Assembly (NCBI GenBank): GCA_028709235.1
Contig: JAQVXL010000007.1
Coordinates: 1 to 49,593, forward strand
Direction of reading: 5' to 3'
DNA length: 49,593 nucleotides
Source: Desulfotomaculaceae bacterium
Lineage (GTDB): Bacteria > Bacillota > Desulfotomaculia > Desulfotomaculales > Pelotomaculaceae
Within the stretch, counting starts at the first letter, position 1. Each line of letters begins with the position of its first letter. The notes under the pieces are model-generated. The model was not told the DNA's origin. It did not search any database and saw nothing but the letters and a program-made list of their open reading frames with translations. Of this stretch, positions 1 through 49,593 are shown in pieces. The position numbers and the translations under genes are program-made.

Positions 1-121
1 CGCTGATAGAGGTCCATTCCTGCTTGTCAGGGAGCAATTTCTACATCTTCTCCAAGGGTTTTTCCAGGGGTTAAATGCTGTTATTGGTTGTTAATGGTAT
101 TTTGGGGCCTTAATAGAACAC
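1..121. other. Window-edge stretch without a clear gene
   Basis: This stretch follows the broken glycosyltransferase. On the minus strand it has stops in the glycosyltransferase frame and nothing that continues that protein in any frame. At the extreme edge a TTG at 37, preceded by a GGAG, could open a reading frame (MLPDKQEWTSIS) that runs off the window. That frame is too short to identify. The sequence may be the far side of a rearrangement that cut the glycosyltransferase. Confidence 0.3.
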
Positions 122-601
122 CTATGCTTGACAGAGGTTCATCAGGCAACGCCCGCCAAGCCGTGCATACAACCGCAGCGGCACAAATTTTTCTTCGTGG
201 GGATCCAGGACCTCGTGCATTTCCAGTATCAGCGGCGGCCTGCCGGCGGCCCGCAGCGCCAGCGCCAGCAGCAGCTGCATGTGAATTACCGACGATGTCC
301 ACCAGAGCATTATGACTGCATCAGGCCTTTCCGCCCGCAAAAATTTGACTGCCCCGATCCATGAACCGGGCGAGTTCCAGTCCAGGCCGTTGTATACTTT
401 AATATTTGCGTTATATCCCACAACACAGTCATTCACTCCGAGACGATTTTTCCCGGGATAGAGGAACCGGGGGGCCAAATTTCGCAGGAGTATTACGGAG
501 ACCTCGTGGCCTAATTCAGCGAAAGAGTTGGCATGAAAAATCGTATGGGCGGATATACCGCTGAAAAATACTTTGGACGAACCGATAAGACATATCTTCA
601 T
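122..601 (-). pseudogene. N-terminal fragment of a GT4-type glycosyltransferase
   Basis: The 159 residues look like the N-terminal Rossmann domain of a GT4/GT-B glycosyltransferase. The start (MKICLIGSSKVFFSGISAHT) has the usual beta strand and Gly/Ser-rich donor-side loop, followed by a segment of the type 'RPDAVIMLWW'. Family members are about 350-400 residues long. Here the frame stops right after 'GGRCLMNLCQA', before any C-terminal nucleotide-sugar domain. None of the three downstream frames resumes a glycosyltransferase. I therefore read it as a remnant, probably truncated by a rearrangement near position 122. It is the last gene of the polysaccharide locus and would have followed the GT2 gene at 663. 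Confidence 0.7.
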
Positions 602-662
602 CAGATCACCATGACCACACTAATTTTTTTCATACACGCGCCGTAGCTCCGGCGGGTGACTG

Positions 663-1376
663 TCACCGGGATAAAGGCCTGCTTTCTGCCGGGACTTTTC
701 CGATCTCTTTTAAAATTGTGGTTAATATCCGGTATCCGTCTTTTAAACTATGGAGCTTGCCCTCGCCGTTAATGCGCTCCGTCTCGAAACTCGGCACCTC
801 AATCACCTTAAGGCCCGCCTTGTTGATTTTTATGTTAATTTCAGTTTCCACCTCAAAGCCATTGCCTTTAAAAAAGACTTTTTTGAAAGCTTTTTTCCAG
901 AAAGCATTGTATCCGTAACACAAATCGGTATATTTGGTCCTGTGAAATATGTTTGTCAACGTGGTGAATACCCAGTTGCCGAATATGCGGTGCCTCGTCA
1001 TGTCGGAGGTCCCACCGCCCGGCAGAAAACGGGAACCCTTGACGAAATCATAACCTTCCAGCAGCGGCTTGACGAATCTGGGAATTTCTTCAGGCGCCAT
1101 TGAACCGTCAGCATCAAACATTACGATAATATCTCCCCTGGCCCGCCTGATCCCGTAACGCAGGGCGTCCCCTTTTCCTTTTCCCGGCTGGAAAACCACA
1201 CGGGCGCTGGGACACAGCTTTTTAGCGACTTCTACCGTGTTATCCGTGGACCCCCCGTCAACAATCAATATTTCGTCTATGCCTTTGGGCAGGCGGGGCA
1301 AAACATAAGGGAGGTTTTTTTCTTCATTTAACGTGCACAGCAGCACCGTTATTTTTTTATTGCCTTTATTAATCAA
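663..1376 (-). CDS. GT2 glycosyltransferase, dolichyl-phosphate-mannose/glucose synthase type
   Basis: This is a small GT-A enzyme that would transfer a sugar from a nucleotide donor, typically to a polyprenyl phosphate at the membrane. Visible motifs are the N-terminal 'VLLCTLNEEKNLPYVLPRLP', 'ILIVDGGSTDNT', the metal-binding 'MFDADGSM' and 'KGSRFLPGG'. I chose a TTG start at 1376 because AAGGAGG lies just upstream. An in-frame start at 1421 would overlap the previous gene by 19 bp and lacks as good a ribosome-binding site. The result is about 237 residues, with no transmembrane tail. The stop codon lies inside a GGTGAC/GTCACC palindrome at 655-667. It probably acts in the same glycan pathway as the neighbours; the substrate is unknown. 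Confidence 0.85.
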   Translation of the reverse strand: MINKGNKKITVLLCTLNEEKNLPYVLPRLPKGIDEILIVDGGSTDNTVEVAKKLCPSARVVFQPGKGKGDALRYGIRRARGDIIVMFDADGSMAPEEIPRFVKPLLEGYDFVKGSRFLPGGGTSDMTRHRIFGNWVFTTLTNIFHRTKYTDLCYGYNAFWKKAFKKVFFKGNGFEVETEINIKINKAGLKVIEVPSFETERINGEGKLHSLKDGYRILTTILKEIGKVPAESRPLSR

Positions 1377-1402
1377 AATACCGCCTCCTTGCCTGCATTT
1401 AT

Positions 1403-2254
1403 TTAAACCGCGTTCACCCACAGGTATAGCGCGCGGTAAGGGGTTACCGCCCCGTCCAGGTATAGTAAAAACTCAACCTTCACATTTTTTTGCGGCACCC
1501 GCGCGCTGAAAGTCACCCGCTTTTCCCATTTTTCCCCCTGGCTTAATTCAACAGGCGACAGCTTCTTCTCAGGCTTGCCGTCAATAAGGATTTCAGTGCT
1601 GTAGGAAACCGGCCTGTATTCGTTGTTTACTATCCCGAGGGTGACCCCGGTTTCCGCTCCGGCGGTTATCTCCGCGGGATAATTTTCTGCTTTACCGTCC
1701 GGGCTTAATAGATAAAACTCGGTAAACTGTTCTCCGGTCACCGGTGTGGCCGAAACGTGGTAAATACTCCCGGTTGTAAATAAAACAGCGCCGGCAAGAG
1801 CCAGAAAGAGCGCCCGGTCAACCCATGCCAACTTAGCTAACCCCGGCCACTTAAAACTGACAGGTGGTATTTTAAAACGCATGCCGTCAGGTATTTTTTT
1901 CCTCCGGCAAACGGCGACCGCGGACATCACCAGCGTGAAGGTCAGGAAGGTCAGCAGCACGGGGTAGGACCGGATCCCCCAGGGGGTGTAATTCAGAAGG
2001 AACCCTAAGATCGGGACTACCACAATGCTGAGTCCAAATCCAAGGGCAAGGCGCCCAATACCGTCCATATCCTCTTTTTTGGGGAACATGGCGGCAACCA
2101 GAGCGTACCCCGGCAGAAACAGGACGAAGACCAGACCCAGCGCCATCCTGACAGAGCTTCTGTCGTCCATTAATATCGTACATGTTAAGGCTGCGGATAT
2201 TAGAAAAACATAAACAGGCTCGTTTTTAATCTCAAGTTTCAAAGTGATCACCAC
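1403..2254 (-). CDS. DUF1616 family membrane protein
   Basis: The 283-residue protein has four or five hydrophobic segments: about 12-30, 35-60, 70-95, 98-115 and a single span near 150-170. A roughly 110-residue extracytoplasmic domain rich in beta strands follows ('GAETGVTLGIVNNEYRPVSY', 'FSARVPQKNVKVEFLLY'). This layout matches the DUF1616 family, often found in archaeal and clostridial polysaccharide loci, whose function is unknown. The annotated start is GTG. A TTG at 2242 with AAGGTGG upstream is also possible. It lies between two GT2 genes and is probably cotranscribed with them. Confidence 0.8.
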   Translation of the reverse strand: MVITLKLEIKNEPVYVFLISAALTCTILMDDRSSVRMALGLVFVLFLPGYALVAAMFPKKEDMDGIGRLALGFGLSIVVVPILGFLLNYTPWGIRSYPVLLTFLTFTLVMSAVAVCRRKKIPDGMRFKIPPVSFKWPGLAKLAWVDRALFLALAGAVLFTTGSIYHVSATPVTGEQFTEFYLLSPDGKAENYPAEITAGAETGVTLGIVNNEYRPVSYSTEILIDGKPEKKLSPVELSQGEKWEKRVTFSARVPQKNVKVEFLLYLDGAVTPYRALYLWVNAV

Positions 2255-2324
2255 CTTCTTAAATCGAGATTTTTATAATTATTTACCCGCCGCTCCTTCA
2301 GGGTTATCAAAACTTTACTCTGGT

Positions 2325-3278
2325 TCAACGGGCTGAAAGGAATCTTGAAGCAAGACTTTCCTTTATGTAGAACAAAAAAGATACCGCGTATTTTATATTT
2401 GGCATACTGTAGAGCTTGAACTTGGCCTCCTGCGCCACACCTGGCGACAACCGGCGCAGGATATCAGCCGCGAAAGTAAATACTTCCCGGTTTCCTGCCT
2501 GGGCAGCGGTATAGGTCATGCGGTTTAAAATCCGTACGCAATAACGATAAATCCTGTCGCGGTGTTCATATACCGGACTGCCAGGCTTGCTTGACCAGTT
2601 TATAAGATCATCATGAGAGGCAATACTGTACTTGGTAATCTGCGATACGTTGTTTCCGTGCAGCCGGTAGTATACCAGCGGGTGCGACACATAGCGGACC
2701 GTTCCTTTCATGCAGGCAGCTAAACACGAAGCTAAATCAGTGGCGATGCCGGTCGGTGGATACCCACCGGTTGACCTGAGGACGCTTGTCCTGAATAATG
2801 CGGCGGAAGGCGCCCACACACGTCTGTCCGCGAGACGGTTGACTATAAAGTCAAACCCGTCTTCACCTTCCGGCGCATTTTTTTGCACTATTTTTCTCGT
2901 TTTTGTATTTTCATTAAAAAATATCAAACTGCAGTAAGCCATTACGTCAGCGCCGCTTTGGAATTTCGTCTGCAGCGATCTAATAGTGTCCTGCTCCAGG
3001 ATGTCGTCGTCAGAGAGCAACAGAAAATATTCACCTTCTGCCTTTTCCAGGCAAAAATTGAAGTTATTTATAAAACCTCTGTTTTCACTGTGCCTGAAGT
3101 AGCGGACCCGGTGGTCTGTAAACTGTTTAAGAACATCGCCTGTATTATCAGTTGACGAGTTATCCGCCACAAGGACCTCGATGTCCTGATATGTCTGCCC
3201 TAGTGCGCTCTCGACGGCCTGGCGCAGCAAGGTCGACCTGTTATAGGTAGGGATGGCTATCGTTACTTTGTGGCCCAT
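2325..3278 (-). CDS. GT2 family glycosyltransferase
   Basis: This is a GT-A glycosyltransferase of about 317 residues. The N-terminal domain shows 'VTIAIPTYNRSTLLRQAVES', 'IEVLVADNSSTDNT', the acceptor-side 'NRGFINNFNFCL' and the DXD-like metal site 'LLLSDDDILE'. The C-terminal 100 residues are more variable, as usual in enzymes that build polysaccharide repeat units. I place the start at the ATG at 3278, preceded by GGAAGTG, rather than at an upstream TTG. It lies directly downstream of the small membrane protein and the CDP-sugar genes. It may transfer the dideoxy sugar made by them, but that is inference. Confidence 0.87.
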   Translation of the reverse strand: MGHKVTIAIPTYNRSTLLRQAVESALGQTYQDIEVLVADNSSTDNTGDVLKQFTDHRVRYFRHSENRGFINNFNFCLEKAEGEYFLLLSDDDILEQDTIRSLQTKFQSGADVMAYCSLIFFNENTKTRKIVQKNAPEGEDGFDFIVNRLADRRVWAPSAALFRTSVLRSTGGYPPTGIATDLASCLAACMKGTVRYVSHPLVYYRLHGNNVSQITKYSIASHDDLINWSSKPGSPVYEHRDRIYRYCVRILNRMTYTAAQAGNREVFTFAADILRRLSPGVAQEAKFKLYSMPNIKYAVSFLFYIKESLASRFLSAR

Positions 3279-3306
3279 CAATAATTTCACTTCCTGCAAA
3301 ACAAAT

Positions 3307-3582
3307 TTAAAGTACGCTGATAACCCTGGTAAATATCACCAGTCCAAAGGTTAATAAACAGGGGATGATACCTATGTTCAGCACCCGGCAAACTCGAACG
3401 ATCTCAGGAGAATCCGCGACTGGCCGGTTTTCCAGCGCCGCTGCCGCAAGCTCCTTGATTATAAGCAGAATAATCAGGATTAAAGTTGCTGTCAGCCCTA
3501 TACTGGAAACAAACGGTTCTATGCCATCAGCAATATTTGACAACGCGGGCGCTGCATCAACTAACGAGAACAAATAAACCAC
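3307..3582 (-). CDS. Small two-helix membrane protein, unknown function
   Basis: The 91-residue protein has two hydrophobic spans, about residues 28-50 (SSIGLTATLILIILLIIKEL) and 68-88 (LNIGIIPCLLTFGLVIFTRV). A charged loop, 'ENRPVADSPEIVRV', joins them. I do not recognise a family. It sits between rfbC and a GT2 gene in the polysaccharide operon, with a GGAGGGAA element just before the GTG start. The spacing to that GTG is very short, so a TTG three codons further in is an alternative start. A role as an accessory subunit of polysaccharide export or of a membrane glycosyltransferase is possible but unsupported. Confidence 0.6.
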   Translation of the reverse strand: MVYLFSLVDAAPALSNIADGIEPFVSSIGLTATLILIILLIIKELAAAALENRPVADSPEIVRVCRVLNIGIIPCLLTFGLVIFTRVISVL

Positions 3583-3608
3583 TTCCCTCCCACAGTATTT
3601 TTCAATCT

Positions 3609-4163
3609 TTAGTATTTATAGAGATGATTAAAAAGGTTTTTAAAACCATCCAGGGGCGATAAATTCTTATCTCGGTCAGATATGATCGGGTTTTTATCAG
3701 GCCAGGGTATATCCACGGAATCCCAGCGGATACCGCTGTCATTTTCAGGACAATAAACTGTTGTAACCTTATATACAACAAGCGCGTATTCACTAAACAC
3801 ATAAAAACCGTGGGCGCAACCGGGTGGAATATAGACTGTATTCCTGACCTGACCGTTCAGAAGAAAACTTTCAAATTGCCCGTACGCCGGAGAATGGATC
3901 CTTAAGTCAACTACCACGTCAAATATCTCGCCCGCCGTACAATAAACCATTTTGGTATGTTCCCTTGGTGGGTTCTGAAAATGCAGTCCTCTTAAAACTC
4001 TCCTGTTTGAACAGGAGTAATACTCTTCCGCATAAAAAGTCTCCAGTCCATAATGTGAAAAAATGTCAAGGTTGAAAATCTTAACAAAAACACCTCTGTG
4101 GTCTTTATATATGTATGGTGTGATCTCATAGCAGCCGGGTATTTTTGTTTTTTTCAGGCGCAT
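3609..4163 (-). CDS. RfbC-like sugar epimerase (dTDP-4-dehydrorhamnose 3,5-epimerase family)
   Basis: This 184-residue protein has the RmlC cupin fold signature: 'RVLRGLHFQNPPREHTKMV' with the catalytic His at 61, 'GEIFDVVVDLR' around 78-88, 'YIPPGCAHGFYV' around 111-122 and 'GIRWDSVDIPWP' near 144-155. Enzymes of this family epimerise C3 and/or C5 of 4-keto-6-deoxy sugar nucleotides. No rmlA, rmlB or rmlD is nearby. Five base pairs upstream is rfbH, and rfbG and rfbF lie behind it. A better guess is therefore a CDP-linked 3,6-dideoxyhexulose 5-epimerase, as in CDP-ascarylose synthesis. That substrate assignment rests on context; the fold assignment is firm. Confidence 0.85.
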   Translation of the reverse strand: MRLKKTKIPGCYEITPYIYKDHRGVFVKIFNLDIFSHYGLETFYAEEYYSCSNRRVLRGLHFQNPPREHTKMVYCTAGEIFDVVVDLRIHSPAYGQFESFLLNGQVRNTVYIPPGCAHGFYVFSEYALVVYKVTTVYCPENDSGIRWDSVDIPWPDKNPIISDRDKNLSPLDGFKNLFNHLYKY

Positions 4164-4168
4164 ACAGC

Positions 4169-5520
4169 TTACACTCCATGTTTTATGAATTGTTTAATTT
4201 TATTGACCATGAACCAGGCCATTTCTTCGGTTATGCCTGGATACACCCCCAACCAGAAAGCGCGGCGCATGAGCAGGTCGGTGTTTTCCAAATCCCCGAC
4301 CACCCTGTACCCTTGCCCTGTTTTTCTCATTTCATCGAAGCAGGGTTGCCGGATCAGGTTACCGGCAAATAACATCCTGGTCTGGATCCCGCTCTCTTCG
4401 AGGTATCGAACAATCTCGTCCCTGGTAAAACCGGCATCGTCTCTAACTATAAGCAAAAAACCAAACCAGCTTGGTATGGAGTTCGCGGTGGGTTCCGGCA
4501 AAATAAAGCAGTCCGCCGTGCCGCCCAGACCGGAGCGCAGTATGGACCAGTTGCGGTTTCTTTTTTCTATGAAACCCTGGAGCTTGTCTAACTGCGCGCA
4601 ACCAATGGCGGCCTGCAGGTCTGTAATCTTGAGGTTGTACCCGAAATGCGAATAAACGTACTTGTGGTCATAGCCTTTAGGAAGATCTCCAAATTGTTGT
4701 TTGAATCTTTTGCGGCAGGTGTCGTCATGCCCGGAAGGGCACCAGCAGTCACGCCCCCAGTCTCTATGCGAATCTACAATCTGCTTGAGCTCCCGGTTGT
4801 TTGTGCAGACAGCCCCGCCTTCACCCGTGGTAATATGGTGGGGCGGGTAAAAACTGGACGTGCCGAGATGCCCGAAACTTCCCGTACAGCGCCACTCCCC
4901 GCGTAAAAATATTGGGAGCCCAGGGCGTCGCAGTTATCCTCGATCAGCCATAAGCCATGTCTATCGCAGAAAGCCTTTACATTTTCTATGTCGAATGGGT
5001 TGCCCAGCGTGTGGGCAAGCACGACAGCTTTAGACCTGTCGCTTAACGCTTCAGACAGCCTGGAGCAGTCGATACCGCAGGACGGCAGGCTTATGTCCAC
5101 GAAAACGGGAATAGCGCCAAACTGGATTACGGGAGCGACCGTGGTTGGAAAACCGGCCGCCACCGTAATCACTTCGTCTCCTCTTTTTACCGCCCGGTCG
5201 CCAAGCCGGTGTGAGGTCAGGGCCATAAAAGCCAGCAAGTTCGCGGAAGAACCGGAATTGGTCAAGGAGCAGTAGCCGGTTCCCAGGTATTCCGCCAGTT
5301 TTTTTTCAAACTGCCTGGCGTAACCCCCGGCAGTAAGCCAGAATTCCAGGGCGGCGTCAATAAGGCAACATATCTCATTTTCATCAAATACCCGCCCCGC
5401 ATAGTGGATCCGATCGCCCGGTTTAAAAGCTTTTTCCTCACGCTTATTAAATTCAAAATATTTGACTGCGGCAGAGATGACTTCTTTTTTCAGGCCTTCT
5501 TTTTCATTTAAATGCTCCAC
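4169..5520 (-). CDS. rfbH: RfbH, CDP-4-keto-6-deoxyglucose 3-dehydratase, interrupted by one frameshift
   Basis: This is the PMP/[2Fe-2S] dehydratase (E1) that removes the C3 hydroxyl in 3,6-dideoxyhexose synthesis. The N-terminal part (5520 to about 4900) runs to 'LIEDNCDALGSQYF'. The frame then breaks in a run of four G on the minus strand (4897-4900). Adding one G restores the rest of the family pattern: 'EWRCTGSFGHLGTSSFYPP', then 'HHITTGEGG', the cysteine-rich 'DCWCPSGHDDTC' and the C-terminal 'AGNLIRQPCF'. As in known RfbH, His replaces the usual aminotransferase lysine. The cysteines fit the iron-sulfur site. The GTG start overlaps the rfbG stop by one base. The gene is either a recent pseudogene, slippage-dependent, or affected by a sequencing error. 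Confidence 0.88.
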
Positions 5521-6605
5521 TATCTTTCACCCACTGTGTTATTGACGTAATCATTAATTTGCCGGAGACATACTTCCCTGATGTCCTCTTTTTTTTCATA
5601 ACCGAATGTCCATTGCAGAGTACGGTCTATCGCTTTTTCCAAACTCCATTTTGGCTTCCAGCTCAGCCTGGTCCTGGCTTTCAAACTATCCAACTTCAGG
5701 TACCGTGCTTCATGAAGCTCCATATTGCTCTTTACTTCATACGAAGCGCCGCGTCCCCATCTAGCGCATATATGCCTGACCACCCATTCCACCGGCTTCA
5801 TGTCGTCTTCAGTTGGTCCAAAATTCCACGCCTCAGCGTACGCGGGGCCGTTTTCGCAAAGCTTTTCCGCCAGCGTCATATAACCGCCCAGGGGTTCGAG
5901 CACGTGCTGCCACGGCCGCACAGCGCCGGGATTCCTGATAATAACTCTCTCATTATACAACAGCGCCCTCATGCAGTCGGGCACCAGCCTGTTTTTTGCC
6001 CAGTCACCCCCGCCGATAACGTTCCCCGCCCTGGCGGAAGCCGCTCCGACACCGTGCAGTTCATAATCGCGGGGGTTAAAAAAAGAATTGCGGTAAGCTG
6101 AACTGATTAATTCAGAGCAAGCTTTACTACTGGAGTAAGGGTCATACCCCCCTAGCGGATCATCTTCCCGGTAACCTCGGAGGCATTCCTTGTTTTCATA
6201 GCACTTGTCGCTGGTTACATTAATAACCGCTCTTGTGTTGCCGGTTCTCCTGACAGCCTCGAAAAGGTTAACCGTACCCATTACGTTAACTTCATAAGTC
6301 GCCCGGGGGACTGAATATGATTCCCCCACCAGGGACTGGGCCGCCAGGTGAAAAATTATTTCCGGTTTGGCCAGGGAAATCACCTTTGTCAGAGATTCCG
6401 CGTCACGGACATCACCAAATCTCGAATCGATCAACCTGTCGACGCGGCATTGTGCAAACAAGCTGGGTGTTGTTGGCGGCCCCAGGGCATAGCCTGTAAC
6501 GGACGCTCCCGCGTAATACAGCCACAGGCACAGCCAGGCGCCTTTAAACCCGGTATGGCCGGTGACAAACACCTTTCTAGATTGCCAAAATTTTTCGTTT
6601 CTCAT
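5520..6605 (-). CDS. rfbG: CDP-glucose 4,6-dehydratase
   Basis: This is an extended short-chain dehydrogenase of 361 residues. It would convert CDP-glucose to CDP-4-keto-6-deoxyglucose with bound NAD. Visible features are the dinucleotide loop 'VTGHTGFKGAWLCLWL' (13-28), 'IIFHLAAQSLVGESY' (83-97), the catalytic 'NVTSDKCYEN' (129-138) and the YxxxK motif 'YDPYSSSK' (Y157, K161). 'FKGAW' and 'TSDKCYEN' are typical of RfbG rather than of dTDP-glucose dehydratases. It overlaps rfbF by 29 bp and touches rfbH by one base, so the three are translationally coupled. The product feeds RfbH. Confidence 0.93.
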   Translation of the reverse strand: MRNEKFWQSRKVFVTGHTGFKGAWLCLWLYYAGASVTGYALGPPTTPSLFAQCRVDRLIDSRFGDVRDAESLTKVISLAKPEIIFHLAAQSLVGESYSVPRATYEVNVMGTVNLFEAVRRTGNTRAVINVTSDKCYENKECLRGYREDDPLGGYDPYSSSKACSELISSAYRNSFFNPRDYELHGVGAASARAGNVIGGGDWAKNRLVPDCMRALLYNERVIIRNPGAVRPWQHVLEPLGGYMTLAEKLCENGPAYAEAWNFGPTEDDMKPVEWVVRHICARWGRGASYEVKSNMELHEARYLKLDSLKARTRLSWKPKWSLEKAIDRTLQWTFGYEKKEDIREVCLRQINDYVNNTVGER

Positions 6606-7407
6606 TTACCAACTCCTGATCAATCTTTTTGTCTTCCCATATTTTCCAGGGAGCTTTCCCTGTTTGCCACAATTTTTCAAGCAGGTTTCTATCGCGCATG
6701 GTGTCCATAGGCTGCCAGAAACCTGTATGCTTAAAAGCCATCAACTGGCCATCCATAGCAAGTCTTTCTAAAGGTTCTCTTTCTAAAATAGTTTGATCTC
6801 CTTCTATATAATCAAATACACAGGGCTCCATAACGAAAAAACCAGAGTTAATCCAGGCGCCTTCTCCTTCCGGCTTTTCGCTGAAACCATTGACATGGTT
6901 GTCCTCAGACAGACCTAAGACGCCAAACCGGCCAGCAGGTTGCGTAGAAGTAACAGTAGCCAGTTTGCCATGTGTTTTGTGATATTCTATAAGCTGTAAA
7001 ATATCAACATCGGCCACACCATCCCCATATGTAAGCAAAAACGTTTCGTCTCCGATATAAGCTTTTATTCTTTTCACCCGGCCACCGGTCATTGTTTCAA
7101 TACCTGTGTTAACCAGGGTCACTCTCCATGGTTCCGCACCATTCTGGTGAACTATTTTTTTGTCAACTTTAGTAAAATCAAAGGTAACATCAGATTCGTG
7201 TAAAGAATAGTTGGCAAAATACTCTTTAATGCAGTACCCCTTGTATCCAAGGCAGATTATGAAGTCATTAAAACCATAACATGAGTAAATCTTCATAATG
7301 TGCCAGAGAATTGGCTTTTCACCGATCTCGACCATGGGCTTTGGTTTAAGATGCGATTCTTCACTGATCCTGGTGCCAAAACCGCCGGCCAGTATGACTG
7401 TTTTCAC
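6577..7407 (-). CDS. rfbF: Glucose-1-phosphate cytidylyltransferase
   Basis: RfbF makes CDP-glucose from CTP and glucose-1-phosphate, the entry step to CDP-dideoxyhexoses. The sequence has the nucleotidyltransferase signature 'VILAGGFGTRI', 'KPMVEIGEKPILWHIMK', 'GYKGYCIKEYFANY', 'TYGDGVADVD' and 'WINSGFFVMEP'. The start is taken as the GTG at 7407 (protein begins MKTVILAGG). GAGGTGG lies six bases upstream, whereas a GTG three codons earlier overlaps that element. The normal family end, around 'WKIWED', is followed by a charged tail of about 17 residues overlapping rfbG. It is the first gene of the polysaccharide operon, and the 300 bp upstream hold no other minus-strand gene. Confidence 0.93.
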   Translation of the reverse strand: MKTVILAGGFGTRISEESHLKPKPMVEIGEKPILWHIMKIYSCYGFNDFIICLGYKGYCIKEYFANYSLHESDVTFDFTKVDKKIVHQNGAEPWRVTLVNTGIETMTGGRVKRIKAYIGDETFLLTYGDGVADVDILQLIEYHKTHGKLATVTSTQPAGRFGVLGLSEDNHVNGFSEKPEGEGAWINSGFFVMEPCVFDYIEGDQTILEREPLERLAMDGQLMAFKHTGFWQPMDTMRDRNLLEKLWQTGKAPWKIWEDKKIDQELVNEKRKILAI

Positions 7408-7416
7408 CTGCGCCAC

Positions 7417-7697
7417 CTCAATATCTAATCGGAATCCTTATATATACAATTCTATATATGGATAACTTCACCTTCCAATTTATGGTATTTTATTTCAATC
7501 AAATTACGAACAAAATAGACAATTATTTCTACGATTAGTAGCTTAAATGTTGTCCTGGCGCTATTTATTTAGTTATTTGTTTCTGCAATATAGTAAATAA
7601 AAGGAGAAAATGTTATTGATTTACAGAGTTATAGCATGCAAAGCTCCTGCCGCTTTTAGGCAGGAATGATCCATGATTTTTTGAGGAGGGCAGCAAT
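7417..7697. other. Intergenic region upstream of the CDP-sugar operon
   Basis: This AT-rich stretch separates rfbF from the terminator at 7728. It should contain the rfb operon promoter on the minus strand, but I see no clear -35/-10 pair. On the plus strand, GGAG just before an ATG at 7610 opens a 19-codon frame ending at 7669. A small hairpin (TCCTGCC at 7645-7651, GGCAGGA at 7659-7665) lies inside it. Together with the short frame at 7698 this could be a small transcribed unit on the plus strand. Nothing proves it is expressed. Confidence 0.3.
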
Positions 7698-7790
7698 GTG
7701 GTAGACAATATAGACGAAGCTGTTGACATAATAGAAGAAAACCGCTATTTGCCTTGCCGGCAAATAGCGGTTTTCTTCTATTATCACTAA
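7698..7790 (+). CDS. Possible 30-codon small ORF
   Basis: A GTG at 7698 follows a strong GAGGAGGG (7683-7690) at good spacing and opens a frame of 30 residues beginning MVDNIDEAVDIIEENRYLP. Its last two thirds lie inside the 26-bp inverted repeat that acts as terminator, so the C-terminus is dictated by that hairpin. It may be a real leader-type microprotein, a truncated gene, or chance. The acidic N-terminus and the strong ribosome-binding site are the only support. Confidence 0.25.
   Translation: MVDNIDEAVDIIEENRYLPCRQIAVFFYYH
7728..7784. terminator. Bidirectional terminator, perfect 26-bp inverted repeat
   Basis: The arms 7728-7753 and 7759-7784 are perfectly complementary, with a five-base loop (TTGCC). 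The GC-rich core CCGCTATTTGCC is flanked by an A-rich and a T-rich outer part. The transcript therefore has a U-rich tail in either direction. It begins three bases after the amj stop codon, so it would end the amj transcript. It could also end a plus-strand transcript from 7.6 kb. Confidence 0.8.
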
Positions 7791-8656
7791 GTAATCCACC
7801 TGGTCAGGAGCTGCAAGCCCCAGGCTACGGGTTCAAATATAACCTGGCTTAAGAGCGTGCCCAGCAGGCTTGAAATGGCGAGGAAAAAAATTATCTGCTT
7901 CAGCTCGATTTCTGCTTTTGCACCCCTGGCCACGTCATCGGTCACTTTGGCCAGGACAGGGTCGACCATCATTACGTTGACGACAATTGAAGCGTTGCCT
8001 ACTATAGAAGCCATCAGCACCGCAGTTGAGCGAAATTCCGGGTAAAGGGCGCCAGCATATAGACCGGACAACACGTTAACCGTCCACAGGCTGTAACTGG
8101 CCAGGTTCCAGTATATAAAACCTTTAGGGATGCTCATTTTCCTGGCAAGCAACTCTCTGAGCGTGTCCCGGGAGGACATCCTGAACCTGAGTATGCCGCT
8201 GCCCGGCTTAAACATTGATATGAAAAAAAGATAAATTACCTTGAAAACTGAGCCGGTCTGACCAAATGATTTAATCGCGTTGGAAAAAGAAGTGACAAAA
8301 CTGGGGATCACCAAAATACCCGCCACCGTACCAAGGGTGGCGCCCAGGATCACAAAGCGGAGCCTGTGGCTCAATTCTGCCAGCATTCCCTGGTACAATG
8401 GGCTTTCGGTGACGTTACCGGGAGATATTAACAGGGATTGATTATAAGCTTCTTCTATAGCGCGCTCTACTGTGGAGGCCAGCAGGGGGGCCTGGAGGGT
8501 GTTGGCAAAACTAGCCGCAAGGTAAACGACACTGAAAAGCGAGATAGCGGTGGCCAGGTGTTTTGTCCTGACACCGGAAAGGCGGGAACTGCGGGTTAAA
8601 GTATTGATCAGGTTGATAAAAGCAGTAAGAAGAAAGACAAAAAGTAAACGGTCCAC
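7787..8656 (-). CDS. amj: Lipid II flippase, Amj family
   Basis: Amj is the second type of lipid II flippase known from Bacillus, able to replace MurJ in peptidoglycan synthesis. The 289-residue protein has about six or seven membrane spans. It shows the family-like N-terminal stretch 'NTLTRSSRLSGVRTKHLA', followed by 'SFANTLQAPLLAS' and 'ILVIPSFVTSF'. The start is set at the GTG at 8656 because GGAGGGAAC lies just upstream. Upstream in-frame codons would add a hydrophobic leader without a ribosome-binding site. It stands alone: a terminator precedes it (after rpsI) and another follows it. Confidence 0.82.
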   Translation of the reverse strand: MDRLLFVFLLTAFINLINTLTRSSRLSGVRTKHLATAISLFSVVYLAASFANTLQAPLLASTVERAIEEAYNQSLLISPGNVTESPLYQGMLAELSHRLRFVILGATLGTVAGILVIPSFVTSFSNAIKSFGQTGSVFKVIYLFFISMFKPGSGILRFRMSSRDTLRELLARKMSIPKGFIYWNLASYSLWTVNVLSGLYAGALYPEFRSTAVLMASIVGNASIVVNVMMVDPVLAKVTDDVARGAKAEIELKQIIFFLAISSLLGTLLSQVIFEPVAWGLQLLTRWIT

Positions 8657-8711
8657 CGTTCCCTCCAGAAAATATAATTCATAAATAATTATAACACATA
8701 TCCACATCAAA

Positions 8712-8734
8712 AAAGGAAGGTTTTACCTTCCTTT
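8712..8734 (-). terminator. Rho-independent terminator of rplM-rpsI
   Basis: The arms 8712-8721 and 8725-8734 (AAAGGAAGGT / ACCTTCCTTT) pair with a three-base loop. On the minus strand they are followed by a run of T. The hairpin starts a few bases after the rpsI stop codon. Confidence 0.85.
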
Positions 8735-8739
8735 GATTG

Positions 8740-9132
8740 TTAACGCTTGCTGAATTGAGGAGCGCGGCGGGCCTTACGCAGACCATACTTTCTGCGCTCT
8801 TTCATGCGCGGATCTCTGGTCAAAAAACCGGCCTTTTTTAAAAGGGGACGAAGATTGGGGTCGGCCTGGATCAAAGCGCGGGCAATGCCCATCTTGATCG
8901 CACCGGCCTGGCCGCTGATGCCGCCGCCCAAGACTTTGGCCCGGATATCAAAGCGGGAAGCGACTCCCGTCAATTCTATCGGCTGGCGGACAACCATTTC
9001 CAGTGTCCGGCGGCCAAAATATTCGCTAATCGGCTTGTTGTTAATAGTAACATTGCCTTCACCGGGTACCAGGAATACCCTTGCCACCGAGTTTTTCCTG
9101 CGGCCGGTGCCGTAAAACATAACCTGTGCCAA
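8740..9132 (-). CDS. rpsI: 30S ribosomal protein S9
   Basis: The 130-residue protein is typical S9: '[18 protein letters not shown]', '[14 protein letters not shown]', '[20 protein letters not shown]' and the basic tail '[17 protein letters not shown]', which reaches the P-site tRNA. The start is a TTG with GGAGG ten bases upstream, giving the usual MAQV N-terminus. It follows rplM by 20 bp, and both are served by the promoter at 9645-9673. Confidence 0.98.
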
Positions 9133-9152
9133 TTCTGTCTATTCCTCCTTCC

Positions 9153-9587
9153 CTACTGCATCTGCCTGGCTTCGGGTTTTTGCGCCTGGTGCGGATGCTC
9201 AGAGCCTTTATATACCTTGAGCTTCCTGGCCATGTCGGCTCCCAGCCGGTTGTGCGGCAGCATGCCGGTAATTGCTTTTTCCACGGCCAACTCAGGCCTG
9301 GTTTTCATCAGTGTTTCATAATCTACAACTTTCAGGCCGCCGGGATAACCGGAATGCCTGTAGTATTTCTTGGTTCTTAACTTGTTTCCGGTCAGTTTCA
9401 CTTTCTCCGCATTTATTACGATCACATGGTCGCCTGTATCAACATGCGGTGTGAAATCCGGCTTGTGTTTCCCGCGCAGGATCTTGGCCGCCTCCACGGC
9501 AAGCCTGCCTAAAACCTTACCCTCGGCGTCCAGTATGTACCACTTGCGGTTTTTCATATCGCCAGGCTTGGCCATAAAGGTCTTCAT
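9153..9587 (-). CDS. rplM: 50S ribosomal protein L13
   Basis: The 144-residue L13 protein shows '[20 protein letters not shown]', '[19 protein letters not shown]', '[11 protein letters not shown]', '[10 protein letters not shown]' and 'GMLPHNRLG'. It is the first gene of the rplM-rpsI operon. In many Firmicutes this pair sits at the end of the large ribosomal cluster behind truA. Here it follows eno instead, so the locus has been rearranged. Confidence 0.98.
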
Positions 9588-9644
9588 AATAGAGAATTTC
9601 CCTCCTTAGATATAAACGGACAAAGCTTAAAAGCCACAACCAAC

Positions 9645-9673
9645 ATTATAATATAAAGAATTTTCAGTGTCAA
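9645..9673 (-). promoter_or_regulatory. Consensus sigma-A promoter of rplM-rpsI
   Basis: On the minus strand a perfect TTGACA (9673-9668) is followed, after exactly 17 bases, by a perfect TATAAT (9650-9645). Transcription should start near 9638, leaving a leader of about 50 bases before rplM. The promoter lies between the eno stop and rplM, so the ribosomal genes do not depend on the glycolytic transcript. Confidence 0.92.
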
Positions 9674-9692
9674 CAATAACTATTTCAGGTAA

Positions 9693-12535
<2,843 letters not shown>

Positions 12536-12549
12536 AATATTACCTCCAC

Positions 12550-12589
12550 CGTGTCAGAGGCGTGCCAGGGGGACGGCTCTCTTGACACG
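12550..12589. repeat. REP-like palindromic element A
   Basis: Between gpmI and tpiA lies an imperfect palindrome bounded by CGTGTCAGAG and CTCTTGACACG. Its middle (12562-12580) is a minus-strand copy of the 19-bp motif seen at five other places in the window. Confidence 0.7.
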
Positions 12590-12598
12590 ATTTTCGTT

Positions 12599-13369
12599 TC
12601 ATCTTTTTGTTTCGGATGTTCTTTTGATAATTTCCGTAAAGCTGTCCACTTCCAGGCTGGCCCCGCCTACCAGAGCCCCGTCAATATCGCTCTTGGACAT
12701 CAGCCCGGTTGTATTTTCAGGTTTTACGCTGCCGCCGTAAAGGATGCGCACGTTCCCGGCGGCCTCCGCCCCGAACTGCTCCTGTATAATGCCCCGGATA
12801 TAAGCTATCACTTCCTGGGCGTCTTCATCTGAGGCGGTCCGTCCGGTACCGATAGCCCATACCGGCTCGTAAGCTATCACCATGCCTGCAGCTTGCTCCG
12901 GGGCCAGTCCGGCCAGACCGGACGTGGTCTGGATGCGCACCACTTTCTTGGTGACACCCGCCTCCCGCTCGTCCAGAGTCTCACCGACACACATGATCGG
13001 CGTCAGCCCGTGACCTAAAACAGCTTTGACTTTTTGGTTTACTTTTTCATCGGTCTCCCCGAAATACTGCCGGCGCTCGGAGTGGCCGATAATTACATAA
13101 CCGCATCCCGCGTCTTTCAACATCACCGGAGATACTTCCCCGGTAAAGGCTCCTTTGTCCTCCCAGAAAACGTCCTGGGCGCCCAGATAAATGCCTGAAC
13201 CGCGCAGGCCCTCCGACATCAGTGTCACAGCGGTAAAGGGTGGGCATAAAACCACTTCGATATGATCCGTGCCGACTGCCGTTTTTCTGATATCCTGAAC
13301 AAAGGTCAAAGCATCGGGCACAGTTTTAAACATTTTCCAGTTTCCTGCAATCACCGGTTTGCGTGACAT
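12599..13369 (-). CDS. tpiA: Triosephosphate isomerase
   Basis: The 256-residue TIM barrel shows 'VIAGNWKMFKT' with the active-site Asn and Lys, 'IIGHSERRQYFGETDE' with the catalytic His, 'IAYEPVWAIGTGRTAS' with the catalytic Glu, and the phosphate loops 'RILYGGSVKPEN' and 'GALVGGASL'. It interconverts dihydroxyacetone phosphate and glyceraldehyde-3-phosphate. It follows pgk by 31 bp in the same operon. Confidence 0.98.
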   Translation of the reverse strand: MSRKPVIAGNWKMFKTVPDALTFVQDIRKTAVGTDHIEVVLCPPFTAVTLMSEGLRGSGIYLGAQDVFWEDKGAFTGEVSPVMLKDAGCGYVIIGHSERRQYFGETDEKVNQKVKAVLGHGLTPIMCVGETLDEREAGVTKKVVRIQTTSGLAGLAPEQAAGMVIAYEPVWAIGTGRTASDEDAQEVIAYIRGIIQEQFGAEAAGNVRILYGGSVKPENTTGLMSKSDIDGALVGGASLEVDSFTEIIKRTSETKR

Positions 13370-13400
13370 CAGACCACCCTTTTCATAGCTATTTTAATTA

Positions 13401-14585
13401 TTATTTGTCCAGCAGCACCGCCACACCGGGGAGGACCTTGCCCTCTAGAAATTCCAGGGAAGCGCCGCCGCCGGTTGAGATATGGGTTATCTTGTCCGCG
13501 ACACCGGTCTTTTTTATCGCGGAGACGGAATCCCCACCGCCAACTATTGTAGTACCCTTGCTCTCGGCCATAGCCAGCGCGATCGCCTCGGTGCCTCTGG
13601 CGAATGGCGCCATCTCAAAAACGCCCATAGGACCGTTCCATACTATGGTACTGGCTGGTTTTAAAGCCTCGGTAAACTCCGCCACGGTCTCCTGTCCGAT
13701 ATCAAGAGCCATCCACTCAGCCGGGATCTCACTGACCGGGACGGTTTTCTGCTCGGCATCCGGCGCGGCGCCCGGCGCCACCACCACATCCACAGGCAGG
13801 AGCAGCTTTACTCCTTTATTCTTTGCTTCTGCCAGTATACCCTTGGCCAGGTCAATTTTATCTGCTTCCAACAGTGATTTGCCGACGTCATAACCCTGCG
13901 CCTGCAGGAATGTGTTGGACATACCGCCGCCTATAATCATCGTGTCAACTTTATCCAACAGGTTTGACACAACAGCGATTTTGTCTGAAACCTTGGCCCC
14001 GCCCATAATGGCTACAAATGGCCGTTCCGGGTGAATTAAAAGCCGGCCCAGGATATCCAGTTCTTTTTCCATTAAAAAGCCTGCCACCGCAGGCAAAAAC
14101 TCGGAAACACCTGCAGTGGAGGCATGGGCGCGATGGGCTGTACCAAAAGCGTCATTCACATAAATATCGGCTAGTTCAGCCAGCTGCTGTGAGAATCTTT
14201 CATCATTTTTTTCTTCTTCCGGGTGAAAGCGGACGTTCTCAAGCAATATCACGTCTCCGTTCTGCATCCGTCCGATAGCTTCCCGCGGCACGTCGCCCAC
14301 GCAGTCGTCAACTTTAGCAACCTCCCTGCCCAGCAGTTCGGATAGTTTTTGGGCTACAGGATCCACTCTATATTTCTCATCAATATGTCCTTTGGGGCGA
14401 CCCAGGTGGGATAGAAGAATTACTTTTGCACTATGTTCAATGAGGTAGTTTATCGTCGGAAGCGCCTCAATAATCCTGGTGTCGTCCGAAACCAGGCTGT
14501 TTTTATCCAGGGGGACATTAAAGTCCACTCTTACCAGGACCCTTTTGTCTTTTACATCAATATCCCTGACAGTTTTTTTAGCCAT
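13401..14585 (-). CDS. pgk: Phosphoglycerate kinase
   Basis: Phosphoglycerate kinase makes ATP from 1,3-bisphosphoglycerate. The 394-residue length is normal. Motifs are '[14 protein letters not shown]', '[12 protein letters not shown]', '[14 protein letters not shown]', 'GGAKVSDKI', 'WNGPMGVFE' and '[12 protein letters not shown]' with the C-terminal '[14 protein letters not shown]'. The start is the ATG at 14585 with GGGAGGTG upstream. An in-frame extension to 14627 has no such site. It lies between gap and tpiA. Confidence 0.97.
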
Positions 14586-14776
14586 GGCCGCGACACCTCC
14601 CTTCCATAATCTCTGTAATCTCTGCAAAGCGCTGCAAAATACGCCAGTTCACCCGCACCCCAATCCGGTTACCTTACCCGGGGCTGGAGCGCCGGCACAC
14701 GAACTGTCTTTATTCTACAGCGCTTTCTCCGTAAATTATAACCATATTTCTTTTGAAACTCCTGTTCAGCCAGTAT

Positions 14777-15814
14777 CTACTTGTCCCGCGAAGCCATGTA
14801 AAGCAGTAGATCCAACACCCGTTCGGAATAACCCCACTCGTTGTCATACCAGGCAATAACCTTGGCCATATTATCGCCGATAATCATGGTTGACAGAGAA
14901 TCAATGATCGCCGAATGGGGATCGCCCTTGAAATCGGCGGATACCAGGGGAAGCTCGCAATAATCCAGGATACCCTTCAAATACCCGTTGGCGGCTTCTT
15001 TTAGAGTGGCATTGATCTCATCTGCTGTTACCGTTTTAGCTAGCTCCACCACTAGATCCACTGCTGAAACGGTGGGGAGAGGTACCCTGATGGCAAAACC
15101 GTTGATTTTGCCTTCCAACTCGGGGAGTACCAGCGCCACAGCTTTTGCCGCCCCGGTGGTAGTGGGAATGAGAGAAAGGGTAGCAGCCCTGCCCCGCCTC
15201 ATATCCCGGTGAGGCATATCAAGAAGTTGCTGGTCGTTAGTATAGGCGTGCACAGTTGTCATCAAACCTTTTACAATGCCAAAATGATCATTCAACACCT
15301 TGGCTACCGGAGCAAGGCAGTTAGTGGTGCAAGACGCGTTTGATACCACATGGTGCTGGGTGGGATCGTATTTTTCCTCGTTAACACCCATCACTACCGA
15401 CAGGCACTCGCTGTCGCCCTTGGCCGGACCGGTTAAAATCACTTTTTTGGCGCCCGCCTGGATATGCTTGCCGGCGTCAGCCGGGTCATTCAGCCTGCCG
15501 GTTGACTCAACCACGTAATCCACACCAAGTTCTTTCCAGGGCAACAGGGTAGGATCCCCTTCCGCCAGGATTCTTATCTCGCGGCCGTTAACTACAATAG
15601 CATCTTTTGTCGAGCCGACTTCCTGGTCAAAAATGCCATAGATTGAGTCGTATTTGAGCATATGCCCTATAGATTGAGCGTACGTATCGGTAACTGAGAT
15701 CCTCCTGGATTTGTGATTCACCGCCATTACCTCGATGTCCGGGCGCTTGAGCGCGCACCTCAACACGTCACGGCCAATCCTACCCAGTCCGTTAATCCCT
15801 ATTTTGTACCCCAT
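14777..15814 (-). CDS. gap: Glyceraldehyde-3-phosphate dehydrogenase
   Basis: The enzyme oxidises glyceraldehyde-3-phosphate. The 345 residues carry 'KIGINGLGRIGR' at the N-terminus, the catalytic 'SNASCTTNCLAPV', 'TVHAYTNDQQLLD' and 'WYDNEWGYS'. The position after the second strand, normally an Asp that favours NAD, reads 'MAVNHKSRRISVTDT'. That suggests use of NADP or both cofactors. It heads the glycolytic operon. The 210 bp to rpoN contain no CggR-type regulator, only a decayed copy of the 19-bp repeat core at 15978-15987. Confidence 0.97.
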   Translation of the reverse strand: MGYKIGINGLGRIGRDVLRCALKRPDIEVMAVNHKSRRISVTDTYAQSIGHMLKYDSIYGIFDQEVGSTKDAIVVNGREIRILAEGDPTLLPWKELGVDYVVESTGRLNDPADAGKHIQAGAKKVILTGPAKGDSECLSVVMGVNEEKYDPTQHHVVSNASCTTNCLAPVAKVLNDHFGIVKGLMTTVHAYTNDQQLLDMPHRDMRRGRAATLSLIPTTTGAAKAVALVLPELEGKINGFAIRVPLPTVSAVDLVVELAKTVTADEINATLKEAANGYLKGILDYCELPLVSADFKGDPHSAIIDSLSTMIIGDNMAKVIAWYDNEWGYSERVLDLLLYMASRDK

Positions 15815-16024
15815 TGTGATACGCTCCTTTCATTAGTATGCCTACTTTGGTAAATTTAATTACTATTCTGTATTCTCCGTCATCTTTTAAAGATCCTGCT
15901 CCTGATCCTATTTCGCGAGATAAAATATAGGGACAAACTTCGCGTCTATACCCCATAAAATGACGCCGTTGCTGCCGCAAGGGGACGTAAGCATCTTACA
16001 ACAGTGAGACTTACTATATCAACG

Positions 16025-17437
16025 CTAATATCTGATCCTTTTCCCGATGGCCGGGATGTTTAATTCGCTGCGATACTTCGCCACAGTGCGCCTGGAGATT
16101 TTAATTCCTTTTTGTTTAAGTAAATCAGATATTTTCTGGTCATTCAGAGGAACCCGGCAGTCCTCCCCGTCTATTATTTCCTGGAGCATCTTCTTAATAC
16201 AGCAGGACGATATGGTTGATCCGGTGACATTATGCAAGCCGGTACAAAAAAATTGCTTCATCTCAAATACACCCTGGGGGGTCTGAATATATTTGTTGGA
16301 AGTGGCCCTGCTGATCGTGGACTCGTGCAGTCCGACTTTCTCCGCAACGTTCTTCAGGCTGAGCGGTTTCAAGTACTTGATGCCGTAGTCCAAAAACCCC
16401 CGCTGCATATCCACCAGGCAGTTAGCCACTTTATACAGGGTCAGCCTTCTCCGCTCAATGCTTCTGATCAACCAGACCGCGGCATTCAGCTTGCCCTCGA
16501 CAAAACGGCGGGTCTGCGAGTCGCAGCTTTTTTCTTTAGCCAGTACGGAGCGGTAAGTGGAATTGATCGTTATCCTTGGAGCAATCACGTCATTGACTAG
16601 AATTATATACTCGCCTTCCACTTTTTCCACAACGATATCAGGAATGATAAAGCGGTTATTGCCGGGGTCTGAAAAATTGCGGCCGGGCTTAGGATCCAGC
16701 GTCTTTAATATATCGACCGCCTCCTGGACTTTCTGCACAGTGACACCCAGTTCATGGGCTATCCGGGTGATTTTCCCCCTGGCCAGGAGTTCCAGATAAT
16801 TTTCAATTAAGGCCTTGACATTCTCATTATCTATGCCCAGAGCGCGATACTGAATCATCAGACATTCTTGTAAATCTCTGGCTCCGACACCGGGCGGGTC
16901 AAAACCCTGAATTAAAAGCAAAGCTCTGGCTGCTTCAATTTGACTGACTTCCAGCCGGTCTGCAGCTTCTTCCAGCGACATCCGGAGGTAGCCCTTTTCA
17001 TCTATATTGCCGATAAGATATTCGGCGATTAAACGTTCCATGTTAGTGCAAGGACTCAGATAAAGCTGGAAGAGCATGTGTTCGGCAAGTGTGAGTGCGC
17101 GGGAAAGGAAATTTTCATAACTGTATTCCGGCTGTTCCCGTTTCCTTTCCTGACATCTCAAACCCAAATCGCTGCTGTCCTGAAAATACAACTCCCAGTC
17201 CAGATCATATTCCCTTTTATCTCCGGTCTCGTCCTCCTTATCCTTGTCCAAAAGCTCAAGGTTCTGCTCTCCATTATCATCAGACAATTCCAAAAGAGGG
17301 TTCTCTTGGAGCTGCTGCTCTATATAACTGGCAAGTTCAAGTGAAGAGAACTGCAGCACAGTTATCGCCTGGCGCAATTCTGGGGTCAAAATTAATTTTT
17401 GCGTTTGTGCTATATTCAGATCATAACCCATCCTCAC
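16025..17437 (-). CDS. rpoN: RNA polymerase sigma-54 factor
   Basis: Sigma-54 directs transcription from -24/-12 promoters with enhancer-binding activators. The protein (about 470 residues) has the Gln-rich N-terminal activator region ('QTQKLILTPELRQAITVLQF'), the acidic linker, the core-binding domain, 'HESTISRATSNKYIQTPQG', and the RpoN box near the C-terminus ('SRRTVAKYRSELNIPA'). I place the start at the GTG at 17437, behind GGAG. ATG two codons later is an alternative. I found no obvious -24/-12 promoter in the window, so its local role next to the gap operon is synteny only. Confidence 0.95.
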   Translation of the reverse strand: MRMGYDLNIAQTQKLILTPELRQAITVLQFSSLELASYIEQQLQENPLLELSDDNGEQNLELLDKDKEDETGDKREYDLDWELYFQDSSDLGLRCQERKREQPEYSYENFLSRALTLAEHMLFQLYLSPCTNMERLIAEYLIGNIDEKGYLRMSLEEAADRLEVSQIEAARALLLIQGFDPPGVGARDLQECLMIQYRALGIDNENVKALIENYLELLARGKITRIAHELGVTVQKVQEAVDILKTLDPKPGRNFSDPGNNRFIIPDIVVEKVEGEYIILVNDVIAPRITINSTYRSVLAKEKSCDSQTRRFVEGKLNAAVWLIRSIERRRLTLYKVANCLVDMQRGFLDYGIKYLKPLSLKNVAEKVGLHESTISRATSNKYIQTPQGVFEMKQFFCTGLHNVTGSTISSCCIKKMLQEIIDGEDCRVPLNDQKISDLLKQKGIKISRRTVAKYRSELNIPAIGKRIRY

Positions 17438-17540
17438 TGCAAACTCACTCCTCAAAAAAAATGGCGGATCGTGTTATATTTATTCTCGGAAAAGAGGATG
17501 TTCTCCTGCTATAAAGCTTAATTTGCTCAGGGCCTAATTT

Positions 17541-18143
17541 TTAAGCCCGTTTTACAGACTTGCGCTGGCGGCGCATAACCAGGCCGCAAGTAATGCCAAC
17601 AGTTAAGAGCAGAGCTGTCAATAAGGCCACGCGTTCCTGTCCGGCAGCAAATAGGTAGGGGTGCAGCCTGGCAGCATAATCCATTATATCGTTTATGAGC
17701 ATCCATAGGCCGGCTATGTATCCGATTACCCGTTCAAACCGCAGGGTTTTTAAGAAAATAATACCTTCGGCAGCCATACCCAGGTGAGAAACCCAGAGCA
17801 CAATCTCAATATAACCGACATTACCGTACAGAGCCCAGTAATGTGTGATGATGGCAATAGCCCATAACCCATACTTAATCACGGCCGTAAAGGCAATTAC
17901 CTGAAACAGCAGTTTCAGGGGGCTGTTACCCCTGAGCAGCAGCGCCAAGGCAAAAAGAGTGGCGGAGAGGGGGCTGTCTGAGACAAAGAGCCAGAAGAGA
18001 ACAGGAGTAGCTGCGAGCTGCTCGTGATACCAGTAATACCCGTATCCGGCGCCCAGCAAATTTATAACCACCAGAGGTATTGCAAATCGCGGTTGCCAGG
18101 GATCCCGCCAGAAATCCCGCCATAGTTCAATAATCACACTCAT
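17541..18143 (-). CDS. DUF1405 family integral membrane protein
   Basis: The 200-residue protein has five or six membrane spans and matches the DUF1405/YpjA family of Firmicutes. Characteristic stretches are 'WLFVSDSPLSATLFALALLL', 'TAVIKYGLWAIAIITHYW' and 'WVSHLGMAAEGIIFLKTL', ending in a basic tail. The function is unknown. It lies downstream of the acyltransferase gene and ends 103 bp before rpoN begins. Confidence 0.85.
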   Translation of the reverse strand: MSVIIELWRDFWRDPWQPRFAIPLVVINLLGAGYGYYWYHEQLAATPVLFWLFVSDSPLSATLFALALLLRGNSPLKLLFQVIAFTAVIKYGLWAIAIITHYWALYGNVGYIEIVLWVSHLGMAAEGIIFLKTLRFERVIGYIAGLWMLINDIMDYAARLHPYLFAAGQERVALLTALLLTVGITCGLVMRRQRKSVKRA

Positions 18144-18187
18144 TAGATCATCCTTGCTCCCTGCTTATTCTTCTGTCAGAGTACCGG

Positions 18188-18706
18188 TTAGCGATAGGTG
18201 TACGTCGATAGAGATTTGTCCCCGCTGTCTGGTATGATCCTTGCCGGCACCCCGGCCGCCAGGGTATGCGGCGGGATGTCCCGGTTGACCAGTGAACCGG
18301 CCCCCACCCTGGCGCCGTCACCGATACGCACCCCGGGCAGGATAGTAACGTTGGAACCGATAAGCACATTAGCGCCAATCTCCACCGGACCTTTGCGAAA
18401 CTCCTCCACCAGAAACTCGTGGGTCAAAACAGTAGCGTTGTAGCCGATAATGCTGTTATCCCCGACAGAAATCAGCTGTGGAAAAAAAACATCGAACATA
18501 ACCATCAGCCCAATGGATACGTCTCTGCCCACTTTGACGCCCAAAAGGCTGCGGCATAAATAATTCTTCAGGCCCAAAAAAGGGAGGTAGCGGCACAGGG
18601 AGATAATCAGGAAATTAAAAGCTACCCTGGGAAGGCTGACTATTTTAAAGGAATACTTCATCGAATTTTTGGGACCCGGAGAGGGAAATCTTTGAATCCG
18701 CCTCAT
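18188..18706 (-). CDS. Hexapeptide-repeat acyltransferase
   Basis: The 172-residue protein has a hydrophobic N-terminal part (residues 20-50). A left-handed beta-helix of hexapeptide repeats follows, with '[16 protein letters not shown]', '[20 protein letters not shown]', '[19 protein letters not shown]' and '[20 protein letters not shown]'. The segment containing 'TLTHE/VLTHEF' supplies the typical catalytic His. It probably O-acetylates a sugar or cell-wall component. The ATG overlaps the whiA stop by four bases, so it is cotranslated with whiA. The substrate is unknown. Confidence 0.82.
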
Positions 18707-19647
18707 GTCTTGTTGCCCCGTATCTTTTCAGCGATCTCTTCAATTTTTCTCAGGCGGTGGTTGACCCCTGATTTGCCAAGGGGTGACCGCATTAATTTCC
18801 CCAGCTCCGCCAGGCACGCGCCGGGATATTTCAGCCGGAGCTCCGCAGTTTCTCTGAGGGACTCCGGTATCTTTTCCAGCCCCAATGTGTTATTGATTAA
18901 ATTAATATTTTCGATCTGCCGGACGGCGGCATTCACTGTTTTATTAAGGTTGGCCGTCTCGCAGTTAACCAGGCGGTTGATATTATTGCGCACATCCTTA
19001 TAAATTCGGGCGTTTTCGAAATTAAGCAGAGCGGAGTGGGCGCCAATAATATTCAAAAACCTGACAATATGCTCGCTCTCTTTCAGATAAACAACATTCC
19101 GGTTTTTTCGCAAGCTTGACTTGGCAGCCAGGTTGCATTTATTCATGAGACTGCTGATAGTCTCAGCAAACAATCTATTGTCGGTTATGATTTCCAGGTG
19201 ATAATTGCCCTCGGGCCGGTTAACCGAACCTCCGCCGAGAAAAACGCCCCGCAGGTAAGCGCGCCGGCAGCACTCACGGCGTAAAAGGCCGCGGGGCGCC
19301 ATATCCCTCAGGCGGCCCAATTCGTCCACCATACCCAACCGGTAAAGAATATCGTTGTTTTCCTGCTGAAAAGGAACTCGTATCAGGTAGACATAGTTCT
19401 TTTTCAGTCGTTTCTTTCTCTGGACCAATACCTCTGTTTGCAGGCCAAAAAGGCTTTTTACAAGCGATAGTATTTTTCTGGCGACAGCCGCGTTTTCAGT
19501 TGTAATATGCAGGGACAGGCGTTGGCCGCTACTTATCTGGACACTGCCGCCCATCTTGATGAGGGCGGACAGCTCAGCCAGACGACAACAGGAACGCTGC
19601 CCTATCACGCGGGCTAATTCGTTTTTGGTTGCTGTCGAAAAGGACAA
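18703..19647 (-). CDS. whiA: WhiA-type DNA-binding regulator
   Basis: WhiA is the conserved Gram-positive regulator linked to cell division (sporulation in Streptomyces). The 314 residues include a degenerate homing-endonuclease fold with '[23 protein letters not shown]' type sequence (113-140) and a C-terminal helix-turn-helix ('[17 protein letters not shown]', '[15 protein letters not shown]'). The start is the TTG at 19647, giving [11 protein letters not shown] as in other WhiA proteins. A longer reading to 19686 runs into the promoter. It has its own extended -10 promoter and follows a terminator after yvcK. Confidence 0.93.
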
Positions 19648-19674
19648 ACCGCTCCCCTCTTTCATTTTGCCTAT

Positions 19675-19683
19675 ATTATACCA
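19675..19683 (-). promoter_or_regulatory. Extended -10 promoter of whiA
   Basis: The minus strand reads TGGTATAAT, an extended -10 element, about 28 bases before the whiA start. The -35 region falls in the T-run of the preceding terminator and is poor. The leader would be about 20 bases long. Confidence 0.65.
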
Positions 19684-19684
19684 C

Positions 19685-19714
19685 AAAAAAAAACGCCTCT
19701 TAATGAGACGGCGT
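19685..19714 (-). terminator. Rho-independent terminator after yvcK
   Basis: The minus strand forms a stem ACGCC(G)TCT / AGAGGCGT around a CATTA loop (19693-19714), followed by nine T (19692-19684). It separates yvcK from whiA, which are often cotranscribed in other Firmicutes. Confidence 0.85.
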
Positions 19715-19764
19715 CCGACGGAAACTAAGACGGCTTATCCAGAAATGGGGGCAACCCCCAATCC

Positions 19765-21108
19765 CTATAACAATGACAGTTCGCGCTCAGAATCTCCTTT
19801 TTTTTGCCCCCTTGAATACTTTCTTTCCTCTTGCAGTATTTTTTCGGAGTAAACAAGTTTCAATATAACCCGCGCCAGTTTGTCCGGGTGATGCCGGACA
19901 ACATCCGTCTTGTGGATTAGGTCCTCACTAACTACTTTAATGCCGAGCTTCTTAATTTCGCTGACATCTGCCGTAACCGGTTCGGCCCCTTCCTGGCGGT
20001 AGCGGGCTCGCAGCTTGAATGGTACCTGGCCCGTATTCAGAACCGCGTAATCCAATAATTTACCGGTGTGGCTGATAATCGCCTGCAGGTGAGACGACGC
20101 TGTAAATCCACCGGTCTCACCTGGCTGGGTCATTACATTGCATACGCAAATTTTAGTGGCCGGTGTCCTGGCGAGGGCTTCCGGCATGCCCTTTACCAGA
20201 AGGTTGGGGATTATGCTGGTATAAAGGCTTCCCGGGCCCAGTACGACCGCATCCGCCTCCGCGATAGCCGCCAGCGCCCCGGCTAGCGGCAGGCAACGGG
20301 ATGGTTTCAGATAGATCCTTTTGATAGTGCCATTACTGAGAGGTATTTGTGACTCGCCCTTCACCACCCGGCCGTCTGTCAGCTCGGCATATAGAGTAAC
20401 GTCGGAAAGTGTCGCTGGCAGCACCTGGCCGCGAATAGCCAGGACCTTGCTTAAACCTCGCACGGCCAGGTCAAACCTGCCGGTCATATCGGTCAGAGCA
20501 GCTAACAGCAGGTTGCCCATACTGTGTCCCGCCAGTACGCCACTTGAAAAACGGTACTGCAGCAAATCTTCCATAAGTGGTTCTTTATCGGCAAGGGCAA
20601 CCAGGCAGTTCCTGATGTCTCCCGGCGGCAGTATGCCTAACTCTCCTCTGAGGCGACCGGAACTGCCTCCGTCATCTGCCACGGTAACAATAGCGGTCAG
20701 ATTGCTGGTGTATTTTTTTAAGCCGCGCAACAGCACCGACAGTCCTGTGCCGCCACCAATAACCACAATTTTCGGCCCGCGCCTGAGACTCCGTCTGGCG
20801 TAAATTATATCCGCCATCCGGCCTTCTTCACCGGGCGCCAGCGCGCCCGCTACAGAGTGAAAAGCTCTCAGAATGCCAAATACCATTATACCCAGGCCGG
20901 ATATTACAATAATAATACCGGCCAGCTTGCTATACTCATCACCTAAAAGAACGCTTTCCAGTTGATGAAAAGAATGGGCAAAGTCTCCCAGCAACCTGCC
21001 CTTCATCAAAAGATCCACCCCGAGCGTGGCCAATAGCAAACCGGCCAGAGCAAGAAACAACCACCGTTTAACTTTCATCCCAGGGTATAGCCATTTGAGC
21101 ATGACCAT
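19765..21108 (-). CDS. yvcK: YvcK/CofD-like gluconeogenesis and cell-envelope factor
   Basis: YvcK binds UDP-sugars and is needed for cell shape on gluconeogenic carbon in Bacillus. The 447-residue protein has an N-terminal extension with two membrane spans (about 15-30 and 63-82). The CofD-like domain follows: 'KIVVIGGGTGLSVLLRGLKK', 'IVTVADDGGSSGRLR', 'LPPGDIRNCLVALAD', 'AVVLGPGSLYTSIIPNL' and 'VCNVMTQPGETGGF'. The membrane-anchored form is longer than the roughly 320-residue soluble Bacillus protein. It lies 58 bp behind rapZ and ends before a strong terminator. Confidence 0.93.
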   Translation of the reverse strand: MVMLKWLYPGMKVKRWLFLALAGLLLATLGVDLLMKGRLLGDFAHSFHQLESVLLGDEYSKLAGIIIVISGLGIMVFGILRAFHSVAGALAPGEEGRMADIIYARRSLRRGPKIVVIGGGTGLSVLLRGLKKYTSNLTAIVTVADDGGSSGRLRGELGILPPGDIRNCLVALADKEPLMEDLLQYRFSSGVLAGHSMGNLLLAALTDMTGRFDLAVRGLSKVLAIRGQVLPATLSDVTLYAELTDGRVVKGESQIPLSNGTIKRIYLKPSRCLPLAGALAAIAEADAVVLGPGSLYTSIIPNLLVKGMPEALARTPATKICVCNVMTQPGETGGFTASSHLQAIISHTGKLLDYAVLNTGQVPFKLRARYRQEGAEPVTADVSEIKKLGIKVVSEDLIHKTDVVRHHPDKLARVILKLVYSEKILQEERKYSRGQKKGDSERELSLL

Positions 21109-21166
21109 TTTTCAGCCCCTAAATCAATTTATTAACAACCAGTAAACTAAATAAGGTACTGTATCC

Positions 21167-22033
21167 CTACAGCCTGTTTATATCCCTGTGCCGAACTGTT
21201 ACCCGGTATTTTTTATCGCCAAGGATCTCGCTCAGCCTGTTAGCCAGAGCTACTGACCTGTGCTTACCTCCCGTGCAGCCGATGGCGATCATTAAAGTTG
21301 TCTTACCTTCATTAATGTATTCAGGAATCAGGAAACCCACAAAGTCAATAAACTTGTTCATAAACCTTTCCGTCACCGGAGATCTGAAGACATAGTCCCG
21401 GACGGGCTGATCGTTGCCTGTAAAACTGCTCAGTTCAGGCTGGTAGTGCGGATTGGGCAGAAAACGCACGTCAATAACCAGGTCAGAATCCAGCGGTATA
21501 CCATATTTAAAACCAAAGGACACGGCAGTTATATGCAGACCGGTATGCCCCGTTTGATCGGAAAAAATTGCGGCTATTTCATCTTTCAACTGTTTAGGTA
21601 CCAGGCCTGATGTATCGATAATTTTGTTGGCGCGACCCCTTAGTTCTTGTAAAAGGCTACGCTCCTGGCGGATAACCTCCAGGACCTCTCCGTAAGCGCT
21701 CAGGGGGTGGCGGCGCCTGGATTCTTTGAAGCGGCGCACCAGAGTTTCATCGGAGGCTTCCAGGAAGAGGATCTCGTAGCGGATGCCCCGGCTGTTTAAT
21801 TCATTCAGGACTTCAAACAGGGTATTAAAAAATTCTCCTCCCCTGATATCAACACCCAATGCTATTTTATTAATTTTATTGGCGGCCTGTGCACACAGAT
21901 CGGCGAATTTAAGAATTAGGGCGGGAGGCAGGTTGTCAATGCAATAGTAGCCCAGATCCTCCAAACTGTGGAGGGCTTGAGTCTTACCCGATCCGGAAAG
22001 ACCAGTAACAATTACAAGTTTTGGCGCGGTCAT
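21167..22033 (-). CDS. rapZ: RapZ/YvcJ-type RNase adapter NTPase
   Basis: The 288-residue protein has the Walker A loop '[20 protein letters not shown]', '[12 protein letters not shown]', the Walker B-like '[12 protein letters not shown]', and the C-terminal domain with '[10 protein letters not shown]' and '[18 protein letters not shown]'. In enterobacteria RapZ targets a small RNA controlling glucosamine-6-phosphate synthase. In Bacillus the homologue YvcJ affects competence. The ATG at 22033 with GGGAGG upstream is chosen over a longer in-frame start at 22060. It is the first gene of the rapZ-yvcK pair. Confidence 0.95.
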
Positions 22034-22097
22034 TGCTAAACCTCCCAGATTGTTCTTCACTATCAGAATTCGGAAGTCATTCCTTAATCCCTTAGAA

Positions 22098-22126
22098 CGT
22101 GTCAGGAGAAGCGTCCCCTTGACACG
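22098..22126. repeat. REP-like element B
   Basis: This is a short palindrome bounded by CGTGTCA and TGACACG, lying between the PHP gene stop and rapZ. The right part (22107-22125, plus strand) is a close match to the 19-bp motif. Confidence 0.7.
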
Positions 22127-22127
22127 A

Positions 22128-22862
22128 TCAGCACACAGCGTTTATGACCATTTCCACCGGGAAGCGCAGCCTTTCCACCAGCGCCAGCCCGGAGTCAAGT
22201 TCCCCCACGCTTTCGGGATAATGGGCGTCACTGTTTATGGCCAGCCTGGCCCCCCAGCGAGCCGCGGAGCGCACAATTTCTTCTTTATTATAATCGTGGC
22301 CGGTGTTTACTTCAAGGGCGGTTCCTTTTTCGGCACAAGCCCGGGCAAGCTCACTCGTATCCACAGGCAGCATCAGATCAGGATGGCTGATAATATCGAC
22401 CGGGTAGCTGTGAATAGTTTCAATCATAGCCTTGGTGTTGGTGCTGCGCATTTTTTCTCGGGCGCTCCTATTGAGCCTGGCTGCCAGGTTTGGCAGTGTG
22501 TACAGCAGGGCGTCCCTCAGGTTATCAGGCATGTAGTAGGGGTGAAGGCCGGCGATTAATAGGTCGAGCTGGCCGATAATCTCCTTCGGCAGCTCAAGGC
22601 GGCCGTCGCTGCCGATTACCGCTGCCTCCGCTCCCACCAGCACTTTAATATCTGGCAGCACGGGAGCCAGGGCGGTCACCTCCTCCTTAATGTTTATAAA
22701 TGTTTCCGGCCCTGCCACACCGATGCCTATGCTTCTCGGTCCGTGATCGGTTAAAGCCACCTCTGCCAGCCCCCGGCCGGCTGCCGCCTCTATGTTTTGC
22801 GCCGGACTGCCCCGGCCATCGCTGTATTTAGTATGGGTGTGGTAGTCTGCAAAAAGCTTCAC
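22128..22862 (-). CDS. PHP-domain phosphoesterase (histidinol-phosphatase/YcdX-like)
   Basis: The protein of about 244 residues carries the metal-binding motifs of PHP phosphoesterases: '[13 protein letters not shown]', '[13 protein letters not shown]', 'IAGLHPYYM', '[10 protein letters not shown]' and '[10 protein letters not shown]'. Members hydrolyse phosphate monoesters or nucleotides, or serve as DNA-repair exonuclease modules. The YcdX-like length and the missing polymerase partner favour a small-molecule phosphatase. The GTG start at 22862 overlaps the PGI/PMI stop by four bases. An ATG at 22880 is an alternative. Confidence 0.85.
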
Positions 22863-23932
22863 TCTTTTGCAAGCTCCCATTTGAGATAATCTATAATTTT
22901 GACGGGGCCGGGATCAATGCCGTATAGCGCCGCCAGGTATAAGCTGGCATAGTCACCTGTGTATATCAGGGAAAACAGCCTGGCCAGATCCCCGTCACCA
23001 GAGGACCAGACCTCAGTTACCCCGTCCAAGGCATCTTTTATTATGCCCTTGGTAATCTCAATGCGCTTTTGCACCCGGGGATGTTCTTGCTCATCCCGAA
23101 GAATGACCACGTGGATTTTTTTCAAAATCTCCGGAGGATATTCGAGACCGACTATTTCGTTGTGGTTTAACTCGGGAAATACATTCCAGTAAGCAGGCGC
23201 CTTGGCATTCTCATTAATCTGGCCTTTCCACCTTTGCGCCACCACTTCGGTAGTACCGGTCACCCCCCAGACCACGGGTATTTTTTTATAAAGCTTATGA
23301 GCGATCTGTTTGGACACGTTCTCCTCCTCGGGAGATTCCGGCCCGATCTTATTTTGCAGTTCCTTGATAAATCCGGCCATTGCGGTTATCTCACCGGTTA
23401 AATCCGGCAGCAGGCCCAGCCGCTGCAGGATGACCAGGGTGGGAATAAACAAATAACCGGTGGCAGCCCTGGGAGCGCAGCCGGCAGGTATTTTCACCAG
23501 GGGAACACCATCTCTCGCCGCCATTCCGGCCAATTTCCCGCCGGTAGTTATGGCAATGACAGAGGCGCCCCTGGCCCGCGCTTCCTCGTAAGCGCTCAGG
23601 GTTTCCTCGGTGTTGCCGGAATAACTTACCGCAAAAACCAGAGTGTCCGGGCCGACAAATTCGGGCAGGACGTAGTCCCTGTTTACCGTAACCGGCACTG
23701 AGATCTTACCGGCGGTGTAGACCCTGAGCAGGTCACCGCCGATAGCCGACCCGCCCAAACCGGTTACCACAATATTGGAAATTGCTTCGATCGCCGGCAG
23801 TTCAACGCAGTCGCAAATATCTCCAACAGCCACTGTGCACTGGGCCGGCAGCCCTTCCAGGGCGCCCATCATACCGGTTGAATCCAGCCGGCATAAACCC
23901 TCAAAATCATTCAGATCACATTGTTGCACCAA
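22859..23932 (-). CDS. Bifunctional phosphoglucose/phosphomannose isomerase
   Basis: The 357-residue protein belongs to the PGI/PMI family of archaea and clostridia. It has two SIS domains: the first shows 'VVTGLGGSAIGGDLLRVY' and 'VFAVSYSGNTEETLSAYEEA', the second 'KIPVVWGVTGTTEVVAQRWK' and 'ELNHNEIVGLEYP'. It interconverts fructose-6-phosphate with glucose-6-phosphate or mannose-6-phosphate. A bifunctional enzyme would link glycolysis to sugar-nucleotide synthesis for the two glycan loci. The TTG start lies 17 bp inside the debranching enzyme gene, with GGAGG upstream. Confidence 0.9.
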   Translation of the reverse strand: MVQQCDLNDFEGLCRLDSTGMMGALEGLPAQCTVAVGDICDCVELPAIEAISNIVVTGLGGSAIGGDLLRVYTAGKISVPVTVNRDYVLPEFVGPDTLVFAVSYSGNTEETLSAYEEARARGASVIAITTGGKLAGMAARDGVPLVKIPAGCAPRAATGYLFIPTLVILQRLGLLPDLTGEITAMAGFIKELQNKIGPESPEEENVSKQIAHKLYKKIPVVWGVTGTTEVVAQRWKGQINENAKAPAYWNVFPELNHNEIVGLEYPPEILKKIHVVILRDEQEHPRVQKRIEITKGIIKDALDGVTEVWSSGDGDLARLFSLIYTGDYASLYLAALYGIDPGPVKIIDYLKWELAKE

Positions 23933-25937
23933 CAGTGCAGCCTCCTTCCAATTCCTTAATTATTTTTAAAGCGGGCGGCGGAATTTCCAGGACGTCCTCG
24001 ATGTATGCCCGCAGTACCTCGGCCACGCCCCAGGCCTGGGCTATGGCGCCTCTCGGCACAGCCGGCTCGTCACCGTCAAATATTTCCGAGATATACCCGA
24101 CCCCGTGGTCGCGCAGTTGGTCCCGGAAAGGCGAAATAAACCGGCGGGCCTGCTCAAGGCTGGACGCGTTATAATGATTAGCCCGGCGGTAAGCGGTAAT
24201 AAAGGGTCCGATCAACCAGCTCCAGGCTGTCCCCTGGTGGTAAGCCCCGTCCCTTTTAATCCGGTCGCCTTTGTAGATCCCCTGATATGCGGGATCCCAT
24301 GGTGACAGGCTGCGAATGCCGTAGGTGACATAGAGTTCAGACCATACTTTCTCTACCACCCGCCTCATCTGCTCTGGGGTCAGTATACTGTAAGGCAGGC
24401 TCACCGCCAGCAGTTGGTTGGGTCTGACGCTATTGTCGGTTCCGTCCAAAGAAACCACGTCATTGAGGTATCCGCCGCTTTCATTCCAAAATTTGTGCTG
24501 ATAGCTTTTTTTAATTTTTTCCGGCAGATCTGTAAAAGCAGATTCTTTTTCCAATAGTTTGGAAATGGTGTTAAAAACCATGAGAGAATTATACCAGAGA
24601 GCGTTTATCTCAACGGCCTTGCCGTGCCGGGGCGTCACCACCCAATCGTTTACCTTGGCGTCCATCCAGGTCAGCTGGATATGCGGAGACCCGGCGTTTA
24701 ACAAGCCGTCCTCGTCCATGGCAATATTATATTCAGTACCTGTCATATACCAGTAGATAATGTCCTTAACTGCCGGGTAAAGGCATTCCCGGATAAAATC
24801 CAGGTCAGCGGTGTATACAAGGTATTTATAGACCGCGTTGACAAACCAGAGAGAAGCGTCCACCGTGTTAAACACCGGGCCGGCACCGTCAAAGAAAGCG
24901 TTGGGCATGAGCCCTTTGCGGCAGTGGCGCACAAAGTTTTGCAGGATTTCCTTCGCCTCCTGGAACCGCCTAGTCACCAGGGTCAGCCCGGGCAGCGCGA
25001 TCATGGTATCCCTGCCCCAGTCGGCAAACCAGGGATAGCCTGCTATAATAGTCTTTTTGCCTGTTGAAGGCCGCTGTACAATAAATGCGTCCGCCGCGCA
25101 GGCCAGGCAACGGATCAAACGATCTTTGCTGCCCGCCAGATCAACAATCCTGCTGATCCGCTCTCTTTCACTTTTCAACAGCTCTGCACCGCCACCACTG
25201 CCGGAATCGGCAGTGGTGGCGATTACAGAAAATGACTTGTTTTCTCCAGCGGAGAAGGATATCTCAAAATATCCCGGTATATAAAGATCCTCGTAAGGGT
25301 TTTCGCCCCTTTCTTCTTCAGCGGCATAAGCCATAGAGTTATACCATTTTCCGTCCTGAACGTAAATACCGGCATCACAGGATAACTTCAATGAAGGCAT
25401 CTCATCCCTGCCTTTTATTGCGACGGAGCCGCCGGTAACAGTCTGGGTGAAATCAATTTGTCCCTGGCAGGTGATAAAATGGTGCCCCCGGCAGTTGACC
25501 ATGGGGGTCAACCTCAGCACACCCGGCGAGGTTCCGTTCAGCACCCGGTATAATATTACGGTGGTGTTAGAGCCGTGCACCATGAAAACAGTTTTTTCCA
25601 GGAAGATGTCGCCGAAACTATATGTAAAAGTAGGGAACGGATCTATCCTGACCTGCTGGAGATGAATAAAACCAAGCTCCGCAAAACCGGAGGCGTGCTG
25701 ATTCGCGGCCAGGTTATAAGTGCAGGGACCACTCGAGAAGCGCTCGTCCAACTTGCTTAAGTGAACGACGCGCCAGCCCGGGGGATCGTGGGCCGCGATT
25801 AGCAAACCGTGGTATTTACGCGTGTTGGCATTAATAATAGTGCCGGAGGCATAACCCCCGATGCCGTTGGTGACCAACCACTCTTTTTGCGCCCCCTGCT
25901 CAAAGGTGCACCAGTCACTTTTACCGAAGAAATACAT
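23916..25937 (-). CDS. Glycogen-debranching enzyme (amylo-alpha-1,6-glucosidase family)
   Basis: The 673-residue protein has the bacterial GDE N-terminal domain (about 1-260: 'EWLVTNGIGGYASGTI', 'NTRKYHGLLIA') and a C-terminal (alpha/alpha)6 barrel (about 280-655). The barrel shows 'GYPWFADWGRDTMIALPGLT', 'FNTVDASLWFVNAVYKY', 'LTWMDAKVNDWVVTPRHGKA' and 'YHQGTAWSWLIGPFITAY'. It would remove alpha-1,6 branches from glycogen or related glucans. It sits directly upstream of the PGI/PMI gene and is translationally coupled to it, which points to storage-polysaccharide use. No glycogen synthase is in the window. Confidence 0.92.
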   Translation of the reverse strand: MYFFGKSDWCTFEQGAQKEWLVTNGIGGYASGTIINANTRKYHGLLIAAHDPPGWRVVHLSKLDERFSSGPCTYNLAANQHASGFAELGFIHLQQVRIDPFPTFTYSFGDIFLEKTVFMVHGSNTTVILYRVLNGTSPGVLRLTPMVNCRGHHFITCQGQIDFTQTVTGGSVAIKGRDEMPSLKLSCDAGIYVQDGKWYNSMAYAAEEERGENPYEDLYIPGYFEISFSAGENKSFSVIATTADSGSGGGAELLKSERERISRIVDLAGSKDRLIRCLACAADAFIVQRPSTGKKTIIAGYPWFADWGRDTMIALPGLTLVTRRFQEAKEILQNFVRHCRKGLMPNAFFDGAGPVFNTVDASLWFVNAVYKYLVYTADLDFIRECLYPAVKDIIYWYMTGTEYNIAMDEDGLLNAGSPHIQLTWMDAKVNDWVVTPRHGKAVEINALWYNSLMVFNTISKLLEKESAFTDLPEKIKKSYQHKFWNESGGYLNDVVSLDGTDNSVRPNQLLAVSLPYSILTPEQMRRVVEKVWSELYVTYGIRSLSPWDPAYQGIYKGDRIKRDGAYHQGTAWSWLIGPFITAYRRANHYNASSLEQARRFISPFRDQLRDHGVGYISEIFDGDEPAVPRGAIAQAWGVAEVLRAYIEDVLEIPPPALKIIKELEGGCTVGATM

Positions 25938-26017
25938 TTATGACCACCCCCTCCCACTAGAATGATCAGAGGCCTGTCAATTTATTCTGAAGCAGAGTCT
26001 TTATAAGATACTATATT

Positions 26018-26902
26018 CTAGACCAGGATAAACTTTTCCAACGCTTCCACTACGCCATCGCCGTATGAAGCGGTTGTCACGTAATCAGCGAATTTCTTAA
26101 TTTCCTCCCTGGCGTTGCCCACCACCACGCCCAGGCCGGCGTACTCCAGCATGTCCAGGTCATTATAACTGTCTCCCACCGCCATGATTTCTTCCCGCTT
26201 TATGTCGAAAAACGAGGCCAGGAAAGCCAGGGCTTGCCCTTTAGTGGCCTCAATGTGGGCAAACTCAAGAAAATACGGTTTTGATTTACTGACAGTAATC
26301 TTCCCTTCATAAAGGGGGTCCAACTCGTTTTTCAGCCGGTCAATTAGGGGCTCTTTCGCTATGGCTATAACTTTGGTGGGATCCCGGTCCAGGTATTCCA
26401 GCAGATCACCCACCACTTCAGCTTCCACGCCGGCTATGGCCGCGTAGCGGCGCCCCGCCTCGTCGTCGCGCTCCATCAGCAGGCGATCGTCCAGGTAGGC
26501 GTTGAGGTGATAACCGTACTGGTGGACCCTGGCGATAATTTCCCTGGCATATGCCAGGGGTAGTGGCCTGTCTACCAGCACCTCGCCCGAAAGGGAGTTT
26601 TTCACCAGTGCTCCCTGGTATGTGATCAACGGTATGCCGATGCCGAGTTCCCCCGCGATCCGCACCGCCGATTTATACATGCGGCCGGTGGATACTGTGA
26701 AATAAACTCCTGCCGCCCGCACAGCGGCGACAGCCTTTCTGACCCGGCCGGTAACCTGCAAATCCCTTGAAAGCAGCGTGTCGTCCAAATCCACCGCTAC
26801 CAGTTTGTATTCTCGCTTGTCAAGCGTGTCCAGGTGACGATTCTCTTGACACGCTTTCAAAGTATTATCAGGGTTTTCAGCCGGAAGTTTTTCGTGTTGC
26901 AT
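26018..26902 (-). CDS. HAD-superfamily (Cof-type) phosphatase with repeat-derived N-terminus
   Basis: The 294-residue protein is a Cof-type HAD phosphatase: motif I 'LVAVDLDDTLLSRDLQVTG', motif II 'YFTVSTGRMYKS', the C2 cap from about 110 to 215, and motif IV 'IMAVGDSYNDLDMLEYAG'. It probably dephosphorylates sugar phosphates or flavin-type substrates. Motif I starts at residue 38, about 30 residues later than usual. The extra N-terminus (residues 17-26) is encoded by a REP-like repeat (26824-26854). A strong GGAGG before the ATG supports this start. Another repeat copy lies just upstream. Confidence 0.88.
   Translation of the reverse strand: MQHEKLPAENPDNTLKACQENRHLDTLDKREYKLVAVDLDDTLLSRDLQVTGRVRKAVAAVRAAGVYFTVSTGRMYKSAVRIAGELGIGIPLITYQGALVKNSLSGEVLVDRPLPLAYAREIIARVHQYGYHLNAYLDDRLLMERDDEAGRRYAAIAGVEAEVVGDLLEYLDRDPTKVIAIAKEPLIDRLKNELDPLYEGKITVSKSKPYFLEFAHIEATKGQALAFLASFFDIKREEIMAVGDSYNDLDMLEYAGLGVVVGNAREEIKKFADYVTTASYGDGVVEALEKFILV
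26824..26854. repeat. REP-like element C inside the HAD phosphatase gene
   Basis: The element reads as an imperfect palindrome between GCGTGTCC and CTTGACACGC. Positions 26826-26844 are a minus-strand copy of the 19-bp motif. It lies in frame within codons 17-26 of the phosphatase. Confidence 0.65.
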
Positions 26903-26974
26903 TTCCGTCCTCCAATATATTAGCTGTATTGCACTTAATCAGTTACTCTAATTTTACTCTGATGGAACCATATC

Positions 26975-26993
26975 CTGTCAAGAGGACGGTTCT
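26975..26993 (-). repeat. REP-like element D (single copy of the 19-bp motif)
   Basis: The minus strand reads AGAACCGTCCTCTTGACAG. It lies about 70 bp upstream of the HAD phosphatase start, in its likely promoter region. Confidence 0.65.
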
Positions 26994-27068
26994 CAAATGG
27001 GGCAATCGGAAGATAAACCGGGCGAAGTTACCTTTTAAGGCTCTTAACATGTTGGGAATACTACACCT

Positions 27069-27092
27069 CACATATATATTATAATATATGTG
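27069..27092. promoter_or_regulatory. AT-rich inverted repeat
   Basis: The arms CACATATAT (27069-27077) and ATATATGTG (27084-27092) flank a six-base ATTATA centre. It lies between the activase operon stop and the HAD gene. It could be an operator or a cruciform; no regulator is apparent. Confidence 0.35.
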
Positions 27093-27146
27093 TTTACCGT
27101 ACAGACCAGGATGGCGGCCACAAACCTGCCCTGGCCGACCTGCCTG

Positions 27147-28115
27147 TTAAGCAGGCCGGGTTCTTGCTTTTTTTATGGCGCCATTTTCACATTTATTACC
27201 CCATGCATCAATAAGTTCATGGTCCTTGTAAATACAGATTATTTCACAGTTGTTGGGGCATTTGCCGCAATCAATACCTCCTGTAGTGAATTCAATATCA
27301 GCAATATCAAATGTGAATGGCTTTTCATTCCTTGATTTTTTAGCCAAAATTGCTACACCCAAAGCACCTATAAGATGACTGTTGGGGTCCACAATTACTG
27401 GATATCCCGTAGCCTCTTCGAAAGCTTTTACAACACCCTCATTTTTGCTTACCCCTCCTTGAAAAACAATTGGAGGTGCAATTATTTTACCCTTTCCTAC
27501 ATTGTTAAGATAATTAGAAACAACCGAATTACAAAGTCCGGCGATAATATCTTCTTTTTTGTGGCCCATCTGGGCCTTATGTACCAGATCAGATTCTGCA
27601 AATACTGTACATCTGGCTGCAATACGTGTTGGATTTTTAGATTGCAAGGCGATTTTTCCAAAATCTTTAACCCCAACCCGCAGCCTATGGGCCTGACTTG
27701 ATAAAAAGGCGCCTGTTCCAGCGGCACAAAGTGTATTCATGGCATAATCGACAACTATCCCATTGTTAATAAGGATGATTTTTGAATCTTGACCACCTAT
27801 TTCAAAAATGGTTCTCGCATCCGGATATAAGAAGGTTGTACCGATAGCGTGCGCTGTAATTTCATTTTTCACAACTGACGCATCAGTCATGACCCCGATG
27901 AGCTTCCGGGCACTTCCTGTTGTACCGACAGAAACTATCTCGTAATTTTTTTGATCAAATTGTTTCTTAAGCATAGATAAAAGAGATTTAACTGCCCCAA
28001 CAGGATCGCCATCAGTCATTATGTATTCTTTTGCTAATATATCGAATTTTTCATCAACAACCACAGCTTTTGTAGAAATAGAGCCAATATCTATGCCCAA
28101 ATATGATTTTTTCAA
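27147..28115 (-). CDS. BadF/BadG/HgdC-type ATP-dependent activase
   Basis: The 322-residue protein is an activator of the 2-hydroxyacyl-CoA dehydratase type. Such proteins use two ATP to push one electron at low potential into a partner iron-sulfur protein. It shows the ASKHA nucleotide-binding motifs 'LGIDIGSISTKAVVVDE' and 'TIFEIGGQDSKIILINNG'. The cluster-ligand segments are 'NTLCAAGTGAFL' (C130) and 'AARCTVFAESD' (C169), matching the two Cys that bridge the activase dimer. A Cys-rich tail (C283, C286, C290, C309) adds a possible second metal site. It is the last gene of the four-gene operon and overlaps its neighbour by four bases. Confidence 0.9.
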   Translation of the reverse strand: MKKSYLGIDIGSISTKAVVVDEKFDILAKEYIMTDGDPVGAVKSLLSMLKKQFDQKNYEIVSVGTTGSARKLIGVMTDASVVKNEITAHAIGTTFLYPDARTIFEIGGQDSKIILINNGIVVDYAMNTLCAAGTGAFLSSQAHRLRVGVKDFGKIALQSKNPTRIAARCTVFAESDLVHKAQMGHKKEDIIAGLCNSVVSNYLNNVGKGKIIAPPIVFQGGVSKNEGVVKAFEEATGYPVIVDPNSHLIGALGVAILAKKSRNEKPFTFDIADIEFTTGGIDCGKCPNNCEIICIYKDHELIDAWGNKCENGAIKKARTRPA

Positions 28116-29188
28116 TTTTTAGCCTCCTTTCTCATCATTATCATATCGTAAAATGCTTCGAGTCGAGTTTGAATGCCAATATCACTTGTTTGTGAATCAA
28201 AGCTGAAATACAAAACAGGTATTTTATAATCAGCACTGATATTCTGCAATACCGGCATAGTATCGATCTCAGGAGTACATCCTGAAGATTTTACATGGAT
28301 GATACCATCATAATTTTTTTTGGCAAACTCCAGAGCTTTATTTATAGTGGCCATACTTGTTGCCCCCATGTTATATTCGGCATAATTCTTTATGTGTTCT
28401 TTCATTTTATTTTTGGAATTATGAATGATCGAATTCGATACATTCATCCATCTATCTACCACGATACCCATTTGCGCAAGTTCTCTTTCAATATAGTGAT
28501 TACTGAAAGGCTCCATAATTGTATAGTATTCACCTATTATGCCAACCTTTAGTGGATTTTTAGGTTTTTCAACTTCTACTCCCTTGACACGTTTCATGTA
28601 TCTCTGATATGTGTTATTGAGTTCTTTTTTTGTTCTTACTGTTCTTAATTCATTTAGAAATTCATGATGAATTTCTTTTAGGGCTCCAGGATGCTTTTCG
28701 AAACCTGCATTTTTTCGGATATAATCTTCAAAAGTATCCATATATTCCACCATCTTCAGGGCCACAGGAAGAATTTTCGCAATTTTTTTTAGTGACATAT
28801 CCGGGTTAATTTCTTTAAATCCATTATATAATGTAATAAGCAAAGAAGATTTGGTTTTGACCAAGTTGACAAAACGGACATTATAGTCAAGATCCTTTAT
28901 TATTTGACCTTGCAGCTCGCCATAATAATCAAGTCGGCAACCACCTCCGGTTTGAACCAGAGTATTGGCGCCGGCTTCAATAGTTTCGATAAAATTTCCA
29001 AGGGTATATTTAAATGGAGCACAAACATAATCAGGGCTGTAACGACTGCCCAGTTCCAGGGTTCTTTTAGTTATTGTAGGTGGCATGATATATTCAACAT
29101 CCAGTCCTTCCGTAAATAATATTTCCAAAGGCACAAAGTAGCTCCCTAAATGGGGAAAGCTGACTTTATATTTTCCCACTATAATCAT
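28112..29188 (-). CDS. Three-cysteine activase-associated protein, dehydratase D-component like (COG3581 type)
   Basis: The 358-residue protein resembles the C-terminal part of large acyl-CoA dehydratase activase fusions, and more distantly HgdB-type dehydratase subunits. Three conserved cysteines are visible: 'DYVCAPFKYTLGN' (C56), 'TGGGCRLDYYGE' (C84) and 'KSSGCTPEIDTM' (C304), enough to hold one iron-sulfur cluster. A central linker (about 130-210) is helical. The C-terminus 'IQTRLEAFYDMI' repeats in the next protein upstream. It overlaps that gene by 23 bp and the activase by four. The reaction is unknown; reduction or dehydration of a CoA ester or a double-cubane type reductase are candidates. 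Confidence 0.75.
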   Translation of the reverse strand: MIIVGKYKVSFPHLGSYFVPLEILFTEGLDVEYIMPPTITKRTLELGSRYSPDYVCAPFKYTLGNFIETIEAGANTLVQTGGGCRLDYYGELQGQIIKDLDYNVRFVNLVKTKSSLLITLYNGFKEINPDMSLKKIAKILPVALKMVEYMDTFEDYIRKNAGFEKHPGALKEIHHEFLNELRTVRTKKELNNTYQRYMKRVKGVEVEKPKNPLKVGIIGEYYTIMEPFSNHYIERELAQMGIVVDRWMNVSNSIIHNSKNKMKEHIKNYAEYNMGATSMATINKALEFAKKNYDGIIHVKSSGCTPEIDTMPVLQNISADYKIPVLYFSFDSQTSDIGIQTRLEAFYDMIMMRKEAKN

Positions 29189-30092
29189 CCTTTTTAAAAT
29201 TAATTATATCTAAGAAGCTTTCCAAACGTGTTTCTATTCCTGCAGTTCCTTCTTGCCCATCCAAAATGAGATTGAGTATTGGTTTATCTTTTACCCTTCT
29301 GATGATGATTTCATTTACCAATGAATCGGGTCCGCAGGGAAAAGAACTGAGAAGAATAATTCCATCCACCCGATTTTTATACAGTACTATAGAACCGACA
29401 AGCTCTCTGTTGTATGTCCAGGGTAAAGTTTCACTTATTTCAAAGGAATTATAGATGGCTTCCTTTTTATTGGCTAGGTCACCTATAATAGGAATAACAT
29501 CCATGTCATGAAGATAATCTATGATTGGGGCACCAATATATTTGTCATATATATTGTAGGAATGTGATATTAGTAATATTTTTATTTTCTTTTCGTCAAG
29601 CAGCTGTTCTTGATACTTTTCATCCATTACCCTGGCGGTTTTCTCAGCTTGTTTAGCTATTAGATAAGAACGCATGCAGCTTGCATTTTTTTTGCCAAGA
29701 AATCTACCCATTTTCAAAAATGCTTTAACCTCAAAGTCTGAATTTTTTACGTCTATGTTATAATTAATTAACTTTATGTCTTTATCTCTAAAGGTATTTT
29801 TGACAACATCATAAATTGCCTGAAATTTTGTACATACTGTCCCTGAACTAGCATAGTTAGATATTGTAGGGATAAGTATATAATCACATTTGCCTATAAG
29901 CCACTCGACATGTCCTAAATAAATTTTAGATGACAGACAGGATTCGTCAATCGCATAAGTCATGCCTCTGTTGAGAATGTCTTTATTGGTTTCAGGGCTG
30001 ACAATAAATTCTATCCCTAATTCTTCAAAAAAAGTTTCCCACAAATAGTGATATTTATAATATAAAAATGCTCTTGGTATACCAATCTTCAT
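29166..30092 (-). CDS. Three-cysteine activase-associated protein, DUF2229/COG3580 type
   Basis: The 308-residue protein matches the DUF2229-type domain that follows the activase domains in large fusion proteins. It begins 'MKIGIPRAFLYYKYHYLWET', then has 'YAIDESCLSSKIYLGHV' (C52), 'SSGTVCTKFQAIYD' (C87) and 'SSFPCGPDSLVNE' (C253). It ends with 'GIETRLESFLDII'. The cysteine order and the terminal motif parallel those of the downstream 358-residue protein. The two look like a heterodimer, each half holding one cluster. The start overlaps the RelB-like gene by four bases, so the operon is tightly coupled. Confidence 0.78.
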   Translation of the reverse strand: MKIGIPRAFLYYKYHYLWETFFEELGIEFIVSPETNKDILNRGMTYAIDESCLSSKIYLGHVEWLIGKCDYILIPTISNYASSGTVCTKFQAIYDVVKNTFRDKDIKLINYNIDVKNSDFEVKAFLKMGRFLGKKNASCMRSYLIAKQAEKTARVMDEKYQEQLLDEKKIKILLISHSYNIYDKYIGAPIIDYLHDMDVIPIIGDLANKKEAIYNSFEISETLPWTYNRELVGSIVLYKNRVDGIILLSSFPCGPDSLVNEIIIRRVKDKPILNLILDGQEGTAGIETRLESFLDIINFKKDDYSGKI

Positions 30093-30301
30093 GTTATTCT
30101 TCCAACACCTTTATCTCCATATTTTTCAGCATTCGGAGTATTCAAAGATATTTCAAAGGGTATTTTTCCCTGCCGGACAGCCTGCCGGACAAAAACGATG
30201 AATGCCGTAGTCATATTCATGCCCAATTCAGAGAAAAGCTGTTCTGCCTGCTCCTTAAGTTTTTTATCTATGCGAATGGTTAAATTTGTCGTATCTGACA
30301 T
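30089..30301 (-). CDS. RelB/DinJ-type ribbon-helix-helix protein, toxin absent
   Basis: The 70-residue protein begins 'NLTIRIDKKLKEQAEQLFSE', the ribbon-helix-helix DNA-binding module of RelB/DinJ antitoxins, and goes on 'LGMNMTTAFIVFVRQAVRQG'. The tail is short. A RelE/YafQ-type toxin would be expected directly downstream. Instead the activase-associated genes follow with a four-base overlap. The protein is therefore best read as a stand-alone repressor that controls the operon through the palindrome at 30351-30374. AAAGGAG lies before the ATG. Confidence 0.85.
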   Translation of the reverse strand: MSDTTNLTIRIDKKLKEQAEQLFSELGMNMTTAFIVFVRQAVRQGKIPFEISLNTPNAEKYGDKGVGRIT

Positions 30302-30333
30302 TTTAATTTTGCTCCTTTGCTATCATTACATCT

Positions 30334-30374
30334 ATCCTAACAATAAAAAATGTGCATTGTCAATGCAATGCACA
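30334..30374 (-). promoter_or_regulatory. Promoter with overlapping palindromic operator
   Basis: On the minus strand TTGACA (30363-30358) is followed after 18 bases by TAGGAT (30339-30334). The -35 element sits inside an inverted repeat, TGTGCATTG at 30351-30359 and CAATGCACA at 30366-30374. A second, shorter repeat (CATTG/CAATG, 30355-30365) overlaps it. This is what an autoregulated ribbon-helix-helix operon would look like. Confidence 0.65.
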
Positions 30375-30408
30375 TAATAAGCACAAATGATTCTCCCGGT
30401 AAAGTGAC

Positions 30409-30849
30409 CTAATGTCTGTAGACTCTAGCATTAGTGACCATTTTTTCCAAAAGACAAATAACTATCGCCCTCTCGTCTTCATCCAATCCGGATGAGATTA
30501 ATTCATTGCATTCTGATAAGACCTTTTGAACAAGAGGTATAACCTCACGTCCCTTGTCGGTCAGGTAAATTCGATAAACCCTTTTATCTGCAGCATCAGA
30601 TTCCCTGCGTACATACCCCTGCCCTTCCAACTTAGTTATAGCTCTTGTTACATTAGCTTTATCCATCTGTAACTCACTTGCCAACATCTCCTGCATAGAA
30701 CCGTTTTTATGTGATAAAACCATTAGCAATGAATATTGACCACTGCCAATATTATAAGGACGTAATTCTTTGGAGATATGCGCTTGTACATGTCGACATA
30801 AAATAGATACTAAGCGACCAATTGAACCCTCATCCTTAAAACAATTCAA
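30409..30849 (-). CDS. MarR-family transcriptional regulator
   Basis: The 146-residue winged-helix protein has N-terminal dimerisation helices, 'LASELQMDKANVTRAITKLE' as the recognition region and the wing 'GQGYVRRESDAADKRVYRIYLTDKG'. It starts at a TTG with AAGGAAG upstream, 90 bp behind the 1427-residue fusion gene and just upstream of the RelB-like operon. It may respond to an aromatic or acyl-CoA type ligand and control one of the two activase systems. Target and ligand are not visible. Confidence 0.9.
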   Translation of the reverse strand: MNCFKDEGSIGRLVSILCRHVQAHISKELRPYNIGSGQYSLLMVLSHKNGSMQEMLASELQMDKANVTRAITKLEGQGYVRRESDAADKRVYRIYLTDKGREVIPLVQKVLSECNELISSGLDEDERAIVICLLEKMVTNARVYRH

Positions 30850-30939
30850 GGTTGAACACTTCCTTATAACTTAATTAAAAACCACTATTTGAATTGGAAT
30901 TCTTCCGGGTTTTCCATATTCACGCATTTTTTTTGTATT

Positions 30940-33900
30940 CTATGTAAAACAGCCGTAAGTTGCCGCGCTGATTAATTTGCGGGAAGGATTAGATTGGCCG
31001 GGTTCCTGCATATTCTTGAAGGCCACGGAAAGCAACAGCTTTAGTCGATTGAGCTGGTTCACTTCACTGGCGCCCGGATCATAATCAATAGCGGTAATGT
31101 TTGCTTGCGGATACTGTCTTCTGAGTTCCTTCAGCATCCCTTTACCGGTCACATGGTTGGGAAGACAGCCAAATGGCTGTACACAAACGATATTGGGGAC
31201 CCCGGTCTGGATCAAATCAATCATCTCCGCAGTTAAAAACCATCCTTCACCGCAATGGTGTCCCAGGGACATCACCTGACTGGCCAGATCAGCCTTATGA
31301 TAAATCGAACCGGGCGCCTGAAAACGTTGACTTTGCTTCAAAAACCTTTTCATGCCCTTCCTGCTTTTCTCCAGGTAATAAATTAAGTACTTCCCAAGTA
31401 AAAACTCCTTGGGATTCCTGGATAAATACTGAGCCTTATAAACTGAATCATAGGCACAGTACAGGAAGAAATCCAGCATATCGGGCAGAACCGCTTCCGC
31501 CCCTTGCTCTTCTAACAGATTCACAATGTAGTTGTTGGCAGCCGGATGATACTTGACCAGAATTTCTCCAACCACCCCCACCCGAGGCTTGGCTTTGTTT
31601 GTTATTTCAAGCTGATCAAACTCTTCCACAACTCCCCGCATAGCGGCTTCCAAGTTCTTTTTGCTGCCTGTCACTAATTGTTCTTTACATCGTGCCAACC
31701 ATCTGTTATAAAGCAGGTTAGCTGATCCCGGGATTTTCTCATAAGGTCTTACCCGAAGCAGGACTCGCATCAACAAGTCACCGCAGACAACACCATTAAT
31801 CGCCTTATTAATGGTGTTTTTGGTAATTTTAAAGCCAGGATTTTCTTCTGCGCCATAAAGGTTGGCAGATAAAACAGGAATATTTTCAAATCCAGCTTCT
31901 TGGAGTGCTTTTCTCAAAAGACTGATGTAGTTGGTGGCTCGACATCCACCGCCGGTCTGAGTCATAATGACCGTAGTGTTATTCAGGTCATATTTGCCCG
32001 ACTGCAAAGCTGTTAGCAACTGTCCAATGACTATAATGGCCGGATAACAGGCGTCATTGTTCACATATTTGACGCCCTCATCTATCGCCTGCTTGTCTGC
32101 CTCGGGCAGTAGTTCGAAATGGTATCCTTCGCTATTTAATACATCTTCCAGCAAATCAAAATGGATGGGCGCCATCTGCGGGCACAGGATGGTATGCTGT
32201 TCCCTCATTTCTTCCGTAAAAATAACTCTCTTCTGGATGGGAGGCTCTGCTTCTAGTGACCGGCTAACCGACTTCCTATCCTTGATCAGAGCCAGGAGTG
32301 AACGAAGTCTTATTTTGGCTGCGCCGAGATTGGCTCCTTCATCAATTTTTAAAGCGGTGTAAATCTTTCCGTATGCCTTTAGAATCTCCTGTACTTGATC
32401 GGTAGTTATGGCATCCAGGCCGCATCCAAAGGAATTCAGCTGCACTAATTCTAAATTATCCTGGGTACCCACGAAGCTTGCTGCGGCATAGAGACGTGAA
32501 TGATACATCCACTGGTCAATCGCCCGGATGGGCCGCACAACGGTTCCCAGGTGGGCAACGGCATCTTCGGTAAGAACCGCTAATCCCAGCGAAGTAATTA
32601 TCTCGGGAATGCCATGATTGATTTCCGGATCCAGATGATAAGGCCTTCCAGCCAGCACAATGCCATAGTTGCCGGTTTCTTCAAGGCAGAACAGGATTTC
32701 TGCACCCTTTTGGCGGATATCATTTTTAAAGCGCTGATCTTCCTGCCAGGCCCTGTCGACAGCCCGGGCTACTTCCTTTTTCGAAATCCGCCAATCAGTG
32801 AGTTCCTGATGGAGCCGAACACCCAGCTGTTTCTTACTATCGTAGGGCAGGAAGGGATTCATAAACTTCACACCGTTTTCCACGATTATGTCCATGTTGT
32901 TTTTAATCACTTCGGGATATGAAATAACCATCGGACAGTTAAAGTGATTATTGGCCTCTGGCTGCTCTAAACGCTCATAAATAATAGAAGGGTAAAAAAT
33001 GGTTTTTATACCCTGCTGAACCAGGGCAGCAATATGACCATGCACTAATTTGGCCGGAAAACAGGCCGTATCCGAAGGTATGGTTTCCGTGCCCAGCTCA
33101 TACAACCCTCGCGAAGAACGGGGGGAGAGCTCCACTCTGAATCCCAGTTCAGTAAAAAATGTAAACCAGAAAGGGTAGTTCTCATACATATTCAAGACCA
33201 TGGGAATTCCAATAACCCCTCTGGGGGCCTCTGCTTCCGGCAGGGCTTCATAGTCGAGGAGCCGTTTATATTTATAATCAAACATATTGGGGATAGATTG
33301 GGCTTTGCTTTCTTTCTGCAGACTTTTTTCACAGCGGTTACCCGAGGTAAACCGGCTGCCATCCTGAAACTTATTAATTGTCAGCAAGCAATTATTGCCA
33401 CAACCACCACAGCGGGACAAACGGGTTTGGATGGAGAAGCGCTCTAACTCTGCGAGGGATAACAGCGTACTCGGCTGCATCTTCTGGTTTCGGTTGCGGG
33501 CAATGAGCGCTGCCCCAAAAGCCCCCATTAAAGGAGCAATGTTCGGGCGAATCACTTCTTTCCCGGTGATGATCTCCAGGCTTCGCAGGACCGCATCATT
33601 TTGAAGGGTCCCACCCTGAACTACGATGTTTTCACCCAGGTCTTCCGCATTTCTAAGTTTTATGACCTTAAATAAAGCATTCTTTATGACTGCATAGGCA
33701 ATCCCGGCTGAAATATCTTTTATTGTAGCCCCTTCCTTCTGGGACTGTTTCACCATGGAGTTCATGAAGACCGTGCATCGAGAACCTAAATCTACCGGCA
33801 ATTCTGCACTCAAGGCCAACTCCGCAAAATCCTGCACCGGAATATTCAAGGAATGAGCAAAGGCTTCAATAAAAGAGCCGCAACCGGACGAACAGGCTTC

Positions 33901-35223
33901 ATTAAGCATAATATTATCGATGAACCCATCCTTAATCTTGAGGCACTTCATATCCTGTCCGCCAATATCCAGGATCAAATCCACACCGGGGTTAAAAAAT
34001 TGGGCTGCAGTAAAATGGGCTACCGTTTCAACTTCTCCCACATCAACATGTAAAGCCGCTTTTAATAACCTTTCTCCATAGCCCGTTACGGCAGTGTTAG
34101 CAATATTAGCGGCAGCAGGTAAATGCCTGTACAAGTCACGCAATATATTCAGGGCCGATTGCAAAGGACTGCCGGTATTATTTCCGTAGTAAGAATAGAG
34201 GAGCACCCCATCTTCATCGATTAAAGCGGCCTTGGTCGTCGTTGAACCGGCGTCTATGCCCAAATAGCAATCTCCGATGTAGGAATCCAACGCTTTTGTG
34301 CTGATCTGATGCTGGTTATGACGCTTCCGGAAATCATCCAGTTCGCCGGCATCCTTGAAAAGAGGCTGCAAGCGAGAAATCTCATGGCTGGATATATCCA
34401 CATTCTTCAGTCGCTTAATCAGTTCTGGTAAATAAATCGCCTTATTGGAACTGGAAGATAAAGCGGCCCCCATGGCCACAAAATACTGCCCCCCTGCCGG
34501 GAATATAGCCTGGGTATCATTCAGTTTTAAGGTTTCTTTAAATCTACGCCGCAGCTCCGGTAAAAAATGGAGCGGCCCGCCGAGAAAAGCTACATTTCCC
34601 TTAATCGATCTGCCACAGGCCAGACCACTTATGGTTTGGTTGACCACTGCTTGAAACACAGAGGCAGCAATATCTTCTTTTCGTGCCCCTTCATTCAGGA
34701 GCACCTGAATATCTGTTTTGGCAAAAACGCCGCAGCGTGCCGCAACAGGATAAATGGTGGAATGCTGTTTAGCCAGTTCATTCAAGCCGGTCGGGTCTGT
34801 CCCCAATAAGGTCGCCATTTGGTCAATAAAGGCGCCGGTTCCCCCGGCACAGATGCCGTTCATGCGCTGGTCCAGACCGTCACGGAAAAACGTAATCTTG
34901 GCGTCTTCTCCACCCAGTTCAATGGCCACATCGGTCTGGGGGATATAACGTTCAATGGTATGGTTGCAGGCGATAACTTCCTGAATATGTTCAATGCCCA
35001 GCCAGTCAGAAATGGACAACCCGGCTGAGCCGCTAACCAGCGCAGTAAGGGGACGACCCTCAACCTTTGCCAATGCAGCCATGAGTAATTCAGAAGTGTG
35101 TTTTCTGGTTTCTGCATAATGTCGTTTATAATCTTTATAAACGATTATTCCATTACCATCCATGATGACCAACTTTACTGTCGTTGATCCCACGTCTAGA
35201 CCCATATGCAGCGCTTCAACCAT
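30940..35223 (-). CDS. Large fused acyl-CoA dehydratase activase protein (two activase domains plus DUF2229 and D-component-like domains)
   Basis: The 1427-residue protein holds four parts in one chain. Activase domain 1 is about 5-260 ('[14 protein letters not shown]', '[11 protein letters not shown]', '[11 protein letters not shown]'). Activase domain 2 is about 318-575 ('[15 protein letters not shown]', '[12 protein letters not shown]', '[11 protein letters not shown]', '[10 protein letters not shown]'). A Cys knuckle follows (C605, C608, C612, C631). Next comes a DUF2229 domain at about 668-985 (C721 'DTACFPAK', C934 'FGCGLDA'), then a D-component-like domain at about 1010-1400 (C1059, C1094 'GGGCRATNY', C1324, C1353 'FGCLPNHV'). 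It is the fused equivalent of the three genes at 27147-30092. GGAGGGG precedes the ATG. The physiological substrate is unknown. Confidence 0.88.
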
Positions 35224-35326
35224 TTAAGCCCCTCCAATTTAAAGCAGCGATTAAAACAGATAAAATCCGCGTAAATGTTTATAACCTGCGGCGCCATATT
35301 AGCTATATTCTATAATGATGATAGGA

Positions 35327-35361
35327 AGAACCGTGTTTGTTAATAGCGCATACACGGTTCT
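35327..35361. repeat. Inverted repeat upstream of the fusion gene
   Basis: The arms AGAACCGTGT (35327-35336) and ACACGGTTCT (35352-35361) surround a 15-base loop. The arm shares the AGAACCGT start of the 19-bp REP-like motif. It could be a regulatory hairpin for the gene at 30940-35223, or a repeat relic. Confidence 0.45.
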
Positions 35362-35380
35362 AAGATATAATATTAATATA

Positions 35381-35414
35381 GCATTATTTGGTTGCGGGCG
35401 CAACTAAATAATGC
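35381..35414. terminator. Strong hairpin after uvrC
   Basis: The arms GCATTATTT.GTTGCG and CGCAAC.AAATAATGC form a 16-bp stem with one mismatch around a two-base loop, 42 bp beyond the uvrC stop. There is no long U-run on the minus strand, so termination is plausible but imperfect. Confidence 0.5.
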
Positions 35415-35455
35415 TTATTTCTGATTAGCCTTTTAACAGTTTGCCATTAATATAT

Positions 35456-37423
35456 TTACTTGTGGAAGAATTCGTATACAGCCTGGGCAGACTTTTTGGT
35501 CATGCCCTTCACTGCGGCCAGCTGTTCCGGGGTAGCCTTTTCAATTTCCCGCAGGGAGCCGAAAGCTTTTAACAACGAGCGGCGGCGCACCTCACCGATA
35601 CCTTCCACCTCGTCCAACAGAGATTTCAAGCCGGCTTTGCCCCTGATATTGCGGTGGTAAGCCAGAGCGAAGCGGTGGGCTTCATCCCGCAAGCGCTGCA
35701 GCAGGTGCAGGGCTGGAGACTCTCTATTAATCACAATGGGGGCGGACCGGCCTTCGGCAAATATCTGCTCCTCCTCTTTGGCCAGGCCAAAGGCTGGTAT
35801 ATGGGAGAACCCCAGTTCCCGCATCACATGGCGGGCAGCGGAAAGCTGCCCTTTGCCCCCGTCTATAATAACAAGGTCGGGCAGTGTGAAGAATTTAGCC
35901 TCCTTGCTTGAAATCAAGCCGGAATTAAAAAGCTCCTGTTCCTCGGCTGCTCTCTTAAAGCGCCTGCGCAGGGCTTCCTGCATCGAGGCGAAATCATCAG
36001 GCCCCTCAACCGTGCGGATCTTGAAGCGGCGGTACTGTTCATTAGCGGGTTTACCGTCGACAAAGACGACCATCGAAGCGACGCTGTTGACCCCCTGGGT
36101 GTTGGATATGTCATAACACTCCATGCGGTGGGGCGGTCCTGCCAGACCCAGTTCCTCCGCCAGGCCGGCCAGCGCCTCAGCCGTATCTTCCCGGCGCGCC
36201 GCCTCCTCCGAAAGGCGCTGCTCCAGTGTCAGCTGGGCGTTAGCGGCCACCATATCAACCAGCCTTTTCTTATCACCGCGCCGGGGCGTCTTCAAAGTTG
36301 CCTTAGAGCCCCTTTTGCCGGTCAGCCACTGTTCGATCACAACCCGCTCATCTTCTACCTCCACAGCAAGAAGCACTTCTCTGGGCACAAAATCAACATC
36401 CGTGTAATACTGCTTGAGAAATGAAGTGATTACTTCCGGCAGGCCGAGGTCTGCCACCCCACGCAGCATAAAGCGCTCCCGGCCGATAAGCTTGCCGCCT
36501 CGCACAAAAAATACCATGACGCAAGCCTCGTCCAGTTCCCCGGCCCCGGCGGCGGCCACCACGTCCTGATCCTCAAAGCCGCCGGTGATAATCTTTTGTC
36601 GCTCAACCACATCCCGCACAGCCTGCAGTTGGTCGCGCAGGCGGGCGGCAAGCTCAAAATCCAGGGCCTCCGCCGCCTCTTCCATCCGTGCAGCCAGCCG
36701 TTTGACCAGGTCTTCCTGTCTTCCTTCCAGGAATAGACATATCTCGTTGATCATTGTACGGTACCTGTCGCTGTCTACCTCACCGGCGCAAGGCCCGAGG
36801 CAGCGCTTGATATGGTAATTAAGACACGGCCTCTGCCTTAAAGGTGGCTCCTTTTGCTTGCAAGAACGGAAGGGGAAAATTTTTTTCAAAAGGCGCAGCG
36901 TCTCATTCACCGCCCCGACCCTGGTATAAGGGCCAAAGTACCTGGAGCCGTCTTTGACATGGCGGCGGGTGATCATGACCCGCGGAAAATTATCCGCCAC
37001 CGTCACCTTCAGATAAGGATAGCTTTTATCATCCTTGTACATGACATTGTAACGGGGGCGGTGCTCCTTGATCAGGTTCTGCTCAAGAATCAGCGCCTCT
37101 ACTTCCGAGTCGGTCACAATAATATCAAAGTCAGCCACTTTCCCCAGCATCACCTTTGTTTTCGGCGGCTGCTGGGCTCCCGGCTGAAAATAAGAGCGAA
37201 CCCTGTTCTTAAGCGAAAGGGCCTTGCCAACATAAATAATTTTTCCCTTGTCATCCCGGTAAAGGTAAACCCCCGGCCTGGCCGGCAGGAGTTTCAGTTT
37301 TTCTTCCAGCTGCAATTCAACGCACCGCTTTCCCAGTGCAGCAGGGGGACGGCTTGAGACCTGAAAAAGGCCTGTTTTTTGATTTTTCATGTCCGCAGAC
37401 CTGCGTTTTATGATCGGCGCCAC
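35456..37423 (-). CDS. uvrC: UvrABC excinuclease subunit C
   Basis: UvrC makes both incisions in nucleotide excision repair. The order is: GIY-YIG domain (about 50-130, 'PGVYLYRDDKGKIIYVGKA', 'LKNRVRSYF', 'EVEALILEQNLIKEHRPRYN'), UVR motif ('ELAARLRDQLQAVRDVV'), the RNase H-like domain ('RMECYDISNTQGVNSVASM') and a C-terminal helix-hairpin-helix pair ('DEVEGIGEVRRRSLLKAFG', 'TPEQLAAVKGMTKKSAQ'). The N-terminus is about 35 residues longer than usual. Residues 23-30 are encoded by a REP-like repeat, so translation may really begin at an in-frame TTG near residue 37. It is downstream of uvrA. Confidence 0.95.
   Translation of the reverse strand: MAPIIKRRSADMKNQKTGLFQVSSRPPAALGKRCVELQLEEKLKLLPARPGVYLYRDDKGKIIYVGKALSLKNRVRSYFQPGAQQPPKTKVMLGKVADFDIIVTDSEVEALILEQNLIKEHRPRYNVMYKDDKSYPYLKVTVADNFPRVMITRRHVKDGSRYFGPYTRVGAVNETLRLLKKIFPFRSCKQKEPPLRQRPCLNYHIKRCLGPCAGEVDSDRYRTMINEICLFLEGRQEDLVKRLAARMEEAAEALDFELAARLRDQLQAVRDVVERQKIITGGFEDQDVVAAAGAGELDEACVMVFFVRGGKLIGRERFMLRGVADLGLPEVITSFLKQYYTDVDFVPREVLLAVEVEDERVVIEQWLTGKRGSKATLKTPRRGDKKRLVDMVAANAQLTLEQRLSEEAARREDTAEALAGLAEELGLAGPPHRMECYDISNTQGVNSVASMVVFVDGKPANEQYRRFKIRTVEGPDDFASMQEALRRRFKRAAEEQELFNSGLISSKEAKFFTLPDLVIIDGGKGQLSAARHVMRELGFSHIPAFGLAKEEEQIFAEGRSAPIVINRESPALHLLQRLRDEAHRFALAYHRNIRGKAGLKSLLDEVEGIGEVRRRSLLKAFGSLREIEKATPEQLAAVKGMTKKSAQAVYEFFHK
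37336..37356 (-). repeat. REP-like element F in the uvrC 5' region
   Basis: The minus strand reads CAAGCCGTCCCCCTGCTGCAC, close to the minus-strand motif of element A. It overlaps codons 23-30 of the longest uvrC frame. Confidence 0.5.
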
Positions 37424-37479
37424 CTGTAGGGCGGGTTTTAACCTGCCATTTCAATCGGGGCATTCCTCGGCATTCCGAT

Positions 37480-37531
37480 CGGGGACATTCTTCAGTGTCA
37501 AAGCTAATCCCCAAGCAGAGGTGTGTCCCCG
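37480..37531. repeat. 52-bp palindromic element between uvrA and uvrC
   Basis: CGGGGACA (37480-37487) and TGTCCCCG (37524-37531) form its ends. Inside lies 'TTCTTCAGTGTC'. It differs from the 19-bp family but has the same GGGGACA/TGTCCCC flavour. The 224-bp gap also holds a GGCGGGTT/AACCTGCC repeat near 37430-37450. Confidence 0.45.
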
Positions 37532-37647
37532 TTCCGTCGTAAGGCTGAAGCCTCACCTACAGTTCTCCCAGGCCCCGTTCATTTTAAAAAAGTTACTTTA
37601 TCAGTAGTCTCGAACGGTTCTTCTGCTTCACTCTTGCATCACTTGCA

Positions 37648-40461
37648 TCACTTGAGTACCTTTTGCAAAAACATGCCGGTATATGAGCCCGGTACCGAGG
37701 CTACTTCCTCCGGCGTGCCGGTAGCCAGCACCTGCCCGCCGTTGTTGCCGCCCTCCGGGCCCAGGTCAATAATATAGTCGGCTGTCTTGATTACATCCAG
37801 ATTATGTTCGATGACCACAACGGTATCGCCCGCTTCAACCAGCCGGTGCAGCACTCTAAGAAGCCTGTCGATATCGGCCGTATGCAGACCGGTGGTCGGT
37901 TCGTCAAGGATATAGAAGGTCTTGCCATTGGACCTTCTGGATAATTCAGTCGAAAGCTTGACCCGCTGGGCCTCGCCCCCGGAAAGTGTTGGCGCCGGCT
38001 GCCCCAGGCGGACATATCCCAGGCCTACATCCTGTAGTGTCTTCAGCTTGCGGTATATCTTGGGTATCGGGCTGAAAAAATCCACCGCCTGGTCCACGGT
38101 CAATCCCAACACGTCGGCAATATTTTTTCCCTTATACCTGACCTCAAGTGTTTCCCTGTTGTAACGCAGGCCTTTACATATCTCGCAGGGCACATAGACG
38201 TCCGGCAGGAAATGCATCTCTATTTTTATGATCCCGTCCCCGCGGCATGACTCGCAGCGCCCGCCTTTGACGTTGAAGCTGAAGCGCCCGGGCTTATAAC
38301 CGCGCATCTTGGACTCCGGTGTTTGCGCGAACAAGTCCCGGATGTCATTAAACACGCCTGTGTAGGTGGCCGGGTTGGAACGCGGCGTCCGGCCGATGGG
38401 AGACTGATCGACATCGATTACCTTGTCCAGCTGTTCGATACCGCGGACACCCCGGTTTTCCCCGGGTGGAGTTTTCGCCCGGTGCAGTTCCTGGGCCAGC
38501 TTGCGGTGTAGAATGTCGTTCACCAGGGTGCTTTTGCCCGAGCCCGACACACCGGTAACACAGATGAACACTCCCAGGGGAAAAGCGACATCTATATTTT
38601 TTAAATTGTTTTCGGCCGCGCCCAGGACTTCCACTGCCCTGCCATTTAACGGGCGGCGGCATTGCGGCACGGGTATGGACAATTTGCCGCTCAGGTACTG
38701 GCCGGTGATCGAATCCGGGTTTTGCGCGATATCTTTATAAGTGCCAGTTGCGACCACCCGGCCGCCGTGCTCACCCGCGCCGGGACCGATATCTATAATA
38801 TGGTCGGCTGCCAGCATGGTGTCCTCATCATGCTCTACCACGATCAGCGTGTTCCCCTGGTCGCGCAGGTGTTCCAGCGTCTTGAGCAGGCGCTGGTTGT
38901 CACGCTGGTGCAGGCCGATGCTGGGTTCGTCCAGGATATACAGGACCCCCATCAGGCCGGAGCCGATCTGGGTGGCCAGCCTGATCCGCTGGGCCTCACC
39001 GCCGGCCAGGGTGCCCGCGCTCCGGCCCAGGGTCAGGTAATCCAGGCCGACATTGACCAGGAAGCCCAGGCGCTCGTTGATCTCCTTTAAAATCTGCCTG
39101 GCTATAATCTGCTCCCGGCTGGTCAACTCAAGCTCACTAAAGAAATTTTTCGCATCAAGCACGGAAAACCAGCTGACCTCGGATATGGACAGCCCCCCCA
39201 CCTTCACCGCCAGGGCCTCGGGTTTGAGTCTGGCGCCCTGGCAGGAGGGACACACCCGGCTGCTCATATACTCCTCGATTTCCTCGCGCTGACGCTCGGA
39301 GCTGGTCTCCCGGTAGCGCCTGGTCAGATTGTTGATTACCCCTTCAAAGGGCCCATACTTCTCATGCCTGCGCTTATGGAAACCATTTTGCAGAATAAAG
39401 TGAAGACGCTGGCCACGGCTGCCGTACAAAATTACATCCAGTTGTTCCGGGGTAAGCCTGTCCAGCGGCGTATCCACACTGAAGCCGTAATGCCCGGCCA
39501 GCCCCTCCAGGAACTGGTAGTAATATCCCCCTTTGGGCCAGGCCTCTACAGCGCCCTGCGCTATCGATTTGCGCCGGTCCGGAATTACCAGATCGGGGTC
39601 GATTACTCTCTTGAACCCCAGGCCGGTGCACTCCGGACAGGCGCCGTAAGGGGTGTTAAATGAAAAAAGACGCGGTGAGATTTCGGCGATGCTGATCCCA
39701 CAGTCCACGCAGGCAAAATTTTCGCTGAAGATAATTTCTTCACCGCCGGTCACAGCTGCCGTCACCACACCTTCGCCCAGTTTCAGCGCTGTTTCCAGGG
39801 AGTCGGCCAGCCTCCTTTCGATGCCCGGGCGTATAATTATACGGTCCACCACTATTTCGATGGTGTGTTTTTTGTTTTTATTCAACTTGATGTCTTCGGA
39901 AGCGTCCAGCACCTCGCCGTTTACCCTGACCCGGACGAAGCCGCTGCGGCGGATATGCTCAAGAACCTTGACGTGCTCGCCTTTTCTCCCCTGCACCGCG
40001 GGCGAAAGGATCTGGAGCCTGGCGCCTTCCGGCAGGGATATCAAATGGTCCACCATCTGCTCCACCGCCTGGCGGGTAATCAACCTGCCGCAGCGGGGAC
40101 AGTGCGGCCGCCCGGTCCTGGCGAAAAGCAGGCGGAGGTAGTCATAAATCTCCGTCACTGTGCCCACCGTGGAGCGGGGGTTGTGGCTGGTTGTCCTCTG
40201 ATCTATGGAAATAGCCGGGGAAAGGCCTTCGATGTAATCCACATCCGGCTTGTCCATTTGGCCTAAAAACTGGCGGGCATACGCGGAGAGCGACTCCACG
40301 TACCGGCGCTGGCCCTCGGCGTAGATGGTGTCAAAAGCCAGGGAAGACTTGCCCGACCCGGACAGGCCCGTAATAACCACGAACTTATCCCGGGGGATCT
40401 CCACATCTATATTTTTCAGGTTATGGGCGCGGGCGCCCTTGACTAAAATTTTGTCAAGCAT
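37648..40461 (-). CDS. uvrA: UvrABC excinuclease subunit A
   Basis: UvrA is the damage-sensing ABC-type ATPase of excision repair. The 937 residues hold two ABC modules: Walker A '[17 protein letters not shown]' near the N-terminus and '[18 protein letters not shown]' after residue 600. Signature motifs are '[17 protein letters not shown]' and '[14 protein letters not shown]'. Zinc-finger cysteines appear in 'CPRCG', 'CPSCQ' and 'CESCRGDG'. It is 137 bp downstream of the small GIY-YIG-like gene and upstream of uvrC. uvrB is not in the window. Confidence 0.97.
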
Positions 40462-40557
40462 AAAAAACTCCTGTTTCGATAATTGAATATTTTATTATGA
40501 TACCAGACATTCGCATTATATTATTTTTTTCAATATTTTGCACCCATAGATAAGTTA

Positions 40558-40581
40558 AATCCCACTTCTAGAAGTGGGATT
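40558..40581. repeat. Perfect 24-bp palindrome
   Basis: AATCCCACTTCT and AGAAGTGGGATT are perfect mirror arms (40558-40569, 40570-40581). In RNA this is a ten-base stem with a CTAG loop. It lies between uvrA and the GIY-YIG-like gene and could be a terminator of the latter. It also resembles the subterminal hairpins of IS200/IS605-type elements, so it may be a relic. Confidence 0.55.
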
Positions 40582-40598
40582 CTTGGAATTTGATAAAA

Positions 40599-40898
40599 TT
40601 AGTTATTGGCGGGTTGGTATCTCTCCAGCCAATACTTCTCTAAACCGGCTGCAGCGTGTTCTGATGCGGCAACATACCAGGCGCACATCAAGGCGCCGGC
40701 AGCCTTCCCCTGGCTAATGGCGGATTTCATCTCATCCAGCAGGCTGGCGCAGGCCCGGCCAACGTATTTAACCTCTAACCGATCACAAACAAAAACAAAA
40801 ACACCTTGTTGGTCAGGAGCCGACAGGTCATCCAGGTCCAACCAGCCATCGTACTCTATAATCCGGTTATCCTTTTCATCACCCAACTGCCACTTCAT
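40599..40898 (-). CDS. Small GIY-YIG-like protein next to uvrA
   Basis: I do not know a named family for this 99-residue protein, but its C-terminal 70 residues read like a GIY-YIG domain. 'QGVFVFVCDRLEVKYVGRA' (31-49) corresponds to the GIY...YIG strands. 'SEHAAAGLEKYWLERYQPAN' (79-98) corresponds to the segment carrying the catalytic Glu and Asn. The uvrC protein in this same window has the parallel stretch 'SEVEALILEQNLIKEHRPRY'. The catalytic Arg expected after YVG is missing ('ACASLLDEMKSAI'), so it may be inactive or only structural. The start is the ATG at 40898 with GAGGTGGG upstream. It is the first gene before uvrA and uvrC. Confidence 0.65.
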   Translation of the reverse strand: MKWQLGDEKDNRIIEYDGWLDLDDLSAPDQQGVFVFVCDRLEVKYVGRACASLLDEMKSAISQGKAAGALMCAWYVAASEHAAAGLEKYWLERYQPANN

Positions 40899-41103
40899 GG
40901 CAACCCACCTCGTCAATAAACTTGGAATAGAAAAGCAACTCATTACATTTGACATATTTTAAACCGGTTTTGTTCCATTTTTTTTAATAATCTTGCATAT
41001 TTCGCGAGGTGTTTGTTTTCAGCCATTAACTAACAGTATCTGATGCGTCCCTGGGCAAAGGGACTTTATTTGGAATAAGTTAATAGTTTGTCAAAGCCTG
41101 TCA

Positions 41104-41131
41104 TATGATATCATAAAATATAGCATGCTAT
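41104..41131. promoter_or_regulatory. Two perfect 12-bp palindromes upstream of a ribbon-helix-helix gene
   Basis: TATGATATCATA (41104-41115) and ATAGCATGCTAT (41120-41131) have centres 16 bp apart. They lie 46-73 bp before the ATG of the small DNA-binding protein. Such tandem palindromes are typical operators of ribbon-helix-helix repressors. A possible -35 (TTGTCA, 41088-41093) lies just upstream, but no good -10 is evident. Confidence 0.5.
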
Positions 41132-41176
41132 GTATGCATCTTTCTATGTATCTTTTATTCAGAGAGGAGGCCGCCG

Positions 41177-41326
41177 ATGAAAACAAAATTTAAGGCAACT
41201 GTACCCTTGCAGGTAAGATTGCCTTTAGATATTCGCCAAAAGCTTGAAGTGGCCAAGGAGGAAACCGGCAAAAGCCTGAACGCGTTGATTGTGGAAGCAA
41301 TTAAAGAGTATCTTAAAGATGCTTAA
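41177..41326 (+). CDS. Small Arc/CopG-like ribbon-helix-helix protein
   Basis: This 49-residue protein is one of the few plus-strand genes. It reads 'FKATVPLQVRLPLDIRQKLE', a beta strand plus first helix, then 'EETGKSLNALIVEAIKEYL', the second helix. This is the ribbon-helix-helix fold of Arc, CopG and many antitoxins. GAGAGGAGG ends about six bases before the ATG, giving a strong ribosome-binding site. No toxin or partner follows: the next 130 bp are non-coding and the next gene is on the other strand. It could be an orphan autoregulator acting on the two upstream palindromes, or a relic of a plasmid or toxin-antitoxin module. Confidence 0.75.
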   Translation: MKTKFKATVPLQVRLPLDIRQKLEVAKEETGKSLNALIVEAIKEYLKDA

Positions 41327-41456
41327 AGATGATGAGTATCAACCAACTAAACCAGTAAACCAAGTTAAGCTAGGGAACGGTTCGATACTACTGAAAAACA
41401 CCTAATAAAAAATAGTAAAAATACTACTAAATACCTCTAAAACACAAAGGATAATC

Positions 41457-42290
41457 TCAGAACCTGGAGGGGCGACTGTCACCCATTATTTGTTGTTCCT
41501 CTGGAGTTAATTTTTTGCTTAAACAAATATTTTCTAATACAGCAAGATCTTCATAGGTATATTTTGAACTATATTTATTTAAAATTTCATTTGTTAACCT
41601 GGCTATACCTCTTTGTTCATAGGAGTATTTTGTGTCCCAGGTGATTATAAAAAATTGTTTGGAAACTAATTCGCGTAGTTTGTACCACCTAATTTTATTT
41701 AGGTAAGTATTTTCATATTCAATATCTGCTTCCAGGTGTCTCCAATCCAAGACGGTCTTTTGAGTATCTGTTAGTTCTCCTTCCAGTTCATTTACATTAT
41801 ATGGCCCTTGATGGTGGCCATCCCAACCATAAAAATTATGATGACTAAAGAAAAAGTATCCGCCAGGGACAAGGACACGGTATATTTCTTTAAAAGTTTC
41901 TTCTGGATTGGGTAGATGTTCTGTCACGGTAACCGCTATAGCTAAGTCAAAGGTCTCATCTTGGAATTGCATGTCGTCTGCAGACATCATTTGGTATGAA
42001 ATTAGATTCGGATACTTTTTTATTAACGTTTTTCTGTAGGAATGTATCGTTTTTGCCCAGTCATCGTTTTGCGGATTAAATACTTCCGCATTGCTATCAA
42101 TGCCAGTATAGCTGGAAACACCGGCTTGGACCAGGGCATAGGCAAAAAGGGAATTCCCGCAGCCTACATCTAATATACGTTTACCTTTAAGGTTATGGTG
42201 GTAAGGAAGGTATGTCTGCACCCAACCGCAGTCGGTCCATTGCGGGTAGTTGCCTAAGAAATCCAAAAGTTCGGCATATTTTTTTCTCAT
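41457..42290 (-). CDS. Class I SAM-dependent methyltransferase
   Basis: The enzyme has about 277 residues from the ATG at 42290 (GGGGAT upstream). A longer frame reaches 42407 but shows no ribosome-binding site. Motif I is 'RILDVGCGNSLFAYALVQAG', followed by 'YTGIDSN', 'DETFDLAIAVTVTEHLPNP' and 'EIYRVLVPGGYFFFSHHNFY'. It is AT-rich compared with the neighbouring glycosyltransferase gene. It is the last gene of the second glycan locus, so it may methylate a glycan or a precursor; the acceptor is unknown. The stop lies close to a GGTGACAGTCGCCC sequence like the palindrome near 660. Confidence 0.82.
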   Translation of the reverse strand: MRKKYAELLDFLGNYPQWTDCGWVQTYLPYHHNLKGKRILDVGCGNSLFAYALVQAGVSSYTGIDSNAEVFNPQNDDWAKTIHSYRKTLIKKYPNLISYQMMSADDMQFQDETFDLAIAVTVTEHLPNPEETFKEIYRVLVPGGYFFFSHHNFYGWDGHHQGPYNVNELEGELTDTQKTVLDWRHLEADIEYENTYLNKIRWYKLRELVSKQFFIITWDTKYSYEQRGIARLTNEILNKYSSKYTYEDLAVLENICLSKKLTPEEQQIMGDSRPSRF

Positions 42291-42541
42291 AAGTTTATCC
42301 CCTATGAAACAGTATTGGTCAAATCCATGGAAAGTACCCGCTATAAAAGCCCTTGCATTAATATGTTCGATGATGAAAAGGGTAACCTGACCAAACTTTA
42401 TAGTCATTTAACAAAATAAACAGGTCCAAGATCCGGCCAAGGCCTGGAAAAACCATCCATTCCGCTTCGCTCAAGGCACAAAACGCTATGAAATTATTGG
42501 CAAGTGCCAATGGTTTTGCAAACATATGCGAAAAGCAAGTT

Positions 42542-44626
42542 TCAACTGAGCAAGTGGTCATACAACTTCACGTAGGACCTGGCCATTCTTTCACCGGAAA
42601 ACTTCTCAAGGACACTGGCCCGGCAGTTTTGTTTAAGCTGCTCAAGCTGCCCCGGTTGGCTCAACAATCTTTCCAATACGGCACAAAGAGCGTTAAGATC
42701 TCCCTTGGGCACCAGGTGGCCGTTTACTCCCTCCTGCACTACTTCCGCCAGATTGCCCACATTGGTGGCCACTACCGGCGCCCCGCAAGAGAGGGCTTCC
42801 AGCACTATCATCGGCAAGCCTTCCGCGTCAGAGGTCAAAACCAGTAGATCTATAGTGCGCAGCACCTGGGCGGTATCAACACACGCGCCCATAAAACGCA
42901 CCTGGGCTTGATGGTCTGCAGCAACTGTTTGCATCTCCGCTTCCAAGATGCCATCACCATAACAGAACCATTCTACACCCTTGAGATTTTGCAGCCGGCC
43001 GGCAGCCTTAATAAATAACAAGGGGTTTTTTTCCTTGGACAGGCGGCCGATATAGGCCACCCGAGCGGTTCCCCCGGCCTGACTATTTTGCGCTGCCACC
43101 GCTGTCCGATCAGCCTCGCCGGGCTTGAACCGCTCCTGGTTAACCCCGTTGGGGATGATGTGAATCTTCTCTTCCGCTAAACCAAACTTTTCGAGCAGGG
43201 TATTTTTGATCCCGCCATGCACCACTATATGTCCGCTCAGATAACGGTCCATTTGCGCGCTTAATTTGGCGTAACCTTCCGGGGTGTCATTATGCAATAA
43301 ATCCAGGATCGGCAAAGCGGGGGCAACTTTTCTGATGCCTTCCAGGCTCAGGTAGGCCAGCTCAGAATGGGAGTTCAGTATAGCGTCGATGGCATGAGCC
43401 GTGACAAAGGAATTTAGATAATCAATGAAATACCTTCTGCGGAACAGGTGGGGCAGGATAAATATATGCGGGGTTACCGCAAGAAAAAGGTCCAGCCACT
43501 CATTGGCTGAATCCAGAGTGGTGACCAGGTAGACCTGCCAATGTTTTGAAGCGCTAAAAGCTTTCAGCACTTGCAGCAGCACTGTTTCAGCGCCACCCAC
43601 CTTCAACCAGGGCACCAGCACCAGAAGGCGCCGCTGACCGACCAGGCCGGGGGCGCCCGTGAAGTTCAAAAAAGCCTGTTCCGGCCGCACTTCCACTCCA
43701 GGCAAGCGCTTCACCCTGGCTACACGCGCGTGCTTTTTAAGCAGCTCATCTTTTAATTGCCCGTGCTTTTCTTGCGCGCTGTGGGTCATGGTTTTTCCAT
43801 GACGGCGGTGCTTAAAAAGCGGCTCGCGGATCAGGTAACCGCCGTAGCCTTCACCTGCCAGCCTCAGCCAAAAATCCCAATCTTCGTAGCCAATCCGCAT
43901 GCTTTCATCATAGCCGCCCACCTTTTCCCAAATGGCGCGGCGATACACCGCTACTACAGGTATGTGATTGTACTGCAAGAGCTTGCCGGGATCAAGTGGT
44001 TCGGTGTACCAGATCTCCTCAAAATCGCCAAATAGCTGGGCCAGGGGGTAAGCCAGGCCCAAATCGGGTCTTGTCTCCAGTACCATCACCGCTTTTTCCA
44101 GGTAGGTGGGGTCGATCAGGTCGTCAGCATCCAGGCAGGTGATATAGCGGGCGTTGGTGGCCCGGATACCTGTATTGCGGGCTGCGGAAAGACCTTTGTT
44201 AGGCTGGCGGATCAGCTTCACCGAGCTGTTGAGCGCCAGTTCATCCAAAAGCTTAATCGTTAAAGGATCATTGGAACCATCATCAACCACAATGATCTCG
44301 ATATTCCCCAAGGTCTGGTTTTGCGCGCTCTCTATAGCCTCCGGCAAATATTTGCCGTAATTGTAACAAGGGATAATCACAGCTGCCAGGGGATCTCCAG
44401 GCGGCAGAGGGCTCTGTTCGACCAGGGCAAACACGGGTTCCTGTTTTTGGCGCAGGTATTCCTTGATTTGCGAGGGGACAGCGCGCTTCAGACTGCGCCA
44501 CCATGAACTCTGGGCCACGGTAAAACGCGCCTGGTTGGCCACTTTAGTCAGCATTATCGTCACGCCGTCCCGCCGGGTTACCTGGATCACCTTGCGCAAG
44601 CCCCTGGCAGTTCTATTTCCCGACAC
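42542..44626 (-). CDS. Two-domain glycosyltransferase, GT2 then GT4
   Basis: The 694-residue protein fuses a GT2 domain (about 78-300: 'AAVIIPCYNYGKYLPEAIES', 'IEIIVVDDGSNDP', 'RYITCLDADDLIDP') to a GT4 domain (about 333-690: 'LLVLVPWLKVGGAETVLLQV', 'HIIPNGVNQERFKPGE', 'RVAYIGRLSKEKNPLLFIKA', 'DAEGLPMIVLEALSCGAPVV'). Each domain could add one sugar, making a disaccharide unit by one protein. It is separated by 16 bp from the 776-residue protein, which has the opposite domain order. The GTG start has GGAG upstream. Confidence 0.9.
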   Translation of the reverse strand: MSGNRTARGLRKVIQVTRRDGVTIMLTKVANQARFTVAQSSWWRSLKRAVPSQIKEYLRQKQEPVFALVEQSPLPPGDPLAAVIIPCYNYGKYLPEAIESAQNQTLGNIEIIVVDDGSNDPLTIKLLDELALNSSVKLIRQPNKGLSAARNTGIRATNARYITCLDADDLIDPTYLEKAVMVLETRPDLGLAYPLAQLFGDFEEIWYTEPLDPGKLLQYNHIPVVAVYRRAIWEKVGGYDESMRIGYEDWDFWLRLAGEGYGGYLIREPLFKHRRHGKTMTHSAQEKHGQLKDELLKKHARVARVKRLPGVEVRPEQAFLNFTGAPGLVGQRRLLVLVPWLKVGGAETVLLQVLKAFSASKHWQVYLVTTLDSANEWLDLFLAVTPHIFILPHLFRRRYFIDYLNSFVTAHAIDAILNSHSELAYLSLEGIRKVAPALPILDLLHNDTPEGYAKLSAQMDRYLSGHIVVHGGIKNTLLEKFGLAEEKIHIIPNGVNQERFKPGEADRTAVAAQNSQAGGTARVAYIGRLSKEKNPLLFIKAAGRLQNLKGVEWFCYGDGILEAEMQTVAADHQAQVRFMGACVDTAQVLRTIDLLVLTSDAEGLPMIVLEALSCGAPVVATNVGNLAEVVQEGVNGHLVPKGDLNALCAVLERLLSQPGQLEQLKQNCRASVLEKFSGERMARSYVKLYDHLLS

Positions 44627-44642
44627 CTATCAACACTCCATT

Positions 44643-46973
44643 TCAGCTATCTTTTTGCGAGATTATTTGCCTGGTTTTTCTGATTAAACCGAATCCCAAT
44701 CCTTTGAGAGAGGTTTTCAAGCCCAGGTTGGCCGGATCCTGCAAGCGCTGTTCCGCCCACTCCAATGCGGCCACTCTTTCCCTCAGATATTGCAGCGCTT
44801 CATTATCTTGAGCTTGATCTTTTACTTTTAATGCCTGCTCCACCCACTCAAGACGCCTTTCCGCGCTCTGCCAGTCCGCAACAGGCGAATTCCAGGCAAA
44901 AGAAGCGCCGTTGGCATTCAACAACCGGAATAATTCGTCCCCGTATCTTTGATACGCCGCAGGATGCAGGCGGACGATTTCATCGTGCATAAAGAGGATC
45001 TGGTTGTCATTCATGCTTCTGAACATGGAATCGGCCCGGACCCGGTAACGCGCCAGCAGCTCCGGAATACACACACCCAGCCGTCCGGACTCATAGAGGG
45101 AGATCCAGCTTTCATAGTCCTCCATACCGTAGGACATACGTGGTTTATTGACGGCATATGACAGGAAATCTGCCCGTTTGAGCACACAAATTACCGCAGC
45201 AAGATTATGGGCCAGGAGAAAAGGGAATTCCAGGTTGTTGGCGATAAAACACCCCTGCGCCGCTTCGAAATAACGCAGCCAGGAATATACCAGCGAAACA
45301 TTGTCATATCTTTTCAGAACATCGATACAACGGCTGAAAAAGTCCTTTTCCACCATGTCGTCAGCATCGAGGAAGGCCAGGTATTCGCCTTTAGCCTGTT
45401 CGGCGCCAAAATTTCGCACAGCGGCCAGTCCCCTGTTTTCAATGTGTACAACCCTGACCTCAGCTATACCGGCCGACTCGATTTCCAGCAGCTTGTCCAG
45501 ACTGGACAGCTCATTACTGCCGTCGTTGATGATTAGTATTTCTATCGGGCGGTACGTATTATTTAAAGCGCTTTGCAGCGCGTCGTCAATATAACTGCCC
45601 ATATTGTAGTAAGGGATGACCACAGAAAGCAGACCCGGCGCACTAACCAACTCCACTCGGGGGGCCGGGGGCAAAACCGGCGGCTCGTATTGATTTACCG
45701 AAGGAAATATCCTTCCCGCCCCTGTCTGTGCCCTCATCTCTTGATAAATGCTCATCCTGGTGGCCAGAACATTTTCATAGGCTGTTAACCGGCTAATCCT
45801 GGCTTTAGCCCTGGCCCCGAGCGCTTGATTTTCAGCAGGAGTTAACCTCAGCGCTTTCTTCACGCATTGCTCCATCGAGCCGGGCTTCGTCCAATCAAAG
45901 ACGTAACCGCATTCTCCATCGACAACCATCTCACCTTGACCGCCCGCAGTTGAGGCGAGCACTGTTTTCCCCGCGTGCATGGCCTCTATGCAGGTCAGCG
46001 GAAAGTTGTCGTACAGTGAAGGGACCAGGACAGCCCAGGCCTGCGCTACCTGCCGGGCACATTGTTCCGGGGGGAGATTGCCGGTGAACTCCAGCCGCCC
46101 GGCCTTAATCCACTGCTCATAACGTCGGCGCGCATATTCACCGACCGTGGTGCCTTTGGCGTAAAGCTCTGTGTCGCCCCCCACCAGCACCAGCTTAAAT
46201 TGTTCTCCTGCCTGCCACAAGCGCTCACAGCCGGCCAGCAAAGGCAGTGTGCCCTTGCAAAGCTGCAGCCGCCCCACACAAACAAGGACTTTTTGCGGCG
46301 CCGGCAGGTTGTTTCCCGGCACAGCCCGCGCCTGATACGGCAGCGGCAAGACGTCAATATTCAGCTTGCCTTGCCCGTCATGAATTCTTTGCCGCACCCG
46401 GCGTTTTAAAAATTGGCTGGGGCAAATAAGCCTGTCGGCAGCTACCAGGCAAAATTTTTCCATCTGTCCCACCCAGTATTCAGGCAGCCTGCTGGATGGG
46501 TACTGGTTTTCAGGCAGCAGCTCAAATGTTGGGGCATGCAGGTGCACCAGCACCGGCAGTCCGGCCAGTTCAGGATAGCCCACCAACTTCTGCTGCAAGA
46601 GGTAATAGCCAATGCCGCCGTAATCCTGGGTCTCAATGATATCGGGCGGCCCTTCCCGGGCGGTAAATTCCCTTACTATTGCTGCAAATTGCCAGCTTAA
46701 CGCCGGCCAGTAGGACATGACGTTAAAGGGAAAGGCCGGGTGGTCGTCCGGCTCCGGGCCCGGGGGCGCTGCCTCCGGAGTGTCCAACCCTGAACGGAAC
46801 CTCACTAACCTGACCCGCTCCGCCGGCCGCTCCTCGCTATTGACCTGGTCTGGGATAAATACAGTCACTTCATGCCCGGCGCCCGCAAACATTTGAGCCG
46901 CGTGCTGCATGTATGTGCCAATACCTCCACCGTAAAAAGGGGGGTACTCAGTTGTTAGAAACCAGAGCTTCAC
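44643..46973 (-). CDS. Two-domain glycosyltransferase, GT4 then GT2
   Basis: The 776-residue protein begins with a GT4 domain (about 1-415: 'FLTTEYPPFYGGGIGTYMQH', 'VLVCVGRLQLCKGTLPLLAG', 'LYDNFPLTCIEAMHAGKTVL'). A GT2 domain follows (about 447-700: 'LLSVVIPYYNMGSYIDDALQ', 'IEILIINDGSNE', 'GEYLAFLDADDMVEKDFFSR'). A helical tail of about 70 residues ends in 'RKTRQIISQKDS'. The order is the reverse of that of the 694-residue neighbour. The two probably act one after the other on the same glycan. The hydrophobic surface patches usual for peripheral membrane association are possible; no membrane span is seen. Confidence 0.9.
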   Translation of the reverse strand: MKLWFLTTEYPPFYGGGIGTYMQHAAQMFAGAGHEVTVFIPDQVNSEERPAERVRLVRFRSGLDTPEAAPPGPEPDDHPAFPFNVMSYWPALSWQFAAIVREFTAREGPPDIIETQDYGGIGYYLLQQKLVGYPELAGLPVLVHLHAPTFELLPENQYPSSRLPEYWVGQMEKFCLVAADRLICPSQFLKRRVRQRIHDGQGKLNIDVLPLPYQARAVPGNNLPAPQKVLVCVGRLQLCKGTLPLLAGCERLWQAGEQFKLVLVGGDTELYAKGTTVGEYARRRYEQWIKAGRLEFTGNLPPEQCARQVAQAWAVLVPSLYDNFPLTCIEAMHAGKTVLASTAGGQGEMVVDGECGYVFDWTKPGSMEQCVKKALRLTPAENQALGARAKARISRLTAYENVLATRMSIYQEMRAQTGAGRIFPSVNQYEPPVLPPAPRVELVSAPGLLSVVIPYYNMGSYIDDALQSALNNTYRPIEILIINDGSNELSSLDKLLEIESAGIAEVRVVHIENRGLAAVRNFGAEQAKGEYLAFLDADDMVEKDFFSRCIDVLKRYDNVSLVYSWLRYFEAAQGCFIANNLEFPFLLAHNLAAVICVLKRADFLSYAVNKPRMSYGMEDYESWISLYESGRLGVCIPELLARYRVRADSMFRSMNDNQILFMHDEIVRLHPAAYQRYGDELFRLLNANGASFAWNSPVADWQSAERRLEWVEQALKVKDQAQDNEALQYLRERVAALEWAEQRLQDPANLGLKTSLKGLGFGLIRKTRQIISQKDS

Positions 46974-47040
46974 GCATAAAACCTCCCGTATGGTTGAATG
47001 GCTCTCGCCGTTGGCTCACAGGCTAAAAACATAACTATTA

Positions 47041-48138
47041 TTATTTTTTGTTATCCCTATTTCTCACAATAACATTCCTGACCGGCTTTAAAATCTTGCC
47101 CGCCGGCGAGCTATCTATCAAGTGGCGGTACTTTTGCAGCAATTGCCAGGTGTGGGAGGAATGAATACCGGCCAGGACCTGTTGCAGCGCAGCAACATTT
47201 TGGGTTAAAGCAGTGTTTTCTTGAGCCAGTGCTGCAATGGATTGGTCCTTTTCCCGCGCTGCAACCGCCAGCTCATCCACTTCTGCTTCCAGTTCCCGGA
47301 TAAGCCGGCAGGCATTGGCCGCTTCTCCTTCCAGTTCCCGGATATGTTGATCTTTTTCCTCCGCCGCCTGGGTCAGGAGGTCATTTTTCTGCCAGATCAC
47401 CTCCAGGGGCTTTCTTGATATATCGTAACAGATACTTGACTCTGCAATACCGGCGTATTTTTTCTTATTGCGGCAAAAAGCAATCATATAGAGGTGCAAT
47501 CTCATGGGTTGCTCAGTTGCCGAAGAAGTTCCATCGTTGCAGGCAATTCTGTATTCGCCGGGCGATTTCTGCAGCGGGTTCTGAGCCAAAGGCCAGGTCA
47601 GGCTGGCCAGGTTGATTTCCTGCAGGGAGATACTGACCCAGGCAAATTCTTTTTTCAGCAAGGCTTCAAACTCTTCCAGGTAAAACTCCTTGATATGGTA
47701 GGGATTCTTGTCCCGGAAGCTGTCCGTCCTGTGCTTGTCCGGAGTTGAGATGATAAACAAGCCTGCCGGGCTCAATACCCTTTTGACCTCACGTAAAAAT
47801 GTCCGCTGGTCTTGTTCGGCCAAATGCTCTATGGTTTCAAAGGAAAAGATCATATCAAAGGCCGCGTCCTCAAAGGGTATTTGATCAGCGGCTCCTGCAA
47901 TATAGGTTAAATTATCCCGCCTATATTTCTTTTTTGCCCTTTCGATAACCTGATAATCGATATCCATACCGACTGTTGTTCTGGCATATTGAGCAACAAA
48001 AAAAGAACTATAGCCGTCGCCGCAGGCCAGGTCCAGGACCCTTTTACCCCGCGCATATTTAGCGGCAATAAAGTAGCGGTGCCAATGAAATAATAACTCT
48101 ATATAATCATCTGAGGAAGGTGATAATCTTTCCTCCAC
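47041..48138 (-). CDS. SAM methyltransferase fused to a long coiled coil
   Basis: Residues 1-200 form a class I methyltransferase: 'RVLDLACGDGYSSFFVAQYA', 'TVGMDIDYQVIERAKKKY', 'FDMIFSFETIEHLAEQDQR' and 'EVKRVLSPAGLFIISTPDKH'. Residues about 235-320 are a heptad-rich coiled coil of Glu, Leu and Ala. A 45-residue tail follows, 'HTWQLLQKYRHLIDSSPAGK', of the sort found in clostridial glycosyltransferases. The layout recalls chain-capping methyltransferases whose coiled coil measures polymer length (WbdD type), but the sequence is not obviously WbdD. It is the first gene of the second glycan locus. Confidence 0.82.
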   Translation of the reverse strand: MEERLSPSSDDYIELLFHWHRYFIAAKYARGKRVLDLACGDGYSSFFVAQYARTTVGMDIDYQVIERAKKKYRRDNLTYIAGAADQIPFEDAAFDMIFSFETIEHLAEQDQRTFLREVKRVLSPAGLFIISTPDKHRTDSFRDKNPYHIKEFYLEEFEALLKKEFAWVSISLQEINLASLTWPLAQNPLQKSPGEYRIACNDGTSSATEQPMRLHLYMIAFCRNKKKYAGIAESSICYDISRKPLEVIWQKNDLLTQAAEEKDQHIRELEGEAANACRLIRELEAEVDELAVAAREKDQSIAALAQENTALTQNVAALQQVLAGIHSSHTWQLLQKYRHLIDSSPAGKILKPVRNVIVRNRDNKK

Positions 48139-48275
48139 CAGCCGGACCCCCTTTACGCATCATCTACTGCCTGCAAGTTCTGCACTTTCTCGCCCAATTT
48201 TGCAATCTGGTATTACATATACTATTACGCCGTTTCCGGCACAATACCTGCCGTAGCCCGGCCAAGCCCAACAGC
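48139..48275. other. Non-coding stretch upstream of the second glycan locus
   Basis: It lies between the coiled-coil methyltransferase and the terminator of the transposase. It should hold the promoter of the glycan operon on the minus strand. I see no convincing promoter, small gene or repeat in it. Confidence 0.3.
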
Positions 48276-48324
48276 AAAAAGAAAGGCCCCCCGGAGGGCA
48301 GATGAGGCTGCTCTCGCGGGGGGT
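48276..48324 (-). terminator. GC-rich terminator downstream of the transposase gene
   Basis: CCCCCCG (48287-48293) pairs with CGGGGGG (48317-48323) across a 23-base loop. On the minus strand the stem is followed by CTTTCTTTTT. It lies about 60 bp after the transposase stop. Confidence 0.7.
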
Positions 48325-48382
48325 CTCTCCTACTTTGGATAACTTAATGACTCAGGAGTCTTACCCCTGTGTGTGTTATGTG

Positions 48383-49141
48383 TTATATTGTTCGTATCAC
48401 CCCGAAACTAATACCGGTTAGCCGCTCAATTTGCCTGATAGACAGGCCCTTGGCCTTACACTCTTTGATAGCTTCATTACGTTTTTCTTTTTCAAAACGC
48501 TGCACCTCTGTTGGACTTTGGACACCGGATATACTCCTGATAAAATTGCTAGCCTCAGTATCATTTAGCCTGGCATCTTGATCATAGTCTAGGCATCGAT
48601 CCTGGTTCTCCGCCGAATTGAATTCCTTAAACATTTTTATTGCATTTACCCTGTTGGTCGTAAAAAGATTAAGACAGAATTGAACATCGCAAATTCTTGG
48701 TTCTCCAACATATTCCCCATAGCTGCTCCATGGATAACCGGCTATGTTTTTTACAATACCGGCCTTATATGGGTTTTGGTGAATGTAGCGAAGCACCGTT
48801 AAAAAATAGCTATCCGTTTCAACTGCCTCACTTTTATAGCGAGCCTGGAACAAATGACCCCGGCGGCCATATTTCCAGTTATACCAGTACACGTAACTGG
48901 CCCCAATCCTTCTAAATACTATCCCCAGGTCTTCCGTGACCTCCTTTAACAATAAATGAATATGATTACTCATTAGACAGTAAGCATATATTTCATAGCC
49001 GCTTTTCTCTTTGATATCTTTTATTGTCCACAGAAACTTTTGATAATCCTCATCATCCTCAAATATGATTTGACGGTTAATACCCCTTAACATCACATGA
49101 TAAATCCCTGTATGACTTTTCCTTCTAGCAGTCCTTACCAT
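48383..49141 (-). CDS. REP-associated tyrosine transposase (RAYT, Y1/IS200-like)
   Basis: The 252-residue protein belongs to the single-domain HUH nuclease group that handles REP sequences. It shows 'YHVMLRGINRQIIFEDDEDY', the HUH histidines in 'YAYCLMSNHIHLLLKE' (H60, H62) and the helix with the catalytic tyrosine, 'LRYIHQNPYKAGIV' (Y119). It ends with a helix-turn-helix-like region, 'GLSIRQIERLTGISFGVIRT'. It appears intact. A copy of the 19-bp repeat and an array of four 23-bp repeats lie just upstream. It probably recognises the REP-like repeats scattered over the window. That link is inference. Confidence 0.9.
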   Translation of the reverse strand: MVRTARRKSHTGIYHVMLRGINRQIIFEDDEDYQKFLWTIKDIKEKSGYEIYAYCLMSNHIHLLLKEVTEDLGIVFRRIGASYVYWYNWKYGRRGHLFQARYKSEAVETDSYFLTVLRYIHQNPYKAGIVKNIAGYPWSSYGEYVGEPRICDVQFCLNLFTTNRVNAIKMFKEFNSAENQDRCLDYDQDARLNDTEASNFIRSISGVQSPTEVQRFEKEKRNEAIKECKAKGLSIRQIERLTGISFGVIRTI

Positions 49142-49196
49142 TTCTGCGCCCCTTGTCTAATATCCTAACATGGCAAGATGAAAATAACAACACAAA

Positions 49197-49215
49197 AGAA
49201 CTGTCCCCTTGTGTC
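49197..49215 (+). repeat. REP-like element G next to the RAYT gene
   Basis: AGAACTGTCCCCTTGTGTC is a direct match to the 19-bp motif with few changes. It lies 56 bp upstream of the transposase start and immediately before the tandem repeats. Confidence 0.75.
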
Positions 49216-49308
49216 CACGGTAAGGACTATTTTAGAAAGATGGTAAGCAGAATTTTCTTATCACGGTAGGGACTTTTTTCACGTAAACGGTAAAGAGAAT
49301 TTTCATTA
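49216..49308. repeat. Iteron-like array of four 23-24 bp repeats
   Basis: Four units begin with GGTA at 49219, 49242, 49265 and 49289. Each fits the consensus GGTAARGAGAATTTTC. The spacing is 23, 23 and 24 bp, that is just over two helical turns. The last two units are the closest to each other in their 3' half. The array sits between the RAYT gene and the IS21-like fragment. Confidence 0.7.
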
Positions 49309-49397
49309 CCATATGATGAGTTTAATCATGAAGGAGGAAGGCATCAGGGCCACAAACTTATATACCCATAGAAGCAGGTATACAAGGAGGCCAACAG

Positions 49398-49496
49398 ATG
49401 CTAAAAATCAAACAAATGCAAGAAATACAAGATTTAAAACTACGCGGCTACTCAATCAATGAAATTGTGATTCCACTGCAAAAACAGGTTGTTTAA
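49398..49496 (+). pseudogene. N-terminal fragment of an IS21-type (IstA) transposase
   Basis: ATG at 49398 follows AAGGAGG and opens a 32-residue frame, 'MLKIKQMQEIQDLKLRGYSI' then 'NEIV'. This matches the N-terminal helix-turn-helix of IS21-family IstA proteins. The frame ends after 'KQVV', where a family member would continue for several hundred residues. A small hairpin (AACCCC / GGGGTT, 49495-49510) follows the stop. It is either a remnant of an IS21 element or the frameshifted start of one that continues beyond the window. Confidence 0.6.
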
Positions 49497-49593
49497 CCCC
49501 TATGGGGGTTTTCAATAGTAAAAATTGTCTTGAGCAGATAGCTCAAAAAGTTCTTTTTCAACTGAAGATCGCTAATTTAGACCTCCATTACTA

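Follow-up and report, generated by a model that had tools for sequence, protein, structure and literature searches.

A 99-residue UvrC-type GIY-YIG protein lacking nuclease residues beside uvrA in a Desulfotomaculaceae bacterium, at the edge of an apparent surface-glycan island

A GIY-YIG protein is commonly taken to be a nuclease. In the window, the whole stretch of 49,593 nucleotides that was analysed, a small GIY-YIG-like gene lies on the minus strand and reads from an ATG at 40898 to a stop ending at 40599. It lies on the same strand as uvrA, 138 bp upstream of it. The features of interest are as follows.

35456-37423, minus strand: full-length UvrC of the window, with a GIY-YIG domain and further UvrC parts
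37046-37276, minus strand: GIY-YIG domain of this UvrC (residues 50-126), the comparison domain
37648-40461, minus strand: uvrA; homology with the upstream DNA of relatives reaches only to about 40472, 11 bp upstream of the ATG
40558-40581, minus strand: perfect 24-bp palindrome AATCCCACTTCTAGAAGTGGGATT, between the small gene and uvrA
40599-40898, minus strand: predicted catalytically degenerate UvrC-type GIY-YIG protein, 99 residues, with the domain at residues 27-99 or so and a conserved acidic N-terminal arm (1-22)
40905-40911, minus strand: ribosome-binding-like GAGGTGG, 5' of the small-gene ATG; GAGGT is kept in 3 of 3 family members
41177-41326, plus strand: ribbon-helix-helix (CopG-type) protein, 49 residues, divergent from the small gene
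41457-48138, minus strand: two methyltransferases and two double-domain glycosyltransferases, the latter with 68-70% homologues downstream of the Pelotomaculum propionicicum orthologue
48383-49141, minus strand: IS200-like transposase (Y1_Tnp, REP-associated type), with a 56% homologue directly upstream of the P. propionicicum orthologue

The 99-residue frame described in the earlier note proved to be exact, and the gene real. Two orthologues were found among the genomes searched, in P. propionicicum (62%) and Desulfocucumis palustris (59%). All three members start with MKWQLGDE and are nearly equal in length; a 118-residue reading from 40955 was rejected, since the homologues start at the inner ATG. 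Between members dN is about 0.28-0.32 while dS is at or near saturation, so the small gene is a genuine protein-coding gene under purifying selection. Over residues 1-22, dN is about 0.09-0.10 and every pair of members shares 18-19 identities. Pairwise identities of 60, 58 and 61 of 98 residues make the three members equidistant, though two of them share a taxonomic family. At all three loci the gene is a single-gene unit, set off by gaps of over 100 bp from the genes around it. The distribution of the protein family is patchy: of the 113 class genomes, 3 held a strong match to its profile, and the small gene was missing in each of the other five genomes from the genus and, within the taxonomic family, in every other genome but one. 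No relative of the small protein turned up in close searches of phage, plasmid and IMG/VR sequences; a Rhodococcus phage match (31%, E 0.08) was dropped as weak and devoid of a Pfam domain.

A profile built on the three members (window, P. propionicicum and D. palustris) matched, in the 113 class genomes, the three orthologues and then 18 frames of 611-679 residues in 18 genomes. In 398 genomes of the phylum, every match except the small gene itself lay in long frames (431-895 residues, nearly all 600-690; best E 6.3e-6). All of the 35 long-frame loci that were checked encode UvrC, aligning with most of the window's UvrC. Moreover, hhalign of the family against 39 UvrC N-termini gave a probability of 97% over residues 26-99. 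At the sequence level, the likeness of the small protein to the UvrC GIY-YIG domain is thus beyond chance. The likeness to the window's UvrC that the earlier note had seen is borne out by this profile search, which reached only UvrC-sized frames beyond the orthologues, by hhalign and by the structural comparisons below.

AlphaFold2, given three sequences only, yielded five models spanning pLDDT 54 to 85, the one used having a mean pLDDT of 85 and a pTM of 0.78. Its predicted fold is GIY-YIG: strands at residues 32-37 and 43-49, a helix at 53-62, a third strand at 71-77 and a C-terminal helix at 80-94 follow the order of that fold, and the GIY and YIG motifs are present as GVF and YVG in all three members, as had been read from the window copy. 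The model adds an N-terminal strand (13-21), and the tip of the arm (residues 1-10) has a pLDDT of 57. In a PDB fold search with this model, ranks 1-9 were all GIY-YIG domains of Thermotoga or Bacillus UvrC (probability 1.00, TM 0.60-0.70), restriction GIY-YIG enzymes ranking lower. A search of viral models found mainly GIY-YIG proteins, general GIY-YIG endonucleases, with target-normalised TM-scores below those of the UvrC structures. PDB sequence matches to luciferase/ligase over residues 8-51 (E>0.08) were treated as chance, as were weak NCBIfam CoA-ligase matches in the same stretch.

No family in Pfam, NCBIfam, PHROGs or PADLOC scored above cut-off for the small protein. Its sole, and thus best, Pfam match as a single sequence was DUF7508 (PF24348), at 18 bits, over residues 26-83/87 (E 0.0028; 2.4e-4 for an orthologue). 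The gathering score of this model, 26 bits, was not reached by the members (18.2, 21.7 and 12.2 bits), and the window's UvrC matches the same model about as well as the small protein does. Among the papers searched, none mentioned DUF7508.

Seven positions (Y, Y, K, R, Y, E and N, in this order) are invariant in 39 of 39 UvrCs and served as the reference for the active site; residues of the family are given in the order window/P. propionicicum/D. palustris. The first-motif Tyr is replaced throughout (F/F/F) and the second Tyr is kept (Y/Y/Y). The Lys is R/C/S, and the central catalytic Arg has become Glu in every member (E/E/E), so that the missing Arg of the earlier note holds for the whole family. 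The third Tyr is A/A/A, the C-terminal catalytic Glu is E/K/S and the Asn is N/N/C. The window copy thus keeps Tyr45, Glu87 and Asn99; the Glu/Asn segment that had been described is present in it but is not a feature of the family. From these residues the family is predicted to have lost GIY-YIG catalysis. The three small proteins are also acidic (pI 4.5-4.7, net charge -5 to -6), the N-terminal domains of UvrCs being basic (pI 8.0-9.9, net +1 to +9). Together, residue loss and acidity would speak against both cleavage and simple DNA binding. The suggestion of a DNA-binding remnant is weakened by the family-wide acidity and the strong purifying selection, although some nucleic-acid contact is still compatible with them.

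Compared with the N-terminal GIY-YIG domain of UvrC (PF01541; PDB 1ycz, 1yd6), the small family has the same fold, strand-helix order and SL motif, and shares the GVF/GVY...YVG pair and the S...A...P..N C-terminal segment. It differs in 6 of the 7 active-site positions, which are changed or not conserved among its members, in a shorter helix-strand loop, in its acidity and extra N-terminal arm, and in being a 99-residue single-domain protein that lacks the UVR motif, the RNase H-like domain and HhH. Small UvrC-lineage proteins have been described before: in the sections available of a 2006 superfamily survey (PMC1564403), the Bacillus-II UvrC-like subfamily is a UvrC-derived domain with only an N-terminal extension, which by description resembles the small family; loss of catalytic residues is not reported there for Bacillus-II (PMC1564403). 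The survey also assigns COG1833 and COG3680, as predicted nucleases, to the UvrC+ lineage, and states that published GIY-YIG superfamily trees are unreliable (PMC1564403). Prokaryotic Slx1-like proteins, COG1833 and COG3680 are also small GIY-YIG proteins, but predicted nucleases; none was recognised among the matches to the family profile, which are long UvrC-sized frames. The small family differs from the UvrC-lineage forms of the survey in catalytic loss, acidity and neighbourhood.

The position of the gene beside uvrA had been taken as the head of a uvrA-uvrC group. As a position on the contig this stands; as a conserved arrangement it does not, since the contigs or stretches that carry the two orthologues have no uvr genes and no conserved uvrA/B/C neighbourhood was found. 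In 10 of the 10 relatives with enough upstream sequence, P. propionicicum included, the gene directly 5' of uvrA is uvrB. In the window genome, a draft of 129 contigs, uvrB lies on contig C1, apart from the uvrA contig C17. Homology to relatives breaks on C1 at the uvrB 3' end (about 18141, L071); the genes beyond it encode a surface protein bearing copper-amine-oxidase-N domains and then an ABC exporter pair (ATPase assigned by Pfam, permease by reading). The breaks at uvrB and uvrA enclose 18 kb on C1 and 9 kb on C17, and a single insertion is therefore the simplest account; a misassembled contig would require two wrong joins, one on C1 after uvrB and one on C17 before uvrA, and is thus the less simple explanation. 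Inferred from two contigs that are not spanned, one island of at least 27 kb, carrying surface-glycan and surface-protein genes, is strongly indicated to have been inserted in the uvrB-uvrA spacer, C1 and C17 being unjoined. On the same two contigs, the small gene would sit at the uvrA edge of this island. The uvrB and uvrA genes, adjoining in ten relatives, thus appear split here by a surface-glycan island. The adjacency of the small gene to uvrA is probably an accident of the inserted sugar-gene block.

The palindrome at 40558-40581 is the sole exact copy in the genome, which holds one further copy with 3 mismatches. A 73-nt stretch over this region could form an RNA stem (-15.6 kcal/mol, z -2.1), without a classic T run; the palindrome was not listed in the terminator scan, and Rfam found no RNA family in the region. 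It is possible that it marks the transcript end of the small gene. Separately, short palindromic repeats with a GGGGACGGTTCTC-like sequence or its complement were observed at L050 600-1090, L004 4880-5000 and L071 around 18000, that is in uvrB-uvrA spacers and beside an orthologue. Repeats of this type would be expected of REP elements that IS200-like transposases mobilise.

In P. propionicicum, an IS200-like transposase and a secreted subtilase come before the orthologue and glycosyltransferases after it; in D. palustris, the orthologue is flanked by a Big_2 surface protein on one side and a 1796-residue SLH protein on the other. These neighbourhoods suggest an association of the family with surface and glycan loci, seen at three loci and without a base rate. 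Ribbon-helix-helix (CopG/Arc-like) genes were also observed in glycosyltransferase clusters on the strand opposite the cluster, at 41177-41326 (+) in the window and at L074:14899-15132 (-) in P. propionicicum.

Taken as a whole, we consider it somewhat probable that the small protein is a dead UvrC-type domain that persists as a folded binding protein, an adaptor or regulator placed at uvrA by the island and working outside excision repair. According to this proposal, the stand-alone domain would have survived without its nuclease residues, and insertion of the island into the uvrB-uvrA spacer would have carried its gene beside uvrA. The protein, small, acidic and made from a monocistronic gene, would use its flexible N-terminal arm (MKWQLGDE...YDGWLDL), together with what was once the active-site face, to bind a partner. 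The near-invariant arm has the look of a segment for partner binding, and reuse of this face is suggested by the unvarying Glu where the Arg once stood. Judging from the three neighbourhoods, the protein perhaps acts on the expression or assembly of the accompanying surface loci. A bolder version, that the three proteins found a new non-cutting GIY-YIG family, formerly UvrC, of regulatory or anti-nuclease binders (acidic, possibly DNA-mimicking or nuclease-capping) on surface-glycan islands, is doubtful.

Other explanations account for part of these data. The patchy distribution, the equidistance of the three members, which suggests transfer, and the transposase that lies immediately upstream in P. 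propionicicum and, within the same gene run, at a distance of 7.5 kb here would fit an accessory of the islands' mobile elements (the IS200-like, REP-associated transposase) that binds nucleic acid or mimics DNA. The link is weakened, however, because each genome holds 3-8 transposases of this kind; besides, the D. palustris stretch examined has none and the two transposases found close to the gene are no more than 56% alike. We regard such an accessory as unlikely. Still more unlikely is a modulator of UvrABC, in which the dead domain would compete with UvrC or cap it at the UvrB-DNA complex. The UvrC GIY-YIG domain as nearest relative and the place of the gene just upstream of uvrA, on its strand, speak for this possibility, but the orthologues lie away from uvr genes, most relatives that retain uvrABC lack the gene, a palindrome with stem-forming potential separates it from uvrA, and the strong negative charge is unlike that of a DNA-bound competitor. 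Since it is probably only through insertion of the island that the gene lies beside uvrA, a DNA-repair regulator is unlikely. Thus, of the earlier interpretation, the stand-alone degenerate UvrC-type domain without Arg is retained; the incision regulator and the UvrA partner are not, given that neither orthologue has a uvr neighbourhood, an outcome that the earlier note had itself named as refuting, and that relatives carry uvrB 5' of uvrA.

Two further readings turn on the active site itself. The retained Tyr45, together with Glu87 and Asn99 in the window copy, might belong to a nuclease with a rearranged site by analogy to the unusual one of R.Hpy188I, and unusual active sites have been reported in the superfamily (PMC2630997). 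Yet Glu87 is Lys or Ser in the orthologues, Asn99 is Cys in one of them, the Arg is Glu in all three and the overall charge is negative, which makes such an enzyme very improbable. Conversely, the lost catalytic residues and the single domain could be those of a decaying, functionless UvrC remnant, but the frame is intact with a start conserved in three genera, purifying selection is strong and the near-invariant N-terminal arm is not found in the UvrC domain; this last reading we find hardly credible.

If the proposed adaptor or regulator is correct, the small protein would be a clear case of a UvrC incision domain that was freed, stripped of catalysis and kept by selection for another role. 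It would also serve as a warning that a gene next to uvrA is not thereby a repair gene, as the neighbourhood here looks accidental.
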